Assembly: GCA_903838675.1 (NCBI GenBank)
Contig: CAILZI010000116.1
Location: 1 to 64,000, forward strand
Source of the DNA: an uncultured Verrucomicrobiota bacterium
GTDB lineage: Bacteria > Verrucomicrobiota > Verrucomicrobiia > Verrucomicrobiales > Verrucomicrobiaceae
Direction of reading: 5' to 3'
DNA length: 64,000 nt
Shown here: in pieces, positions 1-64,000 of the stretch
Position numbering within the stretch: position 1 is the stretch's first letter
How the letters are laid out: each line of letters opens with the position of its first letter
Program-made: the position numbers and the translations under genes
The notes under the pieces: model-generated
Database searches by the model: none
Told to the model about the DNA's origin: nothing
The model's input: only the letters and a program-made list of their open reading frames with translations

Positions 1-755
1 AGATGCATGGCTTCATCCACTTTATCCGTAGCCTGCATGATCCAGTCATCCGCACGACTGGTGTCCACGGGCGGTGTTTCCAACAGCATGGCCACGGCAC
101 GGCAGAAAATATGGCGTGCTTTGAGGCCTATCTCGGCGGATTGCAGATTCAGATGCTCCGTAGACTGGCACCAAGTCAGGGCCTCCTCTGTGACCTGCAT
201 GGCCTCCAGCATCCTGGGGGAAGAAACTTCCAGCAGCAACGCAGCGCGGTTGATCAGCAAGGTCGGAAGAAGCGCGGTATTCATAGGGAGTTCCTTTGCC
301 ACACTCTCCTCGATCACGGTTTTGCCATGATCGAGCGACAGCAGTGCGGTCTGCAGGCTTTCAGAGGTTCCTTGAGCACGGAGGGCCAGCGAACGGTTCA
401 TCCACGCCAGCGCCAACCGTCCGCGATACTGAGAGTCTTCCTCCAGAGGCAGCTTCTGGAGGTGATGGATGGCCTCGTCGAAGCTGTGAACCGCTGCGAC
501 CAGCTCAGCTTGATTGCCAAGGCGTGTCAGGACATCTCCCCGGTTCATCCAACAGGCTGTAAGCAGCCAGCGGAACCAAGAACTCTCCTCGAACGGAAGC
601 TCGCGACGTATCGCCAAAGCTTGGTCAAAGCAATTCAGGGACTCTGACAGCACTTTTGGGTTATTGGCGGAGAGCAGTGCGATGCCTCGTTTCATCCAAA
701 CTTTTGCCAAGGCGTTGCGTTCGTCAGGTGAATCTTCGTGAGTGGCAGGGGGCAT
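1..755 (-). CDS. TPR-type repeat protein, 3' end cut off by the window edge
   Basis: The minus strand is open from about 850 down to base 1 with no stop, so the C-terminus lies outside the window. The translation reads as helical repeats of roughly 40-50 residues, each carrying a pattern like W-M-N-R-x-x-x-L or I-N-R-A-x-L-L, which is the look of tetratricopeptide-type repeats. No catalytic motif or signal peptide is visible. An ATG at 755 (MPPATHEDSP) is my start; an in-frame ATG at 788 (MRLSLLSK) is the alternative, and neither has a clear Shine-Dalgarno. It is divergent from tonB, so the two probably share the 756-918 spacer as promoter region. A TPR scaffold role is inference. The plus-strand frames here are shadows. 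Confidence 0.7.
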   Translation of the reverse strand, partial: MPPATHEDSPDERNALAKVWMKRGIALLSANNPKVLSESLNCFDQALAIRRELPFEESSWFRWLLTACWMNRGDVLTRLGNQAELVAAVHSFDEAIHHLQKLPLEEDSQYRGRLALAWMNRSLALRAQGTSESLQTALLSLDHGKTVIEESVAKELPMNTALLPTLLINRAALLLEVSSPRMLEAMQVTEEALTWCQSTEHLNLQSAEIGLKARHIFCRAVAMLLETPPVDTSRADDWIMQATDKVDEAMH

Positions 756-918
756 TTGGCAGGGCTTGGAGAGCAATGAGAGCCGCATCGGCAGCAAGAT
801 AAGAGCAATAATGCGACTGAGTCGCAATTGCAAGTTGACATGCCAATCTTACGTTTCATCCTCCGCACCCGCCCCGCCTTGTGCAATGACCTCCTCAGTG
901 ATAAACACCCTGCCCACC

Positions 919-1728
919 ATGGGCTACGACCTTCCAAAACCAAGACCTGCTGCTGCACCGCCAGTCGCGTCTGTGTTGAGGCGTCGAAGTGGTCTGATGC
1001 AGATAGTCATCACGCTGTCTTGGATCGTTGGGATCACTGGAAGCTTTTTGACCGTGGGCGTCATTGGCATGTTTGCGGATGATCTGCCGCCGATTCACCT
1101 GAAGACGCTTGAAGACCTCGAGAACGCCACTGAACTGCCGATGGTGGAGACATCCATGGCTGAACTGATGTCGATGGAAGCCAGTGCGGATCAGCCTGCT
1201 GAAACTGAGCCGGTGCTGCCCGTTGAGATTCCCGAAGCCATTGAGACACCGCCTGAACATCTAGATCTACCGGAGATCGCGGAGGCGATGACGATGGAGG
1301 ACATCTTTGCCGTTCCAACTGCGCCGAAGATTGAGGATGCGCTGCGTCCGATTGATCCTGTGAAACAGCAGACGCCCACCGTGCCAACACGCCCGCGCAG
1401 CGCTCCCGTGGCCAGCAGTGGCGGCACACGTTCCAATACAACGCAGGCGGGCACCGCAGGCGGCAGCGGCACTGCAGGAAGCGGTGGCAAAGGCAAGTTT
1501 CCACAGCCCTCCTATCCGGACTTTGCGCGCAGTTCAGGCATGCAGGGAACGGTGCGCCTGAGCATCAGCGTGGGCCCTTCGGGGGCAGTCGATGGCGTCA
1601 GCGTCATCAGCAGCACCGGCTTCAGTGCCCTGGATGAGTATGCGGCCTCCCATGTGCGCCGGAACTGGCGCTGGCCAGCGGGCACAGCGCACCGCTACAC
1701 CTTGCCGCTGACCTTCCGCCTGCGCTGA
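919..1728 (+). CDS. tonB: TonB-like energy transducer
   Basis: About 269 residues. It begins with a short Pro-rich cytoplasmic segment, then an RRRSG basic cluster and one membrane helix at about residues 26-50. A long periplasmic linker rich in acidic, Pro and finally Gly/Ser residues follows. The last 80 residues are a TonB C-terminal domain: YPDFARSSGMQGTV, then VGPSG..DGV..ISSTGF..LDEYA, ending in TFRLR. The protein passes proton-motive-force energy to outer-membrane receptors. exbB and exbD follow directly, forming a complete TonB-ExbB-ExbD system. Start: ATG at 919 (MGYDLPKPRP) places the helix as expected; ATG 886 is possible, while the frame's upstream extension to 742 lies in the promoter region and looks non-coding. 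Confidence 0.85.
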   Translation: MGYDLPKPRPAAAPPVASVLRRRSGLMQIVITLSWIVGITGSFLTVGVIGMFADDLPPIHLKTLEDLENATELPMVETSMAELMSMEASADQPAETEPVLPVEIPEAIETPPEHLDLPEIAEAMTMEDIFAVPTAPKIEDALRPIDPVKQQTPTVPTRPRSAPVASSGGTRSNTTQAGTAGGSGTAGSGGKGKFPQPSYPDFARSSGMQGTVRLSISVGPSGAVDGVSVISSTGFSALDEYAASHVRRNWRWPAGTAHRYTLPLTFRLR

Positions 1729-1768
1729 AGCCATTCTTATTTCCGACCTGCCTGTTTTGATTCTCCCC

Positions 1769-2410
1769 ATGCCTATTCTCGCCAACGCCGTCGTCGATCT
1801 CTTTCACAAGGGTGGACCCATCATGTATCCCATCGCAGTGGTCACGGTCGTGGCTGTCTGCATCTTTGTGGAGCGTGTGTTTTGGTGGGTGCGCTTTGCC
1901 ACCAAGCGCTCTGTCAAACAGCTGGATGAAGTCTATGAGAAACTGGAGGCCGGAGACCTCGCCCAGGCTATCGCGCAGTCGGCGAAATCCAGTGATCCGG
2001 TGGTGCGCATGATTCATCATGGGCTCAATCACCGCCACACCAGCATGCAGGGCGCGCTGGAAGTCGCCGCAGGTCAGGAGCTGCGAGATGCGGGCCGCTA
2101 CCTGAGCGCGATGGATACGATTGTTACTCTCGCACCCCTGCTGGGTTTGCTGGGAACTGTGACTGGAATTATGGGAAGCTTCACCAGCATCGGCAGCAGT
2201 GAACTTGCCGTCGAAAAAGTCACGGGTGGTATTGGTGAGGCACTGATCGCCACCGCTGCCGGTCTCGGCATCGCGATTGGCACACTGGTGCCGATGAACT
2301 ACTTCCACTCACGACTTGCTGCCTTGAAGTTCGATCTCGAAGCTGCGGCAAACAATGTGCTGATTCTTGCTGTGCAGCACGGGTTTGACAAAGTCACTCC
2401 AAAGGCCTGA
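1769..2410 (+). CDS. exbB: ExbB/TolQ/MotA-family proton channel
   Basis: 213 residues. There is an N-terminal helix (MYPIAVVTVVAVCIFVERVF), a cytoplasmic loop with the family's basic and helical content, and two C-terminal membrane helices with the conserved TLAPLLGLLGTVTGI and GIGEALIATAAGLGIAIG signatures. ExbB pentamers surround an ExbD dimer and form the proton channel that drives TonB. ATG at 1769 gives MPILANAVVD; an upstream TTG at 1757 is less likely. It sits 40 nt after tonB and 7 nt before exbD, so the three are surely co-transcribed. Confidence 0.93.
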   Translation: MPILANAVVDLFHKGGPIMYPIAVVTVVAVCIFVERVFWWVRFATKRSVKQLDEVYEKLEAGDLAQAIAQSAKSSDPVVRMIHHGLNHRHTSMQGALEVAAGQELRDAGRYLSAMDTIVTLAPLLGLLGTVTGIMGSFTSIGSSELAVEKVTGGIGEALIATAAGLGIAIGTLVPMNYFHSRLAALKFDLEAAANNVLILAVQHGFDKVTPKA

Positions 2411-2417
2411 TCCCACT

Positions 2418-2846
2418 GTGAAACTTCATTCGCCATTGCCCGAACGAAAGACGCGGCTGGAAATCATCCCGCTCATTGACGTGATGTTTTTCCTGCTGGC
2501 CTCCTTCATGATGGTCAGCCTCACGATGAGCAAGCAGCAGACCATCAAGGTCAACCTGCCTGTGGCATCCTCAGCGCAGTCCGACTTCAAGCCGGACATG
2601 ATCAATCTCGCGGTGAACGCCACTGGCGATGTGTTTTTCGACAAGGCAGCCATCACGCTGCCTGAGCTGGAGCGCAAACTTGGCGAACGTTTCGGCAAGG
2701 ACCCTGCCACGCCTGTTTACATCAGCGCCGATGTGAACACGCGGTACGCCGATCTTGTGAAAGTGCTCGATGCCGCCAAGCGCGTCGGATTCACCAAGGT
2801 GGCCTTCAACGTCAAACCCGTGAACGCGGCCAAGCCGGCACTCTGA
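2418..2846 (+). CDS. exbD: ExbD/TolR-family biopolymer transport protein
   Basis: 142 residues starting at a GTG seven bases after the exbB stop. The sequence RLEIIPLIDVMFFLLASFMM is the family's signature membrane helix; the Asp in PLIDVMF is the proton-carrying residue. The periplasmic domain follows, ending with VYISADVNTRYADLVKVLDAAKRVGFTKV, the usual ExbD/TolR fold. An in-frame ORF opening at 2367 would overlap exbB by 44 nt and adds residues unlike ExbD, so I chose the GTG. The partner is ExbB and it energises TonB. Confidence 0.93.
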   Translation: MKLHSPLPERKTRLEIIPLIDVMFFLLASFMMVSLTMSKQQTIKVNLPVASSAQSDFKPDMINLAVNATGDVFFDKAAITLPELERKLGERFGKDPATPVYISADVNTRYADLVKVLDAAKRVGFTKVAFNVKPVNAAKPAL

Positions 2847-2848
2847 CC

Positions 2849-3394
2849 ATGAAGCGTCTGCTCACCACGTTGCTGGTTGTCATCTCGCTGGGGCTTTGCG
2901 CCGTTTGCCTCGTGCAATGGAAGCGAGAGGCGCGCCTGCGCGATCACATTCAGGATCTGGTCAAACAACTCGAAGCGGAAAATACCCTGCGCATCGAGGC
3001 TGAGCGCAAGGTGCGTGAGTATGAAAAGGAAATCGCCCGCCTGACTCAACTGCGTGCGGAAGTGGAGGCCAAACTCGTTGAAGTATCCCGCGAGTACAAC
3101 GATCTCTCTGCCGACTCCGTGGCGCGTGGCATCTCCATCGCCATCTACATGCGCGAGCTGATGCAGATGCAGCATGGTCTGGAGGCGACCCAGCGCGCGT
3201 TTGGCAAGGAAGCGGAGGCGATCAAAAGCCACAACAGCGTTGTGACCACGCAGAACAGTGCGATGGAAAAGCAGAATGACCTGCTCAAAAAGCTCGTGGA
3301 AGAGCGGAATGATGCAATAACCAAGCTCAATGCCCGTACGCGGGAGTTCAACGAGCTGGTGGAGAAGTACAACAAGCTGGCGAAGAGCCGGTGA
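2849..3394 (+). CDS. Single-pass membrane coiled-coil protein, function unknown
   Basis: 181 residues. An N-terminal signal anchor (residues 4-22, LLTTLLVVISLGLCAVCLV) is followed by almost continuous charged heptads: about residues 28-85 and again 115-178, separated by a short less charged stretch around AYMRELMQMQ. No cysteine network, lipobox or enzyme motif is seen. It starts 2 nt after the exbD stop, so it is part of the same transcript. A protein of this shape after exbD could be a periplasmic scaffold or a spacer for the TonB complex, but that is inference only. I do not recognise a named family. Confidence 0.8.
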   Translation: MKRLLTTLLVVISLGLCAVCLVQWKREARLRDHIQDLVKQLEAENTLRIEAERKVREYEKEIARLTQLRAEVEAKLVEVSREYNDLSADSVARGISIAIYMRELMQMQHGLEATQRAFGKEAEAIKSHNSVVTTQNSAMEKQNDLLKKLVEERNDAITKLNARTREFNELVEKYNKLAKSR

Positions 3395-3439
3395 TCCGTG
3401 CTTGCCATTCGGGCCCGGCTGCGAAAGACTCGCGCCCGC

Positions 3440-4720
3440 ATGAGCCAACCAGCCACTCCTGACATCACCCGACTTCGCGATCTGTCGCCGCAGCAACGCC
3501 GTTCCGGACTCGCCGCATGGCTGGGCTGGATGTTTGACGGTCTCGACATGCATCTCTACACGCTCGTCGCGACGGCCTTCGTGGCATCGCTGCTCGTTGT
3601 GCCGGAGAGCGATCCAAGCGTGGGCACCTATGGTTCCATCATCCAGGCCGCGTTTCTGGTGGGCTGGGCGGTTGGTGGGGCGTTTTTTGGCCGCATCGGC
3701 GATGTGCTGGGCCGCAGCAAGGCACTGACGCTGACGATTCTGACCTACGCGTGCTTCACCGGGCTGTCGTTCTTTGCGCAGACTTGGTGGCACCTCATGA
3801 TCTTCCGCTTCCTTGCCGCACTGGGCATTGGAGGTGAATGGGCTGTGGGCGCTTCGCTGCTCTCGGAGACGTGGCCGAAGAAGTGGCGGCCGTGGATCGC
3901 CGCCACGCTGCAAAGTGCTGTGAACTGCGGTGTGCTGCTGGCATGCCTGGCGGGCTATCTTCTCGCGGGGCGTGAGCCGCGTTACATTTTCCTCATTGGC
4001 ATTCTGCCGGCGCTGATCACCCTGTGGATTCGCAAAGCTGTGCCTGAGACCGAGGAGTGGACGCAGGCGCGCGAAGGTCAGGAAGTGCCGAAGATCGGCG
4101 ATCTCTTCAGCCCCGCTGTGCGGGGTGTGACGTGGCGGGTGATGCTCATCTGTGCTGTGTCTCTCACAGCGCATTGGACCTTCCTGTTCTGGCAGCAGAA
4201 GCATGTGCTGAGCCTCACTGAGATTGCGTCTCTCAACAAATCCGGCAAGGATGCTGCCGTGGTGACGGCGCTGATGTGGATCATGTTTGGCTCGCTGATC
4301 GGCAACTTCATCAACGGCGGTCTGGCGAAGATCTTTGGCTATCGCAACACCATCGTCGGCATGATGCTGGCCTACTTTGGCATCATGTACCTCTCGTTTT
4401 CGCAGGTGTGGAGCTGGGAGGCCACGAAATGGCAGTTTGCCGTCATTGGTGCCTGCCAGGGGGTGTTTGGCCTCTTCACCATGTGCCTGCCGCCGCTCTT
4501 TCCCGTGCTGCTGCGCACCACGGGCTCCGGCTTTTGCTACAACATCGGCCGCATTGTTGCTGCGGGTGGCACGGTGTTTTTCGGAATCTTTGTGAAGGTG
4601 GGAGACTTCCGCACTGCACTGCTCTATGCCGGCTTCCTTTTCATCCCCTCTGCCGCCGTGGCGATGCTGCTGCCGTCTGAGCCGAAGGAGGCCGATGGCA
4701 TGGCGAGCGCGGTGGACTGA
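3440..4720 (+). CDS. Major facilitator superfamily transporter (metabolite:H+ symporter type)
   Basis: 426 residues with about twelve hydrophobic helices. The N-half contains the MFS loop signature GRIGDVLGRSKAL and the helix-4 motif RFLAALGIGGEWAVGASLL; the opening LAAWLGWMFDGLDMHLYTLV is typical of the aromatic-acid/sialate-like symporter branches. The substrate cannot be read from sequence. Start ATG at 3440 (MSQPATPDITRL); the frame opens at a GTG at 3398 but the extra residues are basic and not membrane-like. It follows the coiled-coil gene by 45 nt and may be the end of the tonB operon, which would suggest a solute brought in by the TonB system. Confidence 0.85.
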   Translation: MSQPATPDITRLRDLSPQQRRSGLAAWLGWMFDGLDMHLYTLVATAFVASLLVVPESDPSVGTYGSIIQAAFLVGWAVGGAFFGRIGDVLGRSKALTLTILTYACFTGLSFFAQTWWHLMIFRFLAALGIGGEWAVGASLLSETWPKKWRPWIAATLQSAVNCGVLLACLAGYLLAGREPRYIFLIGILPALITLWIRKAVPETEEWTQAREGQEVPKIGDLFSPAVRGVTWRVMLICAVSLTAHWTFLFWQQKHVLSLTEIASLNKSGKDAAVVTALMWIMFGSLIGNFINGGLAKIFGYRNTIVGMMLAYFGIMYLSFSQVWSWEATKWQFAVIGACQGVFGLFTMCLPPLFPVLLRTTGSGFCYNIGRIVAAGGTVFFGIFVKVGDFRTALLYAGFLFIPSAAVAMLLPSEPKEADGMASAVD

Positions 4721-4738
4721 TCAAGCGCGCCGTTTGCT

Positions 4739-5608
4739 TCAATGGCTCGGCGTGTAAAAGGCGTAGGTCTTCGAAAAACCCTCCACTGTGCAATCACACA
4801 CATGGCGGACTTCCTGTTCTGCCTCCATTCGCTTCACTGCGGCTTCGGTGAACAGGATTTTTTGCTTTTGGGTGGCGGCCACTTTTTCGACGCGAAAGAC
4901 GAAGTTTACTTCAGGTCCGTGCAAATTGAGCTCATTCATCGTCGGAACGGTGCCGAGCATGGCGGCGCCGAAATGCAGCACGACTCGGAAGGGAGGATTT
5001 GCCGCGAGCTGCGCTTCGTAAAGCTTTGACACGGCCTGGCGCACCTGGATGGCGCTGTCTGCGGTGTCGTCCCAGTAGCAGAAGAAACCATCACCGAGGT
5101 ACTTCGACATGTGGCCGCCACATTCGTCGATGATCTGGCGGCAGGTTTTGAACCAGCTGCCGGTCATGCGCGGAAACTGCGCACCCGGGAGTGTCTGTGA
5201 GAGCTGGGTGGAGCCAATGATGTCCGCCACCATGAGCCAGCACTGGGCCTGACGGATGTGGATCATCGTCGAAGCCATGACCTGCTGGCCGGCAGGGTGC
5301 ATGGCGCTGAGAATTTCCGAGGCAAATTCCAGCTCATTGCTGGCGATGCGAATGATGTCGCCATTGTGCAGCCGGACCGACTGCGAGATGCGGCGGCCGT
5401 TTACATAGGTGCCGTTTGCACTGCCAAGATCGACGAGCCAGAATTCGCGCTCGCCCTGCGCCTGGATGATGGCGTGGCGGCGCGAGACTTCACTGTCGGC
5501 CAGCGAGAGTGAGTTGTCCGGAGCACGGCCGATGGAACTGGTGCCGTTCAGATCATGGCGCTCCCCATTGGGCAGGCGCAGCCAGGATTGGAGGAGGTTG
5601 GTGCTCAT
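4739..5608 (-). CDS. FHA domain-class III nucleotide cyclase fusion
   Basis: 289 residues from ATG 5608 (5635 is an upstream alternative). Residues about 25-95 form an FHA phosphothreonine-binding domain: SSIGRAP, SEVSRRHA and DLGSANGTYVNGR carry the GR, SxxH and NG motifs. Residues about 125-285 form a class III cyclase catalytic domain. Both metal-binding Asp are present (D129 in VADIIGST and D173 in YLGDGFF), as are the transition-state Asn and Arg (N235 and R239 in PEVNFVFRVEK), so it looks active. No membrane helix is seen, so it is probably cytoplasmic. Phosphoprotein binding may control cyclic nucleotide output. It is convergent with the MFS gene. Confidence 0.88.
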   Translation of the reverse strand: MSTNLLQSWLRLPNGERHDLNGTSSIGRAPDNSLSLADSEVSRRHAIIQAQGEREFWLVDLGSANGTYVNGRRISQSVRLHNGDIIRIASNELEFASEILSAMHPAGQQVMASTMIHIRQAQCWLMVADIIGSTQLSQTLPGAQFPRMTGSWFKTCRQIIDECGGHMSKYLGDGFFCYWDDTADSAIQVRQAVSKLYEAQLAANPPFRVVLHFGAAMLGTVPTMNELNLHGPEVNFVFRVEKVAATQKQKILFTEAAVKRMEAEQEVRHVCDCTVEGFSKTYAFYTPSH

Positions 5609-5722
5609 TCTCTGAATTAACGTGAATTCTGACAAAGGATGTCATCCAAGCCAAGATTCCTTGTAAAGAATTATCATCGGGCCGGACCTTGCCCGGGTGC
5701 GCACAGCGGGGAATGTTCATGC

Positions 5723-6007
5723 ATGAACGAAGAGGTGCCGCTTTCACTGCATGCCGTGTTTAACTACGCTGAAGCCGGGCTGTGGTTCATTATTGCGCTG
5801 GTTTTTGCCATCCGGCTGCGCATGCGGCGCCCCTGGCGCTGGCTGCTGCCTGTGGCCTTTGCATGCTTTGGCGTGTCAGATCTAATTGAGGCGCAAACCG
5901 GCGCGTGGTGGGAGCCTTGGTGGCTGTTTGTTCTGAAAGCTGCCTGCGTGCTAGTGTTTCTGCTGGCATGGCGCGCGCATCGGCTGCAGGGAAAGAACCA
6001 TGGCTGA
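5723..6007 (+). CDS. Small integral membrane protein, unknown
   Basis: 94 residues from ATG 5723 (MNEEVPLSL). Three hydrophobic helices are visible: around residues 11-32 (YAEAGLWFIIALVFAIRL), 37-54 (WRWLLPVAFACFGVSDL) and 65-84 (WWLFVLKAACVLVFLLAW), with basic residues after the first. The longer frame beginning at 5639 adds a non-conserved, Cys/Pro-rich stretch and is unlikely to be translated. The stop overlaps the next gene's start by 8 nt, so the two are translationally coupled. I do not recognise the family. Confidence 0.75.
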   Translation: MNEEVPLSLHAVFNYAEAGLWFIIALVFAIRLRMRRPWRWLLPVAFACFGVSDLIEAQTGAWWEPWWLFVLKAACVLVFLLAWRAHRLQGKNHG

Positions 6008-6536
6008 ATCTCCCTTCAAATATTGCAGCGACTGCGGCAAGGACGTGTGGATCACGAGGAGTGACCGCGAGTTTGTCTGTGACGCCTGCGGGTTTCGACA
6101 TTTCATCACCCCTATTCCCGCAGCCGTGGCGCTGCTGCTCGATGCTCAGGACCGTATTCTCGTCATCCGCCGCGCGCATGAACCTGGCTTCGGCCTGCTG
6201 GGCCTGCCTGGTGGCGTCATCGAACCTGAAGAAAGCGGAGAGACGGCTGCTGCGCGCGAAACACACGAAGAGGTGGGCCTTGATCTGCCGGCGAGTGCGT
6301 TTACCTACCTTTGCACGCTGAACAATCGCTACCTGTTTCAAGGCTACAGCTGGCCCACGCTCGATCTCTGCTACATCGCCCGCGTGCAGGACTTTAACAA
6401 GGTGGTGATGCAGGCCTCTGAGGTGTCTGAATTCATGATCTGCGCGCTGGATGAAGTGCCGCTGCAGGACTTCGCGTTTGAGTCGAATGCGGAGGCGGTC
6501 AGACGAGGGAGGATCGTGAATGCGGAGGCGGGATGA
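6000..6536 (+). CDS. Nudix hydrolase with N-terminal zinc ribbon
   Basis: 178 residues. A zinc ribbon (CSDC at 9-12 and CDAC near 27-30) resembles that of NudC/YfcD-like pyrophosphatases. The Nudix box follows: GGVIEPEESGETAAARETHEEVGL fits G-x5-E-x7-R-E-x2-E-E-x-G, with the metal-binding REtHEE core. It hydrolyses a nucleoside diphosphate linked to another group; candidate substrates are NAD(H), ADP-ribose or capped RNA, none of which can be chosen from sequence. Coupled to the upstream small membrane gene through an 8-nt overlap. Confidence 0.88.
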   Translation: MAESPFKYCSDCGKDVWITRSDREFVCDACGFRHFITPIPAAVALLLDAQDRILVIRRAHEPGFGLLGLPGGVIEPEESGETAAARETHEEVGLDLPASAFTYLCTLNNRYLFQGYSWPTLDLCYIARVQDFNKVVMQASEVSEFMICALDEVPLQDFAFESNAEAVRRGRIVNAEAG

Positions 6537-6600
6537 GGGCGCAGGCTGCGGGCACCGCAGGATTGCTTGCCATTTTGGCTTTTGAACTTAGGCTCTTTTT

Positions 6601-7173
6601 ATGCTGCCTATCCTGTCGCAACCAGCCTTCCAACAGCGCGCATTGCCGCTGTCGATCGCGGCATGGCATCAGATGATCGACAAAGGACTGGCTCCAGAAC
6701 GGGCAGAACTCATCCGTGGGGTTATCATCGAAAAAATGAGCAAATCCTTCCTTCACACCAAGCTGGCAGATGCGATGATCGAATTTTTGAGGGCTGCCGT
6801 CAGCGGTCTGTTCTGGATTCGGCAAGAGGCTCCTTTGACTCTCAAGGATTCCGAGCCAGAGCCGGACATCTCCATCGTGGACGGTCGTCGTGACGATTAC
6901 GACGCGCACCCTGTCACCGCCCGCCTCGTCGTTGAAGTGTCTGTCAGCAGTCTGTTGGTGGATCGCGAAATGGCTTCAGTTTATGCAGAAGCCGACGTGG
7001 CGGAATACTGGATCGTCAATGCAACGGAGCGCTGCATCGAGGTGTATCGTGAGCCAGTTAACGGACGTTATCAAACCCAGCAGCGTGTTGCCGAAGGCGA
7101 AGTGCTGGAGTGTGCTGCGCTCAGTGGAGTGAGCGTGAATGTGGCTGGCCTTTTTGCCGGAGTTTCAGCGTAA
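6601..7173 (+). CDS. Uma2-family (DUF820) putative restriction-endonuclease-like protein
   Basis: 190 residues with the Uma2 outline: an early Glu in ERAELIRGVIIEK, the core PEPDISIVDG with the first acidic residue at D89, the beta strand ARLVVEVSVSS with E112, and the signature EYWIVNATERCIEVYREP. These are the PD-(D/E)xK-like elements of the family. The Lys usually found shortly after the VEVS strand is not obvious (DREMASVYAEAD). The family is abundant in cyanobacteria and PVC bacteria, and its cellular role is not known. It is a lone gene with about 60 nt of upstream spacer. Confidence 0.85.
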   Translation: MLPILSQPAFQQRALPLSIAAWHQMIDKGLAPERAELIRGVIIEKMSKSFLHTKLADAMIEFLRAAVSGLFWIRQEAPLTLKDSEPEPDISIVDGRRDDYDAHPVTARLVVEVSVSSLLVDREMASVYAEADVAEYWIVNATERCIEVYREPVNGRYQTQQRVAEGEVLECAALSGVSVNVAGLFAGVSA

Positions 7174-7185
7174 CAGTGCAGGCTC

Positions 7186-8970
7186 TCACGCCGCCACGGG
7201 CGCAGGCGCATCAAACCAGCGGTCGTGTTCCTTGATGAGGTCGATGAGGCGTTCGACGGCTTCGCCTTCGGGGATGTTGAACTTAACTGCGGTCTTGCCG
7301 ACGTAGAGATTGATCTTTTCGGGAGCACCGCCGACGTAGCCGAAGTCGGCGTCAGCCATTTCACCGGGGCCGTTGACGATGCAGCCCATGACGGCGATGC
7401 GCACGCCTTTGAGATGACCCGTGGCGGCGCGGATTTTCTGCGTGGTGGTCTGCAGGTTGAAGAGAGTGCGGCCGCAGCTTGGGCAGGCGACGTAGTCGGT
7501 CTTGAAAATACGCACTCCTGCGGCCTGCAGGATGTTGTAGCTGATACGCAAAGCCTGACCGGGGGCAGCTTCGCCGTTTACGATTACGGCATCGCCGATG
7601 CCATCGCACAGCAGTGAGCCGATATTTGTGGCGGCGACGAGAAGGTTCTCGGTGAAGTCATCGCTGCCGTTGGATTGCAGCGTGTCTTTGAGCAGGATCA
7701 CATGACGTGGCTGCAGTTTGGCGGCGAGCAGACGATAGGCGGCGATCACGGGCAGCTTGAGGCCGTCCTTGATGGTCACGAGCTTTGCCTCGGCACTGTC
7801 ATAGAGACTGGCGATGGCGGCATCGTCGCGAGGGTCGATCTCGATGACGCCGCTGTCTTCGATGACGACCTCGGGTTTGTAGTCTCCGAGCTTGTCGATC
7901 TTGTGAGCGACGGCGTCCCACTTCTTGCGGGTGGTGAAGACGGGCACGGTTTCATGACCGCCGGCTTTGACGCCGTTGATCGTGAGCACCTGCGACTCAC
8001 GGCGCACGTAGTCAAAGGGATCGTAGCTGACCTGCGGGGCGTTCGCGATGTGCTCGAACTGCGCAGGGACGCCTTCGTTGTAAGGCTTTACGAGTTGCTG
8101 AGCCACGGGGATCTCGAAGATGGCGTCCTCGGTCAAGGAGACGCGCACGGTGTCGCCGATGCCGTCAGCCAGCAGGGAGCCGATGCCGATGGCGCTTTTG
8201 ATGCGGCCGTCTTCACCGTCGCCGGCTTCGGTGACGCCGAGGTGGATGGGATAGTTCCAGTCGGAGCCGAGTTGATTGAGATGCGCGATGAGCAGGCGAT
8301 AGGCCTCGATCATGACCTTCGGATTGCTGGCCTTCATCGAGAAGAGGAAGTTGTGGTAGCCTTGCGCCCGGGCGATGCGGGCAAATTCCAGCGCGCTCTC
8401 GACCATGCCAAGCGGTGTGTCGCCATGGCGGTTCATGATGCGGTCGCTCAAGGAGCCGTGATTGGTGCCGATGCGCATGGCGCGTCCCAGGCGGATGCAG
8501 TCCTTAACCAGTGGTATAAACTGCTCTTCCATGTAGGCCACTTCAGCGGCGTACTCGTCATCGGTGTATTCCTTGACGGCAAACTTCTTCTTGTCGGCGT
8601 AGTTGCCGGGGTTCACGCGTACTTTTTCGACCCACTTCACCGCTTCCATGGCAGCATCGGGCTTGAAGTGGATGTCGGCGACGAGGGGGACATCGCAGCC
8701 AGCCTTGCGGATGCCATCACGGATGTGCTGCAGGTTTTCGGCGATGACACGTGTCTGTGCGGTGACGCGGACGATCTGGCAGCCGGCTTCGGCGAGACCC
8801 AGGGCTTCCTTTACGCAGGCTTCAGCGTCACGCGTGTCACTGGTGAGCATGCTCTGCACCACCACGGGTGCACCGCCACCGATCTGGACGTTTCCAACCA
8901 TGACGGGGCGTGTTTCGCGGCGCTGGTAGTTGTAGAGGTCGGGGCAGTAGCGGAGCAGGGGGGAGGACAT
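7186..8970 (-). CDS. ispG: 4-hydroxy-3-methylbut-2-enyl diphosphate synthase
   Basis: 594 residues. It catalyses the seventh step of the MEP isoprenoid pathway, converting MEcPP to HMBPP with a [4Fe-4S] cluster. The N-terminal TIM barrel starts with RPVMVGNVQIGGGAPVVVQSM; the C-terminal cluster domain has CPSCGRTLFNL and VMGCIVNGPGE, giving three Cys ligands and the catalytic Glu. It is far longer than the roughly 370-residue E. coli enzyme because of a large middle insertion (about residues 270-430), as in plant, chlamydial and Bacteroidetes IspG. Long open frames on the other strand are shadows. It is divergent from the response regulator. Confidence 0.97.
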   Translation of the reverse strand: MSSPLLRYCPDLYNYQRRETRPVMVGNVQIGGGAPVVVQSMLTSDTRDAEACVKEALGLAEAGCQIVRVTAQTRVIAENLQHIRDGIRKAGCDVPLVADIHFKPDAAMEAVKWVEKVRVNPGNYADKKKFAVKEYTDDEYAAEVAYMEEQFIPLVKDCIRLGRAMRIGTNHGSLSDRIMNRHGDTPLGMVESALEFARIARAQGYHNFLFSMKASNPKVMIEAYRLLIAHLNQLGSDWNYPIHLGVTEAGDGEDGRIKSAIGIGSLLADGIGDTVRVSLTEDAIFEIPVAQQLVKPYNEGVPAQFEHIANAPQVSYDPFDYVRRESQVLTINGVKAGGHETVPVFTTRKKWDAVAHKIDKLGDYKPEVVIEDSGVIEIDPRDDAAIASLYDSAEAKLVTIKDGLKLPVIAAYRLLAAKLQPRHVILLKDTLQSNGSDDFTENLLVAATNIGSLLCDGIGDAVIVNGEAAPGQALRISYNILQAAGVRIFKTDYVACPSCGRTLFNLQTTTQKIRAATGHLKGVRIAVMGCIVNGPGEMADADFGYVGGAPEKINLYVGKTAVKFNIPEGEAVERLIDLIKEHDRWFDAPAPVAA

Positions 8971-9059
8971 GGCGGGCGGTTAGAATGCCGGATTGCCGCC
9001 ACGACGCAAACGGGAAGCCATCGTGGGAGGTGAGGCATTACAAGTTTCTTACATGCTCC

Positions 9060-9087
9060 TTGCCGATCAACTGTTGAATGCTACTAT
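9060..9087 (+). promoter_or_regulatory. Putative sigma-70-type promoter for the response regulator
   Basis: TTGCCG at 9060-9065 and TACTAT at 9082-9087 are separated by 16 nt and sit 10 nt before the response-regulator ATG at 9098. The position is sensible, in the 127-nt divergent spacer with ispG, but the -35 matches consensus at only four of six bases and the implied leader is very short. Confidence 0.35.
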
Positions 9088-9097
9088 TTGATTCAAT

Positions 9098-9520
9098 ATG
9101 GCAAATATTGTTGTTATCGAGGATCATCCAACGGTGCTGAAGCTTCTTTCCACCCTTTGCCGGGCAGAAGGACATGAGGTGATGGGTTTCGACAATGGTC
9201 GTGCCGGGTTGGAAGCGATTCGGGAAATGGCACCCGAACTGGCGCTGGTGGATCGCCGACTCGGAGACATTGATGGCCTAGATATGATCCGTGAGGCTCG
9301 TGAGGCTTCACCCTTGACTCGATTTGTGATGGTTTCCGCCTGCTCGGAGACCCGCGACATCGTGACAGCAGTAAGGCGGGGAGTCTGTGATTATGTGACC
9401 AAACCCTTTGAGCCTGAAGAAATCAAAAGTGCGGTGAACCGTGCGCTTAGCGAGCCTGCCGAGCCCCAGCCGATCTCACGCCAGAAGCTTGTCATTCTTT
9501 GTCCGAAGCGGGCTGCCTGA
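9098..9520 (+). CDS. Single-domain response regulator (receiver only)
   Basis: 140 residues: a complete CheY-like receiver and nothing else. The acidic pair E8-D9 is in VVIEDH, the phosphorylation Asp is D52 in ALVDRRLGD, S80 is the switch hydroxyl in VMVSAC, and K102 is in VTKPFEPEEI. The last 25 residues are a short basic tail without an output domain. Such stand-alone receivers work by protein-protein contact or in a phosphorelay. No histidine kinase is nearby, so its partner is elsewhere. HtrA follows 81 nt later in the same direction, but an inverted repeat (CAACTT...AAGTTG, 9556-9576) lies between them. Confidence 0.92.
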   Translation: MANIVVIEDHPTVLKLLSTLCRAEGHEVMGFDNGRAGLEAIREMAPELALVDRRLGDIDGLDMIREAREASPLTRFVMVSACSETRDIVTAVRRGVCDYVTKPFEPEEIKSAVNRALSEPAEPQPISRQKLVILCPKRAA

Positions 9521-9601
9521 TGATCCCTGTGGGTTGCCGTGTGGCGCAGGGCTCACAACTTTGAACTTTGAAGTTGGCAGCCGCTGACGCATTGGTACTG
9601 C

Positions 9602-10807
9602 ATGGAAAACTTCCGCCGTCTGCTGTTTGCCTTGTCCGTGTTCGCCCTGGCCGCGCTGGTGTTTGCGTGGTGGCGTCATGGGCGGGAGGGCTATGGAGTG
9701 CTGAACCTGCTGAAGAGCGAGAAGCCGGGACCCGCAGCGCTCACGACACCGCTGAAGCCGAAGATCGCGCCGGATGAGCTGCCCTTGTTGAGCCGGTTGA
9801 ACGACGAGTTTGCGAAGATTTCAGCCGCTGTGCTGCCATCGGTGGTCAGTATCACAAACAAGACAGGACGGCCAAGGCCGATGAGCTCCCCTTCAAAGCT
9901 AGGTGCAACCGACCAGAGTGATCTGACCGAGCCCAGCCTCGGCTCCGGAGTGATCATCAGCAAAGAGGGGCATGTGGTCACCAACTATCACGTTATCGAG
10001 GGGTTGCAGGAAGCCATCCATATCACCACCAACGACAACAAAAATTATGTGACCCTGATTCTCGGGTCCAACAAAGAGCGCGATATCGCCCTGCTGAAAA
10101 TCGAGAGCCCGCGCACGGACTTCCCTGCGCTGAGTTTTGCAAACTCAGATGATGTGCGGGTGGGCCAGATCGTGCTCGCGGTGGGAAATCCCTTCGGACT
10201 CAGCGGCACCGTGACACAGGGCATCATCAGCGCACGCGACCGCCATCTCAGCGACAGTCAGTTTGACTTCCTGCAAACGGATACGGTGATCAATCCCGGC
10301 AACTCTGGAGGTCCGCTGGTGAATATTCGTGGGGAGATCATCGGCATCAACGTTGCTCTTTATCGAGGTGACAAGAGCACCACCAGCTGGCAGGGGGTGG
10401 GGCTGGCCGTTCCTTCCAACGAAGCCAAAATGATGGTGGAAGACATGCAGGCGAAGTTCAAGGAAAACGCGAAGCAAACGACGGGCGTCAACAGTGTCAC
10501 TGGAAAGGGGTATCTCGGCCTCGAAGTCAGCAGCGAGCCCGTGGAGATTGATCCTGTCTGGGGCACCTCGCGCCGAGGTGCGCAGGTGACTGATATTGGG
10601 ATTAATTCACCTGCGGCCGAAGCCGGATTGCGCCAGGGGGATGTGGTCACCAAGTTTCAGGGCATGAGCTTTCGCTCTCCGGCAGATTTGCTACAGATCA
10701 TCCGCACCCAGCCGCCGGGCTGCGAAGTGAAACTCGAAGTGATCCGCAACAATAGAATGGGTGATATCATTGCCCGACTTGGGGCCAGACCGGATGCAAA
10801 TCCATAG
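9602..10807 (+). CDS. HtrA/DegP-family S1C serine protease with one PDZ domain
   Basis: 401 residues. A signal anchor at residues 6-24 holds it in the inner membrane facing the periplasm. The trypsin-like domain has a full catalytic triad: H130 in TNYHVIEG, D161 in ERDIALLKI and S235 in NPGNSGGPLV. A single PDZ domain covers about 300-395 (GYLGLEV, AAEAGLRQGDVVTKFQGM), so it is DegS-like in layout rather than the two-PDZ DegP. The expected role is periplasmic protein quality control or stress-signal proteolysis. It is convergent with comEC. Confidence 0.93.
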   Translation: MENFRRLLFALSVFALAALVFAWWRHGREGYGVLNLLKSEKPGPAALTTPLKPKIAPDELPLLSRLNDEFAKISAAVLPSVVSITNKTGRPRPMSSPSKLGATDQSDLTEPSLGSGVIISKEGHVVTNYHVIEGLQEAIHITTNDNKNYVTLILGSNKERDIALLKIESPRTDFPALSFANSDDVRVGQIVLAVGNPFGLSGTVTQGIISARDRHLSDSQFDFLQTDTVINPGNSGGPLVNIRGEIIGINVALYRGDKSTTSWQGVGLAVPSNEAKMMVEDMQAKFKENAKQTTGVNSVTGKGYLGLEVSSEPVEIDPVWGTSRRGAQVTDIGINSPAAEAGLRQGDVVTKFQGMSFRSPADLLQIIRTQPPGCEVKLEVIRNNRMGDIIARLGARPDANP

Positions 10808-10851
10808 CCTTTGGGGGGGGCACCGGATTCATCAGGAGGGCATTTTTCATG

Positions 10852-13200
10852 CTAACGCGTCTTAAGCACCCAGCTCTGCCCGCTGCGATTGGAGACGATG
10901 TGAAGTTCGCCATGGTGAAACTGCAGGTCGATGCTGCCCGAGCTCCAGGTGTCGAGCAGCGGGATGTTGAGTGCTTTGGCTGTTTCAATGAGTGATGCGG
11001 GCAGAGTCGTTTCGACTGCGCGTGCATCACTCCCGCATAGAATGATCTGTGGCTGGGCTTTGAGCAGGAATTCTGCGCTGGTGGAGAGATCCACCTCATG
11101 CTGGCTGCGGATCAGTACATCGCAGCGCAGATCCGCAGAGCTGGAGCAGAGAGCTTTTTCGGCGTGCCAGCCGGTGTCGCTCATCCAGAGCACGCGCCAG
11201 GGCCCGAGCTGAACCATCAGCACCATCGCACGATCATCCCCACGGCCGTTTTGCACCTGCTGAGTCGGGTAGAGCACCTGGGCTTCGATCTTGAACTCCC
11301 TCGCCTCTGACAGCGTGACTCGTTCATCGACACGCAGTTTGCGCAGTGATGGTGGGTGGGGTTGATCGAGCAGGTGCCGAAGTGCGGAACGTGAAGAGTC
11401 ATGTGGCCCTGGCTCCTGGGCGCTGCAAAAGAGCAATGGCGCACCAAATGTCGTGATTACTTGTCCTGTGGCACCGATGTGGTCGGAATCGTTATGGCTA
11501 AGGAAGACGCCCTTGATGGCATTCACGCCATTGGAATGCAGATACGGACGAAGCACTCTGCGGAAGCTGGCTTCGCCACCTGTGTCAAACAGCCAGTGTG
11601 TCCTGCCGATGCGCAGATGATTTGCCGCGCCGCCATGGGGAAGCTCCAGCATGTGCCAGACGGCGGGGGCCTGGGTGAGAGAGCTGCTGGGTTGGAAATG
11701 AAAATTGGCCCCAGGCAGGCCGGCGAACCACATCGCGCTGGCGATCATCGCCTTCGCGAGAGCCCAGTTGACGTTGTTGAAGATGATTTGAGCGCCGGTC
11801 AAATGCAGCGCCGCTGCGCAGAGGCTCAGGCAGGTGGCACCGAGACACAGGGACGACAAAGGTACGAGCACGCAATTGGCGATGACGGCCACGGGAGTGA
11901 TGGATTGAAAATGCCCCAGGATGAACGGCAGGCTGCCGATCCAGGCGGCAAAGGAGACGCTCAAGGTGGTGGCGAGCCACAGGCGGCATTTGCTCCAACT
12001 GCGCTGCGACCAACTGGCGAGCTGGGGAGGCAGAAATGGATCGAGCCGGGTAAAGGGCAGCAGTCTTTTCAGCAATGGTGCTGAGCCAATGGTGCTGAGC
12101 CACAACACACCGAAGGACAGTTGAAACCCCGGCATGAAGAGTTGATGCGAATCCGTGGCCAGCAGCAACAGGGCTGCGGCGCCGAGGCTGTTTTGCAGGG
12201 ACGATTCGCGATCCACCAGCGTGGCGCTCATATAAATGGCGACCATGAATGCCGCCCGAGCCGCCGAAGGACGCCAGCCGGTGACAAACGCATAAGCGAA
12301 TACGACGAATATCACAATCCACAGTGACATGCAACGCGGTGTCCCGGTTTGCCGCAGCAGCGTCAGTACGATGATTCCCAGAAGGCCGACATGCAGGCCA
12401 CTGACGGCAAACACATGCAGCGTGCCGCTGTTGCGAAACGCATCTTCGATCTCATCGTCCGCCTCGGCAGACACTCCCAGCGCCATGGCGCGGAGCACAG
12501 CAACGGTTTGAGGGTCTTCTTCGAGATCCTGAGTGAGCTGGCTGCTGATCCAGCGCCTGCAAAGCTCCGCACGCTCCAAAAAAGCGCACCACCATGCCTC
12601 ACCACTGCCGCTGATGCGCTGGATGTGGTCGATGTCAAAACGAGCCACCCGTCCCATGCGCAGGGAATACTCCTGCGCATCAAAGGTGCCTGGATTCGAT
12701 GCGGTACGCGGCAGGTAGATGCTGCCGTGGAGTTCAAACACGCCTGCACCGGGAAAGGGTACGCCTTTGGGAAGACGCACCAGCAGCGTGGTGCCTTGAT
12801 CGATCACGAGCCCTGCTGCTGGAATTTCCATCTTCCGGGTGGTGCAGAGCGCATGCGTTCGCTCATCTGTCGTGCTGTCGAATTCCGGCAGCAGGCTGCC
12901 CCGAATCGTCGCTGGAACGGGCTTGTCCTGCTGCTGCAGGGCCAGGCGCAAAGGATGGCGGAACGTTTCGTCAGTACGAACGTTGTGAATATAGGCGAAG
13001 ACCAGCGCCGCGCCCGGAATCAGCAGCCACGAGCGCCCGCTGATCAGCGCCGCACTCAACAGCACCGTGGTGACCATGAGGAGCCACGCGCCATGCGCGG
13101 GCAACCATCCCATTTCAGCGGCGAGGATGCCGCTGACTGCCGCCAGTGCCAGCGTCATCAGCGGGTTTGCCCGGGTCCAGAGCTGGAGCTTTGCGAGCAT
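10852..13200 (-). CDS. comEC: ComEC/Rec2 DNA-uptake channel
   Basis: 782 residues with all three ComEC parts. N-terminal helices and an OB-fold-like DUF4131 region occupy roughly 15-190. The competence membrane domain (about 230-500) carries SGTLHVFAVSGLHVGLL (VSGLH at 266-270). The C-terminal metallo-beta-lactamase domain carries HNDSDH at 569-574, the metal-binding motif. It forms the inner-membrane channel that takes in single-stranded DNA during natural transformation; the hydrolase domain may degrade the other strand. No other com gene is in the window. The ATG at 13200 gives a sensible start. A TPR membrane gene lies 21 nt upstream on the same strand. Confidence 0.93.
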   Translation of the reverse strand: MLAKLQLWTRANPLMTLALAAVSGILAAEMGWLPAHGAWLLMVTTVLLSAALISGRSWLLIPGAALVFAYIHNVRTDETFRHPLRLALQQQDKPVPATIRGSLLPEFDSTTDERTHALCTTRKMEIPAAGLVIDQGTTLLVRLPKGVPFPGAGVFELHGSIYLPRTASNPGTFDAQEYSLRMGRVARFDIDHIQRISGSGEAWWCAFLERAELCRRWISSQLTQDLEEDPQTVAVLRAMALGVSAEADDEIEDAFRNSGTLHVFAVSGLHVGLLGIIVLTLLRQTGTPRCMSLWIVIFVVFAYAFVTGWRPSAARAAFMVAIYMSATLVDRESSLQNSLGAAALLLLATDSHQLFMPGFQLSFGVLWLSTIGSAPLLKRLLPFTRLDPFLPPQLASWSQRSWSKCRLWLATTLSVSFAAWIGSLPFILGHFQSITPVAVIANCVLVPLSSLCLGATCLSLCAAALHLTGAQIIFNNVNWALAKAMIASAMWFAGLPGANFHFQPSSSLTQAPAVWHMLELPHGGAANHLRIGRTHWLFDTGGEASFRRVLRPYLHSNGVNAIKGVFLSHNDSDHIGATGQVITTFGAPLLFCSAQEPGPHDSSRSALRHLLDQPHPPSLRKLRVDERVTLSEAREFKIEAQVLYPTQQVQNGRGDDRAMVLMVQLGPWRVLWMSDTGWHAEKALCSSSADLRCDVLIRSQHEVDLSTSAEFLLKAQPQIILCGSDARAVETTLPASLIETAKALNIPLLDTWSSGSIDLQFHHGELHIVSNRSGQSWVLKTR

Positions 13201-13221
13201 CGACCGCTGCGATTGTTTCGA

Positions 13222-13872
13222 TCACGCCTTCACTGAGTCAGAGGTGGTTGTTTTTGCACGTTGTTCCATCAGCAGCTTGTACTGCAACTGTTCAAGTTCA
13301 CTCATGCGATGGTGTGCATTTGCGCTGTGGCGGGTGTTTGGGAAGTTCCCAATGATCTGCTCAAGCATGTCGCGTGCAGCTTCAAAATCATGCCGGTGCG
13401 TCAGCTGCACTTCGGCAATGCGGAACATGATGAAGGCTGCGTCATCCACCGGCCAGTCCTTGCTCTGGAGATGTTCCTCCAGCACTTTCAAAGCTGCCTG
13501 TGGATCGCGCTGACGCTCGGCATGTATCTTGGCGATTTCAGCCACTGGGAATGGATCGTCAGGCTTCTCCTCGAGCATTTTTTCATATTGCTCGATTGCT
13601 CCCGGGTAGTCACCCTGGGCAATGCGGGCGGCAGCTTTGGTCATGTGATCCTGCTCCACCTTTTCGCCGGAGGAGAACACCGCCTCTCCAAGCATATCTC
13701 CCAGCCAAGGGATGAAATACTTCACAGCAAGGAGGCCCCCGGCCAAGCCCATTAAAATCACAAAAACGAACTTTGTGCCGTCTCCGGCATCTTTCATGAA
13801 GCTCCAGATCAAGGCGAGGACCAGAAGTGCGAGCGTGATGACACAGATTCGGATGACAAGTGCAGTGTTCAT
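13222..13872 (-). CDS. Membrane-anchored TPR protein
   Basis: 216 residues. Two hydrophobic helices open the protein (about 5-25 and 35-60, with GLAGGLLAVKYFIPWLG). From about residue 78 onward there are TPR-like repeats: AAARIAQGDYPGAIEQYEKMLEEKP, then two more, with a charged C-terminal tail. It probably presents a scaffold at the cytoplasmic or periplasmic face of the inner membrane. It precedes comEC by 21 nt on the same strand, so co-transcription and a role near the uptake channel are possible but unproven. Confidence 0.83.
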   Translation of the reverse strand: MNTALVIRICVITLALLVLALIWSFMKDAGDGTKFVFVILMGLAGGLLAVKYFIPWLGDMLGEAVFSSGEKVEQDHMTKAAARIAQGDYPGAIEQYEKMLEEKPDDPFPVAEIAKIHAERQRDPQAALKVLEEHLQSKDWPVDDAAFIMFRIAEVQLTHRHDFEAARDMLEQIIGNFPNTRHSANAHHRMSELEQLQYKLLMEQRAKTTTSDSVKA

Positions 13873-14068
13873 TATTCGAGATGTTGGGCGAGGCTATCAA
13901 AACGCCTATCTTCCGCCAAGTACGAAATTGGCGACCCTCCCATTCAGCCGCGTCCGAGTGCTCGATTAAGATGGGCCTGCACCTCGAACTGCCGCTTGGT
14001 CACACCGATATTTGCCGCCGCGCCTTGAGCACCACAAGCAGGTGGCACGAGGCGTGAGAAGCAGCATT

Positions 14069-15550
14069 CTATGGGCCACGCAAATCCAGGCAGATCAACC
14101 GTGGGCCCGACTTCCGCAGCAGATCCTGTGATTGCTGGCGAACATAAAGAAGGCCGTGACTGAGCGCTGGCAGACTCCAGGTATTGAGTGCATAGAATGG
14201 CTGGGATTGAGCCATCACTTTGACGCCCGCCGGACTCAGATCGAGCCAATGCAATGAACCGGTTTCTCCGAGGCAAAGGAAAGAGCCGTCGGCTTTCAAC
14301 AAGCTGGCGCGCAGGATGCTGAGGCGGGTGGGGTTGGTGCGTCCGGTTTGTTTGCTGAACTCAGCATCCACCCATTCGATGTGCTGTTCCCATACTTCCG
14401 CGCCGGTGTCCGCGTTCACGCAGACAAGGCGTGATTTTGGCTCTGTCTCACCATCGATGGCATAGAGATGGCCGTCGTGATACACCGGATTCATCCAGTG
14501 TACGGCGAGCTTCTTTGACTGCCAGACTTCTTTGGCCTGAAACTCTGCGTCATACTCGACCATCACGCCACCGAGCGGGCGGCCTTTCGGATAGGCGGTG
14601 GTGATGAAGGCGCGATTTTTTTCCGGGATCACTACAGGCGAACTGCCGATGGCCTGGATGTAATCCTCACTACGCCACGGAAACTTGGAATGCAGTTTAC
14701 CGCTTGCCGGATCAATGCACATGAGGCCGCCCGTGGCGGGATCGCTCTCGCCACCGGCATAGATGAGCACTTTCTTCTGTCCATGCAGTTTGGCGGGGAT
14801 GGGTGACGCATAGCTCGCGCCCCAGGCATCCTCGACCGTCCACAAGACTTTGCCGCTCTGCAAATCAAACGCCGCAACACTCACGCCTGCTTCGGCGAGA
14901 CGCTCTTTACGGTCGCGCAATCCTTCGTTGTCTTCGATCAGTGCTTTTTTGCCGCCGACATTCAAGATCACCCGCCCATCGAGGATCAGCGGGGTGCCGC
15001 CTGCGCCGAAGAAATCCTGCGGCACGTTGTACTCTTTGCGCAGATCATGCTGCCACAGTGCCTTGCCGGTTTTCAAATCGAAAGCATGCAACTCCGCCGT
15101 CACGCCATAGGTCACAACAACACCATCGGCGATCACCGGACTGCCGCGCGGGCCATTGCCAAAGCCGTAGCGGTCTTGATATGAGATCGTGTAATCCTGT
15201 GACCAGAAGCGTTTTCCGGTTTCGCGGTGCAGGCATTCGATGGTTTCCTTGCCGTCGAACGCATGGAAAATCACGCAGAAGTCGCCACTGATGGCAGGGG
15301 AGTTGTAGGCTTCCCCCATTTGGACTTCCCACACCGGTTTCGGCGCACCTTGCGGCCATGTTTTGAGCAGATGGGTCTCCGGTGAGATCGCATCATTCGT
15401 GGGGCCGAGCACCCGCGCCCAGTCGCCCGACTTCGCATCTGCCGCGACCGTCTTGGGGGCCGCATGAAAGGTCAGCCGGTCAAACGCCTCCTGTGCTGGG
15501 CAGACGCGCAGGGTCAGAAGGAGCAGAAACAGGATCGACGATTTGTGCAT
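14069..15550 (-). CDS. Secreted PQQ-like beta-propeller (WD40-like) protein
   Basis: 493 residues with a signal peptide (MHKSSILFLLLLTLRVCPAQ). The body is a series of beta-propeller blades marked by AFDLKTGKALWQHDLR, AFDLQSGKVLWTVED, CIDPASGKLHSKFPW and CVNADTGAEVWEQHI, the A-x-D-x-x-T-G-x-x-x-W tryptophan-docking pattern of PQQ-like domains. It lacks the PQQ dehydrogenase active-site signatures, so I read it as a PQQ_2-type propeller rather than a quinoprotein. Such proteins are numerous in Verrucomicrobia and Planctomycetes. Substrate or partner is unknown. A 196-nt spacer to the TPR gene holds no convincing gene. Confidence 0.85.
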   Translation of the reverse strand: MHKSSILFLLLLTLRVCPAQEAFDRLTFHAAPKTVAADAKSGDWARVLGPTNDAISPETHLLKTWPQGAPKPVWEVQMGEAYNSPAISGDFCVIFHAFDGKETIECLHRETGKRFWSQDYTISYQDRYGFGNGPRGSPVIADGVVVTYGVTAELHAFDLKTGKALWQHDLRKEYNVPQDFFGAGGTPLILDGRVILNVGGKKALIEDNEGLRDRKERLAEAGVSVAAFDLQSGKVLWTVEDAWGASYASPIPAKLHGQKKVLIYAGGESDPATGGLMCIDPASGKLHSKFPWRSEDYIQAIGSSPVVIPEKNRAFITTAYPKGRPLGGVMVEYDAEFQAKEVWQSKKLAVHWMNPVYHDGHLYAIDGETEPKSRLVCVNADTGAEVWEQHIEWVDAEFSKQTGRTNPTRLSILRASLLKADGSFLCLGETGSLHWLDLSPAGVKVMAQSQPFYALNTWSLPALSHGLLYVRQQSQDLLRKSGPRLICLDLRGP

Positions 15551-15573
15551 ATGATGCCATGCTAGCCAGAGCC

Positions 15574-15741
15574 ATGAAAAACGCCACTCTCATCCTCGCC
15601 GCCGTCTGTATCCTAAGCGCCTGTGCCGGTGGCCATGGCGGCAGCAAGGCCGCCCCCAAGGCCACGACCAAGGGCAGCAAGGACAACACCGCCTTTTCCT
15701 GGCTGAGCACAACGTCCGTGCCGCAGACTGTTTCGCGTTGA
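15574..15741 (+). CDS. Very small predicted lipoprotein
   Basis: 55 residues from ATG 15574 (MKNATLILAAVCILSACAGG). The hydrophobic core and the LSAC lipobox predict lipid attachment at Cys17. The mature part is short, Lys/Ser/Thr-rich and ends SVPQTVSR. It resembles entericidin-sized membrane lipoproteins in design only; I do not claim homology. It is divergent from the PQQ-like gene (start 15550), so the two starts lie only 23 nt apart. Confidence 0.65.
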   Translation: MKNATLILAAVCILSACAGGHGGSKAAPKATTKGSKDNTAFSWLSTTSVPQTVSR

Positions 15742-15842
15742 TGGCGGCGAAGAAGGGACTGGTGGATTGCATCAGAGGGGGGCGGCGGATTTGACACAGC
15801 AAAAGCCAATGATCGTCCGTTGAGCCGTCTGAATTCCGGCGT

Positions 15843-16727
15843 ATGAGACAGGCAACCCCAATCAATCCAATGCTTATTCCAACCACTTTTCCCACGTCCA
15901 ACGGCCCTGCTGAATCCAAACCGCTGATTTCCGAGGAGGGCTGGGTCGTGCAGCACCTGTTTTTCACCATCGATCACGGCTACTGGGCGGCGTTGACACC
16001 GGAAGAGCGCCAGGAGCGCCGCGAAAACTTCACGCGCACGATTGAGGCCATCCGCAAGCACCCCGGCACGCAGCTGCTCGCGTTTGCGATGGTGTCGCCG
16101 AAGTCAGAGCTGGGTTTCATGCTGCTCACGCCGGATTTGCACGATTCGCAGCGCTTCGAAAAGCAGATCAGCCTGGCGCTGGGCCCGGATGTGCTGACGC
16201 CGGCCTACAGCTATCTTTCGATGACGGAGTGGACCGAGTACTCGCAGTCTGAAGAGGAATTTAAGGCACAGATCGAGAAGGCGGAAAATCTCACTCCTGG
16301 CACGGAGGCCTTCGACAAACGTGTGGCTGAATGGAAGGGTCACATGACGAAGTATTTCAATGACCGTCTCTACCCGAACATGCCCGACTGGCAGGTCTTC
16401 TGTTTCTACCCGATGAGCAAACGCCGCAACGTGGGTGCCAACTGGTATGCCAACGATTTTGCCAAGCGCCGTGAACTGATGGGTGGTCACGCCAAAACCG
16501 GCCGCAAATACGCCGGCAAGGTGCGCCAGCTCATCTCCGGCTCAACGGGGCTTGACAGCCACGAGTGGGGTGTGACGCTCTTCGCGCACGACATGGTCCA
16601 GATCAAAAGCATCGTTTATGAGATGCGCTTCGATGAAGTCACCACGCAGTATGGTGAATTTGGCGACTTCTACATCGGCATTCAACCCCCGACGGGCGAG
16701 CTGCTGCAGCGAGTGATGCTGAGTTGA
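15843..16727 (+). CDS. hemQ: Coproheme decarboxylase, chlorite-dismutase-like HemQ
   Basis: 294 residues with the HemQ signature. CFYPMSKRR holds the catalytic Tyr (Y189) and the coproheme-binding Lys/Arg; MGGHAKTGRKYAGKV has the proximal haem His (H216); and TGLDSHEWGVTLFAHD matches the family's GSTGLD..EWGVTLFA block. It oxidatively decarboxylates coproheme III to haem b, the last step of the coproporphyrin-dependent route. The chlorite-splitting Arg signature is not expected in this branch. ATG 15843 is used; ATG 15870 is possible. A toxin-antitoxin pair and thiG follow in the same direction. Confidence 0.93.
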   Translation: MRQATPINPMLIPTTFPTSNGPAESKPLISEEGWVVQHLFFTIDHGYWAALTPEERQERRENFTRTIEAIRKHPGTQLLAFAMVSPKSELGFMLLTPDLHDSQRFEKQISLALGPDVLTPAYSYLSMTEWTEYSQSEEEFKAQIEKAENLTPGTEAFDKRVAEWKGHMTKYFNDRLYPNMPDWQVFCFYPMSKRRNVGANWYANDFAKRRELMGGHAKTGRKYAGKVRQLISGSTGLDSHEWGVTLFAHDMVQIKSIVYEMRFDEVTTQYGEFGDFYIGIQPPTGELLQRVMLS

Positions 16728-16758
16728 TTTAAGTGTTTCAGAAACTATTCTTTGCCCT

Positions 16759-17007
16759 ATGACTGCCACGCTTCCAGCCCAGGTCGCCGAGATCAAAGGC
16801 CGCATCGACGAACTTTCCCGTCAGGACAGGCTGCTGTTGGACGAGGTTCTCCGTCTTGAAGGTGAAAACGGACGATGGGATGACATTGCGTGGCCATGGG
16901 AGCTACTGGAAAAACGCAAAGCCGCTCTGGAGCGGGGTGAAAGCCGCGCCATTTCCTTGGAGGAGTTTGCTGGCCGTCTTCGGGCGCGCAGAGCCGCCAG
17001 GCCATGA
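16759..17007 (+). CDS. Antitoxin of the addiction-module (Unstab_antitox) family
   Basis: 82 residues, helical and charged: a short N-terminal helix, then LSRQDRLLLDEVLRLEG, WDDIAWPWELLEKRKAALERGESRAISLEEFAGRLRARR. This matches the pattern of the unstable antitoxins (W-E-x-E-x-x-R-x-A-x-x-x-G-x-x-x-x-x-x-x-E) that partner RelE/ParE toxins. It overlaps the toxin start by 4 nt (ATGA), which supports co-translation. It starts 31 nt after hemQ. No DNA-binding fold is obvious, so autoregulation is uncertain. Confidence 0.83.
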   Translation: MTATLPAQVAEIKGRIDELSRQDRLLLDEVLRLEGENGRWDDIAWPWELLEKRKAALERGESRAISLEEFAGRLRARRAARP

Positions 17008-17321
17008 GAGTCACGGTTGATCTTGCGGCTGAGGCGGACATTGCCGAGGTCGCTGATTTTTACGATCAGCAGGAACCTGGGCTGGGCGCAGAGGTTGAGG
17101 AGTTTCTTGTTGAGTGTTTGGGACGGCTTGAAACGCTGGCGGGCATTCATCCTCATAGCCGGGGGATTTACCGGCAGGTCATCTCACGCGGCAGGTTTCC
17201 GTACTTTGTCGTTTACTATGAGATATTGGCGAGTTCAGAGGTACTGGTGCGGGCTGTGCAAGATCATCGCCGTGATCCGCATGACATCGCTGGAAAGATC
17301 GACGACCGTTTTACTCACTAA
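17004..17321 (+). CDS. RelE/ParE-family toxin
   Basis: 105 residues with the small RelE/ParE fold. An N-terminal helix (AEADIAEVADFYDQQ) is followed by a second helix with VEEFLVECLGRLETL and the beta sheet YRQVISRGRFPYFVVYYEIL...VLVRAVQDHRRDP, where RGRFPYFVVYY and VRAVQDHRRDP are the conserved strands. It may inhibit gyrase (ParE-type) or cut mRNA (RelE-type); the sequence alone does not decide. It is the downstream partner of the antitoxin and stops only 3 nt before the thiG start. Confidence 0.85.
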   Translation: MRVTVDLAAEADIAEVADFYDQQEPGLGAEVEEFLVECLGRLETLAGIHPHSRGIYRQVISRGRFPYFVVYYEILASSEVLVRAVQDHRRDPHDIAGKIDDRFTH

Positions 17322-17324
17322 AGC

Positions 17325-18107
17325 ATGCCAAATCAGCCCCTCACCATTGCCAATCGTCAGTTCAACTCCCGTCTCATGCTGGGCACGGGCAAATTCGCCA
17401 GCGGTGAACTGATGCGGGATGCCATCGTGGCCTCGGAGACGGAAATCGTGACCGTGGCACTGCGTCGGGCCGATTTGAGCGGCAAGAGTGATCCCTTTGC
17501 CAACATTCTCGATTTCATCCCGAAAAACGTCCTGCTGCTGCCGAACACCAGCGGGGCGATGAATGCCGAGGAGGCCGTGCGTTTGGCGAGGCTGGCAGTA
17601 GCAGCGGGGCTGCCCAACTGGGTGAAACTGGAGATCCATCCGGACCCGCGCTATCTGCTGCCAGATCCGATTGAGACGCTCAAGGCGGCAGAAATTCTCG
17701 TGAATGAAGGGTTTATCGTGCTCCCCTACATCAATGCGGACCCTGTTTTGGCTCGCCGTCTGCAGGATGTGGGAACGGCCACGGTGATGCCTCTTGGGTC
17801 GCCCATCGGCTCGCATCAGGGCATCACAACGCGTCGTCAGATTGAAATCATCATCGCTCAAGCCACCGTACCGGTCGTGGTGGATGCCGGTATTGGGGCG
17901 CCCAGCCATGCAGCCGAGGCGCTTGAAATGGGTGCGGATGCTGTTCTTGTGAACACAGCCATTGCGGTGGCTGCGGACCCGGTGCGCATGGCGCAGGCCT
18001 TTAAAATGGCCGTGGAGGCCGGACGCAGCGCCTATGAAATCGGCCTGAGCGAGGGGACGGCAGAGGGATCAGCCACCAGTCCGCTGACTACATTTCTCTA
18101 TCAGTAA
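17325..18107 (+). CDS. thiG: Thiazole synthase
   Basis: 260 residues, full-length. It forms the thiazole ring of thiamine from deoxyxylulose-5-phosphate, dehydroglycine and ThiS-thiocarboxylate. [12 protein letters not shown] opens the TIM barrel; K101 in [14 protein letters not shown] is the Schiff-base lysine; [12 protein letters not shown] and [33 protein letters not shown] are the phosphate- and ThiS-facing loops. No other thi gene is adjacent and I see no TPP riboswitch, since the toxin stop lies 3 nt upstream. It therefore appears to be transcribed from the toxin-antitoxin or hemQ promoter. Confidence 0.96.
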
Positions 18108-18129
18108 GCAGCTTGAAATCCAGCGTGTT

Positions 18130-18213
18130 TCAGCCCTTCACCAAGTAGGTGAAAGCGATGACGCCGAAGAAAAGCAGAGAGGCTGCGAGACACATTCCTG
18201 TAAAGATGACCAT
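18130..18213 (-). CDS. Possible 27-residue single-helix membrane peptide
   Basis: Below usual gene-calling length. MVIFTGMCLAASLLFFGVIAFTYLVKG on the minus strand is a single hydrophobic helix with a basic C-terminal end, typical of genuine tiny membrane proteins. It lies in the thiG-rpsN spacer. The longer frame containing it (to 18537) is a shadow of rpsN. No Shine-Dalgarno is evident, and a hydrophobic frame of this length can arise by chance. Confidence 0.35.
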   Translation of the reverse strand: MVIFTGMCLAASLLFFGVIAFTYLVKG

Positions 18214-18265
18214 GGTGATTGGGCATTTAGCGTGAAATAGAGCGTTCGCCAGCAGAAATTTTTTC

Positions 18266-18294
18266 TTGCGAAAGCGAGGCTTTGGGGCAGACTC
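18266..18294 (+). promoter_or_regulatory. Putative rpsN promoter
   Basis: TTGCGA at 18266-18271 and AGACTC at 18289-18294 are 17 nt apart, ten bases before the rpsN ATG at 18304. The -10 is poor and the leader would be near zero, so the call rests mainly on position and spacing. Confidence 0.3.
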
Positions 18295-18303
18295 CGCGCC
18301 CCT

Positions 18304-18573
18304 ATGGCAAAAACATGCTGGCTCGAGCGCGACAAGCGCAAACGTAAAACCGTCGAAAAGTACGCTAAACTCCGTGCAGAACTCAAGGAGAAAGGCGACT
18401 TCGTCGGCCTCTCCATGCTTCCACGTGATGCAAGCCCGACACGTCTCATCAACCGCTGCCGCGTTTCCGGCCGTCGTCGTGCGTTCATTCGCCGCTTCCA
18501 GATGTCCCGTATGACCTTCCGCGAACTCGCCTCCCAAGGGATGATCCCCGGGGTGACGAAGTCCAGCTGGTAG
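18304..18573 (+). CDS. rpsN: 30S ribosomal protein S14, zinc-independent type
   Basis: 89 residues. [24 protein letters not shown] opens it; [35 protein letters not shown] is the S14 core and tail. The paired C-x-x-C zinc sites of the 61-residue C+ form are absent, so it is the longer C- type. It binds 16S rRNA in the 30S head. It stands alone, not in the spc ribosomal operon, which is common for a second S14 copy used in zinc shortage but also occurs for the sole copy. A strong hairpin (18589-18615) follows. Confidence 0.95.
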
Positions 18574-18588
18574 AATTCCGTCCGATCT

Positions 18589-18615
18589 TGCAGCCGGAGG
18601 TTTTCTCTGGCTGCA
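18589..18615 (+). terminator. Stem-loop after rpsN without a U-tract
   Basis: An 11-bp stem, TGCAGCCGGAG pairing with CTCTGGCTGCA and one G-U pair, encloses a 5-nt loop (GTTTT). It sits 15 nt after the rpsN stop and 25 nt before the FmdB-like gene. There is no following T-run, so it may stabilise the rpsN mRNA end or act as a weak terminator. Confidence 0.5.
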
Positions 18616-18640
18616 TGGAGAGGCCGTGCGTTCTTCTCTG

Positions 18641-18892
18641 ATGCCTACCTACTCCTACATCGCTGAAGACCCTGAAAAGGGATGCCCTGCTTGCCGCAGA
18701 GGCTTTGACCTGCGCCGGCCACTCAGCAGGCCTGCGCTTGAGGTGTGCCCGCTGTGCAGGCAGCCGGTCAAAAAACTCATTTCCGGATTTAACACGCCGA
18801 AGATCACCAAACCCCTCTCAGTTTCCGACGCTAAGGCCGCCGGCTTCACCATCCTCGAAAAACGATGCGATGGAAATTACGAGAAGCTGTGA
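18641..18892 (+). CDS. FmdB-type zinc-ribbon protein
   Basis: 83 residues from ATG 18641 (MPTYSYIAEDPEKGCPACRRGFD). The start MPTY is typical of FmdB-like proteins. Two C-x-x-C knuckles, CPAC and CPLC (about 24 residues apart), form one zinc ribbon; LISGFNTPKITKPLS and a short Lys-rich C-terminus follow. The FmdB name comes from a formamidase regulator, but the function of most members is unknown. The frame's earlier ATG at 18626 adds only five residues. Confidence 0.78.
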   Translation: MPTYSYIAEDPEKGCPACRRGFDLRRPLSRPALEVCPLCRQPVKKLISGFNTPKITKPLSVSDAKAAGFTILEKRCDGNYEKL

Positions 18893-18912
18893 AAGCCTGA
18901 CTGCGCCGCCTC

Positions 18913-20310
18913 ATGACTCCTTTGCTCGCCAATGCTTCTGCTGAACTCGTACGCGAGTGGAGTTTCACTGCTGGTGAAGTCTTCTGGCAGGCTGTCATCG
19001 TGCTGGCCATCGTGCTGCTCAATGCTTTCTTTGTGGCGGCTGAGTTTGCCATCGTCAAGGTGAGGGACAGCCAGCTCACGGCCGCCATCGAAGACGGCAC
19101 TCGTGGTGCCAAGTTCGCACAGACCGTAACGCGCAACCTGGATGCCTACCTCTCCGCGGGGCAGCTGGGCATCACGCTTACCAGCATTGCTCTGGGGATT
19201 TTCGGCGAGCCGTTTGTCGCTGTCGTCGTGCAACCGATGCTGTTCAAAATTGGCATCGTCAGTGAGACCGTCATTCGCTGGACGTCCATCGGCATTGCCT
19301 ATGCCATTGTCACCTACCTGCACGTCGTGCTGGGGGAGCAGACGCCCAAGGTGCTCGCCATCCGCAAATCCATGCAAACTGCGCTGCTGATCGCACGCCC
19401 ATTGCATCTGTTTTACATCGTACTGAAGCCGGCGATCTGGATTCTCAGTGCCAGCACCAACGTGGTCCTCCGGTTCCTGGGCATCACTGCCGTTTCCGAG
19501 CACGAGATCGCCCACTCTGAAGAAGAGCTGCGTCACATCGTGGCAGAAAGCCAGAAATCCAAAGAGGTGACGGAAACCGAGAAGGACATTCTTCTCAACG
19601 CCCTCGCCCTCAACGACCGCTGCGTGCGAGATGTGATGACGCCGCGCAACCAGGTGGTCTCGCTTGATGCGGATGAAACCTTTGAGGAAAACCTCAAGAT
19701 CGCCATCGACTCCAAGCATACGCGCTACCCGCTCGTTGAAGGTCATCTCGACCACGCCATCGGTACCATTCACATCAAGGATCTGCTTGGCCTCATCGGC
19801 AAGCCGCAGCCTGACCTGCGCAAGATCAAACGCGAGCTGCAGATGGTGCCGGAGATGATGCCCATCGACAAACTGCTGCGCTTCTTCCTCGACAAGCACG
19901 TTCATGTGGCTCTTGCCGTCGATGAATTTGGTGGTGCCGTCGGGATTGTGACGCTCGACAATGTGCTCGAAGAAATCGTGGGTGATATTCAGGACGAATT
20001 CGACCATGAAGTGAGCGAGTTCCGCCGCATCAACGAGAACGAATTCACCGTAGAAGGAACCTACAACCTCTACGAACTTGCCGACCAGACTGGCATCGAC
20101 CTCGACAGCGACGAAGTCACCACCATTGGCGGCTATGTCACGCATCTCCTCGGGCATCTGCCCAAGGTGGGAGAAAAAGTGGTCATTGAAGAGTATGAGG
20201 TGACCACTACCAAGGCGGATCTCCGACGTGTGCTGCAGCTGCACTTCAAGCGCCTGTCCACGATTGCGAATGAAATTGCGTCGGCTGATGAAGTGCCGGA
20301 AGGCGTGTGA
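18913..20310 (+). CDS. CNNM-CBS-CorC_HlyC membrane protein (hemolysin family)
   Basis: 465 residues. An N-terminal CNNM/DUF21 domain with about four helices (VLAIVLLNAFFVAAEFAIVKVRDSQL; AGQLGITLTSIALGIFGEP) is followed by two CBS domains (VMTPRNQVVSLDADETFEENLKIAIDSKHTRYPLVEG...IGTIHIKDLL; LRFFLDKHVHVALAVDEFGGAVGIVTLDNVLEEIVGDIQDE). A CorC_HlyC domain ends it (EFTVEGTYNLYELADQTGIDLD...TIGGYVTHLLGHLPKVGEKV). It is implicated in Mg2+/Co2+ efflux or cation homeostasis; the hemolysin label is historical. It converges with the threonine aldolase gene 10 nt downstream. Confidence 0.93.
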   Translation: MTPLLANASAELVREWSFTAGEVFWQAVIVLAIVLLNAFFVAAEFAIVKVRDSQLTAAIEDGTRGAKFAQTVTRNLDAYLSAGQLGITLTSIALGIFGEPFVAVVVQPMLFKIGIVSETVIRWTSIGIAYAIVTYLHVVLGEQTPKVLAIRKSMQTALLIARPLHLFYIVLKPAIWILSASTNVVLRFLGITAVSEHEIAHSEEELRHIVAESQKSKEVTETEKDILLNALALNDRCVRDVMTPRNQVVSLDADETFEENLKIAIDSKHTRYPLVEGHLDHAIGTIHIKDLLGLIGKPQPDLRKIKRELQMVPEMMPIDKLLRFFLDKHVHVALAVDEFGGAVGIVTLDNVLEEIVGDIQDEFDHEVSEFRRINENEFTVEGTYNLYELADQTGIDLDSDEVTTIGGYVTHLLGHLPKVGEKVVIEEYEVTTTKADLRRVLQLHFKRLSTIANEIASADEVPEGV

Positions 20311-20320
20311 GGTGACCGAC

Positions 20321-21355
20321 TCAGACTAAAGTTGCGGCATCGGCAACAAACGCATCCACGTCGGCCTCCGAGGTGCACCATGAGCACATCAGTCGTGATC
20401 CACCGCCGATAAAGCTGTAGAACACCCAGCCACGCTCTTTGAGGCCCTCCTTCATGCGGTCAGGCAGCTTGGCAAAGACAGCGTTGGCATCCACCGGGTA
20501 TAGAATCTGCACACCGGGCAGATGGCCGAGCGCATCCGCAAGGCGTCTGGCCAGGGTGTTGCCGTTTTGTGCATGCCTGCGCCAGGTTTCATCACTTAAA
20601 ATGCGCAGCCATTGTGCTGAGATGAAGCGCATCTTGGAGCAAAGCTGCCCTGCCTGCTTGCAGCGGTAGGCAAACTCCAGAGACAGCTCCTTGTTGAAGA
20701 AAACGACGGCTTCTGTCACCGCCATGCCGAGCTTGGTGCCGCCGCAGCACAGCACGTCCACCCCGGCACGCCAAGTGATGTCGGCAGGTGCGCAGTTCAA
20801 CCCGGTCAGGGCATTGAAGAACCGCGCGCCATCCATGTGAATCGAGAGGCCATGCTGTTTAGCAACAGCGCCGAGGCCTTTGACCTCGCCAGGCCGATAT
20901 ACCGTGCCCAGCTCCGTGCTCTGGCTGATGCTAAGAGCGCGAGGCTTGGGGAAATGAACATCGCTGCGGCTCGTGGCCAGCCGTTCGACATCTGAAGGGT
21001 CGAGTTTCCCCAAGGGGCTGCGGGCCAGCAGGATCTTCGATCCATGGCTGAAAAACTCCGGTGCACCGCATTCATCCGTCTCCACATGCGCCTCTTTTGC
21101 GGTGATGATGCTGTGGTAGCTCTGGCACAGCGTGGCGAGCGAGAGCGAATTTGCCGCAGTGCCGTTGAAGACGAAGTACACATCGCAATCCGTGTCGAAA
21201 AAACGCCGGAACATTTCGCAGGCCTCGGTGGTGGTCGAGTCGGCCCCATAGCTGGGCTGATAGCCTGCATTGGCCTCTTCCAGACCCTGCCAGGCTTCAG
21301 GACAAATGCCGGAGGTGTTGTCCGAGGCGAAGTGGTATTTCAGTTCAGAGCTCAT
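20321..21355 (-). CDS. ltaE: Threonine aldolase (beta-eliminating lyase family)
   Basis: 344 residues. A PLP enzyme cleaving threonine or allo-threonine to glycine and acetaldehyde. FASDNTSGICPEAWQGLEEAN is the N-terminal family block; VFNGTAANSLSL the cofactor phosphate loop; HMDGARFFNALTG the aspartate contacting the pyridine ring; CCGGTKLGM holds the Schiff-base Lys. Start 21355 was chosen because it overlaps the upstream gene's stop by 4 nt (ATGA); ATG 21382 is possible. It is the last gene of the minus-strand cell-surface operon beginning at 23490. Confidence 0.93.
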   Translation of the reverse strand: MSSELKYHFASDNTSGICPEAWQGLEEANAGYQPSYGADSTTTEACEMFRRFFDTDCDVYFVFNGTAANSLSLATLCQSYHSIITAKEAHVETDECGAPEFFSHGSKILLARSPLGKLDPSDVERLATSRSDVHFPKPRALSISQSTELGTVYRPGEVKGLGAVAKQHGLSIHMDGARFFNALTGLNCAPADITWRAGVDVLCCGGTKLGMAVTEAVVFFNKELSLEFAYRCKQAGQLCSKMRFISAQWLRILSDETWRRHAQNGNTLARRLADALGHLPGVQILYPVDANAVFAKLPDRMKEGLKERGWVFYSFIGGGSRLMCSWCTSEADVDAFVADAATLV

Positions 21356-21762
21356 GCTTTTGCTTTCGGTTTTCCATGCCATGCCAGAACGACTCCAGCG
21401 AGCAGCAGCAGCAGGTCACGCAGGATGAGGTCGCGGTAATTCGAGGTGGCGTCCGCGTGTCCGAAACAGCCGCAGCGGATGTCAATGCCGCGCCACCATG
21501 AGAGGGTGATGGCGGCCAGAAAAACCAGCAGTGATCCGTTCAAGATCAGCAGGCCGCCGGAACGCAGAAGCCCGCTCATCACGGCCAGCCCGGCAAAGAT
21601 TTCCAGCCACGGCAACCCCATGGCCAGCCATGCTGCCCAGGGGTCTCCCAGCAGATCGAAGCTGCGGATGTCATCGAGGAACGACATCGGGTCCGCCACC
21701 TTCAGAAGACCTGCATAGACAAAGACGCCGCCGAAAAAAAAGTGAAGGAGAAGTCGCAGCAT
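21352..21762 (-). CDS. MauE/DoxX-family membrane protein
   Basis: 136 residues from ATG 21762 (MLRLLLHFFFGGVFVYAGLLKVADP). Four helices are visible, with GLLKVADPMSFLDDI after the first and a WWRGIDIRCGCFGHADATSNYRDL loop before the last. The CGCFG motif and the location of the loop match MauE/DoxX-like proteins that assist periplasmic disulfide or thiol chemistry. The frame extends upstream to 21957 but that portion overlaps the AlgJ-like gene and is not MauE-like. Translationally coupled to threonine aldolase. Confidence 0.82.
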   Translation of the reverse strand: MLRLLLHFFFGGVFVYAGLLKVADPMSFLDDIRSFDLLGDPWAAWLAMGLPWLEIFAGLAVMSGLLRSGGLLILNGSLLVFLAAITLSWWRGIDIRCGCFGHADATSNYRDLILRDLLLLLAGVVLAWHGKPKAKA

Positions 21763-21775
21763 GGGTTGGCCAAAC

Positions 21776-22804
21776 TTACGGCACCAGTTCCGCCATCGGC
21801 AACAGAATGATGACAAGCTTCTTGTCTTCGTAGCTCTCTCCTGGCCGGGGCATGTCCCGGACATCCAGGGGGCGACCCAGCAAGGTGGCAAGCTGCGTGG
21901 CAAAACCGGCGTCCGGTGCCTGACCTCCCCCGCCAAAGCTGAGCTGCGCATCATCATACACGCGCATCAGTTCCCCGCCGTGGAGCACGATGGGGGATTT
22001 GCCGCTCTGCGGGATGCCTTGGATTGAAATCAAGTCTGCTTTTTTTTCTCCCAGCAACTTCGCGCCAAACAGCGGATCGAGGCGGCGTGCCAGATCGCCG
22101 GTGTCGGAGTGTTCGAGAATTTTGGCATTGATGATGGGGGTCTCTGTGCTGCTCAGACGTGGAAGCTTTTCGTGGACATGCTTGTATACAGCCAGGGCCA
22201 CAGCCTTCATGGCCTCCGGTGTCCAGTGACTGTCATGTGCAAAATACACCGGCTGCCTGTCACGGAACTCCCAAAGGGCCTCGGTCATGTCCAGCACATC
22301 GATGCCTGCTGCTTTCAATTCAGCCAACCTGCCTGCTTCGTCTTTCATACGCACCACATCCAGATAGCGGCCGGGTCGGATCTGTTCAGGGTACATGGTG
22401 GCACGGTCTGGAATTACAATCACCATCAACGGCGTTTCCTGCGCCTTCAGTTGTGCAGCGAGCTTGATCAAACCGGGCTGTGCCTCGTTGGCCTGACGTC
22501 TGGCATGTGCATGGCGGTCGATTTCATGCTGGTCAAACAGCCAGCCTTCATGTCCGAGAAACACAGTTTTGTTGCCTTCGTTCAAGGCATGCATCAGCAG
22601 CCATTGCATGCCGCTGCGTACAGTTGCTGCCACAAGATTGGTCTTGGGAGACGTGAAGCTGGATGCGGCTTCAAACAGCAGCGGCATGGCCAGCAGCAGG
22701 ACAAATGTACGGATGATGTTCTGCGCCGCCTTGTGGCTCAGTTCCGGCTCAGGCGGTACGATGGTACGCTTCGCTGGGTCGATTCGAGGGAGCGTCGGTT
22801 TCAT
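21776..22804 (-). CDS. AlgJ/AlgX-like periplasmic SGNH-fold protein
   Basis: 342 residues from ATG 22804 (MKPTLPRIDP). One membrane helix at about 30-50 anchors it. The periplasmic part has EGWLFDQHEID, MVIVIPDRATMYPEQ, VYFAHDSHWTPEAMKAVA and a late LHGGELMRVYDDAQLSFGGGG, corresponding to the AlgJ/AlgX layout in which the D-S-H-W block carries the catalytic Asp-His and the later loop usually carries the Ser. Such proteins O-acetylate exopolysaccharide together with an MBOAT. The 4-nt overlap with the MBOAT-like gene (ATGA at 22801-22804) shows coupling. Confidence 0.8.
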   Translation of the reverse strand: MKPTLPRIDPAKRTIVPPEPELSHKAAQNIIRTFVLLLAMPLLFEAASSFTSPKTNLVAATVRSGMQWLLMHALNEGNKTVFLGHEGWLFDQHEIDRHAHARRQANEAQPGLIKLAAQLKAQETPLMVIVIPDRATMYPEQIRPGRYLDVVRMKDEAGRLAELKAAGIDVLDMTEALWEFRDRQPVYFAHDSHWTPEAMKAVALAVYKHVHEKLPRLSSTETPIINAKILEHSDTGDLARRLDPLFGAKLLGEKKADLISIQGIPQSGKSPIVLHGGELMRVYDDAQLSFGGGGQAPDAGFATQLATLLGRPLDVRDMPRPGESYEDKKLVIILLPMAELVP

Positions 22805-23490
22805 GACATGGGTGCGGCATGCGTCCACAGCATCGCCACGGCAAAGGTGAAAATGAGAATGCAGATCGTCGCTTTCCAAGGCGCCGGTTCACGCAGAAAA
22901 TCGCGCGAGTGAGGCAGGCCGATAAGGCAGACCAGCGCGGCAAAGATTGTGAGGACGTTGAAATCCGTCCGTATCCGCGCCTGCTGAATCAACGTGGGGA
23001 TCGTCCTGAGAGGAGGTGCAAACAGCGCCTTCAAGTGCAGCCAGGTGTCGCCGAACGAGGCCGTTTGCAGAAGCGCTCCCAGGACGGTGAGGGCCAGCAG
23101 GAGGAAGATCAGCCGCAGCCAGTTCCCCTGGGTGAATCGCCGGAGTGTCAGCGTCTCCTGCACATGCTCCGCCACCTTGAATCCAAACATGCCGCCCACT
23201 CCGGCGATCAAATCACCTGCGGCAGTAAAAAAGAAATGCAGGCTGAGCAGCAGCCCCAGAAACCCCATCCACGCAACGCTGGTGCCCAGGCTTTCCGGTC
23301 CGCCACGAAAAGTGATCGTTGCGAGATTCCACAGTGGATCGACCAGCAGAACCCATTTGCCGAATCCCAGGCAAAAGCGCGTGATTCCCTTTGCCACGTC
23401 GAGCGTGGCCGGTCGTGGTTGGACGTACATGCGCACCGCCAAGGCGACGGGCAGCAGCACAAACAGCAGATGGTGGAGACTGATCAGCAC
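22801..23490 (-). CDS. Short MBOAT/AlgI-like membrane protein lacking the catalytic half
   Basis: 229 residues with about five to six helices from a GTG start. Its middle, SLHFFFTAAGDLIAGVGGMFGFKVAEH, lines up with the AlgI/MBOAT block in which a Tyr-Ser-Asp motif is followed by G.GRMFGF..P.N. After that point an intact MBOAT would give the tryptophan-rich F-W-R-R-W-H-I-S-L segment and the catalytic His; here it reads TLTLRRFTQGNWLRLIFLLL and no such His-bearing loop follows. It is therefore a diverged or degenerate MBOAT, about half the usual 470 residues. It is coupled to the AlgJ-like gene, so it likely still works with it. Confidence 0.62.
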   Translation of the reverse strand: MLISLHHLLFVLLPVALAVRMYVQPRPATLDVAKGITRFCLGFGKWVLLVDPLWNLATITFRGGPESLGTSVAWMGFLGLLLSLHFFFTAAGDLIAGVGGMFGFKVAEHVQETLTLRRFTQGNWLRLIFLLLALTVLGALLQTASFGDTWLHLKALFAPPLRTIPTLIQQARIRTDFNVLTIFAALVCLIGLPHSRDFLREPAPWKATICILIFTFAVAMLWTHAAPMS

Positions 23491-23683
23491 AAGTGTATGG
23501 AGATGGCGATGACAAGACGCCCGTCAATCATGGAATCTTGGGTGCATTGATGCAGTTTGAGTCGTGTGACATGGTTTGCCGCTGCCATGTGCCGCTTTAG
23601 CGCTTTTTTGCTCGCCGCCGAGGTTGAAGGGGAAATGGAAAAATGCGTCAATGAAGTGATTTTCGCAGCGTTTTAGTACTGTC

Positions 23684-25138
23684 ATGCACGACATTGATCC
23701 CAACCTCCCTGAACACCTCATTCGCCGTGATTTCCTGAAGAAACTCGCGGCTGCGGGCACCGCCGCGTGGATGACCGGCGCACCGCAGGCGATCTGCGCC
23801 AAGACGGGGGAGAAGGTGACGCACCCACCCGCCAAGGCCGATGCCTGCATCCTGCTCTGGATGGCTGGTGGCATGGCCGCGCCGGACACCTTTGATCCGA
23901 AGGGCTACCTGCCGTTTGAGAAGGGCCTGGAGGTCAAACGGATGCTCAGCACCTTTCCTGCGATCAACACGAATGTGGATGGCATCAAAATCTGCCAGGG
24001 GCTGGAAAACATCGCGCAGGTGATGGACCGTGCCACGCTGATCCGCAGTGCGGTGCAGCCTGACCTCGGCAGCATTTTGCATTCACGGCATCAATATCAC
24101 TGGCACACCGGCTATGTGCCGCCGCAAACGGTGGCATGCCCGCACATCGGCTCCTGGATGGCCAAAGTGCTCGGCCCGCGCAATGCCGTGATGCCCGCGT
24201 TCATCAACATCGGACAGCGTCTTGAAGGTGTGGGCGAAAGCGAAGAGCTGAAGGCCTTCACCACGGCTGGATTTTTTGGCAGTGAGTTTGGCCCCATGAA
24301 CCTGCCGTTTCCTGAAGAGGCCGCACAGTCGGTGAAGCCACCGAAGGGCATGGATGCGAATCGTTTCGCCAATCGCGACCGTCTTTTTCGCAAGCTCGTT
24401 GATCAAAGCCCGCAGCGTGAGTTCATGAGCGACTACCAGCAGGAATCCATGCTGCGCAGCATGGACAATGCCTACCGCCTGCTCAGCGCCAAGGAGCGCG
24501 AGGCCTTCGACATTACGCTGGAGCCGAAGGAGAGCTATGCGAAGTATGACACGGGTCGCTTTGGCCGTGGCTGCCTGCTTGCACGTCGGTTGATTGAGGC
24601 TGGAACGCGATTCGTCGAGGTGACGACCGAGTACGTTCCCTTTTTCCAATGGGACACGCATAAAGACGGCCACACGACCGTGGAGGCCATGCACAAGGAG
24701 ATTGACCTGCCGATTTCGCAGCTCGTGCGTGATCTGGAGGCGAAGGGGTTGCTGGATCGAACGCTCATTGTCATCGCGAGCGAGTTCAGCCGTGATGCAC
24801 TCATGGAAGGCAAGCCTGGCTCCACCGCAAATGACCAGACGACCTTCAAAGTCGATACGCTCAGCGAGATGAAGCACTATGGGCTGCACCGCCATTTCAC
24901 CGGTGGCACCAGTGTGGTGATGTTTGGCGGCGGGGTGAAGAAAGGCCATCTCTATGGAGAAACCGCCGATGAGCGCCCGCTCATTGCCACCAAGAATCCG
25001 GTGAGTGTCATGGATCTGCATGCCACCATCATGACCGCCATGGGCATCAGTCCGAAGACAGAGTTCGAAATCGAAGGCCGGCCCTTCTACGTGACGGAAG
25101 ACGGGAAGGGCAAAGCGGTGGCGGAAATCTTCGCGTAA
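23684..25138 (+). CDS. DUF1501 (sulfatase-like) Tat-exported protein
   Basis: 484 residues. RRDFLKKLAAAGTAAWMTGAP at about 13-33 is a twin-arginine-type leader. The body is an alkaline-phosphatase/sulfatase-like DUF1501 fold: CILLWMAGGMAAPDTFDPKG near the N-terminus, RGCLLARRLIEAGTRFVEVTTEYVPFFQWDTHKDGHTTVEAM in the middle, LIVIASEFSRDAL near the metal site, and a C-terminal VSVMDLHATIMTAMGI. The usual WGGEFGRTP is degraded to ASEFSRDA. DUF1501 proteins normally pair with DUF1549/DUF1553 cytochromes, but none is adjacent here. Its function is not established. Confidence 0.85.
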   Translation: MHDIDPNLPEHLIRRDFLKKLAAAGTAAWMTGAPQAICAKTGEKVTHPPAKADACILLWMAGGMAAPDTFDPKGYLPFEKGLEVKRMLSTFPAINTNVDGIKICQGLENIAQVMDRATLIRSAVQPDLGSILHSRHQYHWHTGYVPPQTVACPHIGSWMAKVLGPRNAVMPAFINIGQRLEGVGESEELKAFTTAGFFGSEFGPMNLPFPEEAAQSVKPPKGMDANRFANRDRLFRKLVDQSPQREFMSDYQQESMLRSMDNAYRLLSAKEREAFDITLEPKESYAKYDTGRFGRGCLLARRLIEAGTRFVEVTTEYVPFFQWDTHKDGHTTVEAMHKEIDLPISQLVRDLEAKGLLDRTLIVIASEFSRDALMEGKPGSTANDQTTFKVDTLSEMKHYGLHRHFTGGTSVVMFGGGVKKGHLYGETADERPLIATKNPVSVMDLHATIMTAMGISPKTEFEIEGRPFYVTEDGKGKAVAEIFA

Positions 25139-25184
25139 AAAGATTGGTGGCGTGGATTTCATCCGTTTAGGCTGTCCCTCCTCC

Positions 25185-26132
25185 ATGAACGCTCTCCGCT
25201 ATTTCTGCCTCGGTGTCACGACTCTTGTCCTGGCTGTTTCCTCATCCATTCGTGCCGCCGATGGCGATGACGAGTGGAAGAAGGTCAACGACATCATTGA
25301 AGGCATCCGGAACCCCAAGGAAAATCCCCAGACGAGTGAAACTGCGCGCGTGATGCTGAAGCACAGCCTGACGGATTTTGATGCGACTTATGCAGCAGCC
25401 ATGAAGGCAGCGCCTGCCAATCCTGCCCGTTGGGAGGTGGCGCTGTTTGCGGCGATGCTTGGACATGTGCGCGAGCTCGCGGGGGTCCCTGCGCCTGAGA
25501 AGGAAGCCATCAGCCTGGACGACATCGTCAAGGCAGCGGATGCAAAGCCCGAGACGAGATCGCAGGCCAGTCTGACCCAGGTCATGCTCGCGTCTGACTC
25601 AGCCGTGGCTCCGGGGGGCGATGCCGCTGCCTGGGTGGCCATGGCGGAGAAGCACCTGAAGGCCTTCCCCGAGGAAAAGCTCAACAAGATGGTGGAGGTC
25701 AAGCTGCAGCAAGTCCAACTCAAGACCCAGCCGCTGGGGTTGAAATTCACAGCGGTGGACGGTCGTGCGGTGGATGTGAGCAAGCTGCAGGGCAAGGTCG
25801 TTCTCATCGACTTCTGGGCCACCTGGTGCGGGCCCTGCGTCGAAGAGTTGCCGACTGTCCTGAAGATCTACAAAGAACAGCATGCGAAGGGCTTTGAGGT
25901 CATCGGTGTTTCGCTTGACGCCGACAAGGCGGAGCTGGAGGCCTTTCTGAAGGACAAGGGCGTGGAATGGCCGCAGTATTTTGATGGCAAAGGCCCGGAG
26001 AATGAATTGTTCCTCAAGTTCAACCTCGAATCCATTCCCACGATGTGGCTGCTGAACAAGAAGGGTGTGGTCGTGAGCATGACTGCTTTTGAGGGGCTGG
26101 AGGAGAAGGTGAAGAAACTGCTGGCGGAGTAA
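25185..26132 (+). CDS. Periplasmic thioredoxin-like (TlpA/ResA) protein
   Basis: 315 residues from ATG 25185 (MNALRYFCLGVTTL...AAD). A signal peptide is followed by a helical N-terminal domain (about 25-175) and a C-terminal thioredoxin fold of the AhpC-TSA/redoxin type: GKVVLIDFWATWCGPCVEELPTVLKIY has the W-C-G-P-C active site near residues 214-218, and SIPTMWLLNKKG has the cis-Pro. It transfers electrons to periplasmic disulfides, for example in cytochrome c maturation or protein repair. It starts 47 nt after the DUF1501 gene; the CocE hydrolase starts 4 nt after it. Confidence 0.9.
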   Translation: MNALRYFCLGVTTLVLAVSSSIRAADGDDEWKKVNDIIEGIRNPKENPQTSETARVMLKHSLTDFDATYAAAMKAAPANPARWEVALFAAMLGHVRELAGVPAPEKEAISLDDIVKAADAKPETRSQASLTQVMLASDSAVAPGGDAAAWVAMAEKHLKAFPEEKLNKMVEVKLQQVQLKTQPLGLKFTAVDGRAVDVSKLQGKVVLIDFWATWCGPCVEELPTVLKIYKEQHAKGFEVIGVSLDADKAELEAFLKDKGVEWPQYFDGKGPENELFLKFNLESIPTMWLLNKKGVVVSMTAFEGLEEKVKKLLAE

Positions 26133-26136
26133 TTTC

Positions 26137-27981
26137 ATGATTGCCCGTTCCGCTGTCGTCGGAGTCTTTCTCGCCGCGGCCTGCCTCCATGCACAAGAGA
26201 CGGGCGTTCAAATAGAGAAGAACGTCAGGGTGGCGATGCGCGATGGTGTGAAACTCGCCACGGATGTCTATCTGCCTGCGGGCAGCACCGAAAAGCTGCC
26301 GGTCATTCTCACGCGCACTCCTTACAACAAGGATGGCACCAAAAGCTACGGGGAGTACTTCGCGGCGCATGGCTATGCCTTCGTGGCGCAGGACACACGC
26401 GGACGCTACGCCAGCGAAGGCATCTGGCATTGGATGACCGATGATGGTGCGGATGGCGCCGACTGTGCCGCGTGGATCGCCGCGCAGCCCTGGGCAAACG
26501 GCAAGATCGGCATGGTGGGCACCTCGTATGTCGGTGGCACGCAGCACGCGATGGCTTTGGCAAAAGTGCCGCAACTCACCACTGTCATCCCGGTGGATGC
26601 TGTGTCCAACATGGGACGGCAGAGCATGCGCAATGCAGGTGCGTTTGAAATGCGCTTCTGGAACTGGATCATGCTCAATGCCGGGAAAGGCAGCAACGCA
26701 GCACTTGATCCTGCCACGCAAAACGAACTCAAGGAGATGGCGGACAATCGCTGGGACTATCTCTCGCTGCTGCCCCTGCGGCCGGGCTCCACGCCACTCA
26801 AGCTCGCCCCTGAATACGAGGACTGGCTCATCCAGGCCATGCGCCATGGCAAGGACGATGTCTTCTGGCGGCAGAACAACATTCTGGCCGATCCCTCCCG
26901 CTACAATGACATGCCGGTCTATCTCGTGGGCGGCTGGTATGACTCATGGGCGGGCAATACTTCCGCGAATTTTCAGGCGCTGTCGAAGGCCCTCAAAAGC
27001 GATGTTTATCTCATCATGGGGCCGTGGATTCACGGCGCTCAGAACAAATCATCCCATGGGCAGGTAGAGTTCGGCAGTGATGCCGCAATTACGGACCAGC
27101 TTGCCTGGCGCAAGGAGTGGTTTGATCACTGGATGAAGGGCATCGACAACAGCGTCGGCAAAGCCGCGCCCTTCGCCAAAAAAGTGCGCATCTTCGTCAT
27201 GGGCACTGGAGATGGCAGCAAGACCAAGGATGGCCTGCTTAATCACGGCGGGCAATGGCGTGATGAAAACGAATGGCCGCTGGCGCGTGTAAAGCACACA
27301 CCGTTCTATCTGCATGCCGAAGGCCTGCTGAGTGATGCAAAGCCCAAGGATGAGCGTGCATCCGTGAAGTATGCGTTTGACCCCAGGAACCCGGTGCCCA
27401 CGCTCGGAGGTAACATTTCCTCCGGGGACGGCATCATGCAGCAGGGTGCCTGGGATCAGCGTGGCAGTGACAAATTCTGGAACTGGACCAAGCCTATTCC
27501 GCTGTCCGCTCGCAGCGACGTGCTCGTGTTCCAGACCGCACCGCTGGCTGAGGACACCGAAATCACCGGTGAGATCGAGGTGAAGCTGTGGGCATCATCC
27601 TCGGCTGTGGACACAGACTACACCGCCAAGGTCATCGATGTTTATCCGCCAAGCGCCGACTGGCCGCACGGCTTTGATCTCAATCTCGCCGACGGCATCG
27701 TCCGCGCCCGCTTTCGTGATTCGCTGCAGGAAGAAAAGCTCATGCAGCCGGGCAAGGTCTATCCATTCACGATCAAGCTTTATCCCACGAGCAACGTGTT
27801 CAAAAAAGGCCACCGCATCCGTGTGGACATCAGCAGCAGCAATTTCCCGCGTTTCGACGTGAATCCCAATACGGGCGAACCTCTGCAGCAGCACCGCCGC
27901 ACGGTCATTGCTACAAATACGGTCTATTACGATCGCGAGCATCCCTCGCACATCGTGCTTCCATTGGTGCCGCGACGTTAG
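26137..27981 (+). CDS. CocE/NonD-family hydrolase (X-Pro dipeptidyl-peptidase-like)
   Basis: 614 residues with a signal peptide (MIARSAVVGVFLAAACLHAQ). The alpha/beta-hydrolase domain has RDGVKLATDVYLPAG, TRTPYNKDG, and the nucleophile elbow GMVGTSYVGGTQ with S130; VYLVGGWYDSW provides the acid and GPWIHG the His. The C-terminal jelly-roll domain (about 420-614, LVFQTAPLAEDTEITG, HRIRVDISSSNFPRFDVNPNTG) is the X-Pro peptidase beta-sandwich. It is likely an exported esterase or acyl-peptide/N-acyl-amino-acid hydrolase. Its 3' end overlaps the opposite threonine-dehydratase-like gene by 4 nt. Confidence 0.9.
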   Translation: MIARSAVVGVFLAAACLHAQETGVQIEKNVRVAMRDGVKLATDVYLPAGSTEKLPVILTRTPYNKDGTKSYGEYFAAHGYAFVAQDTRGRYASEGIWHWMTDDGADGADCAAWIAAQPWANGKIGMVGTSYVGGTQHAMALAKVPQLTTVIPVDAVSNMGRQSMRNAGAFEMRFWNWIMLNAGKGSNAALDPATQNELKEMADNRWDYLSLLPLRPGSTPLKLAPEYEDWLIQAMRHGKDDVFWRQNNILADPSRYNDMPVYLVGGWYDSWAGNTSANFQALSKALKSDVYLIMGPWIHGAQNKSSHGQVEFGSDAAITDQLAWRKEWFDHWMKGIDNSVGKAAPFAKKVRIFVMGTGDGSKTKDGLLNHGGQWRDENEWPLARVKHTPFYLHAEGLLSDAKPKDERASVKYAFDPRNPVPTLGGNISSGDGIMQQGAWDQRGSDKFWNWTKPIPLSARSDVLVFQTAPLAEDTEITGEIEVKLWASSSAVDTDYTAKVIDVYPPSADWPHGFDLNLADGIVRARFRDSLQEEKLMQPGKVYPFTIKLYPTSNVFKKGHRIRVDISSSNFPRFDVNPNTGEPLQQHRRTVIATNTVYYDREHPSHIVLPLVPRR

Positions 27982-28937
27982 AGCAGCGCCTTTGTCAGAA
28001 TCTCCATGCTCGCATTTCCACCCGTGAGAACGCAGGCCACACGTTTGCCCTGCCATGCATTGCGCTGCTTCTTCAGCGCCGCATAAGCGAGAGCGCCCGC
28101 GCCTTCGGCGATGTTGTGTGTGGCCTGAACGATCTCGCGCATTGCAGCCACTGCTTCATCATCACTCACGGTGACGATTTCATGCGCATGACGGATGACT
28201 TGGTCCAGTGCGTCCCGGTTCGGTGTTTTGCAGGCCACGCCTTCCGCCACGCGTGTCGTGCTTGTCTGTTCAACAAACTGCCGCTGCTGAAACGACAGTG
28301 CATAAGCAGGCGCATGCTCAGAGACGACACCGATGATCTTGGTCTGTAATCCCAGCGCTTCACGCGCTGCGGTGACGCCGCAGAAGCCGGAGCCCAGGCC
28401 GATGGGAACGAAGACGGCATCCAGATCCTTCACCGCGCGAAATAGCTCCAGCCCGTATGTCGCCACACCACGCACGAGCCAGGGGTGGAATGAGGGCACT
28501 GCATGGAGTCCTTCTTGGGCGGCGAGTTCACGCGAGTATTCGAGTGCCTCCTGAAATTCGCGGCCATGCTCGACGAGTTCGGCTCCGAGCGAGCGCATGG
28601 CGGCATTTTTCTCCGGGTTGTTGCCATGCGGCACGACGATCACCGCCCGCAGGCCGTTCAGCTTTGCGGCAAAGGCAATGGACTGCCCGTGGTTGCCCGT
28701 CGTCGCGGCAATCACGCCGCGCACTTCGGGTTGCTGGCGTTTCAGCTCGTCCATATAGACGAGGCCACCGCGAATCTTGAAAGCCCCAACGGGCGTGTGG
28801 TTCTCATGCTTCAGCCACAGGTTGCAGCCCAACCCCGCTTCGAGCAGCGGCCAGCGATAGGCGGGTGTTTCGTGAATGTAGGGGCGAATGAGCGCCTTGG
28901 CGGCTTCGATTTCGCTGAGGGTCGGCAGTGGCTGCAT
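27978..28937 (-). CDS. Threonine/serine dehydratase-like PLP enzyme
   Basis: 319 residues. KHENHTPVGAFKIRGG holds the Schiff-base Lys, AATTGNHGQSIAFAA binds cofactor phosphate, GLGSGFCGVTAAREAL is the Gly-rich loop and CVLTGGNAS the C-terminal cofactor contact. There is no ACT-type regulatory domain, as in catabolic threonine dehydratases and hydroxyaspartate ammonia-lyases. It probably deaminates L-threonine or L-serine. It is divergent from the Gfo/Idh/MocA gene. Confidence 0.9.
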   Translation of the reverse strand: MQPLPTLSEIEAAKALIRPYIHETPAYRWPLLEAGLGCNLWLKHENHTPVGAFKIRGGLVYMDELKRQQPEVRGVIAATTGNHGQSIAFAAKLNGLRAVIVVPHGNNPEKNAAMRSLGAELVEHGREFQEALEYSRELAAQEGLHAVPSFHPWLVRGVATYGLELFRAVKDLDAVFVPIGLGSGFCGVTAAREALGLQTKIIGVVSEHAPAYALSFQQRQFVEQTSTTRVAEGVACKTPNRDALDQVIRHAHEIVTVSDDEAVAAMREIVQATHNIAEGAGALAYAALKKQRNAWQGKRVACVLTGGNASMEILTKALL

Positions 28938-28987
28938 CTTTCATGGCTAGGCATGAACTCCGGAAAGGCAAGCTCGCTGCCTGCGTT

Positions 28988-30451
28988 ATGAACCGAATCA
29001 TGAACACGTCTGCCACCTCTCGTCGTCGTTTCCTTCAGACCTCCCTAGCAGGAGCTCTCTCATCACCTGCCTGGGCCGCGCCGCTTGGGGCGAATGGGGA
29101 TGTGCGTGTCGCGGTGATCGGTTTTCGGGGGCGTGGCGGCGGTCATATCAAGGAACTGCTCAAAGTTCCAGGCGTGCGGTTGGTGGCGCTGTGCGATGTC
29201 GATTCCGCCGTCGTGGACAAGAAAGTGGCGGAGCTCGCGAAGCAGAACATCACGGTCAAAACCTATCGCGACTTCCGCGAGTGCTGTGCGGACAAGGACA
29301 TCGATGCGGTGACCATCGCCACACCGAATCACAGCCATGTGCTCATCGCGCTCACGGCCTTGCAGCACGGCAAGCACGTCTATGTGGAGAAGCCGGTCTG
29401 CCACAATCTCGTGGAAGGTCGTAAGCTCATGGCGGCTGCCACGAAAGCGGCGGCAAAAGGCATCATCGTGCAGCATGGCATGCAGCGGCGCTCTGACCTT
29501 GGCTGGGCTGCGGCGATGGCGTGGGTGAACGAAGGACACATCGGCAAAAAGAAGCTCTCTCATGCCCTCGTCCACGGCATGCGCCTGAGCATTGACAAGG
29601 TGGATGCCGCGCAGCAGCCACCTGCCACGGTGGATTACAAGCTGTGGTCCTCTCCTCGTCCTGAGCTGCCCATCATGCGCAAGCAGTTCCACTACGACTG
29701 GCACTGGCAGTGGCCCTATGGCAACGGCGACATCGGCAACCAGGGCCCGCATCAGTACGACGTGGCCCGCTGGGCGCTCAACGACCCGGCCACGCTGCCG
29801 CAGCGCGTGATGAGCCTCGGCCACCGCTGGGGCTATGTGGACGACGGCCAGACGGCTAACTGCCAGCTCGCCTTCCATCCCTACGAGCCGGTGCCGCTGC
29901 TCATGGACATGTTTGGCCTGCCCATGAAGAACATGGACAAGAAGTCCGGCGAGCCACCCTACAAAGGGATCCGCACGGGGAACATCATCCACTGCGAGGG
30001 TGGCTACGTCGCGGAATCGAAGGCCTACGACAACGAGGGCAAAACCATCACGAAGTTTGAGAACTTTCTCACCGGTCCGGATCACATGAAGAACTTCATC
30101 GACTCCGTGCGCGCGGGCAAATACACCAAGGACGTGCTGCACATCCGCCATGGCCAGCAGGCCGCAGCGCTTGCGCATCTCGCGAACACTTCCTACCGCC
30201 TCGGCAAGGCCATGAAGAACGAGGAAATCAAAGAGCGCCTGCAGGGCGACAAGTTCGGCCAGTCCATGTTTGCGGGCATGCTCGACACGCTTGCGGCGAA
30301 TCAAATCAACACGGAGGTGGAGCAGGTCGTCGTTGGGCCATGGCTCGATTTCGATCCAGTCAAAGAAGTCTTCACCGGTGAGTTCGCTGCCGAGGCCAAC
30401 AAGCTGGCGCAGGAGGAATACGCCGCCGGATTTGAACTGCCGGAAGTGTGA
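28988..30451 (+). CDS. Tat-exported Gfo/Idh/MocA-family oxidoreductase
   Basis: 487 residues from ATG 28988 (ATG 29000 also fits). SRRRFLQTSLAGALSSPAWA is a twin-arginine signal. The Rossmann fold has VAVIGFRGRGGGH and VALCDVD; the EKPVCHN block is the EKP motif used in hydride transfer to a sugar C-3. The C-terminal domain runs to about residue 470. Such NAD-dependent, periplasmic, PVC-type members oxidise glycosides or inositols. DUF1080 (37483) is a possible functional partner, since both families belong to 3-keto-sugar metabolism, but it lies 7 kb away. Confidence 0.9.
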   Translation: MNRIMNTSATSRRRFLQTSLAGALSSPAWAAPLGANGDVRVAVIGFRGRGGGHIKELLKVPGVRLVALCDVDSAVVDKKVAELAKQNITVKTYRDFRECCADKDIDAVTIATPNHSHVLIALTALQHGKHVYVEKPVCHNLVEGRKLMAAATKAAAKGIIVQHGMQRRSDLGWAAAMAWVNEGHIGKKKLSHALVHGMRLSIDKVDAAQQPPATVDYKLWSSPRPELPIMRKQFHYDWHWQWPYGNGDIGNQGPHQYDVARWALNDPATLPQRVMSLGHRWGYVDDGQTANCQLAFHPYEPVPLLMDMFGLPMKNMDKKSGEPPYKGIRTGNIIHCEGGYVAESKAYDNEGKTITKFENFLTGPDHMKNFIDSVRAGKYTKDVLHIRHGQQAAALAHLANTSYRLGKAMKNEEIKERLQGDKFGQSMFAGMLDTLAANQINTEVEQVVVGPWLDFDPVKEVFTGEFAAEANKLAQEEYAAGFELPEV

Positions 30452-30454
30452 GCC

Positions 30455-31372
30455 TCAGCGCAGCGTGTGCTGACGGCGGAAGTCTTTGGGCGACATGCCC
30501 ACGACCTGCTTGAAGCGCCGGGAGAAATGGAAGGCGTCATGAAAGCCGAGGTCGTCCGCGATCCTGGCGAGCGTGTGGCTGCTTTCCAGCAGTCGGGCAC
30601 AGGCGCGCAGCACGATCGCGTCGGCGCGAAATTCTCCTGGGCTCTTGCCCGTCATCTGTACAAATCGTTTCCGAAATGCGCTGTAGGACATGGCAAGAGA
30701 TGCAGCGATTTCTTCCAGGGATGGCGCTCCGAGTTTACCATCGGCCAGCATCTGCTCTGCTGTCTCCCGCCACTGCAAGGTCTCCGTGGTCTGATGCTGT
30801 GAGGCATCAAACTGGAGGGCATCGGCCAGCCACTGCTGGAAGTGGCAGAGGCGCGACAGAGGCGTTTCAGGAGGCGCGTCCGGAGGTGGCTGGAGGATGC
30901 GGCGCAGGCGGTTCGTCCAGTAGGGCAGGGGGCTGAGCTCCAGCACACGGCTGCGGTCACCGGGGTGTCCGGCGGACTGCCAGGCATCGAAGATGCTGCC
31001 ATTGAACCAGAGGAACAGTTCGCTCCAACTCAGGCCGCTTTGAGGTCCATAGCTTTGGTTGATGCCGGGCTTTGACCACACCAACGTGCCGGGCTGCATT
31101 ACGCAGCGCACGCCGGTGTCGTCCATGTAGTCAGCCGTGCCTTCGAGGGTCAAAACGAGCAGGTAGTGCGGCGTGGGACGCAGATAATGCGGCTGAGGTG
31201 CGTGCGCATAGGTGGCCTGGCTGTTCCACTTGGTTCCTGCATAGACGATCTGCCCAAGATCGCAGTGCATGGGCCGCGTCGCGTTCATGTTCCAGGGGCC
31301 TGGAATATTGAAATAGAGGTTGGGATCGCGCTCCTCGGCCATATCAAAATCTACATGCATGAGGTCAAACAT
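30455..31372 (-). CDS. AraC-family transcriptional regulator
   Basis: 305 residues. The N-terminal half is a cupin-type ligand-binding domain (MQPGTLVWSKPGINQSYGP and YLLVLTLEGTADYMDDT). The C-terminal 100 residues are two helix-turn-helix units: SLEEIAASLAMSYSAFRKRFVQMTGKSPGEF and LARIADDLGFHDAFHFSRRFKQVVGMSPKDFRR. It is divergent from the cytochrome-DUF1549-DUF1553 gene with only 48 nt between starts, so it very likely regulates that operon. Confidence 0.93.
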   Translation of the reverse strand: MFDLMHVDFDMAEERDPNLYFNIPGPWNMNATRPMHCDLGQIVYAGTKWNSQATYAHAPQPHYLRPTPHYLLVLTLEGTADYMDDTGVRCVMQPGTLVWSKPGINQSYGPQSGLSWSELFLWFNGSIFDAWQSAGHPGDRSRVLELSPLPYWTNRLRRILQPPPDAPPETPLSRLCHFQQWLADALQFDASQHQTTETLQWRETAEQMLADGKLGAPSLEEIAASLAMSYSAFRKRFVQMTGKSPGEFRADAIVLRACARLLESSHTLARIADDLGFHDAFHFSRRFKQVVGMSPKDFRRQHTLR

Positions 31373-31386
31373 TCAATTTAGAGAAG

Positions 31387-31420
31387 GGTCGAAAGACCGT
31401 ATGTGTATGTCAGACAGTCT
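31387..31420. promoter_or_regulatory. Candidate operator in the AraC/cytochrome divergent spacer
   Basis: Two small palindromes lie back to back: GGTCGAAAGACC (31387-31398) and AGACAGTCT (31412-31420). They occupy the 48-nt space between the AraC start at 31372 and the cytochrome gene start at 31421. AraC proteins usually bind direct repeats, so these may be chance. Confidence 0.25.
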
Positions 31421-33478
31421 ATGACCACCATGTGCCAGCCTGAACTCCATCGCTGCATTCCCAAGCCATCTGCGTTCTCCGCAGTGCTATGCGCGTATGC
31501 ATTCGCGCTGCCGGTCATGGCGGTGGATTATGTGAAGGACATCAAGCCGCTGCTCAAGGAGCGCTGCGTCTCCTGCCATGGCACCGTGAAGCAGAAAGGT
31601 GACCTCCGGCTCGATGCGGGGGCTTTAATTCAACAAGATGTGCATCATGACTTGCTCGAACGCATCGCTTCCACTGACGAAGACGAACGCATGCCGCCAG
31701 AGGGCAAGCGCCTGAGCGCGGAGCAGATCGAACTGCTGCGGCAGTGGATTGCGGCTGGCGCACCTTTTCCCAAGGATGAGGTGGTTCCGAAGAAGCCTTC
31801 CGAACACTGGTCATTTCAGCCGGTGCAGCGTAGGCCAGTGCCAGAGTCCGGCTTCACGCATCCGATTGATGCGTTCGTGTTCGGCAAACGCGCCGCTGAG
31901 CCTCAGGCAAATCCGCAGGCGTTGCTGCGCCGTGTGCATCTTGATCTCACCGGCCTCCCACCGACGGTTCAAGAGCAGGAGCGCTTCGCCAAATCCGGTG
32001 ATCTGAACGCCGTGATCGATGACCTGCTCACACGCCCTGAATATGGCGAGCGCTGGGCGCGGCACTGGTTGGATGTGGTGCGCTATGCCGACAGCAACGG
32101 GTACGAACGCGATGCTGAGAAGCCTTTTGTCTGGCGCTATCGCGACTACGTCATTGAGTCACTTAATCAGGACAAACCTTTCAACCGCTTCGTCATGGAG
32201 CAGCTTGCGGGTGATGAACTGCCGGATCGTTCCGTGGCATCCGTCATTGCCACCGGCTTTCTGCGCCTTGGTCATTGGGACGACGAGCCTGCAGATCCTG
32301 CAGCGGATCGTTACGATCAGCTCGACGACATCGTCAGCACCACCGGGCAGGCGTTTCTCGGCCTTACCATTGGTTGCGCACGGTGCCACGATCATAAGTT
32401 CGAGCCGCTAGCCACGCGCGACTACTACAGCCTTGTCGCTGTGTTCAATCCGCTCCAGCGTCCGGCCAAAGGCCGCAAGGAATTAGCCGTGCCTCTTGAT
32501 GGTACCGAGGTTTACACCTGGAGCGAGCCATCTGCAAAGGCAGCTGAGACTCATGTGCTGGTGCGCGGTTCACCGACCCGCTTTGGTGATGTCGTTGAGC
32601 CTGCGGTGCCCGCTATTCTCGTCAAACAGCAGCCGTCATTCCCACCGCCGAATGATAAAACCACACAGCGCCGACTCGGGCTCGCGCAATGGATTGCCAG
32701 TGAGCAGAACCCGCTTACCGCGCGCGTGATCGTGAACCGCGTCTGGCAGCAGCACTTTGGGCAAGGGCTGGTGACCACGGCGAACGATTTCGGCCTCATG
32801 GGGGCAGTTCCCTCGCAGCCTGAACTGCTCGACTGGCTGGCGCACTGGTTCATGCATGACGCCGGGTGGTCGTTGAAAAAACTGCACCGACTTATTCTCA
32901 CCAGCTGTGCGTGGCAGATGAGCAAAACGGCGGACTCGCTCATGCGCTACCGCCGCCTTGAAGTCGAAGCCATCCGCGATTCCATGCTCGCCGTCAGCGG
33001 TCAGCTCAATCCGAAGCGCTTCGGCCCTGCGATGAAGCCCGGCATTCCGAAGGCCGCGCTCGAAGCCAACACCGACAAGGAAAAAGTCTGGCAGCCCTCC
33101 GACGAACGAGAAGCCTCGCGCCGCAGCATCTATGCTTTCATCAAGCGCGGTCTCGTCATCCCCATGCTCGAAACGCTCGACCTTGCCGACACCGTCAGCA
33201 GCTGCCCACAGCGCCAGGTTACCACTGTCGCTCCGCAGGCACTGAGCTTGTTCAACGGTGAATTTGTCAACGAGCAGGCGCAGCATTTCGCCGCACGATT
33301 GAAGCGCGAGGCAGGGAATGATCCTGAAAAGCAGATCATGCTGGCATGGAAGGTTGCTCTTTGCCGGGAGCCCTCACGTGATGAACTGGCAAAGATGCGA
33401 GCGTTTCTTCAGGAGCAGCCGCTGGAGCAGGCCTGCCGGGTGATTTTGAATCTGAACGAGTTTGTTTATCCCGAATAG
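31421..33478 (+). CDS. Planctomycete-type cytochrome c-DUF1549-DUF1553 protein
   Basis: About 685 residues from ATG 31421 (ATG 31430 is also possible). A signal peptide ends near AVDYVKD. The PSCyt1 domain has the haem motif CVSCHG (LKERCVSCHGTVKQKGDLRLD). DUF1549 follows (LLRRVHLDLTGLPPT, RWARHWLDVVRYADSNGYERD), ending with a second CxxCH, CARCHDHKFEPL. DUF1553 is C-terminal (NPLTARVIVNRVWQQHFGQGLV, RSIYAFIKRGLVIPMLETLD, APQALSLFNGEFV). The family is the hallmark of PVC bacteria and is thought to act with DUF1501. It lacks the LamG or similar insert that makes many members 800-1000 residues. Confidence 0.92.
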   Translation: MTTMCQPELHRCIPKPSAFSAVLCAYAFALPVMAVDYVKDIKPLLKERCVSCHGTVKQKGDLRLDAGALIQQDVHHDLLERIASTDEDERMPPEGKRLSAEQIELLRQWIAAGAPFPKDEVVPKKPSEHWSFQPVQRRPVPESGFTHPIDAFVFGKRAAEPQANPQALLRRVHLDLTGLPPTVQEQERFAKSGDLNAVIDDLLTRPEYGERWARHWLDVVRYADSNGYERDAEKPFVWRYRDYVIESLNQDKPFNRFVMEQLAGDELPDRSVASVIATGFLRLGHWDDEPADPAADRYDQLDDIVSTTGQAFLGLTIGCARCHDHKFEPLATRDYYSLVAVFNPLQRPAKGRKELAVPLDGTEVYTWSEPSAKAAETHVLVRGSPTRFGDVVEPAVPAILVKQQPSFPPPNDKTTQRRLGLAQWIASEQNPLTARVIVNRVWQQHFGQGLVTTANDFGLMGAVPSQPELLDWLAHWFMHDAGWSLKKLHRLILTSCAWQMSKTADSLMRYRRLEVEAIRDSMLAVSGQLNPKRFGPAMKPGIPKAALEANTDKEKVWQPSDEREASRRSIYAFIKRGLVIPMLETLDLADTVSSCPQRQVTTVAPQALSLFNGEFVNEQAQHFAARLKREAGNDPEKQIMLAWKVALCREPSRDELAKMRAFLQEQPLEQACRVILNLNEFVYPE

Positions 33479-33480
33479 CC

Positions 33481-34890
33481 ATGAACCGCCCACTCACACG
33501 ACGTGAATACTTGATGCGTGCCACTGGCGGATTCGCCGGGCTGGCGCTGGCGGATTTGATGGCGACTGATGCACTCGCGGCATCGCCATTGTCGGAGAAA
33601 CGGCCCCATTTTCCGGTGAAGGCGAAACATTGCGTCTTCCTCTTCATGAATGGAGGGCCGAGCCAGGTGGACACGTTTGATCCGAAACCGGCGCTCAAGA
33701 AATACCACGGCATGCCTTACCACGGCGATGCCAAGGTGGGCTCCAATGGGCGCGCGGTGGGGCACCTGATGCAGTCGCCTTTTGAGTTCAAGAAACATGG
33801 GAAGAGCGGACTGGAGATCAGCAGCCTGTTTCCGCACACTGCCATGCATGCGGATGACCTGTGCGTGATCCGCTCGATGCACGCTGACACAGCGGCGCAT
33901 GCCTCGGGCTGTTTACAGATGAACACGGGCAGCATCTTCATCGGCAAGCCCTGCCTCGGCTCATGGCTTAACTATGGCCTCGGCACAGCCAATCAAGACC
34001 TGCCGGGCTTTGTGGTGATGACCGATCCGCGTGGCGGTCCGATTGGGAGCGCTTCCAACTGGACGGCGGGCTACATGCCGGCAGCGTATCAGGGCACCTT
34101 GTTTCGCAGTGGTGGCTCTCCCCTGCTTGATCTCTCCACGCCAGAAGGAACGAGCGACCGCACTCAACGCCGCAGTCTCGACCTGCTCAAGTCCTTGAAT
34201 GAAGTGCATCTCAAGCGGCATCCCGAAGAAACGGAACTGATGGCGCGCATTGAATCCTACGAGCTGGCTTACCGCATGCAGACGGAAGCGATGAGCGTGG
34301 TCGATCTCGACAGTGAAGACGCCGCCACGCGCGAGATGTACGGTCTCAATGACAAGCGCACGGCTGATTTTGGCCGCAAGTGTCTCATCACCCGCAAGCT
34401 CATCGAAAAAGGCGTGCGCTTCATCCAGCTCTACTCCGGCGGCGGCCACATCGAGGACACCTGGGACGGTCACAATGACTGCATCACCAACCACACGCTG
34501 CACGCGGGCGAAACTGACCAGCCCATCGCCGCGCTGATTGCCGATCTGAAACGCACCGGCCTCTGGGAGGAGACGCTGCTCGTCTGGGGCGGTGAATTTG
34601 GCCGAACGCCCACGAGTGAAGGTGTGGGCAAGCCGGGACGCGACCACGACTGGCATGGCTTTTCCATGTGGATGGCTGGAGCAGGGGTTAAAGGTGGTCA
34701 AGCCATCGGCGCGACAGATGAACTCGGTTTCAAGGCCGTGGAAGACCGATGCCACGTCAGCGACCTGCATGCGACGATTCTGCATCTGATGGGCATCGAC
34801 CACTCGCGCCTCAGCTATTTGCATCAGGGATTGAACCAGCGACTCACGGGCGTGGAAGATCGTCGGGTGATCACAAAGGCGCTGGCCTGA
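33481..34890 (+). CDS. DUF1501 (sulfatase-like) protein paired with the DUF1553 cytochrome
   Basis: 469 residues starting 2 nt after the cytochrome gene stop. A Tat-like leader opens it (LTRREYLMRATGGFAGLALADLMATDALA). KHCVFLFMNGGPSQVDTFDPKPAL is the family's N-terminal metal motif, LYSGGGHIEDTWDGHNDCITNH the central His cluster, LLVWGGEFGRTPTSEG the second metal block and DLHATILHLMGIDHSRLSYLHQG the C-terminal block. All elements are intact, unlike the DUF1501 protein at 23684. Co-transcription with the cytochrome is clear. A terminator follows. Confidence 0.93.
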   Translation: MNRPLTRREYLMRATGGFAGLALADLMATDALAASPLSEKRPHFPVKAKHCVFLFMNGGPSQVDTFDPKPALKKYHGMPYHGDAKVGSNGRAVGHLMQSPFEFKKHGKSGLEISSLFPHTAMHADDLCVIRSMHADTAAHASGCLQMNTGSIFIGKPCLGSWLNYGLGTANQDLPGFVVMTDPRGGPIGSASNWTAGYMPAAYQGTLFRSGGSPLLDLSTPEGTSDRTQRRSLDLLKSLNEVHLKRHPEETELMARIESYELAYRMQTEAMSVVDLDSEDAATREMYGLNDKRTADFGRKCLITRKLIEKGVRFIQLYSGGGHIEDTWDGHNDCITNHTLHAGETDQPIAALIADLKRTGLWEETLLVWGGEFGRTPTSEGVGKPGRDHDWHGFSMWMAGAGVKGGQAIGATDELGFKAVEDRCHVSDLHATILHLMGIDHSRLSYLHQGLNQRLTGVEDRRVITKALA

Positions 34891-34893
34891 TCT

Positions 34894-34915
34894 GCCAAGT
34901 GCATCTTGGCTTTTT
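34894..34915 (+). terminator. Rho-independent terminator after the cytochrome-DUF1501 operon
   Basis: A 6-bp stem GCCAAG/CTTGGC encloses a TGCAT loop and is followed by TTTTTG, 4 nt after the DUF1501 stop. This is a short but typical intrinsic terminator. Confidence 0.7.
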
Positions 34916-35022
34916 GTTTGATCAAACGGCCTGTGTGGCACGTTTGGTCTGGCTCCTGTCACCTTTTAACATGCCGCCGTTGGGGGCTTGGCAAGACCTT
35001 GATTTTTTAAACACTACCAGAC

Positions 35023-35973
35023 ATGAAATCACCAGCCATCTTCATCCTGTTGCTCGCAGCATCTCTGCAGGCGCAGTCACCTGCTCCCGCTGTCAAACCC
35101 GCTCCGGCACCGAAGCGTGCACCTACTGTCGCAAATGTACCCTACGGCACGCATGAGCGGCAGGTGCTTGATTTCTACAAAGCTGATTCTGCGAAGCCCA
35201 CGCCGCTGCTGTTTTTCATCCATGGTGGTGGCTGGGTTGCAGGTGACAAGTCCGGAGTCGGTGAGCTCGAAGCCTGTCTCAAGGCCGGAATTTCTGTCGT
35301 CTCAATCAACTACCGTTACTCCTGGCAGGCGCAGCTTGCAGGCGTGATGCCGCCCGTGCAGTGGCCGCTGGAAGATGCCGCGCGTGCTTTGCAGTTCGTG
35401 CGCAGCCGGGCGCTGGAATGGAACATCGACAAGCAGCGCATTGGCGCCAGCGGCGGCTCTGCCGGGGCGTGCTCCAGCCTCTACCTTGCCTTTCACGACG
35501 ACATGGCCGATCCGAAGAGCAGCGATCCTATCGCCCGCGAATCCACCCGTCTGTGGTGTGCGGCGGTGAGCGGTGCGCAGACCTCGCTCGATCCCAAGCA
35601 GCTCAAGGAATGGACCCCGAACAGCCGCTATGGTGGCCACGCCTTCGGATTCATGGACCCGAATGAACGCAAGACCCGTGACACCCGATTTGCCGAGTTT
35701 TTGGAAAAGCGCGAGTCCGTGCTGAAGTGGATCAAGATGTACTCGCCCTACGAACTCGTGAGCAAGGACGATCCGCCCGTCTATCTCTACTACAGCAGCG
35801 CACCAGCCATCGGTCAGGAGCAAAAAGACCCCACCCATACTTCGAACTACGGCGTCAAACTTCAAGAACACTGCCGTGAAATTGGTGACGAATGTGAGTT
35901 GGTCTATCCCGGTGCGCCGGAGGTGAAGCACAAGAGCATTGCGGAGTTTTTGATTGAGACGCTGAAGAAGTAG
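35023..35973 (+). CDS. Secreted alpha/beta-hydrolase esterase (copy A)
   Basis: 316 residues with a signal peptide (MKSPAIFILLLAASLQAQ) and a Pro/Lys-rich linker. FFIHGGGWVAGD is the oxyanion-hole HGGGW; GASGGSAGACSSLYLA is the nucleophile elbow with its central Ser; SKDDPPVYLYY offers the acid; EVKHKSIAEFL the likely catalytic His. It is of the hormone-sensitive-lipase/BD-FAE type and may act on small ester or acetylated sugar substrates. A close paralogue lies at 36477. Confidence 0.9.
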   Translation: MKSPAIFILLLAASLQAQSPAPAVKPAPAPKRAPTVANVPYGTHERQVLDFYKADSAKPTPLLFFIHGGGWVAGDKSGVGELEACLKAGISVVSINYRYSWQAQLAGVMPPVQWPLEDAARALQFVRSRALEWNIDKQRIGASGGSAGACSSLYLAFHDDMADPKSSDPIARESTRLWCAAVSGAQTSLDPKQLKEWTPNSRYGGHAFGFMDPNERKTRDTRFAEFLEKRESVLKWIKMYSPYELVSKDDPPVYLYYSSAPAIGQEQKDPTHTSNYGVKLQEHCREIGDECELVYPGAPEVKHKSIAEFLIETLKK

Positions 35974-36004
35974 CGGTTCAGCGTCTTTCTGAATTTTGCA
36001 CCCA

Positions 36005-36418
36005 ATGAAAAGGGTTTTCCTGATCTCTGGAGTTTGCTTCGCTGTAGTGACGCTTTATATCGGATACCTTTTTACTTCGAATTTCTGGGACAATCGAAAC
36101 CCATTCGTGAAGCAGCACATGTGGGATGTGACACGAGCATGGACGGGTGTGCCTGATCTGCCTGCTGACGCTAGGTATTTCAAAATTCAGACAGATGGCG
36201 ACTTTCTCACTCGAAAGTTCAAATGCTCATTTTCTGCCCCTCGAGCCAAGATCGAAGCCTGGGTAGCAAAGGTTCCAGATTTGGATAAAGCGGAACGCTC
36301 TGACCTGCCGGATGGCTGGCAAGAATATGTTGGACGCGGCAAAGAGGGAGCGACTTATTTCAAGCTTGGTCTGCACCCAGAAATGACTGCCGTGCGCCTA
36401 TTCGTTTCATGGAATTAG
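36005..36418 (+). CDS. Membrane-anchored protein of unknown function
   Basis: 137 residues from ATG 36005 (the frame begins at TTG 35996). An N-terminal helix (MKRVFLISGVCFAVVTLYIGYLF) is followed by a soluble domain with FKIQTDGDFLTRKFKCSFSAPRAKIEAWVAKVPDLD and a final TAVRLFVSWN. Codons are visibly more A/T-rich than those of the flanking esterases. It sits between two paralogous esterases, so it may have been inserted when the pair duplicated or been acquired separately. I do not recognise a family. Confidence 0.75.
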   Translation: MKRVFLISGVCFAVVTLYIGYLFTSNFWDNRNPFVKQHMWDVTRAWTGVPDLPADARYFKIQTDGDFLTRKFKCSFSAPRAKIEAWVAKVPDLDKAERSDLPDGWQEYVGRGKEGATYFKLGLHPEMTAVRLFVSWN

Positions 36419-36476
36419 TGGGTTAAAACAGAGAAAGTCGCGAATTCGGCCTTACGGCAAGCGTTCTAACTGCTTC

Positions 36477-37454
36477 ATGAAACTCGCTCTCTCCCTCCTC
36501 CTACTCACCTCCCTCGCCTTCGCCGCCGACACGTCGGCGAGTAAAGCTGAAGCTCCCGCCAAAAAGGATGCTGCCCCTCCGGCCAAGGCTCCAGTCAAGC
36601 CATCCTATCCGAAGAACCCTCCGCCAACCGTGGCGGACTTCAAATATGGGCCGTTTGAGCGGAACGTGCTGGATTTCTGGCAGGCGAAGTCCGACAAGCC
36701 GACACCGCTGCTGTTTTTCATCCATGGTGGTGGCTGGCAAAACGGGGACAAAAAAGGCATCTCCGTGGAGCCGTTTCTGAAGGAGGGCATCTCCGTTGTT
36801 TCGATCAACTACCGCTACGTTTCGCAGTCGCAGGATGTGGTGCCGCCAGTCAAAGGTCCGCTGTCTGATGCGGCGCTGGCGCTGCAGACCGTGCGCAGCA
36901 AGGCGACGGAGTGGAACATCGACAAAACACGCATCGGTGCCAGCGGCGGCTCGGCAGGTGCGTGCAGCAGCCTGTGGCTGGCTTTCCATGACGACATGGC
37001 GGACCCGAAGAGCAGCGACCCCATCGCCCGTGAATCCACCCGCCTTTACACGGCTGCCGTGAACGGACCGCAGACCACGCTCGATCCCAAGCAGATGCGC
37101 GAGTGGACACCGAACAGCAAGTACGGCGGCCACGCCTTCAGCAAGTCGGGCGAGTTCAAAAACTTCGATGATTTCGTGGCAGCACGGGAACGCATTCTGC
37201 CTTGGATCAATGAATACTCGCCCTACGCACTGGTGTCGTCAGACGATCCGCCGGTGTATTGTTTGTTCGGTGCTCCTCCGGCCATCGGCCAGGAGCAGAA
37301 AGACCCGACGCACACCGCCAACTTTGGCGTGAAGCTGCAGGAACATTGCAAAGAAAAAGGCGTGGTCTGCTATGTTGTTTATCCTGGCGCAACTGATGTG
37401 AAGTACAAGACGATCAATGAGTATCTGATCGCCAAACTCAAGGAAGCCAAGTGA
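36477..37454 (+). CDS. Secreted alpha/beta-hydrolase esterase-like protein (copy B), catalytic His apparently lost
   Basis: 325 residues, paralogous to the gene at 35023 across almost the whole length. It keeps HGGGWQNGD, the Ser elbow GASGGSAGACSSLWLA and SSDDPPVYCLF. Where copy A has EVKHKSIAEFL, copy B has DVKYKTINEYL: a Tyr (TAC) replaces the His (CAC), a single-base difference. No other His lies nearby in the C-terminal 40 residues. It may be a weak or inactive enzyme or a binding protein. Signal peptide: MKLALSLLLLTSLAFA. Confidence 0.88.
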   Translation: MKLALSLLLLTSLAFAADTSASKAEAPAKKDAAPPAKAPVKPSYPKNPPPTVADFKYGPFERNVLDFWQAKSDKPTPLLFFIHGGGWQNGDKKGISVEPFLKEGISVVSINYRYVSQSQDVVPPVKGPLSDAALALQTVRSKATEWNIDKTRIGASGGSAGACSSLWLAFHDDMADPKSSDPIARESTRLYTAAVNGPQTTLDPKQMREWTPNSKYGGHAFSKSGEFKNFDDFVAARERILPWINEYSPYALVSSDDPPVYCLFGAPPAIGQEQKDPTHTANFGVKLQEHCKEKGVVCYVVYPGATDVKYKTINEYLIAKLKEAK

Positions 37455-37482
37455 GGGCTCCTGACATTCACCATCCATAATC

Positions 37483-38217
37483 ATGAAAATCAATCCACTC
37501 ATTCTCGGCAGCTGCGTGCTGGCTGTTTGCCTTGTCTCCAAGGCCGAAGACTCCGCCTTCCGTCCAATCTTCAACGGCAAGGACCTCACTGGTTGGTACG
37601 GTCTAAACCCGCACTCCGTCGTCAAACTCGAAGGCGAGAAGAAAGCCGAAGCCCTCAAGAAGATGCGCGACGAATTCGCCGCGAACTGGAAGGTGGAAAA
37701 CGGCGAACTGGTCAATGACGGCCACGGCCCCTATGCCACGACCGAAGAGGAATTTGGCGACATCGAGTTCCTCATCGAATACAAAACCGTGGCTGGTGCT
37801 GACAGTGGCATCTATCTGCGTGGTTCCCCGCAGGTGCAGATCTGGGACAAGAGCCAGATTTTTGATCCGGCCAAACCGACGCGGAGGCCGCACCTCGGAT
37901 CCGGTGGTCTCTTCAACAACACGCCTGACACCCCCGGTCGCGATCCGCTGGTGGTGGCGGACAAGCCCATGGGTGAGTGGAACAGCTTTCGCATCCGCCA
38001 GATCGGCGCACGCACCTGGGTGTGGCTCAACGACAAGCTCGTAGTCGATGGCAACGTGATGGAAAACTACTGGGACAAAACCAAGCCGCTGCCTGCCAAA
38101 GGACCGATCATGCTGCAAACCCACGGCGGCGAGATCCGCTGGCGCAATCTGCAGGTGCGCGAGATCGGCGCAGAAGAGGCGAAGAAGATCCTCGCCGAAG
38201 CCGACGCGAAGAAGTGA
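37483..38217 (+). CDS. DUF1080 (3-keto-disaccharide hydrolase-type) secreted protein
   Basis: 244 residues with a signal peptide (MKINPLILGSCVLAVCLVSKAED). FRPIFNGKDLTGWYG is the typical DUF1080 N-terminus and LIEYKTVAGADSGIYLRGSPQVQIWD the jelly-roll core; ADKPMGEWNSFRIRQIG, VWLNDKLVVDG, KGPIMLQTHGGEIRWRNLQVREI complete the concanavalin-like fold. Such domains are reported to hydrolyse 3-keto-glycosides and are very frequent in PVC genomes. It ends the region at a strong terminator. The link to Gfo/Idh/MocA at 28988 is inference. Confidence 0.9.
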   Translation: MKINPLILGSCVLAVCLVSKAEDSAFRPIFNGKDLTGWYGLNPHSVVKLEGEKKAEALKKMRDEFAANWKVENGELVNDGHGPYATTEEEFGDIEFLIEYKTVAGADSGIYLRGSPQVQIWDKSQIFDPAKPTRRPHLGSGGLFNNTPDTPGRDPLVVADKPMGEWNSFRIRQIGARTWVWLNDKLVVDGNVMENYWDKTKPLPAKGPIMLQTHGGEIRWRNLQVREIGAEEAKKILAEADAKK

Positions 38218-38236
38218 ACCGATAAATCCAAACGAG

Positions 38237-38270
38237 AAAAGCCGCAGAGGGATCACCTCTGCGGCTTTTT
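38237..38270. terminator. Strong bidirectional terminator
   Basis: A 10-bp perfect stem, GCCGCAGAGG/CCTCTGCGGC, with a GATCA loop, has AAAA before it and TTTTT after it, so it can terminate both the DUF1080 transcript and the opposite-strand gene ending at 38286. Confidence 0.92.
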
Positions 38271-38285
38271 GATTTCTAGAATCTA

Positions 38286-38930
38286 TTACTTGTTCAGCAC
38301 GAGACGGAGAGTGCCGTTGTGGACCTCCAGCGACTGGATGCCGGCGATGAGTTTCTGCAGAGCAGGATCTGACTCCACGTTTTCAGCCACGAGATCGACG
38401 CCTTTGATGTCGCCGATCCAGCTGTTGGGCAGTGAGATGCCGCCGAGGCTCAGGTCATCGAGTTTCAGCGACAGCTTGTGCTCCGCCGACAGGCTGGTGC
38501 CGAAGGTGAAGCGCAGGCGGATTTTTTGATTGGGGACAACCGGGAAATCATCCGGGGCGGTGAAAATGACCGCAGCGGAGACCTGGCCTTCGCCAAACTT
38601 CACCTGCACGCTTTCGCCGAGCTGCTGCTGGGCGAGGTAGGCGTTCACTTCACGCTCGTTGATGACGAGGGTGCGGTTTGCCTCATCCGGCGGCACGGCG
38701 GCTGGGTTGTTCAGGGCCTGCAGCTTGCTGTCGAACTCCGCTTTCTCCGTGGCGGTCAGGCTCACAGGAGTCATGGCGGAGGGGTAGAAGGTTTGTTTGA
38801 CCCAGAATGCGCCGGTGGCGGCGGCGATGCCCCCGCAGCCGAGAATGACGGCGAGGGTGATGAGAACGATTTTTTTTGTCGAACGCGCACGCGGTGCGGC
38901 GGGCGCTGCGGTATCAGGGATGGTTTGCAT
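38286..38930 (-). CDS. Single-pass membrane protein with periplasmic domain, unknown
   Basis: 214 residues from ATG 38930 (MQTIPDTAAPAAPRARSTKK); ATG 38969 adds 13 residues and remains possible. One helix (KKIVLITLAVILGCGGIAAATGAFWV) is followed by a periplasmic domain of about 165 residues rich in beta-type sequence: LVINEREVNAYLAQQQ, QVSAAVIFTAPDDFPVVPNQKIRLRF, LSLKLDDLSLGGISLPNSWIGD. I see no catalytic motif. The long frame to 39290 is a shadow of glpK. It ends at the shared terminator. Confidence 0.82.
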   Translation of the reverse strand: MQTIPDTAAPAAPRARSTKKIVLITLAVILGCGGIAAATGAFWVKQTFYPSAMTPVSLTATEKAEFDSKLQALNNPAAVPPDEANRTLVINEREVNAYLAQQQLGESVQVKFGEGQVSAAVIFTAPDDFPVVPNQKIRLRFTFGTSLSAEHKLSLKLDDLSLGGISLPNSWIGDIKGVDLVAENVESDPALQKLIAGIQSLEVHNGTLRLVLNK

Positions 38931-39057
38931 GGTGGTGAGTTTGGATGCTTTCCGGGATAGAGTATTCATTCTGACGGAAAAATGCCAGCTACAGGTTCCC
39001 CGCCAGTTTGTAAGGCATTGACTCCACCCGCCAGCCTTGGGAACATCCGCAATAACC

Positions 39058-40551
39058 ATGAAATACATACTTGCTCTCGACCAGGGCACCACCAGCTCAC
39101 GCGCGATCCTCTTCAACCATGACGGCGGCATCGTGGCGACGGCGCAGAAGGAATTCCGGCAGATCTTTCCAAAACCGGGCTGGGTGGAGCATGATGCGCA
39201 GGAAATCTGGGCCACGCAGGCCGGGGTGGCTTCCGAGGTGCTGCATAAAGCGCGGGCGAAGGCTGCTGACGTGGCCGCCATTGGCATCACGAATCAGCGT
39301 GAGACGACCGTGGTGTGGGATCGCAAGACAGGGAAACCGATCTACAACGCCATTGTGTGGCAGGACCGTCGTACGGCCTCGATCTGCGACAAGCTGCGTG
39401 CACAGAAGCTCGACAAGCTCATCCAGCGCAAGACCGGGCTCGTGGTCGATGCCTACTTTTCCGCCACCAAGGTGCAGTGGATTTTGCAAAACGTGAAAGG
39501 GGCCAAAGCCCGCGCGGCCAAGGGGGAGCTCGCCTTTGGCACCATCGACTCCTGGCTGCTGTGGAACCTCACTGGCGGCAAGGTGCATGCCACCGATGTC
39601 AGCAATGCCTCGCGCACCATGCTCTACGACATTCGCAAAGGCACCTGGGACGAAGAGTTGCTGAACATCTTCGGCGTGCCGCGCTCCATGCTGCCGGAGG
39701 TGCGGGATTCGAGCGGAGAGTTTGGCGCGACATCGCTGCTCGGCGGTTCGATTCCCATCGCGGGCATTGCAGGAGATCAGCAGTCAGCACTTTTTGGCCA
39801 GATCTGCACGAAGCCCGGCATGGTGAAGAACACCTATGGCACCGGCTGTTTCATGCTGATGAACACGGGGACGAAGCCGATCAATTCCAAAAACAAACTG
39901 CTGACCACCGTGGCATGGCGCATCAACGGGCGCACCGAATACGCGCTGGAAGGCAGCGTGTTCATCGCCGGTGCAGCGATTCAATGGCTTCGCGATGGTC
40001 TGGGCATCATTCGTCAGTCGGCAGATGTCGAGGCACTGGCCACGAGTGTACCAGACACCGGCGGCGTGTACCTTGTGCCTGCGTTCGCCGGTCTCGGGGC
40101 ACCGCATTGGGATGCCTATGCGCGCGGTACATTGGTGGGCATGACGCGTGGCACCACGGCGGCGCACATCGCGCGTGCGGCGCTGGAGGGCATCGCATTG
40201 CAGGTGATGGACATTTTGAAAGCCATGGAGGCCGATGCGGGGATCAAGCTGAAGGAGCTGCGTGTCGACGGCGGTGCCAGCGTGAACAACCTCCTCATGC
40301 AGCTGCAGTGCGATCTGCTGGGGGTGCCCGTTGTGCGCCCCAAGGTGAATGAAACCACCGCGCTCGGTGCGGCCTGCCTCGCGGGACTCGCCGTGGGCTA
40401 TTGGAAGAATCTGGCAGACATTGCGAAGCACTGGCAGGTCGACCGCAAATTCAAGCCGTCTATGAAAGCCGCCGCCCGCACCCAAATAACCCATGGCTGG
40501 TACCGGGCACTGGGCCGCGCAAAGGGATGGGAGTTGAAGCAGCAAGATTAA
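39058..40551 (+). CDS. glpK: Glycerol kinase
   Basis: 497 residues, the expected length. ATG 39058 gives [19 protein letters not shown], whose DQGTTSSR is the phosphate-1 ATP motif; the frame's earlier ATG 39037 adds seven residues. The FGGY-family blocks continue: [15 protein letters not shown] with glycerol-binding residues, [44 protein letters not shown] and [19 protein letters not shown]. It phosphorylates glycerol to glycerol-3-phosphate. No glpF or glpD is adjacent. The next gene begins within 2-26 nt. Confidence 0.97.
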
Positions 40552-40576
40552 TGTGGCAGATTCAAAACCAGAAGCC

Positions 40577-41119
40577 ATGAGCGCGCTGCTTTCCATCCCC
40601 ACGATCAAAAACCAGACGGTCTTCAACATCGACCGCTGGGAGGAGATCGGGCGTGATCCGCTGGTGCGAAACTGGCCGGGTAAGGTGGAAACCGACCGCT
40701 ACGGAAATCCGATTATGATGTGCTATGCCGAGTTTTCCCACGGAGGCAAACAAGCTGATGTTGTCGGACTGCTGCACAAGCACGCTCCCGCAGGTAAAAT
40801 AACAGTCGAATGTCCCATCTCGACAAGTGAAGGGATCAAGGTCGCGGATGTGGCCTGGATGTCGAAGAAGCGGCTCGTGCAGGTTGGCGGACGTGTGGCG
40901 CTCAAGGGGGCTCCGGAAATCTGCGTGGAGGTGATTTCGCCCGGCAACAAACGCGGGGAGATCGAGGAGAAGCGCAGCCTCTACTTTGAAGCAGGGGCGA
41001 AGGAAGTGTGGGTGTGCGATCGTCGAGGACGGCTTTCATTCTTTCTTAAAGACGCACCGGAAAAAGCCGCCGCTTCATTGCTCTGCCCGAAAGTGCCCCG
41101 GTCCGTTAGCGTTGACTGA
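40577..41119 (+). CDS. Uma2-family (DUF820) nuclease-like protein, second copy
   Basis: 180 residues from ATG 40577 (a GTG at 40553 would add eight). HGGKQADVVGLLHKHAP, KVADVAWMSKKRL and the strand PEICVEVISPGNKRGEIEEKRSLYFEAGAKEVWVCD reproduce the Uma2 PD-(D/E)xK order with a V-E-V-I-S-P core and the E-K-R-x-L-Y-x-x-A-G-A-x-E-x-W-V signature. Unlike the gene at 6601, the lysines expected after the core are present. It follows glpK closely and may share its transcript. The function is not known. Confidence 0.87.
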   Translation: MSALLSIPTIKNQTVFNIDRWEEIGRDPLVRNWPGKVETDRYGNPIMMCYAEFSHGGKQADVVGLLHKHAPAGKITVECPISTSEGIKVADVAWMSKKRLVQVGGRVALKGAPEICVEVISPGNKRGEIEEKRSLYFEAGAKEVWVCDRRGRLSFFLKDAPEKAAASLLCPKVPRSVSVD

Positions 41120-41121
41120 TC

Positions 41122-42195
41122 ATGCGACATACTGCGTGGATCAATCCGCCCTGCCCGCTGCTGCCGGAGGAAAACCGGCACTACGACCACACGGATATCG
41201 AGGTGCTGAATCACGAGCGGGGGCCGCATTATTATGAAACGGCGCTGCACTATGCCCAGAGCCTGTGGCGCGAGGGTTTTCCGGCCAAAAGCATTCTCAT
41301 CATCAACCGCGCCCTTTCACTGCCGCTGAGTGCTGATGAGCCCGTTCTCGCCAAATGGCCGCTGCCCTACCAGGCGCTGGTGTGGATCATGCAGCATCGT
41401 GTGGAAGGCCAGTTCATTGGCAATCCGCGCCGTCACTGGCAGCATCTGGCCACGCGCATGGTCGAGCCCAACAAGGAACTGCGCACCTGGCGCGCCTGGG
41501 CCTGCTGGTATCTTGCGCAGTTGATTTTGCCGGAGGCTGAGTTCCCCTCGGACCAGAAACAAATCCGCGAGGAGCAGATCGTGGAGCCCACGCAGGGGCA
41601 GATCGCCACCCACCTGCATCGCCTCTCACCAGCGCGGGATGAGGACACCTGGCGGCATGCTTTGAACACGATTCAAAGCCATCGTGAAGCGCTCACCGCC
41701 CGCATTCGACGAATTGGTGCCCATGAATTGCCCACAGTGCAGCGTCTTGGTCATGAAATCTGGCATGCGTATTATCCGGGCATCATCAGCGAGGAGCAAA
41801 TTCGCTACATGCTTTCCATCTGGTATCAGCCCGGCCCCATGGCGCATGAGGTGCAGGCGCGTGACGTGTGGTATGCGCTCGTCGAGGTCGCCGGGCCAAA
41901 GCCCGTCGGCTACATCTCCTTCGAGAAGCTCCTCTTTGAGCCCGTGCTGTTCATTAACAAGCTCTATCTACTGCCCGAAGTGCACGGGCATGGACTCGGA
42001 GGCATCACCCTGCGCTGGACCGAGGAGCGCGCCCGCGAGATGCGTTGCAAGGTCGTGCGCCTCCGAGTGAACAAACGCAACGCTCCTGCCATCCGCTCTT
42101 ACCTGCGTGCGGGTTTTCGCTTCACCGAAGACATCGTCAGTGACATCGGCAGCGGATTTGTGATGGATGATTATGTGATGGAGAAGGCGATGTGA
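41122..42195 (+). CDS. GNAT acetyltransferase with an N-terminal domain of unknown function
   Basis: 357 residues. The C-terminal 165 residues are a GNAT fold: PTVQRLGHEIWHAYYPGIISEEQIRYMLSIWY, then PVGYISFEKLLFEPVLFINKLYLLPEVHGHGLGGITLRWTEERARE with the Q/R-x-x-G-x-G/A-like acetyl-CoA loop, and KVVRLRVNKRNAPAIRSYLRAGFRFTEDI. The N-terminal 190 residues are Trp/His-rich (WREGFPAKSILIINRAL, WRAWACWYLAQLILPEAEFPSDQKQIREEQIVEPT) and not recognised. It starts 2 nt after the Uma2 stop and precedes recG, suggesting one transcript. Confidence 0.8.
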   Translation: MRHTAWINPPCPLLPEENRHYDHTDIEVLNHERGPHYYETALHYAQSLWREGFPAKSILIINRALSLPLSADEPVLAKWPLPYQALVWIMQHRVEGQFIGNPRRHWQHLATRMVEPNKELRTWRAWACWYLAQLILPEAEFPSDQKQIREEQIVEPTQGQIATHLHRLSPARDEDTWRHALNTIQSHREALTARIRRIGAHELPTVQRLGHEIWHAYYPGIISEEQIRYMLSIWYQPGPMAHEVQARDVWYALVEVAGPKPVGYISFEKLLFEPVLFINKLYLLPEVHGHGLGGITLRWTEERAREMRCKVVRLRVNKRNAPAIRSYLRAGFRFTEDIVSDIGSGFVMDDYVMEKAM

Positions 42196-42243
42196 ATCAG
42201 AGATCGCCTTTGACACCCTTGGCCACGCATTCGATCTCACCCG

Positions 42244-44331
42244 GTGATCCCACTCGACCTATCCCTCGCTGAAGTTCCCCGCATGCCCGCGAATGCGGCG
42301 CGGCTGCTGGGCAAGGAGGGAGTGAAGACGGTGGGGGATGTGATCGACTTGCTGCCATTCCGCCATGAGGACCGGCGGCAGATGCAGGCGCTGGCATTTC
42401 AGGCTGGGCTGTTGCCGACGTGTCATCATGTGCTGATCACCAAGACGGGGAACAAATTTTTCGGCAGGGCGGGCGTGTTTGAGGCGGTGGTGCGGCATGC
42501 GACGGGGCTGCTGGGGCAGCAGCTCACGCTGAAGTGGTGGAACATGCCGTTCATGAGCCGGGTGCTGGCCGAGGGGCAGGAACTGATCGTCTATGGCGTG
42601 ATCAAGGACACGAAGGGGCGGCTGAGCATGGCGCATCCGGAGTATGAAATCGTCAAAGGCGGAGCGGATGACGATGCGGGGCAAATTCACACGGGGCGCA
42701 TCACGCCGATCTACCGGCTGAAAGGGGCGATGACGCAGAAGGCGCTGCGCGTGGCGGCCTGGCATGTGATGCAGGCGCTGCCGGAGTCATTTATCGAAGA
42801 TCTGCTGCCGGCCCCGAGCGAGGAAGGGGAGTTTGCGGGGATGTCGCGTTCCAAGGCGCTGCGTGAGGTGCATTTCCCCTCCAGCATGGAAAAACTGGAG
42901 CAGGCGCGGCGCTACCTCGCATTGCAGGAGTTCTATGGCTATCAATTGCGCGTGGCGCGGCGGAAGCGGCGGGTGATCGAATCGGGGGGGCGCAGGCAAG
43001 CCGGTACGGGCGAGCTGCTGCGCGACTTTTTCAACGAGCTGCCGTTTCAACTCACTGCGGCGCAGCAGCGTTGTTTGGACGAGATTCATCGTGACATGGC
43101 TTCGGGCAATCCCATGAACCGCCTGCTGCATGGCGATGTGGGCAGCGGGAAAACGGTGGTCGCCTTTGCTGCGATGCTGCGTGCCGTCGAATCAGGCCGG
43201 CAGGCGGTACTGATGGCACCGACGCAGATTTTGGCGGAGCAGCATGCACGCAATGCACGCAAGTGGCTGGAGCCACTGGGCCTGCGCGTGGCGCTGCGCA
43301 CGGGATCGAAACGCGAGGATGGGGATGGTTTCGAATTGATGCGCGGAAAGTCCAGTTCAGCGAAACCGGAACTCGTCATTGGCACCCATGCGCTGCTGCA
43401 TGACGCGGAGCTGATGCACAACACGGGGATCGTCGTCATTGATGAGCAGCACAAGTTTGGTGTGGCGCAGCGGGCGAAGCTGATCCGCAAGGGGGACACG
43501 CCGGACGTGCTGGTGATGACGGCCACACCGATTCCGCGTACGCTGACGCTGACCATCTACGGGGACCTGGAGGTCTCCACGATCGACCAGAAGCCCCGCG
43601 ACGGGGTGAAGATCATCACGAAGGTGCGGCCAAAGACCAAGCTGAAGGAAGCGGCGAAATTTCTGCGCGAGCAGATCGAGGAAGGGCGGCAGGGTTACAT
43701 CGTGTACGCGCTGATTGATGAATCGGAAAAGCTGGAGGCGGGTGCAGCGACGAAGGGACACGAGGAGTGGTCCAAACTGCTCGCACCGTGCGAGGTGGGG
43801 CTGCTGCATGGGCGGATGAGCGCGGAAGAGAAAGAGGAGGTGATGAAACGCTTCCGTGCAGGCAAGCTGGATGCTCTCGTCTCGACGACGGTGATCGAAG
43901 TAGGCATCGACGTGCCGAACGCGACGGTGATGTTTATTCATGACGCGGGCCGTTTTGGCTTGGCGCAGTTGCATCAGTTGCGCGGTCGCATTGGCCGCGG
44001 GGCGCACACCAGCTACTGCGTGCTGTTTGTGGATGACAAGGACGAGGAAAACCGCCAGAGGCTGGCGATCATGGAGGAAACGAGCGACGGCTTTCAGATT
44101 GCCGAGGAAGACCTGCGGCGGCGGGGCCCTGGGGATGTGCTGGGCCATGCGCAGAGCGGGCAGGCACCGCTGCTGTTTGGTGAACTCCTGGCAGATACGC
44201 GGCTGGTGCGCCTGGCGAGGCAGCTTGCAGAACGGACACTGGACGAAGATCCACAGCTCCTGCGTCCGGCTCTGGCGCTGTTCCGTGATGAGACGGTGGT
44301 GGCGGAAAAGGCGCAGGCGATGATGCAGTGA
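42244..44331 (+). CDS. recG: ATP-dependent DNA helicase RecG
   Basis: 695 residues, full-length. The N-terminal wedge/OB part (about 1-250) is followed by two RecA-like domains: LHGDVGSGKTVVAFAAML (Walker A), VVIDEQHKFGVAQR (Walker B DEQH), TATPIPRTLTLTIYGDLEVS, and motifs V/VI in STTVIEVGIDVPNATVM and QLRGRIGRGAHTSYC. It reverses stalled forks and migrates Holliday junctions. It begins at GTG 42244; ATG 42283 would cut into the wedge domain. The upstream gene ends 48 nt before it. Confidence 0.97.
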   Translation: MIPLDLSLAEVPRMPANAARLLGKEGVKTVGDVIDLLPFRHEDRRQMQALAFQAGLLPTCHHVLITKTGNKFFGRAGVFEAVVRHATGLLGQQLTLKWWNMPFMSRVLAEGQELIVYGVIKDTKGRLSMAHPEYEIVKGGADDDAGQIHTGRITPIYRLKGAMTQKALRVAAWHVMQALPESFIEDLLPAPSEEGEFAGMSRSKALREVHFPSSMEKLEQARRYLALQEFYGYQLRVARRKRRVIESGGRRQAGTGELLRDFFNELPFQLTAAQQRCLDEIHRDMASGNPMNRLLHGDVGSGKTVVAFAAMLRAVESGRQAVLMAPTQILAEQHARNARKWLEPLGLRVALRTGSKREDGDGFELMRGKSSSAKPELVIGTHALLHDAELMHNTGIVVIDEQHKFGVAQRAKLIRKGDTPDVLVMTATPIPRTLTLTIYGDLEVSTIDQKPRDGVKIITKVRPKTKLKEAAKFLREQIEEGRQGYIVYALIDESEKLEAGAATKGHEEWSKLLAPCEVGLLHGRMSAEEKEEVMKRFRAGKLDALVSTTVIEVGIDVPNATVMFIHDAGRFGLAQLHQLRGRIGRGAHTSYCVLFVDDKDEENRQRLAIMEETSDGFQIAEEDLRRRGPGDVLGHAQSGQAPLLFGELLADTRLVRLARQLAERTLDEDPQLLRPALALFRDETVVAEKAQAMMQ

Positions 44332-44343
44332 TTCGGGTTCATT

Positions 44344-44364
44344 AACCTTGTTTAAGGCAAGGTT
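44344..44364 (+). terminator. Weak stem-loop after recG
   Basis: A perfect 7-bp inverted repeat AACCTTG/CAAGGTT with a 7-nt loop begins 13 nt after the recG stop and is followed by only TTAG, so it is a weak terminator candidate. Confidence 0.4.
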
Positions 44365-44416
44365 TAGTTAAGGGAGCTTGACGATTGAAGCTTTTACCCG
44401 GTCTGTACCCAGTGTT

Positions 44417-45247
44417 ATGCATCCTCATGCTCCCAGTTGCGCGCCCATGGCGCTGGTGGACCAAACCGAAATCGTTCGTAAACGGTGTCGGCGTGGGAAG
44501 CCGAGCATTGTGACGATGATTCGTGCGGCCATTGTCTTTGCGGCTGCCTTAGGAGTTACTGCCTTCGCGTTGTGGTTGAAGCAGGAGACACCTCATCCCA
44601 GCCCGGCCATTGCCGTGCGTGAGTCGCCGTTGGTCCAGGCCAGGAGCTTGAAGTCGCCGTTGCAGACGGTGCAGTCCTCCGGGCTGGCGGCCTATGGGTT
44701 GAAGAAAAATTCCGTGCCTTTGCCCGCTCCTGCGGTGGAGCCGCCGCCACCAGTCCAAGAGAAGGTCGCGAACCGGGTGCTGCCGGTGTGGCTGCTGGCA
44801 GACATTCCTGAATTTGCGGAAACGAAGAATGCCGGGCTGTCTCCTGCGCAGACCCTTGAGCAGCTGCGGCAAAGCCTGCGTGAGTCGGGCGCCCGTCAGA
44901 TGGGGCAGTCGGTGCGGTTTGGGATGCTGAACCTATCCGAACTTCTGGCCATCGATTCCAAAACGTGGGCGGCGAGTCTGCAGACGCCAGTTGCGAGCGA
45001 GAACCGCGCCTCAGCGATGTTACTGACGTTTTATCTAACCTACCTAGATCGTGCAGGAGATGGAGCGGGTGTGAAGGCACTGAGGCAGGCCATGGAGCAA
45101 GGCAGGTCTGAGGAGAGCGCTGTGAGGGAGTTCATTCTGTCGGGGCGAAGTGTGGCAGATTTGGAACGTGAGATGGGAAAGGTCTTTGCGGATGCCGGGG
45201 TGGAACTCCAGTTTACGCGGCGTGGTGGTCTGGCCATGAGGCCGTGA
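44417..45247 (+). CDS. Membrane-anchored protein of unknown function
   Basis: 276 residues from ATG 44417 (MHPHAPSCAPMALVDQTE); the TTG at 44378 is a poor start. A helix around residues 32-53 (IRAAIVFAAALGVTAFALWL) is preceded by basic residues, and a Pro-rich linker (SVPLPAPAVEPPPPVQEK) follows. The C-terminal half is soluble and helical (AQTLEQLRQSLRESGARQMG, LLTFYLTYLDRAGDGAGVKALRQAMEQG, ADLEREMGKVFADAGVELQF). No enzyme or binding motif is visible. It lies between recG and the PIN-TRAM gene on the same strand. Confidence 0.75.
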   Translation: MHPHAPSCAPMALVDQTEIVRKRCRRGKPSIVTMIRAAIVFAAALGVTAFALWLKQETPHPSPAIAVRESPLVQARSLKSPLQTVQSSGLAAYGLKKNSVPLPAPAVEPPPPVQEKVANRVLPVWLLADIPEFAETKNAGLSPAQTLEQLRQSLRESGARQMGQSVRFGMLNLSELLAIDSKTWAASLQTPVASENRASAMLLTFYLTYLDRAGDGAGVKALRQAMEQGRSEESAVREFILSGRSVADLEREMGKVFADAGVELQFTRRGGLAMRP

Positions 45248-45310
45248 TGTATTCCGGGGGAGAATCCTTTTGCCCCGTCTGGTTTTTGCCTTTAATCCCT
45301 GCGCATCTCC

Positions 45311-46333
45311 ATGAAAACTTCCTGGCCCATCCGCCTTGTGCGTGCGCTGTTCTTTGCGTTCTCCGTTTTCATTGGCATCGCGATCGCCCTCGGACTGCAG
45401 CAAGACGCCTGGGTCGGGGCGGTGAGCGGTGCCGTGTTCATGGGAATGCTGATGGTGCTGGATGTGATGCTGGCGCACTTCACCCTGCGTGATTTTTCCC
45501 ACGCTACGCTGGGTCTTGCCGTGGGGCTCTTCTGCGCATGGCTCATCACGCGCGTCGGTGTGTTCCAGCTCGCCTATTTTCAAAACCACGAGGAAGGTGC
45601 GGCGCTGCAAAACGTCGCAGAGATCTGCATCTATGGCACGCTGGCGTTTTTCGGTGTCACGTTTGCACTTCGCAGTGACCGGGACCAATTTGCGTTTCTA
45701 ATCCCGTACATCCGTTTCCGCCGCGACGGTTCTGAAGGTGAACCGCTGCTGCTGGACGTGAACGTGGTCATGGATTCAAGGCTGCCAGGTGTGTTTGCCA
45801 CGGGATTTCTCAGCGGTGCAGTCGTGGTGCCGCGTTGCGTTTTGGAAGGGCTCCAGCAACTGGCAGACTCCCCCGAGGTTGCGCAGTCCCTGCGGGGCAA
45901 GAGAGGTTTGGAGATGATGGAAAAACTGCGGGCAAAGCCGGAGATGAAGGTATCCATTCATGAGGACGGCACCTCAGATGCTGCGGTGGAAGTGCGTCTG
46001 GTGACGCTGGCACGAGAGTTGAACGCCCGCCTGCTGACCAATGATGACAATCTCGCCAAGGTAGCCCGACTTCGTGGCATCACCGTACTCAGCCTGCGCG
46101 AACTGACCGCAGCCCTGAATCCAGAACTCAGCGTGGGCGATGAACTACGGCTGCCGCTTACCAAGCCAGGCAAGGACAAAAACCAGGCGGTGGGTTATAC
46201 GTCAGACGGTGCCATGATCGTGGTGAACAACGCCGCCGCGCATATCGGTCAGACGGTGGATGTGGTGGTATCAGGTACTCTGCCGACGAGTGCAGGCCGG
46301 TTGATCTTTGCCGAGATCAAACCGGCCGCATGA
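45311..46333 (+). CDS. YacL-like PIN-TRAM membrane protein
   Basis: 340 residues. Three to four N-terminal helices (ALFFAFSVFIGIAIALGL; VSGAVFMGMLMVLDVML; HATLGLAVGLFCAWLI; IYGTLAFFGVTFAL) are followed by a PIN domain. Its acidic residues are Asp in LLLDVNVVMDSRL, Glu in CVLEGLQQLA and Asp in LTNDDNLAKVARL, so a ribonuclease fold is likely. A C-terminal TRAM beta-barrel (KNQAVGYTSDGAMIVVNNAAAHIGQTVDVVVSG) probably binds RNA. The layout is that of the YacL-type PIN-TRAM proteins. Confidence 0.9.
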   Translation: MKTSWPIRLVRALFFAFSVFIGIAIALGLQQDAWVGAVSGAVFMGMLMVLDVMLAHFTLRDFSHATLGLAVGLFCAWLITRVGVFQLAYFQNHEEGAALQNVAEICIYGTLAFFGVTFALRSDRDQFAFLIPYIRFRRDGSEGEPLLLDVNVVMDSRLPGVFATGFLSGAVVVPRCVLEGLQQLADSPEVAQSLRGKRGLEMMEKLRAKPEMKVSIHEDGTSDAAVEVRLVTLARELNARLLTNDDNLAKVARLRGITVLSLRELTAALNPELSVGDELRLPLTKPGKDKNQAVGYTSDGAMIVVNNAAAHIGQTVDVVVSGTLPTSAGRLIFAEIKPAA

Positions 46334-46635
46334 CGCGCCTCTGCACCTTCACACCATAGGTGAAGTGCTGCGGTACGAGCAGGGTTCCGAGATATGCCCC
46401 GAAAGTGCCTTCAGACAGCCAGCTGGAATCTGCATGGGTGGCAGGCGGCAACTGTTTGGAACAGGAGGTTGATCGCAAGACGCGCAAGGATGAGCGAGCC
46501 TATGGAAAGTGATGCCTTGGAGGGCGCGAACTGCAAGAGCCTCCTCATCAGATGATATAAAAACCATAAATCATTGCTTGGTTGCCTTAATTTCTTCACC
46601 AAAAACACCATCAAAACCTATTTTGGAAGAGATCT
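46334..46635. other. Intergenic stretch without a convincing gene
   Basis: Several short minus-strand frames cross this stretch, but none has family-like composition, a signal peptide or a start site. The base composition turns A/T-rich toward 46550-46620, suggesting promoter DNA for the ankyrin-transpeptidase gene. Confidence 0.6.
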
Positions 46636-46680
46636 GATCTGAGCTCAGTGAAATCCATGCTCGACACTCAGATCATTTTT
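46636..46680 (+). terminator. Stem-loop with U-run just upstream of the ankyrin-L,D-transpeptidase gene
   Basis: GATCTGAG (46636-46643) pairs with CTCAGATC (46667-46674), followed by ATTTTT. The loop holds a smaller GAGC/GCTC repeat. It ends 30 nt before the ATG at 46710, a place where an intrinsic terminator would act as an attenuator or stop read-through. Confidence 0.5.
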
Positions 46681-46709
46681 GTTATGGATGGCGGGCTTGT
46701 GACGCAAAA

Positions 46710-48062
46710 ATGAAAAACAGTTCGTTCCTTAACATGCTGGGTGCATGCGTTCTTCCGCCGATTGTCGGCGTGGGGATATGCTGGGGTATCATCCATCTCT
46801 TGAAGAACCATGAAATGTTTCGAGTGGATGCGGTGACACCACCCATGACCACTGTTGGTAAAGTGCATCAGGCCAAGCGGAACGAGTCCAGTGCTGAGAT
46901 TCGGGCCGCATTGCCCGTTGATGCGACGTTCGACCCCGTGCGTGGGCTGCCAGTGCCGCCGGATGCGGAGAAAGCCGCCCTTAGACGTGCGGCTGAGGCA
47001 GCAAAGGCGAAGCCTGTCATTCCAGCGAAGCCTGCCAACTTGGAGCCAGTGATTGCAGTCGTCAGGAAGTCTGACAAACCTTCTCCTGCTATTGCCATTC
47101 AAGCACCTGTCTGGCATCCGATCCTTGACCCGATCGAGGACCATTGGACACGTCTGATGCCGCGCACGGATGCACTGCCGCAGGCCTACCAGGCCGTGAT
47201 CAACGATGATGCGGCTCATCTCGCGAAGATCATCGCAATGGGGATTTCACCCAATGAAATGACCTTGGGTGGTGATACGGCTCTGTGTGCCGCCGTGCGG
47301 ATGGGACGTGCGGATTGTGTGTGCGTCCTGGCGCTCTCGGGTGCGAATCTGAACCAGCCAGCTCATGAAAAGCAGCCGCCGATAGCGATTGCCTCACTGC
47401 GACGGAATGTTCCCGTGTTGAAGGCACTGCTGGACTTTGGTGTTGATCCCAATACGCGCTTCAATACGCCCATTCAGAAGCAGATCATTGACCGTTGTTC
47501 CATTAAAGATCTGCGCAATGCCATGGAAAGTGACCGTGGGATCACACCTCTGATCTGCTGCTCAGCACGTGGAGATGTGGAAGGCGCAGTCACTCTGATG
47601 CGTGCAGGAGGCAGGCCTGGAATGGGGACCACGCGCTATCATCGTTATCCCATCAATTTTGCCGCCACCCAGGGGTATCTTTTTCTCATGCGTGTCCTTC
47701 TGGGCCGTGATCCTGAGTCAGAGCCGGACACACTGGTGACCGTCGATCTCTCCAGTCAGCGTGCCTGGGTGACCAAACAGGGGCGCATCATCAACCACAC
47801 CATGGTTTCCACTGGACGTGAGGGCTATGGCACGCCGGCAGGACGCTATGTCATCACTGACAAGCACACCTCCCATATTTCCACGCTCTACCATGTGGAC
47901 ATGCCTTGGTTCATGCGCTTGAACTGCGGGGCCATCGGCCTGCACAGCGGCTATGTCACGGGCCAGCCCGCCTCCCACGGCTGCATCCGTCTCCCCTACG
48001 AGAAGGCGAAGGAATTCTTCGGTCAGGTAAGCGTGGGGGATGAGGTGGAAATTGTTTATTAA
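46710..48062 (+). CDS. Ankyrin-repeat L,D-transpeptidase (YkuD) fusion
   Basis: 450 residues. A signal anchor at about 10-32 (MLGACVLPPIVGVGICWGIIHLL) and a Pro/Ala/Lys linker lead to ankyrin repeats (about 155-330: AHLAKIIAMGISPNEMTLGGDTALCAAVRMGRADCVCVLALSGANLN; LKALLDFGVDPNTRF; GDVEGAVTLMRAGG). The C-terminal 115 residues are a YkuD L,D-transpeptidase: VTVDLSSQRAWVTKQGRII, GTPAGRYVITDK, and the catalytic block HSGYVTGQPASHGCIRLP with the active Cys. It crosslinks or trims peptidoglycan in the periplasm. It converges on mpl, sharing 4 nt. Confidence 0.9.
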   Translation: MKNSSFLNMLGACVLPPIVGVGICWGIIHLLKNHEMFRVDAVTPPMTTVGKVHQAKRNESSAEIRAALPVDATFDPVRGLPVPPDAEKAALRRAAEAAKAKPVIPAKPANLEPVIAVVRKSDKPSPAIAIQAPVWHPILDPIEDHWTRLMPRTDALPQAYQAVINDDAAHLAKIIAMGISPNEMTLGGDTALCAAVRMGRADCVCVLALSGANLNQPAHEKQPPIAIASLRRNVPVLKALLDFGVDPNTRFNTPIQKQIIDRCSIKDLRNAMESDRGITPLICCSARGDVEGAVTLMRAGGRPGMGTTRYHRYPINFAATQGYLFLMRVLLGRDPESEPDTLVTVDLSSQRAWVTKQGRIINHTMVSTGREGYGTPAGRYVITDKHTSHISTLYHVDMPWFMRLNCGAIGLHSGYVTGQPASHGCIRLPYEKAKEFFGQVSVGDEVEIVY

Positions 48063-49441
48063 AGCGTCTTTAGCAGCTTGTCGTGGATGCCGTCGAAGCC
48101 GCCGTTGCTGAACACCACAATTACATCTCCGCTGCGCGTTTCCTGTTTCAGGCGGTTGACGATAGCGTCGGTGCTGGCTTCGAACCAGCAGGGCTTGCCA
48201 CGCGCAGTGACTGATTGAGCCACCTTGGCGGTGTCCAGGCGTTGATCTGCTGCCACTTTCTCAGGATTGGCCACCGCTGCGATGACGGAGCCGTCGGCTT
48301 CGGTCAGCGCCTCGATCAATTCATTCTGAAGTACATTGCGGCGGCTGGTGTTTGAGCGCGGCTCAAACAGTGCCCACAGACGGCGTCCATCATAGCGCTG
48401 GCGCAGGCCTCGCAGGGTCTCGCGAATGGCGGTCGGATGATGACCGAAGTCGTCGATGATTGTGATGCCATGAGCGGTGCCACGCTCCTGCTGGCGGCGG
48501 CGAATGCCGCGGAAACTGATCAAGCCAGCGCGGATTTCATCGTCACTCAGGCCTGCAAAACGGGCCGCACACACGCACATGGCCGCATTGCGCGCATTGA
48601 ATTCGCCGACCATTGGCACTTCGAATGCACTGCCGTTGATTTCAAACTGGGTGGTCTCAGGAGTCACACCGGTGATCTTGATACGGAAATCGCAGTCCGG
48701 TCCCAGGCCCACTGTCTTAAGCGGTGCAGGGCACTTGGCACGCAGGGTGAGGCAGTTGGGATCATCACCATTGATCAGGACGAGGCCGTTGCGTGGCACG
48801 GTGTTCAGAAAGCGCTGAAACGAGAGCAGAATCTCGTCGAGGTCGCGGAAAATGTCCGCGTGATCGAACTCAATATTGTTCACGATTGCGCACTCCGGCA
48901 GGTAGTGCAGGAACTTGCTGCGCTTGTCGAAGTAGGCCGTGTCGTACTCGTCCCCTTCGATCACAAACAGGTCAGAATGGGTGAATCGTGCGCCCGATTC
49001 GAAATTCTCCGGTACGCCGCCGATCATGAAGCCGGGGTTTCTGCCTGCATGTTCATAGATCCACGCCAGCATTGTCGTTGTCGTCGTCTTGCCATGCGTT
49101 CCGCTCACCACAAAGCTGCGTTTGCCCTGAATCACTTCGCGCTTCAGCATCTCCGCCATGGAGACATACGGCAGCTTTTTCTCCAGCAGCGCTTCGAGTT
49201 CGGGATTGCCGCGAGAGATCGCGTTGCCGACCACATAGGAATCGGCATTCAGTGGCAGATTCTCTGGCTTGTAGCCTTCGGTCACAGTGATGCCTGCATC
49301 CCGCAGCACATCGCTCATGGGTGGATAGACTTGATTGTCAGAGCCGCTGATGGTGTGACCGAGGGCGCGCAACGCCACTGCAGTTGAACCCATTGCGGTG
49401 CCGCAGATGCCGATGAAATGAATGTGCTTGGGAGATGCCAT
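48059..49441 (-). CDS. mpl: UDP-N-acetylmuramate:L-Ala-gamma-D-Glu-meso-DAP ligase
   Basis: 460 residues from ATG 49441 (MASPKHIHFIGICGTAMGS); 49462 adds seven. It reattaches recycled murein tripeptide to UDP-MurNAc. GICGTAMGSTAVALRALGH is the N-terminal nucleotide fold, VSGTHGKTTTTTMLAWIYE the ATP P-loop, EFDHADIFRDL the central loop, DDFGHHPTAIRETLRGL the Mur-ligase His-rich block and FEPRSNTSRRNVLQ the UDP-sugar part. The C-terminal SNGGFDGIHDKLL is distinctive for Mpl versus MurC. Its 3' end overlaps the L,D-transpeptidase gene by 4 nt. Confidence 0.95.
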   Translation of the reverse strand: MASPKHIHFIGICGTAMGSTAVALRALGHTISGSDNQVYPPMSDVLRDAGITVTEGYKPENLPLNADSYVVGNAISRGNPELEALLEKKLPYVSMAEMLKREVIQGKRSFVVSGTHGKTTTTTMLAWIYEHAGRNPGFMIGGVPENFESGARFTHSDLFVIEGDEYDTAYFDKRSKFLHYLPECAIVNNIEFDHADIFRDLDEILLSFQRFLNTVPRNGLVLINGDDPNCLTLRAKCPAPLKTVGLGPDCDFRIKITGVTPETTQFEINGSAFEVPMVGEFNARNAAMCVCAARFAGLSDDEIRAGLISFRGIRRRQQERGTAHGITIIDDFGHHPTAIRETLRGLRQRYDGRRLWALFEPRSNTSRRNVLQNELIEALTEADGSVIAAVANPEKVAADQRLDTAKVAQSVTARGKPCWFEASTDAIVNRLKQETRSGDVIVVFSNGGFDGIHDKLLKTL

Positions 49442-49528
49442 GGAAAGGAGCGCACGGTTCAAATCCGAGCGCAGACGGGAACTAAAGCAGGGCTTTTTAC
49501 GCCCTGCTAAAAGAAAGTTCAGTTCGGC

Positions 49529-49560
49529 GGGAATAATCGCAGGGGCAGGAGCTCACACGT
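49529..49560 (+). promoter_or_regulatory. Putative ECF-sigma promoter of the bufferin operon
   Basis: GGGAATAATCGC begins at 49529, and CTCACACGT starts at 49552, 23 nt downstream. Counting GGAAT as the -35, the spacer to CTCAC is 17 nt, a normal ECF geometry. The same two-part motif with the same 23-nt offset occurs at 52130 before the sigma gene. It is 98 nt upstream of the precursor ATG. The -10 assignment is inference. Confidence 0.6.
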
Positions 49561-49626
49561 TGCGATGGCTCGAATCCCCGCAGCCTGCCAGAACTAACAA
49601 ACAAACCAAAGTACACCACACCTACC

Positions 49627-49887
49627 ATGAGCACCAAGCACATCATCGCCGCCGCCGCCTTCACCGGTCTCCTTTCTGGCGCCTACGCCGCGCAGACCAC
49701 CAGCACCCAGAAGGCCGCCAGCCTCGGCGTCTCCATTGAAAAGATGGCTGACAAAGGCCAGCACACCTGCAAGGGGCACAACGACTGCAAAGGGCAGGGC
49801 GGCTGCAAGTCCGGCGACAACGGCTGCAAAGGCAAAAACTCCTGCAAAGGCAAAGGCGGGTGCAACACCATGCCGAAGAAGCCCTGA
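49627..49887 (+). CDS. bufA2: BufA2-type bufferin precursor (Cys-rich RiPP)
   Basis: 86 residues. A Sec signal peptide (MSTKHIIAAAAFTGLLSGAYA) precedes a mature region with six Cys at 48, 54, 60, 67, 73 and 79, spaced 6-6-7-6-6. Each sits in a C-K-G/S-x-x-like repeat (CKGHND, CKGQGG, CKSGDNG, CKGKNS, CKGKGG), ending CNTMPKKP. Cys-rich CKG peptides followed by a DUF692 gene are bufferin precursors; the enzyme converts selected Cys to heterocycles, giving a copper-binding periplasmic peptide. It precedes bufB by 86 nt. Metal identity here is inferred from the family. Confidence 0.88.
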   Translation: MSTKHIIAAAAFTGLLSGAYAAQTTSTQKAASLGVSIEKMADKGQHTCKGHNDCKGQGGCKSGDNGCKGKNSCKGKGGCNTMPKKP

Positions 49888-49973
49888 TCAAAACCTCGCG
49901 GAGGGATGCAGACTGTCAGGGCTCCCCTGGCTGTCTGCGTTCCGCCCGATTGACAGCTTTGTCATTTACCCTC

Positions 49974-50816
49974 ATGCCTGCCAACACCCACAACGGTCAA
50001 ACCGACCTCGGCATCGGTCTCGGCCTCCGAGTGCCACATTATCGGCACATTTTGGAGAAAAAACCAGTCTGTGACTGGTTCGAGATCATCTCCGAAAATT
50101 TCATGGTCGATGGCGGCCGCCCGCTGGAGGTGCTGGACAGCATTCTGGAGCAGTACCGCGTCGTTCAGCACGGGGTGTCGATGTACTTTGGCAATGCCGA
50201 CCCGCTGAACCGTGACCATCTCAAAAAGCTCAAGCGGCTGGTAAAACGTACCAACACCCCCTGGCTCTCCGATCACCTCTGCTGGGGCAGTGTGGATGGA
50301 CGGTGCTCACACGACCTCCTGCCGATGCCCTACACCATGAGCGTGGCCAAACATACCGCCGAGAAGATCAGGCAGGCCCGCGATTTTCTTGAAGTGCCCA
50401 TCTGCGTGGAAAATGTAAGCAGCTACGCCGAATTCACGCAGAACGAGATGACCGAATGGGAATTTCTCAATGAAGTCGTCGAGCACGCCGACTGCGGCAT
50501 CCTCCTGGATGTGAACAACATCTATGTCTCCTCCCAGAATCACGGCTTCGATCCCTTTGAATACCTGCGAGCCGTGCCGCACCACCGCGTCGGCCAGATT
50601 CACATCGCCGGTCATACGCGGCTCGACCACGTCCTCCTCGACACTCATGATCATCCCGTGCCCGACCCGGTCTGGGATCTGTACGCCGAAGCCATTCAAA
50701 ACTGCGGCAGCACTGCCACGCTACTCGAATGGGACGATAAAATCCCCAGCTTTGAAGACGTCCACGCCGAAGCGCTCAAAGCCAACCGCTACCTCCATGA
50801 GCACACACACGCCTAG
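49974..50816 (+). CDS. bufB: DUF692 MNIO-family RiPP maturase (BufB-type)
   Basis: 280 residues from ATG 49974 (MPANTHNGQTDLGIG); the frame's earlier start is spurious. The fold is a TIM barrel with iron ligands in HGVSMYFG, SDHLCW, VCVENVSSY-like ICVENVSSY, LLDVNNIYV, QIHIAGH, DTHDHPV and LEWDDKIP. MNIOs (multinuclear non-haem iron-dependent oxidases) modify Cys residues of a nearby precursor. The precursor is the Cys-rich gene directly upstream. The last 20 nt overlap bufC. Confidence 0.93.
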   Translation: MPANTHNGQTDLGIGLGLRVPHYRHILEKKPVCDWFEIISENFMVDGGRPLEVLDSILEQYRVVQHGVSMYFGNADPLNRDHLKKLKRLVKRTNTPWLSDHLCWGSVDGRCSHDLLPMPYTMSVAKHTAEKIRQARDFLEVPICVENVSSYAEFTQNEMTEWEFLNEVVEHADCGILLDVNNIYVSSQNHGFDPFEYLRAVPHHRVGQIHIAGHTRLDHVLLDTHDHPVPDPVWDLYAEAIQNCGSTATLLEWDDKIPSFEDVHAEALKANRYLHEHTHA

Positions 50817-51669
50817 CCAGCTTCGCACCAACGCCGATCTTCGCCAGCTTCAGCGCGCGATGGCTGCGGCGCTCATGCAGCCGCTCACACGCAAGGATGG
50901 CATGTCAGCCAGAACGCAGGTCGATTTCATCACGCCGAATGATCGCATGAGCGGATTCGAACGTCTCGAAATCTACGCCCGCCAGTATTGGTTTCGCCTG
51001 CTCGACTGCCTCTATGACGACTATCCTGCACTTCGCGTCTTTGTTGGAGAGCGACGCTTTCACAAACTTTGCCGAGACTATCTTGCGCAGCATCCCAGCA
51101 CTTCCTGGACTCTGCGCAACCTTGGCTCCGCACTCCCCGAGTTCATCACGGATGTTAAAGCGCGTGATGTTGCCCGCGTCGAATGGGCGCAGACGCTCGC
51201 CTTTGACGAGGCTCTGAAAAAGCCGCTTCGGATTGATGATCTCCTCGGCTCCGATCCCTCCACACTGCATCTGGGCCTTCAGCCCTGCGTCGTGCTTCTG
51301 CAGATTGACCACGCAGTCGATCACTTCATCACCGCGATGAAAAAAACCGACGCCGACGTGCGCGGCTCCGCCAGCCAGGCCATGTCCGAGGCCCCCAGCC
51401 GCGCCAAAGTCGCCAGAGCACCGAAATTAAAGCGCGAGTGCGTGCATCTGGCCGTTCATCGCCACGACAACCAGCTCTACTTCAAACGCCTTGTTCCGGA
51501 GTCCTTCGCCATGCTTGAGGCATTGCGGGATGGCCTCACGCTGGCGGATGCCATCGAGCTCGCCCTCGCCCAGGCCAGTCCGAACACCGACTGGCCCGCG
51601 CAGATTCGTGACTGGTTCACCGAGTTCTCCCAGCTCGGCTGGTTCACCCAATTTTCCCGTAAATCATGA
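50797..51669 (+). CDS. bufC: DUF2063/HvfC-like partner of the MNIO (BufC-type)
   Basis: 290 residues from ATG 50797, overlapping bufB by 20 nt. The N-terminal DUF2063 domain has LRQLQRAMAAALMQPL, GFERLEIYARQYWFRLLDCLYDDYPALRVFVGERRFHKLCRDYLAQHPSTSWTLRNLG, the family's helical signature. A C-terminal, winged-helix-like part of about 130 residues follows (HLAVHRHDNQLYFKRLVPESFAMLEALRDG). It delivers the precursor leader to BufB. The overlap fixes the start well. Confidence 0.92.
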   Translation: MSTHTPSQLRTNADLRQLQRAMAAALMQPLTRKDGMSARTQVDFITPNDRMSGFERLEIYARQYWFRLLDCLYDDYPALRVFVGERRFHKLCRDYLAQHPSTSWTLRNLGSALPEFITDVKARDVARVEWAQTLAFDEALKKPLRIDDLLGSDPSTLHLGLQPCVVLLQIDHAVDHFITAMKKTDADVRGSASQAMSEAPSRAKVARAPKLKRECVHLAVHRHDNQLYFKRLVPESFAMLEALRDGLTLADAIELALAQASPNTDWPAQIRDWFTEFSQLGWFTQFSRKS

Positions 51670-52124
51670 AACCCTGGACCCTAGCAAACACAATCCTCGA
51701 TCGTACCGCGAGTTATCTAACGGATCCCTTCCTCCTGGGCATCCGCCTCTACTGGGGCTGGCAGTTTTTTCAGACCGGGAACGGCAAACTCAGCGACATT
51801 AGCGTGCCTACCGCCTTCTTTACTGAACTCGGCATTCCTTTTCCACAGCTCAATGCCTACACGGCCGGATGCACAGAGTGCTTTGGCGGATTGCTGCTGC
51901 TTCTCGGCCTTTTTTCCCGTATCACCTGCGTGCCCCTCATTTTTACCATGCTCGTCGCCTACGGCACGGCGCATCGTGATGTTGTCAAAACGATCTGGTC
52001 GGATGCCGACTCCTTTGTATCTGCTCCGCCGTTCCTTTTCCTGTTAGCGAGCTTGATTGTTTTCACCTTTGGACCAGGCAGGTTTTCACTCGATGAGTGG
52101 CTGAAGCGGCGAAAAAAAGCCTAA
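51666..52124 (+). CDS. DoxX-family membrane protein of the bufferin operon
   Basis: 152 residues, four helices. LLGIRLYWGWQFFQTGNGKLSD and FFTELGIPFPQLNAYTAGCTECFGGLLLLLGLFSRI are DoxX hallmarks (R-L-x-x-G-x-x-F-x-x-x-G-x-x-K). CTEC, near residue 70, is not common in DoxX and could bind metal. It overlaps bufC by 4 nt (ATGA). DoxX genes are frequent in buf operons; the role is inferred to be membrane redox or partner function. Confidence 0.88.
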   Translation: MKPWTLANTILDRTASYLTDPFLLGIRLYWGWQFFQTGNGKLSDISVPTAFFTELGIPFPQLNAYTAGCTECFGGLLLLLGLFSRITCVPLIFTMLVAYGTAHRDVVKTIWSDADSFVSAPPFLFLLASLIVFTFGPGRFSLDEWLKRRKKA

Positions 52125-52129
52125 TTCGT

Positions 52130-52161
52130 GGGAATAAACGCCGCAGCCCCGCCTCCCACCT
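52130..52161 (+). promoter_or_regulatory. Putative ECF-sigma promoter for the sigma/anti-sigma pair
   Basis: GGGAATAAACGC starts at 52130 and CTCCCACCT at 52153, the same motif pair and the same 23-nt offset found at 49529 before bufA2. It lies 6 nt after the DoxX stop and 53 nt before the sigma ATG. Two copies in the same operon support autoregulation. Confidence 0.6.
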
Positions 52162-52182
52162 GCATATCCGCCCCATGAACTC

Positions 52183-52782
52183 ATGGAACTTGCCCTTCAT
52201 TTTGGCATTGAACTGCCCGCAACCCGCCCCATACCTCGACGCGTGACTGACGCCGTGCCCAGCTTTGAGCAGATTGTAGACGCCCATTATCAGGGGCTCT
52301 ACCGCTTCGCCATGAGCATGTGCAGGCGTGAGGCCACAGCACAGGATCTCGTGCAGCAGACCTTTCTGCAATGGGCGAAGAAAGGGCATACGCTGCGGGA
52401 CGCCTCGAAAGTGAAGACCTGGTTGTTCACCACGATCTACCGCGAATGGCTCGGCATCGCGCGCCGCGAGAAAAAATACGAAGAGGTCGAATTCGAACCC
52501 GACCAGCACGGTGCCACCCAGCACCACAATGAGGGCGAAAATCCCCGTGTGGACAGCGCCACGCTGCAAACCGCGCTCGAAGAACTCGAACCGAACTACC
52601 GTGCTCCGCTGGTGCTTTTTTACCTCAAGGAACTATCTTATCGGGACATCGCAGAGACTCTGGGGGTTCCCATCGGCACCGTGATGTCTCGCCTCTCTCG
52701 TGCCAAAGACAGCCTGCGCACCATTTTACGCCGCCTCGAAGACTCCGCTGCCTCCAACATCATCCCCCTATTTGCCTCGTGA
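52183..52782 (+). CDS. ECF-type RNA polymerase sigma factor
   Basis: 199 residues. Region 2 spans about 30-95 (FEQIVDAHYQGLYRFAMSMCRREATAQDLVQQTFLQWAKKGHTLRDASKVKTWLFTTIYREWLGIARR) with the sigma-2 fold. Region 4 spans about 130-185 (LQTALEELEPNYRAPLVLFYLKELSYRDIAETLGVPIGTVMSRLSRAKDSLRTILRR), a helix-turn-helix that reads the -35. No region 3 or C-terminal extension is present. It lies directly after the buf genes and overlaps the anti-sigma gene, so the pair probably controls the bufferin operon. Confidence 0.92.
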   Translation: MELALHFGIELPATRPIPRRVTDAVPSFEQIVDAHYQGLYRFAMSMCRREATAQDLVQQTFLQWAKKGHTLRDASKVKTWLFTTIYREWLGIARREKKYEEVEFEPDQHGATQHHNEGENPRVDSATLQTALEELEPNYRAPLVLFYLKELSYRDIAETLGVPIGTVMSRLSRAKDSLRTILRRLEDSAASNIIPLFAS

Positions 52783-53510
52783 ACCGCGAAGAAGCCAGAC
52801 TCGAACTCGACGCCACGACGCTCCGCCCGCAGGATGCGTCGCCGGAGGCGCGTGCGATGGTGGAAAGCGATCCCGAACTTGGCGCATGGCTGAAGCAACG
52901 CACCGCGTTTGATGAACAAGTCGCGGAGGCTTTTGCGTCATCCATTCCAGCGGGCCTACGTGAGAGCATTCTGCAAAATGCCAGGCGGCCCGTCAAACGT
53001 TCCATTCGCTGGATTCTACCCACGCTGGCAGCAGCAGCTGCTGCTGCGGTGGTAGTCGGCTGGACGATGCTTTGGCCGGTGAGCAGCAGCATGCCTGGAT
53101 GGCAGGCTGAGTCGCTCGCCGCCGTGACGAAAGTCGAGTATGGTATGTCCAAGGTCGATCACCTGTCACGAGACTTCGAAGCCATCAAAAAGATGCTTGT
53201 TGCTGACAAATCTCCGACGCCGGTTCGCCTGCCTGGCACGGTGGGGACGATGCCCGTGCTGGCCTGCAAACGCATCCAGGTCGCGGGTCATGCCGCATCC
53301 ATCATCTGCTTTGAGATTGAGCCCGGCAAAGAGGCGCATCTCGTGGTGGTGGACAACACCGGTCTCTCCGAACTGCCACCGCAGCTGCAGCCGCAGTTCA
53401 AAACCAGCAAAAACTGGAACATGGCGAGTTGGAGCGATGGCAGTCAAACTTTTCTACTTGCCACCAGAGCGGATGAAGCGGCGCTGAAAAAGCTGTTTGG
53501 GCTGGCTTAA
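52779..53510 (+). CDS. Membrane anti-sigma factor-like protein
   Basis: 243 residues from GTG 52779, overlapping the sigma stop by 4 nt (GTGA). The cytoplasmic N-terminus (about 1-72) is helical and acidic (EARLELDATTLRPQDASPEARAMVESDPELGAWLKQR), suitable for binding the sigma. One helix at about 77-100 (WILPTLAAAAAAAVVVGWTMLW) crosses the membrane; a 140-residue periplasmic domain ends with FLLATRADEAALKKLFGLA. No zinc-binding HxxxCxxC is present. The periplasmic part could be the stress sensor. Confidence 0.85.
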   Translation: MNREEARLELDATTLRPQDASPEARAMVESDPELGAWLKQRTAFDEQVAEAFASSIPAGLRESILQNARRPVKRSIRWILPTLAAAAAAAVVVGWTMLWPVSSSMPGWQAESLAAVTKVEYGMSKVDHLSRDFEAIKKMLVADKSPTPVRLPGTVGTMPVLACKRIQVAGHAASIICFEIEPGKEAHLVVVDNTGLSELPPQLQPQFKTSKNWNMASWSDGSQTFLLATRADEAALKKLFGLA

Positions 53511-53622
53511 AGCCACTCGAACCAGTTACGCCCTTTTGCCAGCACGCAGAGATGCAGAATCCATCTCATCGACGACCAGCGGCGGATATATAGGCCAGTT
53601 CTCAAAAAGCCTGTCACATTGC
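53511..53622. other. Intergenic stretch after the anti-sigma gene, no gene seen
   Basis: Contains no family-like frame. It continues into the palindrome at 53623 and so is likely 3' untranslated sequence of the bufferin transcript. Confidence 0.5.
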
Positions 53623-53725
53623 CCGGCGGCGGAGCGGCCCCATTGGCGGTGTCGAGCGCTTGCCTGTTATTTCCAAATAGCAGGCGGCGCACTCTCCTTG
53701 CTAATGGGGTCGCTGCGCTCGCCGG
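53623..53725 (+). repeat. 103-nt near-perfect palindrome (extended hairpin)
   Basis: The two arms pair over almost their whole length around a 2-nt centre at 53673-53674. The inner stem, 53662-53672 with 53675-53685, is 11 bp. The next long stem, 53633-53647 with 53700-53714, is 15 bp; an outer stem continues to 53623/53725. Most mismatches are G-T on this strand (for example 667/680, 645/702, 637/710), which are tolerated as G-U in a plus-strand RNA but not in the opposite one. It follows the anti-sigma stop by 112 nt. A TCAAAA...TTTTGA hairpin (53727-53747) with a T-run comes next. Confidence 0.75.
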
Positions 53726-53760
53726 ATCAAAAGGACATTCTTTTTGAAAAGCAGTCTATC

Positions 53761-54522
53761 TCACAGCCTGTTGAGGAGCTCGGTCTTTTTGGCGACGAAC
53801 TCATTGTCCGTCAGGATCCCGGAGTCGCGCAACTGCCCGAGCTTTTCCAACAAGCTCATGACGTCAGATGACCCCTGGCTGGGCAAATAATTCTGTTGAA
53901 CGGGCGGCGATAGCGGCGGTTGGAAGTGGGAAACGGGAGGCTCCGCGAAATTGTTCGAGGGAACCGGCAGCAAGCCAGGTCCGGAGATCAGGGGCAGGCC
54001 GAGTGTGGAAATAGTTCCGAATTGGCTGCTGAATGTGAGCGACGTGTTTCCTCCCTGCTGCTGGCTCACACCGCTGATCTGGTGGTTCAGAGTATTGAAG
54101 ACAGTGACTTGCCCGTCTCGCTCCACCACGAGCCGCTGAGTTTGGGGGAAAAACGCGTAGCGGATGTTGTTCTGCGATCCGCTGCTGGAGGGAGAACCAA
54201 GGTCACCAGGCCACCAGTTGTTGCCACCAGACTTGCCTTGCGCCGCCGGTGGAAACATCTGCGTGCTGGCCAGTGCATTGGCGAGTTCACCGCACAAGTT
54301 GTTAACGGTGTTCTTCAGGCCACAATTGAACATGTCGCCGACCATGGTCATTCCGCCTCGCATCCACTGGCCGCTTCCCAGTTCTGGACAGCTGAACTGG
54401 GCCATGCTGCCGCCGCCCATGTTTACGGATACGAGCATCCGCACGGCGGAATCGAAGCTCAAATTGTAGCGACGGGAAATGTCGCTGATGATATTTTCTC
54501 CCGCAGGGGTGAGTTGTTGCAT
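53761..54522 (-). CDS. SHOCT-domain protein with polypeptide-rich middle
   Basis: 253 residues from ATG 54522 (MQQLTPAGENIISDISRRYNLSFD); the extension to 54606 is unlikely. The N-terminal 85 residues resemble a known family seen with SHOCT (QLTPAGENIISDIS, MAQFSCPELGSGQWMRGGMTMVGDMFN). The middle is Ser/Gly/Pro-rich and low-complexity. The C-terminal 35 residues are a SHOCT motif (VMSLLEKLGQLRDSGILTDNEFVAKKTELLNRL). SHOCT helices are a common oligomerisation or membrane-association tag. Convergent with the bufferin operon. Confidence 0.83.
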   Translation of the reverse strand: MQQLTPAGENIISDISRRYNLSFDSAVRMLVSVNMGGGSMAQFSCPELGSGQWMRGGMTMVGDMFNCGLKNTVNNLCGELANALASTQMFPPAAQGKSGGNNWWPGDLGSPSSSGSQNNIRYAFFPQTQRLVVERDGQVTVFNTLNHQISGVSQQQGGNTSLTFSSQFGTISTLGLPLISGPGLLPVPSNNFAEPPVSHFQPPLSPPVQQNYLPSQGSSDVMSLLEKLGQLRDSGILTDNEFVAKKTELLNRL

Positions 54523-54665
54523 AATGGGAAGTGGGGCGATTCCCAACTCCTTGGAATATTTCCAAGTAAGGCGCGCTTCTGTTGCACGGTTTTCACAGGG
54601 AAACAACCCGTTTCACCCAATGTACCTGCAATATGAGATCCAGGCAGCCTTGAGCGCGACGATTT

Positions 54666-55664
54666 TCAGCGCCCCTCAAATCTGTCGCGTCCTTTTGCCA
54701 GCGCCTCAATTTTGCGGTCGGCGATGCTGCGTTTGAGCATCCAGAAGCCGCAGTCGGGGTGGATGAATTTCACCCGGCCGGCACCGAGTTTTTTCTCTGC
54801 GGCTTCGATGCGGCGGGCGATTTCGTCGGCGGTTTCGACGTGATTCACCTTGATGTCTACGACGCCGAGGCCGACGCCGATTTTGGGGTCGAGCTCCTTT
54901 AGTGCGTCGAGATCAGCGGCGGGTCGATGCGCAAGTTCGAGGACGAGGTGATCGGCATGCAAGGAGTTCAGGAAGGTGATGAGTGCGGCCCACTCGCCCT
55001 TTTGAATCGTCTGACCGCCGTAGTTGCCAAAGCAAAAGTGCACGGCTTTCTTGCCTTTCACCGCGTTCAGCACGCGATTGATGCCTGCGGCGGCGATGGG
55101 CGCATCCGTCGGATTCCCGGGGATGTTGGCTTCATCGACCTGCACGCAGTCGCACTGCAAATCGGCTGCCTGAGCAGCCAAGGCATCGGCGATGGCCATG
55201 TTGAGTGCTGCGAAGTCGTTGTAGTACGTGTCCAGCAGCGTGCGGGCCAGCATGTAGGGGCTGGTGAGTGTGAACTTGAAAGGGCCGCCGGCCACTTTGC
55301 CAGCGCGGGCGCAGTCCTCGGCCAGGTTGAGCACGCCTTCGCTGATGGGGCCGCGCACAACGGCGGCCGGCTTGCTGCGAAAGGTCATCTCTTGCTTGGC
55401 ACGAAATGCGGCGGCATCTGCACGCCCCACGCGGCTGTCGATGCCGCCCAGGTTGTGGACGAAGTACTCGATCATGCCGTTGGTGTCGGGATGATTCACA
55501 TCGAAGCGATAAAGCTCGCCATCCGTCGGCAGATCAATGCCCGCCTGGCGCTGCGTGTCGAACACCACGCGCGTGGCATCGATGACGGCGGCTTCGCTGG
55601 GCAGCGCGCTGAGCCATTCGGGGACAGGGTAGGAGCCGACGGTGGTGGTCTGGATGGTGGCCAT
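54666..55664 (-). CDS. MetE-like cobalamin-independent methyltransferase
   Basis: 332 residues. This is the catalytic C-terminal type, without the N-terminal duplicated barrel of full MetE. TTTVGSYPVPEWL is the family's N-terminal G-S-x-P motif; VHFCFGNYGG gives zinc His/Cys, LELAHRPA the Glu, and IHPDCGFWML the second Cys. It probably transfers a methyl group to homocysteine or a related thiol, possibly from a methylated donor other than methyl-folate; a core-MetE archaeal-type activity is also possible. It lies 78 nt downstream of der on the same strand. Confidence 0.87.
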   Translation of the reverse strand: MATIQTTTVGSYPVPEWLSALPSEAAVIDATRVVFDTQRQAGIDLPTDGELYRFDVNHPDTNGMIEYFVHNLGGIDSRVGRADAAAFRAKQEMTFRSKPAAVVRGPISEGVLNLAEDCARAGKVAGGPFKFTLTSPYMLARTLLDTYYNDFAALNMAIADALAAQAADLQCDCVQVDEANIPGNPTDAPIAAAGINRVLNAVKGKKAVHFCFGNYGGQTIQKGEWAALITFLNSLHADHLVLELAHRPAADLDALKELDPKIGVGLGVVDIKVNHVETADEIARRIEAAEKKLGAGRVKFIHPDCGFWMLKRSIADRKIEALAKGRDRFEGR

Positions 55665-55742
55665 GCAGCAGACTAGTCAGCATCTTCCGGCCTTGGAAGG
55701 CAGGAGTGCCAAAATCCAAAGGCAGGCAGGCATCCAACAAGC

Positions 55743-57119
55743 TTACTTCGGGTTCTTCGGACCCTTGCCGCGTACGCTCATTTTGAAAGGCACGCCGGGG
55801 GCGTTCCATTCGTCGCGGATGACTTTCTCAAGATAGCGCATGTAGCTGTCGGTGAGTTTCGAGGCACGATTGGCGAAGAGAACGAAGTGCGGCACGGGAA
55901 TGGCGAAACCTTCGGCCTCGTTGACCTGGGTGGCATAGAGCAGCTTGAAGCTGTGCGTGCTGCGGCCCAGAGCGCCGGGGGTGTTCTCGATAGCGTTTGC
56001 CAGCAGGCGGTTTAAAGCGCCGGTGCCAATGCGGTTCTGCGAGCCGCTGCGCACTTTTTCGATCTGCACGAAGAGCTTGCCGATGTGGTCTTTGTTCTTC
56101 GCCGAGATGGCGACGAGCGGGGCGTAGTTCAGGAAGAAAAACTCGCGACGCATCAATTCGTCCAGATGCTCAATGCGGTCCTTCTGGTTGCCATCGGGAT
56201 GAAAGAGATCCCACTTGTTCATGACGAGGATGCAGGGCTTGCGCTCCTCCAAAATAAACTGGGCGATCTTACGGTCCTGCATCTTGGCTCCAGCCGCGCA
56301 GTCGATGACGAGCAGACACAGATCCGCGCGCTTGATGCTCTGCAAACTGCGGTCCACGCTGGAGATTTCGACGACGGTGTCGAGATGCGCCCGACGGCGA
56401 ATGCCGGCAGTGTCGATAAGCTGATATTGTTTGCCGTTATAGGTCGCTCTGATGTCGAGGGCATCGCGCGTGGTGCCGGGCACATCGCTGACGATGGCGC
56501 GCTCTGAGCCCAGAATGGCATTCACGAGGGAGGATTTGCCCGCGTTTGGGCGGCCCACGATGGCAAGCTTCAACGGACGCGTGTTTTGATGCGAGATGGC
56601 GTCTTCCGTTTCGGTGGATTCTTTTAGATCGAGGCGCTCAGAGACGAGTGCGACGAGTTCGTCGATGCCGAGACCGTGTGCGGCGCTGACTTCGAGGGTG
56701 TCGGGGAAGCCGAATTTAGAGAATTCGCTGGCATTCAGCTTGCGCTTCGGGGAATCGGCTTTGTTGCAGACGAGGATGACCGGCTTGTTGGTGCGGCGCA
56801 GTTCGCGGGCGAGGGTTTGATCGATCGTGGTGATGCCATCGACGACATCGACAACGAACAGCAGCAAATCCGCCACATCCAGGGCGATGGAGGCCTCGAT
56901 CTGCACTTGGTCGGTCAAAACGTCGTCGGTGCTGGCACCGATGCCGCCTGTGTCCATGATCTCAAACCATGCCGGGCCGCGGCGGCACTGCGCGGTGATG
57001 CGATCCCGTGTCACCCCGGCCTGATCGTGGACGATGGAGATGGTTTTCCCGGCAAGGCGGTTGAAGAGTGCGGACTTGCCCACATTGGGGCGTCCGACGA
57101 TGGCGACGGTTTTGAGCAT
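55743..57119 (-). CDS. der: GTPase Der/EngA
   Basis: 458 residues. Two tandem GTPase domains are visible: GRPNVGKSALFNRLAGK with GVTRDRI, DTGG and NKAD in the first, and GRPNAGKSSLVNAILGS with GTTRDAL, DTAGIRRRAH and NKWD in the second. The C-terminal KH-like domain ends with VPHFVLFANRASKLTDSYMRYLEKVIRDEWNAPGVPFKMSVRGK. It is needed for 50S ribosome assembly. It lies between pgsA and the MetE-like gene. Confidence 0.97.
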   Translation of the reverse strand: MLKTVAIVGRPNVGKSALFNRLAGKTISIVHDQAGVTRDRITAQCRRGPAWFEIMDTGGIGASTDDVLTDQVQIEASIALDVADLLLFVVDVVDGITTIDQTLARELRRTNKPVILVCNKADSPKRKLNASEFSKFGFPDTLEVSAAHGLGIDELVALVSERLDLKESTETEDAISHQNTRPLKLAIVGRPNAGKSSLVNAILGSERAIVSDVPGTTRDALDIRATYNGKQYQLIDTAGIRRRAHLDTVVEISSVDRSLQSIKRADLCLLVIDCAAGAKMQDRKIAQFILEERKPCILVMNKWDLFHPDGNQKDRIEHLDELMRREFFFLNYAPLVAISAKNKDHIGKLFVQIEKVRSGSQNRIGTGALNRLLANAIENTPGALGRSTHSFKLLYATQVNEAEGFAIPVPHFVLFANRASKLTDSYMRYLEKVIRDEWNAPGVPFKMSVRGKGPKNPK

Positions 57120-57148
57120 TGTTCAGAGAGCACGGTGAGCCTCCCTAG

Positions 57149-57721
57149 TCAATCATGTCCAGCGGCCTGCAACTGCTTGACACCGTCGGCCAGATTGAGA
57201 AAACCCGACAGAGCGGTGAAAGTGGCGGCAAAGAGGGTGGGCCAGATGAGCCACTCAGGCTTGAGATCGAGCAGGATCCACAAAATGGCGGCCATCTGGG
57301 CAAAGGTGGCCGTTTTGCCGGTCCAGTGGGTATGAATCTGGAATTTGCCCGCAAAATGGTCGATCAAGAAGGCCCCGCCGATGGAAAGCAGGTCGCGGCC
57401 GATGACCAGGATGGGGAACCACAGGGGAAAATGCTGCCGCCAGGAGGTGAAACTGAGCAGGATGATGGCGGAGAGCATGAGCAGCTTGTCTGCGAGCGGA
57501 TCCATGATAGCGCCGAAACGGGTGCGCTGATCGAACCGGCGGGCGATCCAGCCGTCGATGGCATCACTGATGGAGGCGATGCCAAAGACTGCGGCAGCCC
57601 AGAGTCGCAGGGCTTCATTGGGGTGCTCGCCGCGGGCGCTGTCACCATAATAGATCACCAGTCCGATGAAGACGGGAATCAGCAGGATGCGGAAAATGGT
57701 GATCTGATTGGCGAGGTTCAC
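57149..57721 (-). CDS. pgsA: CDP-diacylglycerol-glycerol-3-phosphate 3-phosphatidyltransferase
   Basis: 190 residues from GTG 57721 (VNLANQITIFRILLIPVF). The CDP-alcohol phosphatidyltransferase motif is intact: SDAIDGWIARRFDQRTRFGAIMDPLADK fits D-G-x2-A-R-x8-G-x3-D-x3-D. Five to six helices are visible. It makes phosphatidylglycerol phosphate in the inner membrane. The frame is open to an ATG at 57796, but that start would overlap the divergent aat gene and adds 25 hydrophilic residues outside the family. Confidence 0.93.
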   Translation of the reverse strand: MNLANQITIFRILLIPVFIGLVIYYGDSARGEHPNEALRLWAAAVFGIASISDAIDGWIARRFDQRTRFGAIMDPLADKLLMLSAIILLSFTSWRQHFPLWFPILVIGRDLLSIGGAFLIDHFAGKFQIHTHWTGKTATFAQMAAILWILLDLKPEWLIWPTLFAATFTALSGFLNLADGVKQLQAAGHD

Positions 57722-57794
57722 GCTGCTACGTTCGCTTTTCACGCTTCGCGGTTCAAGAGTTGAATCATGAAGTTTGATCGCTTTAGAGTGTGCC

Positions 57795-58370
57795 ATGCCG
57801 CAAATCGAGCCAGTGGATCTCCTGAACGCCTACTGCGAGGGAGCCTTCCCGATGGGGGAGGACGATGGCTCCATCTCTTGGTATCGGCCCAAAATGCGCG
57901 GCATTCTGCCTGTGGCGGAGTTTCACGTGCCACGCCGGTTTGAGCGTTACCTGAAGCAGCATCCGTTCGAGGTGCGCTGGAACACGGCCTTTGGCGATGT
58001 GATCCGCGGCTGTGCCGATCGTGAGAGCACCTGGATCACGGACGCCATCATGGACACGTATGAAGAGCTCCACCGCATCGGATTTGCCCATTGCGCGGAG
58101 GTCTGGCGGGATGGGAAGCTGCGTGGCGGCGTCTATGGCGTGAGCATCGGTGGGGCGTTTTTTGGCGAATCGATGTTCAGCCGGGAGCCGCAGGCCTCGA
58201 AGGTGGCGCTGACGCACCTTCAATGGCGTTTGCATGAGCGCGGATTCCTGCTGCACGACACGCAGTGGACCACGCCACATCTCGCGATGTTTGGCGGCCA
58301 TGAAATTCCCTGCGCACAGTATCTGGAACTGCTGCAAAGGGCGATATCGAGAAAGGCGACGTTTATCTGA
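57795..58370 (+). CDS. aat: Leucyl/phenylalanyl-tRNA-protein transferase
   Basis: 191 residues from ATG 57795 (MPQIEPVDLLNAYCEGAFPMGE). It adds Leu or Phe to N-terminal Lys/Arg, marking proteins for ClpS/ClpAP. YCEGAFPMGEDDGSISWYRPKMRGILP, STWITDAIMDTYEELHRIGFAHCAEVW and GGVYGVSIGGAFFGESMFSR are the family's conserved blocks. The C-terminal HDTQWTTPHLAMFGGHEIPCAQYLELLQ completes it. The divergent pgsA start lies 73 nt away. Confidence 0.95.
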   Translation: MPQIEPVDLLNAYCEGAFPMGEDDGSISWYRPKMRGILPVAEFHVPRRFERYLKQHPFEVRWNTAFGDVIRGCADRESTWITDAIMDTYEELHRIGFAHCAEVWRDGKLRGGVYGVSIGGAFFGESMFSREPQASKVALTHLQWRLHERGFLLHDTQWTTPHLAMFGGHEIPCAQYLELLQRAISRKATFI

Positions 58371-58377
58371 GGCGCAA

Positions 58378-60315
58378 TCAGCTCTCGAAGTACGTGTAGC
58401 CGCGCAGTCCTGCCTCGAAGCTTTCCATAATCTCGCGGCGCTCGATGGCGGTGATGCGCTTGGAAATGACTGCGCTTTCAGCGAGGTTGCGGAAACGGGT
58501 GAGCATGTCCTTGGGATCGTACTCCACGTAAGTGAGCACTTCCGCGACGCTGTCGCCTTCGAGTTCGCGGCTGTACTTTACCTTGCCGTTTTCCACGCGA
58601 ACGCTGACGACGTTGGTGTCGCCGAGGAGATTGTGAAGGTCGCCGAGGGTTTCCTGATAAGCACCGACGAGGAAGATGCCGAGCATGTATTCGTGGCCTT
58701 TCTCGATTTGCGGATCGTGCAGCGGGAGGGTGGGGTTGATGCCGTGGGAGTGGGCGAATTTGTCGATCTTGCCGTCACTGTCACAGGTGATGTCGGAGAG
58801 CACGGCATTGCGAGTGGGCTTTTCCTTGAGGCGGTGGATCGGCATGACCGGGAAGATCTGGTCGATGGCCCAAAGGTCAGGCAGGCTCTGGAAGACGCTG
58901 AAGTTGCCGTAGTAGAAATCGGTCATGATCGTGTCGAGACGATCCATCTGGCTGCCGTCGTGGTCACAGCTCTCGCGCATGCTAGACACCCAGGTGAGGA
59001 TGTCCCAGTACAACTCTTCGCCGTGCGCACGTTCGCGCAGGTTGACTTTGCCGTAGTTGAACTCGCTGCGCAGCTTGTCGCGGTAGTAAATGGCGTCGTT
59101 GTAGATTTCCTGCAGCCGATCGCGGGAGGTTTTGGCGGCATGCTTTTCTGCATCCAGGCGCAGCTCGTAAAGATTGCGCAGCAGAGGGGGGGCGTCCTTG
59201 TCGAGTTCGACATCGGCGATGCCTTTGCGCGGCTCAAAGCGGTTGATGTCGAGGATGTTGATGATCAACACGGAGTAGTAGGCAACGATGGCGCGACCGG
59301 ACTCGGTGATGAGATCCGGGTGTGGCACGCCCGCCTCGGCGGTGACTTCGGTGATCGCCTCGATGATGTCGGCACAATACTCCTTGGTGCCGTAGTTGCT
59401 GCTGGCTTCGCTGGCGCCCTTAAGGCCGTCATAGCTGATGGCAAGACCGCCGCCGAGATCGAGAATGCCCATGCGCGCTCCTTCTTGAACCAGACCCACG
59501 TAAACACGCGACGCTTCGGTGACTGCCTGGCGGATGGCGCGGATGTTTGGGATCTGCGAGCCCTGATGGTAGTGCAGCATGCGCAGGCAATCGAGCATGC
59601 CCTTTTCACGCAGGCTATCGACGACGTGCATGAGCTGCGATATGTTCAGGCCAAACATGCTGGCATCACCGCCGGAGCCGCTCCAGTGGCCGGCGCTTTC
59701 AGCGCTGAGGCGAAAGCGCACGCCGAGCGTCGGGCGCACGCCCATTTTCTCACAACGTTCCAGGATCAAATCCAGCTCCGTGGGCATTTCCAGAACCAGG
59801 ATGACCTGCAGGCCCATCTTCTGGGCGTAAAGCGCGAGGTCGATGAACTCCTCGTCCTTGTATCCATTACAGACAATGTAGGCTTCGGGATCGTGCATGT
59901 AGCTCAGCGCGGCGATGAGCTCCGGCTTGCTGCCGGCTTCGAGGCCGTAGTGATACTTGCGGCCATAGCGGGTGATCTCTTCGATGACTTCCTGCTGCTG
60001 GTTCACCTTGATGGGGTAAACACCGCGATAGACACCCTGATATTTGCCTTCCTTGATTGCGGAGGCGAAGCCTTCGTTCAGCTCGTCGATGCGCCAGCGC
60101 AGCAGGTCGCCGAAACGGATCAGCAGTGGCAGCTGCGTGCCGCGCTCGCGCAGACCTTTGACGATGGAGGCGAGGGAGACGGACTTGGTCTTTTTCCCAT
60201 CCTTCAACTTCACGACGACCTCGCCGGTTTTGGCGATGTCGAAATAATCATGCCCCCATTCGCGGATGCCATAAAGCTCGGCGCTGTCGTCGGTGGTCCA
60301 TGCGGGGTTTTTCAT
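58378..60315 (-). CDS. speA: Biosynthetic arginine decarboxylase
   Basis: 645 residues from ATG 60315 (MKNPAWTTDDSAELYGI); 60345 adds ten. K103 in YPIKVNQQQEV binds PLP; YHYGLEAGSKPELIAAL, ILDLGGGLAISYDG and CHPDLITESGRAIVAY-like PHPDLITESGRAIVAY are the fold III barrel blocks; SCDHDGSQMDRLDTI-like segments and FLVGAYQETLGDLHNLLGD are from the C-terminal domain. It converts arginine to agmatine for polyamine synthesis. No speB is adjacent. A 729-codon plus-strand frame across it is a shadow. Confidence 0.97.
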   Translation of the reverse strand: MKNPAWTTDDSAELYGIREWGHDYFDIAKTGEVVVKLKDGKKTKSVSLASIVKGLRERGTQLPLLIRFGDLLRWRIDELNEGFASAIKEGKYQGVYRGVYPIKVNQQQEVIEEITRYGRKYHYGLEAGSKPELIAALSYMHDPEAYIVCNGYKDEEFIDLALYAQKMGLQVILVLEMPTELDLILERCEKMGVRPTLGVRFRLSAESAGHWSGSGGDASMFGLNISQLMHVVDSLREKGMLDCLRMLHYHQGSQIPNIRAIRQAVTEASRVYVGLVQEGARMGILDLGGGLAISYDGLKGASEASSNYGTKEYCADIIEAITEVTAEAGVPHPDLITESGRAIVAYYSVLIINILDINRFEPRKGIADVELDKDAPPLLRNLYELRLDAEKHAAKTSRDRLQEIYNDAIYYRDKLRSEFNYGKVNLRERAHGEELYWDILTWVSSMRESCDHDGSQMDRLDTIMTDFYYGNFSVFQSLPDLWAIDQIFPVMPIHRLKEKPTRNAVLSDITCDSDGKIDKFAHSHGINPTLPLHDPQIEKGHEYMLGIFLVGAYQETLGDLHNLLGDTNVVSVRVENGKVKYSRELEGDSVAEVLTYVEYDPKDMLTRFRNLAESAVISKRITAIERREIMESFEAGLRGYTYFES

Positions 60316-60435
60316 TTTCGTGGGCGGGGTTGGAAGCGGTTTCAAGGGCGGCGATTATGGGGGCAAATTTGGAAATGCAAAGCGACATCTCGGAGAGGTG
60401 AGGGGCGGTCAAAACCCCCGTAGAGGGCCAGGGCG

Positions 60436-61122
60436 TCAGTCTCTGGCCCTGCGGAAGGCGAACGGGAGGTAGAGCAGGGAGTAAAAAACGAGGCCGAGAC
60501 CGATGGTGCTGAGATTGTACCATGGCCACGGGCCGAGCTGGTCAAACAGGCTGGCCTGCACCGGTTTAGAGCATTGAAAAGCGTAGTTGGCGCCGAGGGC
60601 GTAGTTCACGACGGCGATCACGGCATACCAGCCTATGGAGAAGGTCATGATGCGCAGTACGGCTCCGGGGCGTGGGCGAACGCCCATGGCGGTGACGACG
60701 TAGATCGCCGTGATCGGGACCCCGCCGTGCATGACGAAAAACAAAAAGAAACGCGGATCCGGAAACTCGTAGATCAGGGCAGGGGTCAGCAGCCCCTGCA
60801 GAGTGCCTGCGATGCCGAAAAAATAGACCACCTCGCAAAAAAACGGGCGGCGTGTCCACAGCGCAATGCCGCCTGCCAGGGTGGCGATGTCACAGTACTG
60901 CAGCGGCAGCGCCGTCAGCACGCTGAGAGAGCCGTACAATGCATGCACAGCCAGACCGACGGGATACAGGGCCAGCAGCATGCCGCCAAGTACGCGCTGT
61001 GAGAGCAAGGCCCAGCGGGTGCGGGAGAGCAGCAGCAGCACGATGAAGAGCACCAGCGTAATGGCGAGCACCGCCTTGTGGGATGGGCCGAAGGGATGAA
61101 AGGCTGGAGGCATGACCTGCAT
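60436..61122 (-). CDS. TIGR02206/YwaF-type integral membrane protein
   Basis: 228 residues with about six helices. HKAVLAITLVLFIVLLLL, LPLQYCDIATLAGGIALW, VYFFGIAGTLQGLLTPAL, FFLFFVMHGGVPITAIYVV and NYALGANYAFQCSKP follow the family's pattern (LPLQ.C; FW-like start of helix 4; H-G). The cellular role is unknown. ATG 61122 is used; ATG 61113 is possible. It is divergent from the DUF3592 gene, 48 nt between starts. Confidence 0.87.
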   Translation of the reverse strand: MQVMPPAFHPFGPSHKAVLAITLVLFIVLLLLSRTRWALLSQRVLGGMLLALYPVGLAVHALYGSLSVLTALPLQYCDIATLAGGIALWTRRPFFCEVVYFFGIAGTLQGLLTPALIYEFPDPRFFLFFVMHGGVPITAIYVVTAMGVRPRPGAVLRIMTFSIGWYAVIAVVNYALGANYAFQCSKPVQASLFDQLGPWPWYNLSTIGLGLVFYSLLYLPFAFRRARD

Positions 61123-61170
61123 GATACGCGGATGTTGCGGAAGTCAGTCGGTTTGTGGCATGCTGCAAAG

Positions 61171-62961
61171 ATGTCACCTTCCACTCGTTCTTCGGCCCGC
61201 TCCGCGAGACAGCTCAGCGGTGGTCCTGCTGTGTTGTTTGGTCTGCTCTTTATCCTGGCTGGCCTGGCCGTTGGCGCGTTTGTCTATTTTCCGGCGATCT
61301 TTTCATGGTGGTCGGCTCGCAGCTGGGAGGAGGTGCCGTGCTGGATTGAAACTGCGGAGCTCAAGACCTCGCACAGCACCAAAGGCGGCACGAGCTATCG
61401 CGTGGAGGCCAGTTATCGCTACGAATTCGACCGGCACTGGCATCAGAGTCGTGAAGTGAGCTTTCTCGGCAGTGGATCCGACAACATGGGAAGCTTTCAG
61501 CGGGATGCGTATCAGCAGCTCAAGCCATTGGCGGGCAAAGACCAGCCATTTCGCTGCTATGTAAATCCCTTCAAGCCGGAGCAAGTGGTGCTGTTTCGCG
61601 ATCTCCGCTGGGGGCTGCTTCTCCTGATGTCGATTTTTCTGACGGTTTTCCCGTTGGTGGGATTTTTGGTTTCAGTCGGCGGCTGGCGACAGTCTCGCAA
61701 GGCTGCCTTGAATCAAAAGCTGGCAGCGCAGCATCCCGGTGAACCTTGGCGATGGCGGTCGGAATGGGCGGGTGACACGATTGAAGCTGCGAAGGACAGT
61801 CTGCCCTCCTTTCTAGGTGTCGCTGGCTGGATTTTGGCAGTGCAGCTGCCGCTGGTGCTCGCGGTGGTTTTGTCAGGCGAATTGACGAAGTCAGCTTTGG
61901 CCTTGTTCGCGTTGCTGCCTTCTTTTCTCGCGATGATTCCGCTCCTTTTTGCCTGGAAGCGGGTGAAATCGCGCCTGGCTTTCGGCCATCCGACTTTGCG
62001 GCTCAAGCGTTTCCCGGCAGAACCAGGATCGATTCTGGAAGGCGATCTGCGATTCGATCGTGTGCTCTCACCCATGAGCACTGTTTACGTGCGGGTGCTC
62101 TGCCAGCGGCATATCACGCGCATCAGCGGTAATGCACGGACGACCGCCAAGGAGACGATCTGGGAACGCGCGGAGACGCTGCCCGCCGCAGTGGCACGGC
62201 GAGACATCAGCGGCGTGTCGCTGCCACTGCACCTCGAGATTCCACGCGGACTGCCATGTTCTACCGTGGATGAATGCTCCACCATCACGACGATTGGTGA
62301 GCGGCATGTGTGGACGATGGAGATCAGTTCCTCCCAAGGCGGCACGTCGGCAGTCCTGCCTCTGCCGGTGTTTTCATCAAAGGATGAAGTGAATTCGGCA
62401 GATTCAGTCCCAAATCACCCGCCGGAGGTCGTCGCTTTGAGCACGGATGACCTCGTCGCACGATTGCAGGCACGGGGCATACGTGCGGAGTTTGATTCGA
62501 GTGGCATTCCCATGCTTCTCGACTGCCCGGCGGGCCGGAACCGAGCCATGGGTGTGTTTCTGCTGCTGTTTGGCAGCGTGTGGTTCGCGGCGTTTGTGCT
62601 GATGTTGTATCAGGGAGCTCCGCTTCTTTTCAGGCTCGTCTGGGGCACCACCTCACCGCTCATTCTGGGGGCGGGTGTATGGACGTTGCTGCAAAGCCGA
62701 CGCGTTGAATTTACCGCGGGCGAACTGCGCATCCTGAACCGCATCGGGCCATTGTATTCCTGGCGCGAGACTTTCGCGCCTCATCACTTTACCGGCTTCA
62801 TCTACGACACCAACATGCAGTCCGGCAACCAGTTCTTCTACCGTGTGCGGGGAGAGACGATCTTTGGTCAAAAGAAAACCACCCTGATTGATGGCATCAC
62901 CGAATCCGTCACGGCGGAGGCGCTGGTTCAGCGGCTGGAGCCGTGGCGCAAGCGTGGGTGA
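61171..62961 (+). CDS. DUF3592 membrane protein
   Basis: 596 residues from ATG 61171 (MSPSTRSSARSARQLSGG); the frame begins at 61078 but the extra residues overlap the divergent promoter. There are about six helices in three groups: 20-42, 160-185, 220-275 and 485-530. A periplasmic DUF3592-type beta domain follows the first (VPCWIETAELKTSHSTKGGTSYRVEASYRYEFD, DQPFRCYVNPFKPEQVVLFRDLRWG). The middle and C-terminal parts carry further beta-rich, unrecognised domains. Its function is unknown. Confidence 0.82.
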   Translation: MSPSTRSSARSARQLSGGPAVLFGLLFILAGLAVGAFVYFPAIFSWWSARSWEEVPCWIETAELKTSHSTKGGTSYRVEASYRYEFDRHWHQSREVSFLGSGSDNMGSFQRDAYQQLKPLAGKDQPFRCYVNPFKPEQVVLFRDLRWGLLLLMSIFLTVFPLVGFLVSVGGWRQSRKAALNQKLAAQHPGEPWRWRSEWAGDTIEAAKDSLPSFLGVAGWILAVQLPLVLAVVLSGELTKSALALFALLPSFLAMIPLLFAWKRVKSRLAFGHPTLRLKRFPAEPGSILEGDLRFDRVLSPMSTVYVRVLCQRHITRISGNARTTAKETIWERAETLPAAVARRDISGVSLPLHLEIPRGLPCSTVDECSTITTIGERHVWTMEISSSQGGTSAVLPLPVFSSKDEVNSADSVPNHPPEVVALSTDDLVARLQARGIRAEFDSSGIPMLLDCPAGRNRAMGVFLLLFGSVWFAAFVLMLYQGAPLLFRLVWGTTSPLILGAGVWTLLQSRRVEFTAGELRILNRIGPLYSWRETFAPHHFTGFIYDTNMQSGNQFFYRVRGETIFGQKKTTLIDGITESVTAEALVQRLEPWRKRG

Positions 62962-63087
62962 AAATCAGTTTCTCTCGATTCCGTCACTCTTAAGCCGTTG
63001 ACCAATTTGGTGAAGTAGATTTGCGTAAAATTAACTCCTCTATTTCTGAAAAAACCACGCACTATTGTTTTCCCGTCTGTTATCGAA

Positions 63088-63808
63088 ATGCACAGTATGA
63101 ACCTTCATAGAACCTTCTGGATCTGTTTTCTTCTCACGGCTGCTGCCTACTCTCAGGTGCCGGGAGATCGCATTGTTCCTCCAGAGACGCTCTTCGGGGA
63201 CAAATATAACCGCGCTGATAATGAGCCGGAGTGGGATGAGTATATTGACGGCAAACCTCTCGACATCAGCAAGCCTCCAGTCGGATTGCAGCTGTCATTT
63301 TCGAAAGCCTCGCTGGCCACGCTGTTAATCATAGCTTATTCCAATGAAGAGGGGGCGATGAAAAATTTCATGGATGGATATACTCAAATGGGGAAGCAAC
63401 CCCTCGTGAAGCTTTCACCACTCAAAGACGTGCTAAGAGGCAAGTATTACACCACTCAAGTACTTGGGCGAAACAGTTGCTCCATGGTGATCTCGAATGT
63501 GCATTTTGTCATAAACGATCCGGGCGGGGACTTATCCGCCGAAAAGGTGCTGGAGTGGTCGAATCTCTACGCAGATTTCCTCAGTAAGTCCATCCAGCCA
63601 CAAAAAGCAGCCAAACAGCCACAGATTTCGCCAGAGAAATGGACTGGCAGCAATGGGAACACAATTATGGGCACGCGTGGTGAGCGTCGATCAACAGAAG
63701 CAATCCGTTGAATTCGTCACGGAAAAAGGTGAAAATATACGGAATCTGCCACTCAACAGATTTTCAGAGACAGACAAGATCAAGATCCTTGATCGCTTTG
63801 CCAAGTGA
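63088..63808 (+). pseudogene. Secreted SHD1-like protein split by an apparent one-base frameshift
   Basis: The frame opening at 63088 (MHSMNLHRTF; ATG 63097 also possible) gives a signal peptide and a 190-residue domain of unknown family, then ends as PEKWTGSNGNTIMGTRGE... at a stop at 63709-63711. Shifting by one base near 63667 gives W-A-R-V-V-S-V-D...SVEFVTEKGENIRNLPLNRFSETDKIKILDRFAK, a typical SHD1 tail, ending at 63806-63808. Omitting the A at 63667 joins NGNTI to WARVVSVD, precisely as such proteins read. Sequencing error, true mutation and programmed shift are all possible. Confidence 0.65.
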
Positions 63809-63840
63809 AGCGCAGCCGTATTTATTTGCTGGATATAATC

Positions 63841-64000
63841 TCAGCCTCCGTCCCGCAGTGCCACCGCAGGATCAACACGTGCAGCGAACCAAGAAGGAAC
63901 CAGCGCGGCCATGAGGCAGAGGGCGACAGCGGTCGTGCAGATGGTGAGGAGGTCGCTGAGGTTGGTGTAGGCGGGGATGCTGGAGAGAAAGTAGATGTCC
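63841..64000 (-). CDS. C-terminus of an FtsX/LolC-type ABC permease, cut by the window edge
   Basis: The minus strand is open from 64000 to a stop at 63841-63843 and ends with Y-T-N-L-S-D-L-L-T-I-C-T-T-A-V-A-L-C-L-M-A-A-L, then VPSWFAARVDPAVALRDGG. The final membrane helix followed by A-A-R-x-x-P-x-x-A-L-R is the hallmark of MacB/LolC/LolE permeases. The remainder lies outside the window. Confidence 0.78.
   Translation of the reverse strand, partial: DIYFLSSIPAYTNLSDLLTICTTAVALCLMAALVPSWFAARVDPAVALRDGG

Follow-up and report, generated by a model that had tools for sequence, protein, structure and literature searches.

A Buf2-like bufferin operon in a freshwater Verrucomicrobiota genome (7.09 Mb, Prosthecobacter-like genus) probably belongs to the regulon of the ECF sigma factor encoded beside it, a regulon that, as judged by comparative sequence analysis, would guard the envelope against thiol and methionine oxidation and against copper. 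In our best reading, the bufferin would be one of several products of a regulon by which Verrucomicrobiota repair thiols and methionines of the envelope, comparable to the SigF-NrsF system of Caulobacter and the RpoE2-HrsE system of Haemophilus. The sigma factor would thus not be the private switch of the peptide, since the comparison predicts distant envelope-repair genes in the same regulon. The locus lies in a window of 64,000 nucleotides, which is the whole stretch of DNA analyzed here.

Organization of the bufferin locus

Six genes lie on the forward strand in the order precursor, BufB-type MNIO, DUF2063 protein, DoxX/HvfX protein, ECF sigma factor, and single-pass anti-sigma protein (Table 1). 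The coordinates confirm the single direction and the overlaps described in the earlier note, namely 20 nt between the MNIO and DUF2063 genes and 4 nt each for the DUF2063/DoxX and sigma/anti-sigma pairs. The remaining junctions are gaps of 86 nt after the precursor gene and 58 nt between the DoxX and sigma genes. The claim that this Verrucomicrobiota genome has an operon of the bufferin type is likewise supported. The MNIO_BufB, DUF2063 and DoxX models all score above their cut-offs.

Table 1. Genes and predicted elements of the bufferin locus (positions within the window)
Feature	Position	Strand	Remarks
Predicted ECF promoter of bufA, GGAATAA-N15-CTCACA	49530..49557	+	One of three exact genome-wide matches
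bufA, Buf2-like precursor, 86 aa, 6 Cys	49627..49887	+	Signal-peptide-like N-terminus; BufA2 NF050166 match below cut-off
Strong intercistronic RNA hairpin, precursor/maturase gap	49896..49949	+	-42.1 kcal/mol, z -5.7
bufB, MNIO (DUF692) maturase	49974..50816	+	MNIO_BufB NF050167 347.5 bits (cut-off 310); PF05114 E 1e-106
bufC-type DUF2063 partner protein	50797..51669	+	PF09836 68.9 bits (cut-off 27.2), E 5e-19
DoxX/HvfX-type membrane protein	51666..52124	+	PF07681 E 7e-20; HvfX NF050144 81.8 bits (cut-off 80)
Predicted autoregulated ECF promoter of sigma gene, GGAATAA-N15-CTCCCA	52131..52158	+	Exact genome-wide match
ECF sigma factor, 199 aa	52183..52782	+	PF04542 (region 2) and PF08281 (region 4) above cut-off; TIGR02937 91 bits (cut-off 42.9)
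Single-pass anti-sigma-type membrane protein with periplasmic sensor-like domain	52779..53510	+	GTG start; pairs with sigma in relatives
Codons of anti-sigma C163, C177 and H187	53265..53339	+	Invariant Cys-Cys-His set

The only relevant profile match of the precursor was to BufA2, with a score of 36.8 bits (E 3e-9) that falls below the cut-off of 60, and its N-terminus was judged signal-peptide-like by reading. Other Verrucomicrobiota precursors scored 33-50 bits against BufA2 where they matched, and two had no match; among the clade relatives, the precursor is 93-99% identical. The MNIO score places this protein in the BufB family, and the protein aligns with solved DUF692/TglH/MbnB structures. 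When compared with solved structures, the DUF2063 protein gave only weak matches, to designed repeat proteins. Hairpins of differing sequence occupy the same precursor/maturase gap in seven genus relatives (z -3.2 to -5.6) and in genome G017 (z -4.8). A scan of positions 49400-53800 for sigma-70 type promoters and terminators gave nothing above shuffled sequences, and we therefore place no terminator in the gap separating doxX from the sigma gene.

The anti-sigma protein

All profile matches of the anti-sigma protein were sub-threshold (DUF3379 at 27.6 bits against 33.2, NF052375 at 23.5 against 100). Its AF2 model (mean pLDDT 83) contains N-terminal helices at residues 3-68, a transmembrane helix at 82-98, and a periplasmic alpha/beta domain. 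Residues C163, C177 and H187 are invariant in all 27 homologues, including paralogues at about 25% identity, and the set is also kept in other families; in the model, the two cysteines lie on neighbouring strands. We considered NrsF, the anti-sigma factor of the ECF16/SigF-NrsF type, and ruled it out on the lack of a Pfam match to DUF1109 (PF06532) and on the one transmembrane helix of the model, instead of six.

A search of the sequence profile against solved structures found no match up to E 1. With Foldseek, the best matches of the periplasmic domain were to RseB (E 0.009, probability 1.00). The VIA comparison with RseB gave Z 7.7 over 89 residues, which is under the guide value of Z 8, and was followed by 1vr8 at Z 6.1 and then by entries at Z 4.5. 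The fold similarity between the modelled domain and the RseB/MucB C-terminal domain is moderate. More tentatively, and at slightly less than even confidence, we propose a separate Verrucomicrobiota anti-sigma family in which the RseB-C-like Cys-Cys-His domain itself would sense copper or thiol oxidation directly and control bufferin, DoxX, DsbD and Msr genes phylum-wide as one regulon.

Promoter motif and predicted regulon

The pattern GGAATAA-N15-CTCNYA has exactly three matches in the 7.09-Mb genome, located upstream of the precursor gene, the sigma gene and, at a distance of 49 nt, a distant gene for a secreted DsbD-like protein. A copy with one mismatch lies 44 nt upstream of msrP. In this genome, the one-mismatch scan showed no enrichment (16 matches against 15 for the control); its sole use was to locate the site at msrP, for which the orthologues provide support. 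Across the genus, there were about 86 motif matches against 14 for a reversed-pattern control. The motif upstream of bufA is conserved in eight of the ten genus loci, the remaining two having a spacer that differs by one base, and the copy upstream of the sigma gene keeps the same distance from the start (about 53 nt) in most genus genomes, with or without bufferin genes. A matrix trained on the sigma-gene promoters detected sites (p<0.002) upstream of bufA in 8 of 10, dsbD in 21 of 29, and msrP in 11 of 14 genomes.

Sixteen genomes from other genera and families contained 22 exact matches against none for the control, and 18 of these lie upstream of bufA, doxX, the sigma gene, msrA, msrB or dsbD; three of the genomes retain the motif with the sigma gene unlinked to the bufferin operon. 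Altogether, the motif was found in relatives upstream of bufA, the sigma gene, doxX, msrA, msrB, msrP and dsbD, and a thioredoxin reductase gene appears once among the predicted co-regulated genes. Since the motif precedes both bufA and the sigma gene in relatives, even where the two are unlinked, the sigma factor very probably drives the bufferin operon, and the regulatory tie suggested in the earlier note is upheld at the level of sequence. The motif is assigned to this sigma factor by position and co-occurrence alone, and a paralogous ECF factor could read some of the sites; in genomes that lack this sigma factor, dsbD carries a related motif, often with CTCGTA at -10.

Distribution of the locus and alternative explanations

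The sigma/anti-sigma pair is present in 25 of 35 genus genomes, and full MNIO/bufferin genes in 10; of the other pair-bearing genomes, 14 have no bufferin genes and one (G001) has a deletion relic. In eight genomes, the pair directly adjoins a Mur-ligase-like gene that elsewhere flanks the operon, and for these the contiguity of the two rejects incomplete assembly as the cause of the missing bufferin genes. Among Verrucomicrobiota, 24 of 33 MNIO genomes have the anti-sigma family, whereas the figure for all genomes is 65 of 387 (Fisher p 5e-14, not corrected for phylogeny). The six-gene order is found in nine further genus genomes as well as in Verrucomicrobiota of other families, and this recurrence argues that it did not arise by chance. 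That the pair is a chance neighbour of an operon under other control is accordingly very improbable, although many genomes have the pair at this locus with its own promoter and without bufferin genes: the linkage recurs in several families, on which ground we reject chance adjacency, and the exact motif stands upstream of bufA in this genome as well as in the genus clade and other families, far above control. Genome G017 also has the bufA motif, with a spacer one base shorter. The opposite view, in which the pair serves the bufferin operon only and was acquired together with it, draws on the single strand, the tight spacing, the common motif and the six-gene block of other families, as well as on G017, where the pair seems dependent on the bufA promoter because the search found no motif upstream of the sigma gene, whose likely start overlaps doxX. 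However, such a self-contained module is improbable given the 14 genomes with the pair but no bufferin genes and the one with a relic, the motif before the distant dsbD-like and msrP genes, and the other families that hold sigma gene and operon apart under an identical motif. The earlier description of the operon as joined in line with its own sigma pair therefore stands for "in line" but not for "its own", and "self-contained" fails on the separate predicted promoter within the 58-nt gap and on the distant motif copies.

We also doubt that a bufferin cassette was inserted repeatedly beside a resident sigma gene, as opposed to the repeated loss of an old linked unit. Bufferin-positive genomes do occur at three separate positions in the sigma/anti-sigma tree, and G017 shares 78% identity with the clade in the precursor and 84% in the MNIO but 41% in the anti-sigma protein. 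Against insertion, an identical DoxX-sigma-anti-sigma junction is found in the genus clade, G017, Phragmitibacter, genome G119 and loci of other families, the MNIO tree unites the genus, G017 and G119 (support 100), and G001 looks like a loss caught in the act. It is about as likely as not that the true signal is not copper but oxidant stress, such as hypochlorite or other reactive chlorine or sulfur species, with bufferin induced as oxidants free copper or harm envelope thiols. The predicted co-regulation of MsrP, MsrA, MsrB, DsbD and, once, thioredoxin reductase points this way, as do the hypochlorite responses of the Haemophilus RpoE2 and Brucella ECF16 systems and the two cysteines on neighbouring strands, which fit a redox switch. 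The invariant histidine and the bufferin itself fit copper equally, however, and Caulobacter SigF was studied via chromium and cadmium. Copper as a signal is suggested by analogy with the bufferin family alone.

Comparison with known systems

ECF control of some bufferin-type clusters, noted earlier as known, is documented as a stress-linked tie in Proteobacteria: SigF of Caulobacter controls bufferin-type operons and YedY/MsrP (PMC3511200), and under hypochlorite RpoE2 of Haemophilus governs MsrAB together with a DUF692/DUF2063/DoxX operon (PMC7907618). The present locus resembles the Caulobacter crescentus SigF-NrsF system (CC3252-CC3257, CC2905-2907, CC2748; PMC3511200) in combining an ECF sigma factor with a membrane anti-sigma protein that has two functional cysteines, in the position of this pair beside precursor, DUF692, DUF2063 and DoxX genes, in an MsrP/YedY regulon member, and in one motif before both sigma gene and operon. 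In contrast, the Caulobacter precursor is of the DUF2282 (Buf1) type and not Buf2-like, NrsF has six transmembrane helices instead of a single pass with a Cys-Cys-His domain, the motif is GTAACC-N16-CGAA, and the eight-gene SigF regulon is without DsbD, of which a homologue is a predicted member here. In Haemophilus influenzae (RpoE2-HrsE) and Neisseria (SigE-MseR), an ECF sigma factor likewise drives a periplasmic methionine sulfoxide reductase, and also a DoxX/DUF692/DUF2063 operon that includes a COG3767 periplasmic protein; these bacteria belong to a different phylum, the Haemophilus operon and sigma gene are not adjacent, and the anti-sigma factor HrsE is cytoplasmic and has 67 aa (PMC7907618).

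The locus shares with Buf2 clusters a six-cysteine precursor, here with a signal-peptide-like N-terminus, an MNIO, a DUF2063 protein and DoxX (PMC12452194). That survey placed sigma/anti-sigma genes in Buf1 and not in Buf2 clusters, whereas the Verrucomicrobiota Buf2-like clusters do have them, with another anti-sigma family. Like RseA of the Escherichia coli RseA-RseB system and MucA of Pseudomonas MucA-MucB, the anti-sigma protein is single-pass, and its periplasmic domain compares with the C-terminal domain of RseB/MucB at Z 7.4-7.7 over 87-96 residues with 3-6% sequence identity. Unlike in those systems, the RseB-C-like domain is fused to the anti-sigma protein and bears the invariant Cys-Cys-His set.

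Proposed mechanism

In the mechanism that we propose, the anti-sigma protein would keep the sigma factor at the inner membrane until oxidation of C163 and C177, or copper on the Cys-Cys-His set, alters the periplasmic domain or triggers its cleavage. The released sigma factor would then transcribe its own gene, the dsbD-like gene, msrP and the bufferin operon. The stable hairpin 3' of bufA may allow more precursor than maturase to be made, and the MNIO and DUF2063 proteins would modify the cysteines of the precursor. The modified Cys-rich peptide, which by analogy is probably copper-binding, would be exported by its signal peptide and sequester periplasmic copper, and DsbD and the Msr enzymes would repair oxidised cysteines and methionines.

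Biological significance

The reported picture of Buf2 clusters without sigma genes (PMC12452194) is now qualified, and the anti-sigma proteins known from Proteobacteria are not related to the one in Verrucomicrobiota. The analysis yields a promoter motif that can be tested, the predicted members of a regulon, and specific residues for the putative sensor. Bufferins, described as copper-protective, are predicted to be tied to the envelope thiol/methionine repair response of Verrucomicrobiota. ECF sigma factors that pair a bufferin-type operon with methionine sulfoxide reductase are now seen with several kinds of anti-sigma protein (NrsF, HrsE/MseR and the present one), which suggests that bufferin and Msr functions belong together physiologically.

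The bufferin operon and its neighbouring sigma pair

The six genes described in the earlier note were all found in place and in a single direction in the window (contig 116 of a 7.09-Mb draft genome), including the overlaps of 20, 4 and 4 nt between them. The source genome belongs to a Prosthecobacter-like genus of Verrucomicrobiota. Gaps of 86 and 58 nt separate the precursor gene (bufA) from the MNIO (DUF692 maturase) gene and doxX from the sigma gene, respectively, and the solved DUF692, TglH and MbnB structures align with the window MNIO.

Features of the bufferin locus in the window (plus strand)
Feature	Position	Family evidence
Precursor (bufA)	49627-49887	only relevant match BufA2, 36.8 bits, under the cut-off of 60
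MNIO	49974-50816	bufferin maturase family NF050167, 347.5 bits (cut-off 310)
DUF2063	50797-51669	family score over cut-off
DoxX	51666-52124	HvfX family, 81.8 (cut-off 80)
ECF sigma	52183-52782	sigma regions 2 and 4, both over cut-offs
Anti-sigma	52779-53510	sub-threshold models only; no NrsF match in family scans

The gap downstream of bufA contains a strong hairpin (-42.1 kcal/mol, z -5.7), which may make the precursor message more stable or restrict read-through. Hairpins at this position, partly quite different in sequence, were also observed in seven relatives from the genus and in genome G017 (z -3.2 to -5.6). No terminator above chance was detected between doxX and the sigma gene. The locus adjoins a conserved gene for a protein that combines ankyrin repeats with an L,D-transpeptidase (YkuD) domain (46710-48062).

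Distribution and evolution of the sigma pair

The proposal that the sigma pair is private to a self-contained bufferin module does not hold within the genus. Sigma orthologues of at least 68% identity, with anti-sigma partners, occur in 25 of the 35 genomes, whereas the full MNIO, and with it the precursor, was found in only ten; one more genome has a C-terminal MNIO fragment. The conserved frame of the locus comprises the YkuD gene, a divergent Mur-ligase-like gene, the optional operon bufA-MNIO-DUF2063-DoxX, sigma, anti-sigma, and MetE-like and Der-like genes (flanking names, except YkuD, were read from sequence). In eight bufferin-less genomes the sigma gene directly follows the Mur-ligase-like gene at about 95-135 bp. 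Genome G001 carries a relic, in which an internal deletion has fused the bufA -35 region to the final segment of the MNIO gene, with DUF2063 truncated and DoxX lost; sigma and anti-sigma are intact.

Two variant arrangements were observed. In G016, doxX and sigma are separated by an interposed stretch of about 1.1 kb (L021:5853-6929), with the sigma promoter at its usual distance. In locus L201 (3643-9723), doxX is followed by a secreted DUF255/thioredoxin-like gene and then by a second bufA, 94% identical to the window bufA and with its own motif, immediately 5' of a sigma gene that is without its usual promoter.

Across Verrucomicrobiota, MNIO scored over the cut-off in 33 of 387 sampled genomes. 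Among 20 loci fetched from these genomes, a sigma and anti-sigma of the same families adjoin the bufferin operon in five (G076, G196, G141, G131, G119), and three further loci have weaker ECF matches beside it; a Phragmitibacter MAG also shows the order DUF2063-DoxX-sigma-anti-sigma. The anti-sigma profile was found in 24 of the 33 MNIO genomes versus 65 of 387 overall (Fisher p 5e-14, uncorrected for relatedness).

Bufferin-positive loci fall in three separate places in the sigma/anti-sigma tree, and repeated gain of the bufferin genes is a conceivable history. The MNIO tree groups the window genus, G017 and G119 (support 100), and the DoxX-sigma junction is common to several families; for these reasons the sequence data favour an old linkage from which the bufferin genes were lost repeatedly.

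Promoter motif and predicted regulon

The motif GGAATAA-N15-CTCNCA lies about 53 nt 5' of the sigma start codon in most genomes of the genus, whether or not they have bufferin genes; its distance to bufA is about 97 nt. The form GGAATAA-N15-CTCNYA has exactly three matches in the window genome: at 49530 (bufA), at 52131 (sigma), and on another contig at C68:39401, 49 nt 5' of a secreted DsbD-like gene encoding DsbD_N, DsbD_TM and thioredoxin domains. In the genus as a whole (39 genomes) this form matched about 86 times, and a reversed-pattern control 14 times. A one-mismatch site lies 44 nt 5' of msrP (C189:16361; in G003 the orthologue reaches 446 bits with NF003767, cut-off 207). Since one-mismatch matches in the whole window genome showed no excess over control (16 versus 15), this site depends on orthologue support. 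With a matrix trained on sigma-gene promoters, scores reached p<0.002 upstream of msrP (11 of 14 genomes), the DsbD-like gene (21 of 29) and bufA (8 of 10); the two remaining bufA regions fit if the spacer is lengthened or shortened by one base.

Outside the main sigma clade (e.g. L168, L169, L170, L173, L176, L178), the dsbD -10 element is CTCGTA, not CTCYTA/CTCYCA, a difference that might reflect a related sigma of slightly different specificity. A possible further regulon member is a thioredoxin reductase gene in G015 (L134:3925-4932; TIGR01292, 381 bits, cut-off 343), whose start is 37 nt downstream of the motif start. In G033, an exact match precedes a gene for a secreted-looking, Cys-rich protein of 126 aa without meaningful family matches (L129:3305-3685).

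Beyond the genus, the motif precedes bufA in most sigma-flanked bufferin loci. An exact scan of 16 MNIO-positive genomes gave 22 matches versus none for the control, 18 of them upstream of bufA (5), doxX (5), the sigma gene (3), secreted msrA (2), msrB (2) or dsbD (1). The sigma pair of G222, G326 and G128 is located apart from the bufferin operon and still has the motif, and bufA or doxX is likewise preceded by it. These unlinked genomes provide the strongest evidence that sigma and operon form one regulon whether or not they are linked.

The anti-sigma factor

Residues C163, C177 and H187 are invariant in all 27 anti-sigma homologues, a set that extends to paralogues of about 25% identity, and are conserved in seven loci outside the genus clade, one with an insert. 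An AF2 model built from 22 sequences reached a mean pLDDT of 83; it comprises N-terminal helices (3-68), a low-confidence TM helix (82-98) and a confident periplasmic domain, with the three residues on consecutive strands (160-168, 171-181, 184-192; strand positions only). In structure comparisons this domain matches best the C-terminal domains of RseB and MucB (Foldseek E 0.009); the VIA comparison gave Z 7.7 (89 residues, rmsd 3.2), below the guide value of Z 8, with most other rows at about 4.5. By parallel with the two functional Cys of the Caulobacter anti-sigma NrsF (PMC3511200), we infer that the Cys-Cys-His set may sense directly.

Most anti-sigmas of bufferin-less genomes of the genus (L066-L075) carry extra periplasmic-domain Cys, as CPCP near 145-148 and near 199 and 206, which are absent from the bufferin-positive clade. 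Directly 5' of a paralogous sigma/anti-sigma pair in G033, G018 and G017 (L082, L083, L084) lies a Cys-rich lipoprotein-like ORF of about 40 aa, preceded in G018 by the same promoter motif (G018:C8:273094); it is another Cys-rich peptide tied to the window's sigma family.

Relation to described systems

In Caulobacter, SigF-NrsF governs YedY/MsrP and two DUF2282-type operons, one of which it adjoins (PMC3511200). Under hypochlorite, Haemophilus RpoE2-HrsE controls MsrAB and a COG3767/DUF692/DUF2063/DoxX operon (PMC7907618), and a Brucella ECF16/NrsF-type system is linked to hypochlorite resistance and MsrPQ homologues (PMC8315932). A 2025 survey found sigma/NrsF genes in Buf1 clusters and none in Buf2 clusters (PMC12452194). 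The window system is not a SigF-NrsF system, because its anti-sigma belongs to another family, its precursor is Buf2-like and its predicted regulon adds DsbD. In function, however, it would resemble these systems.
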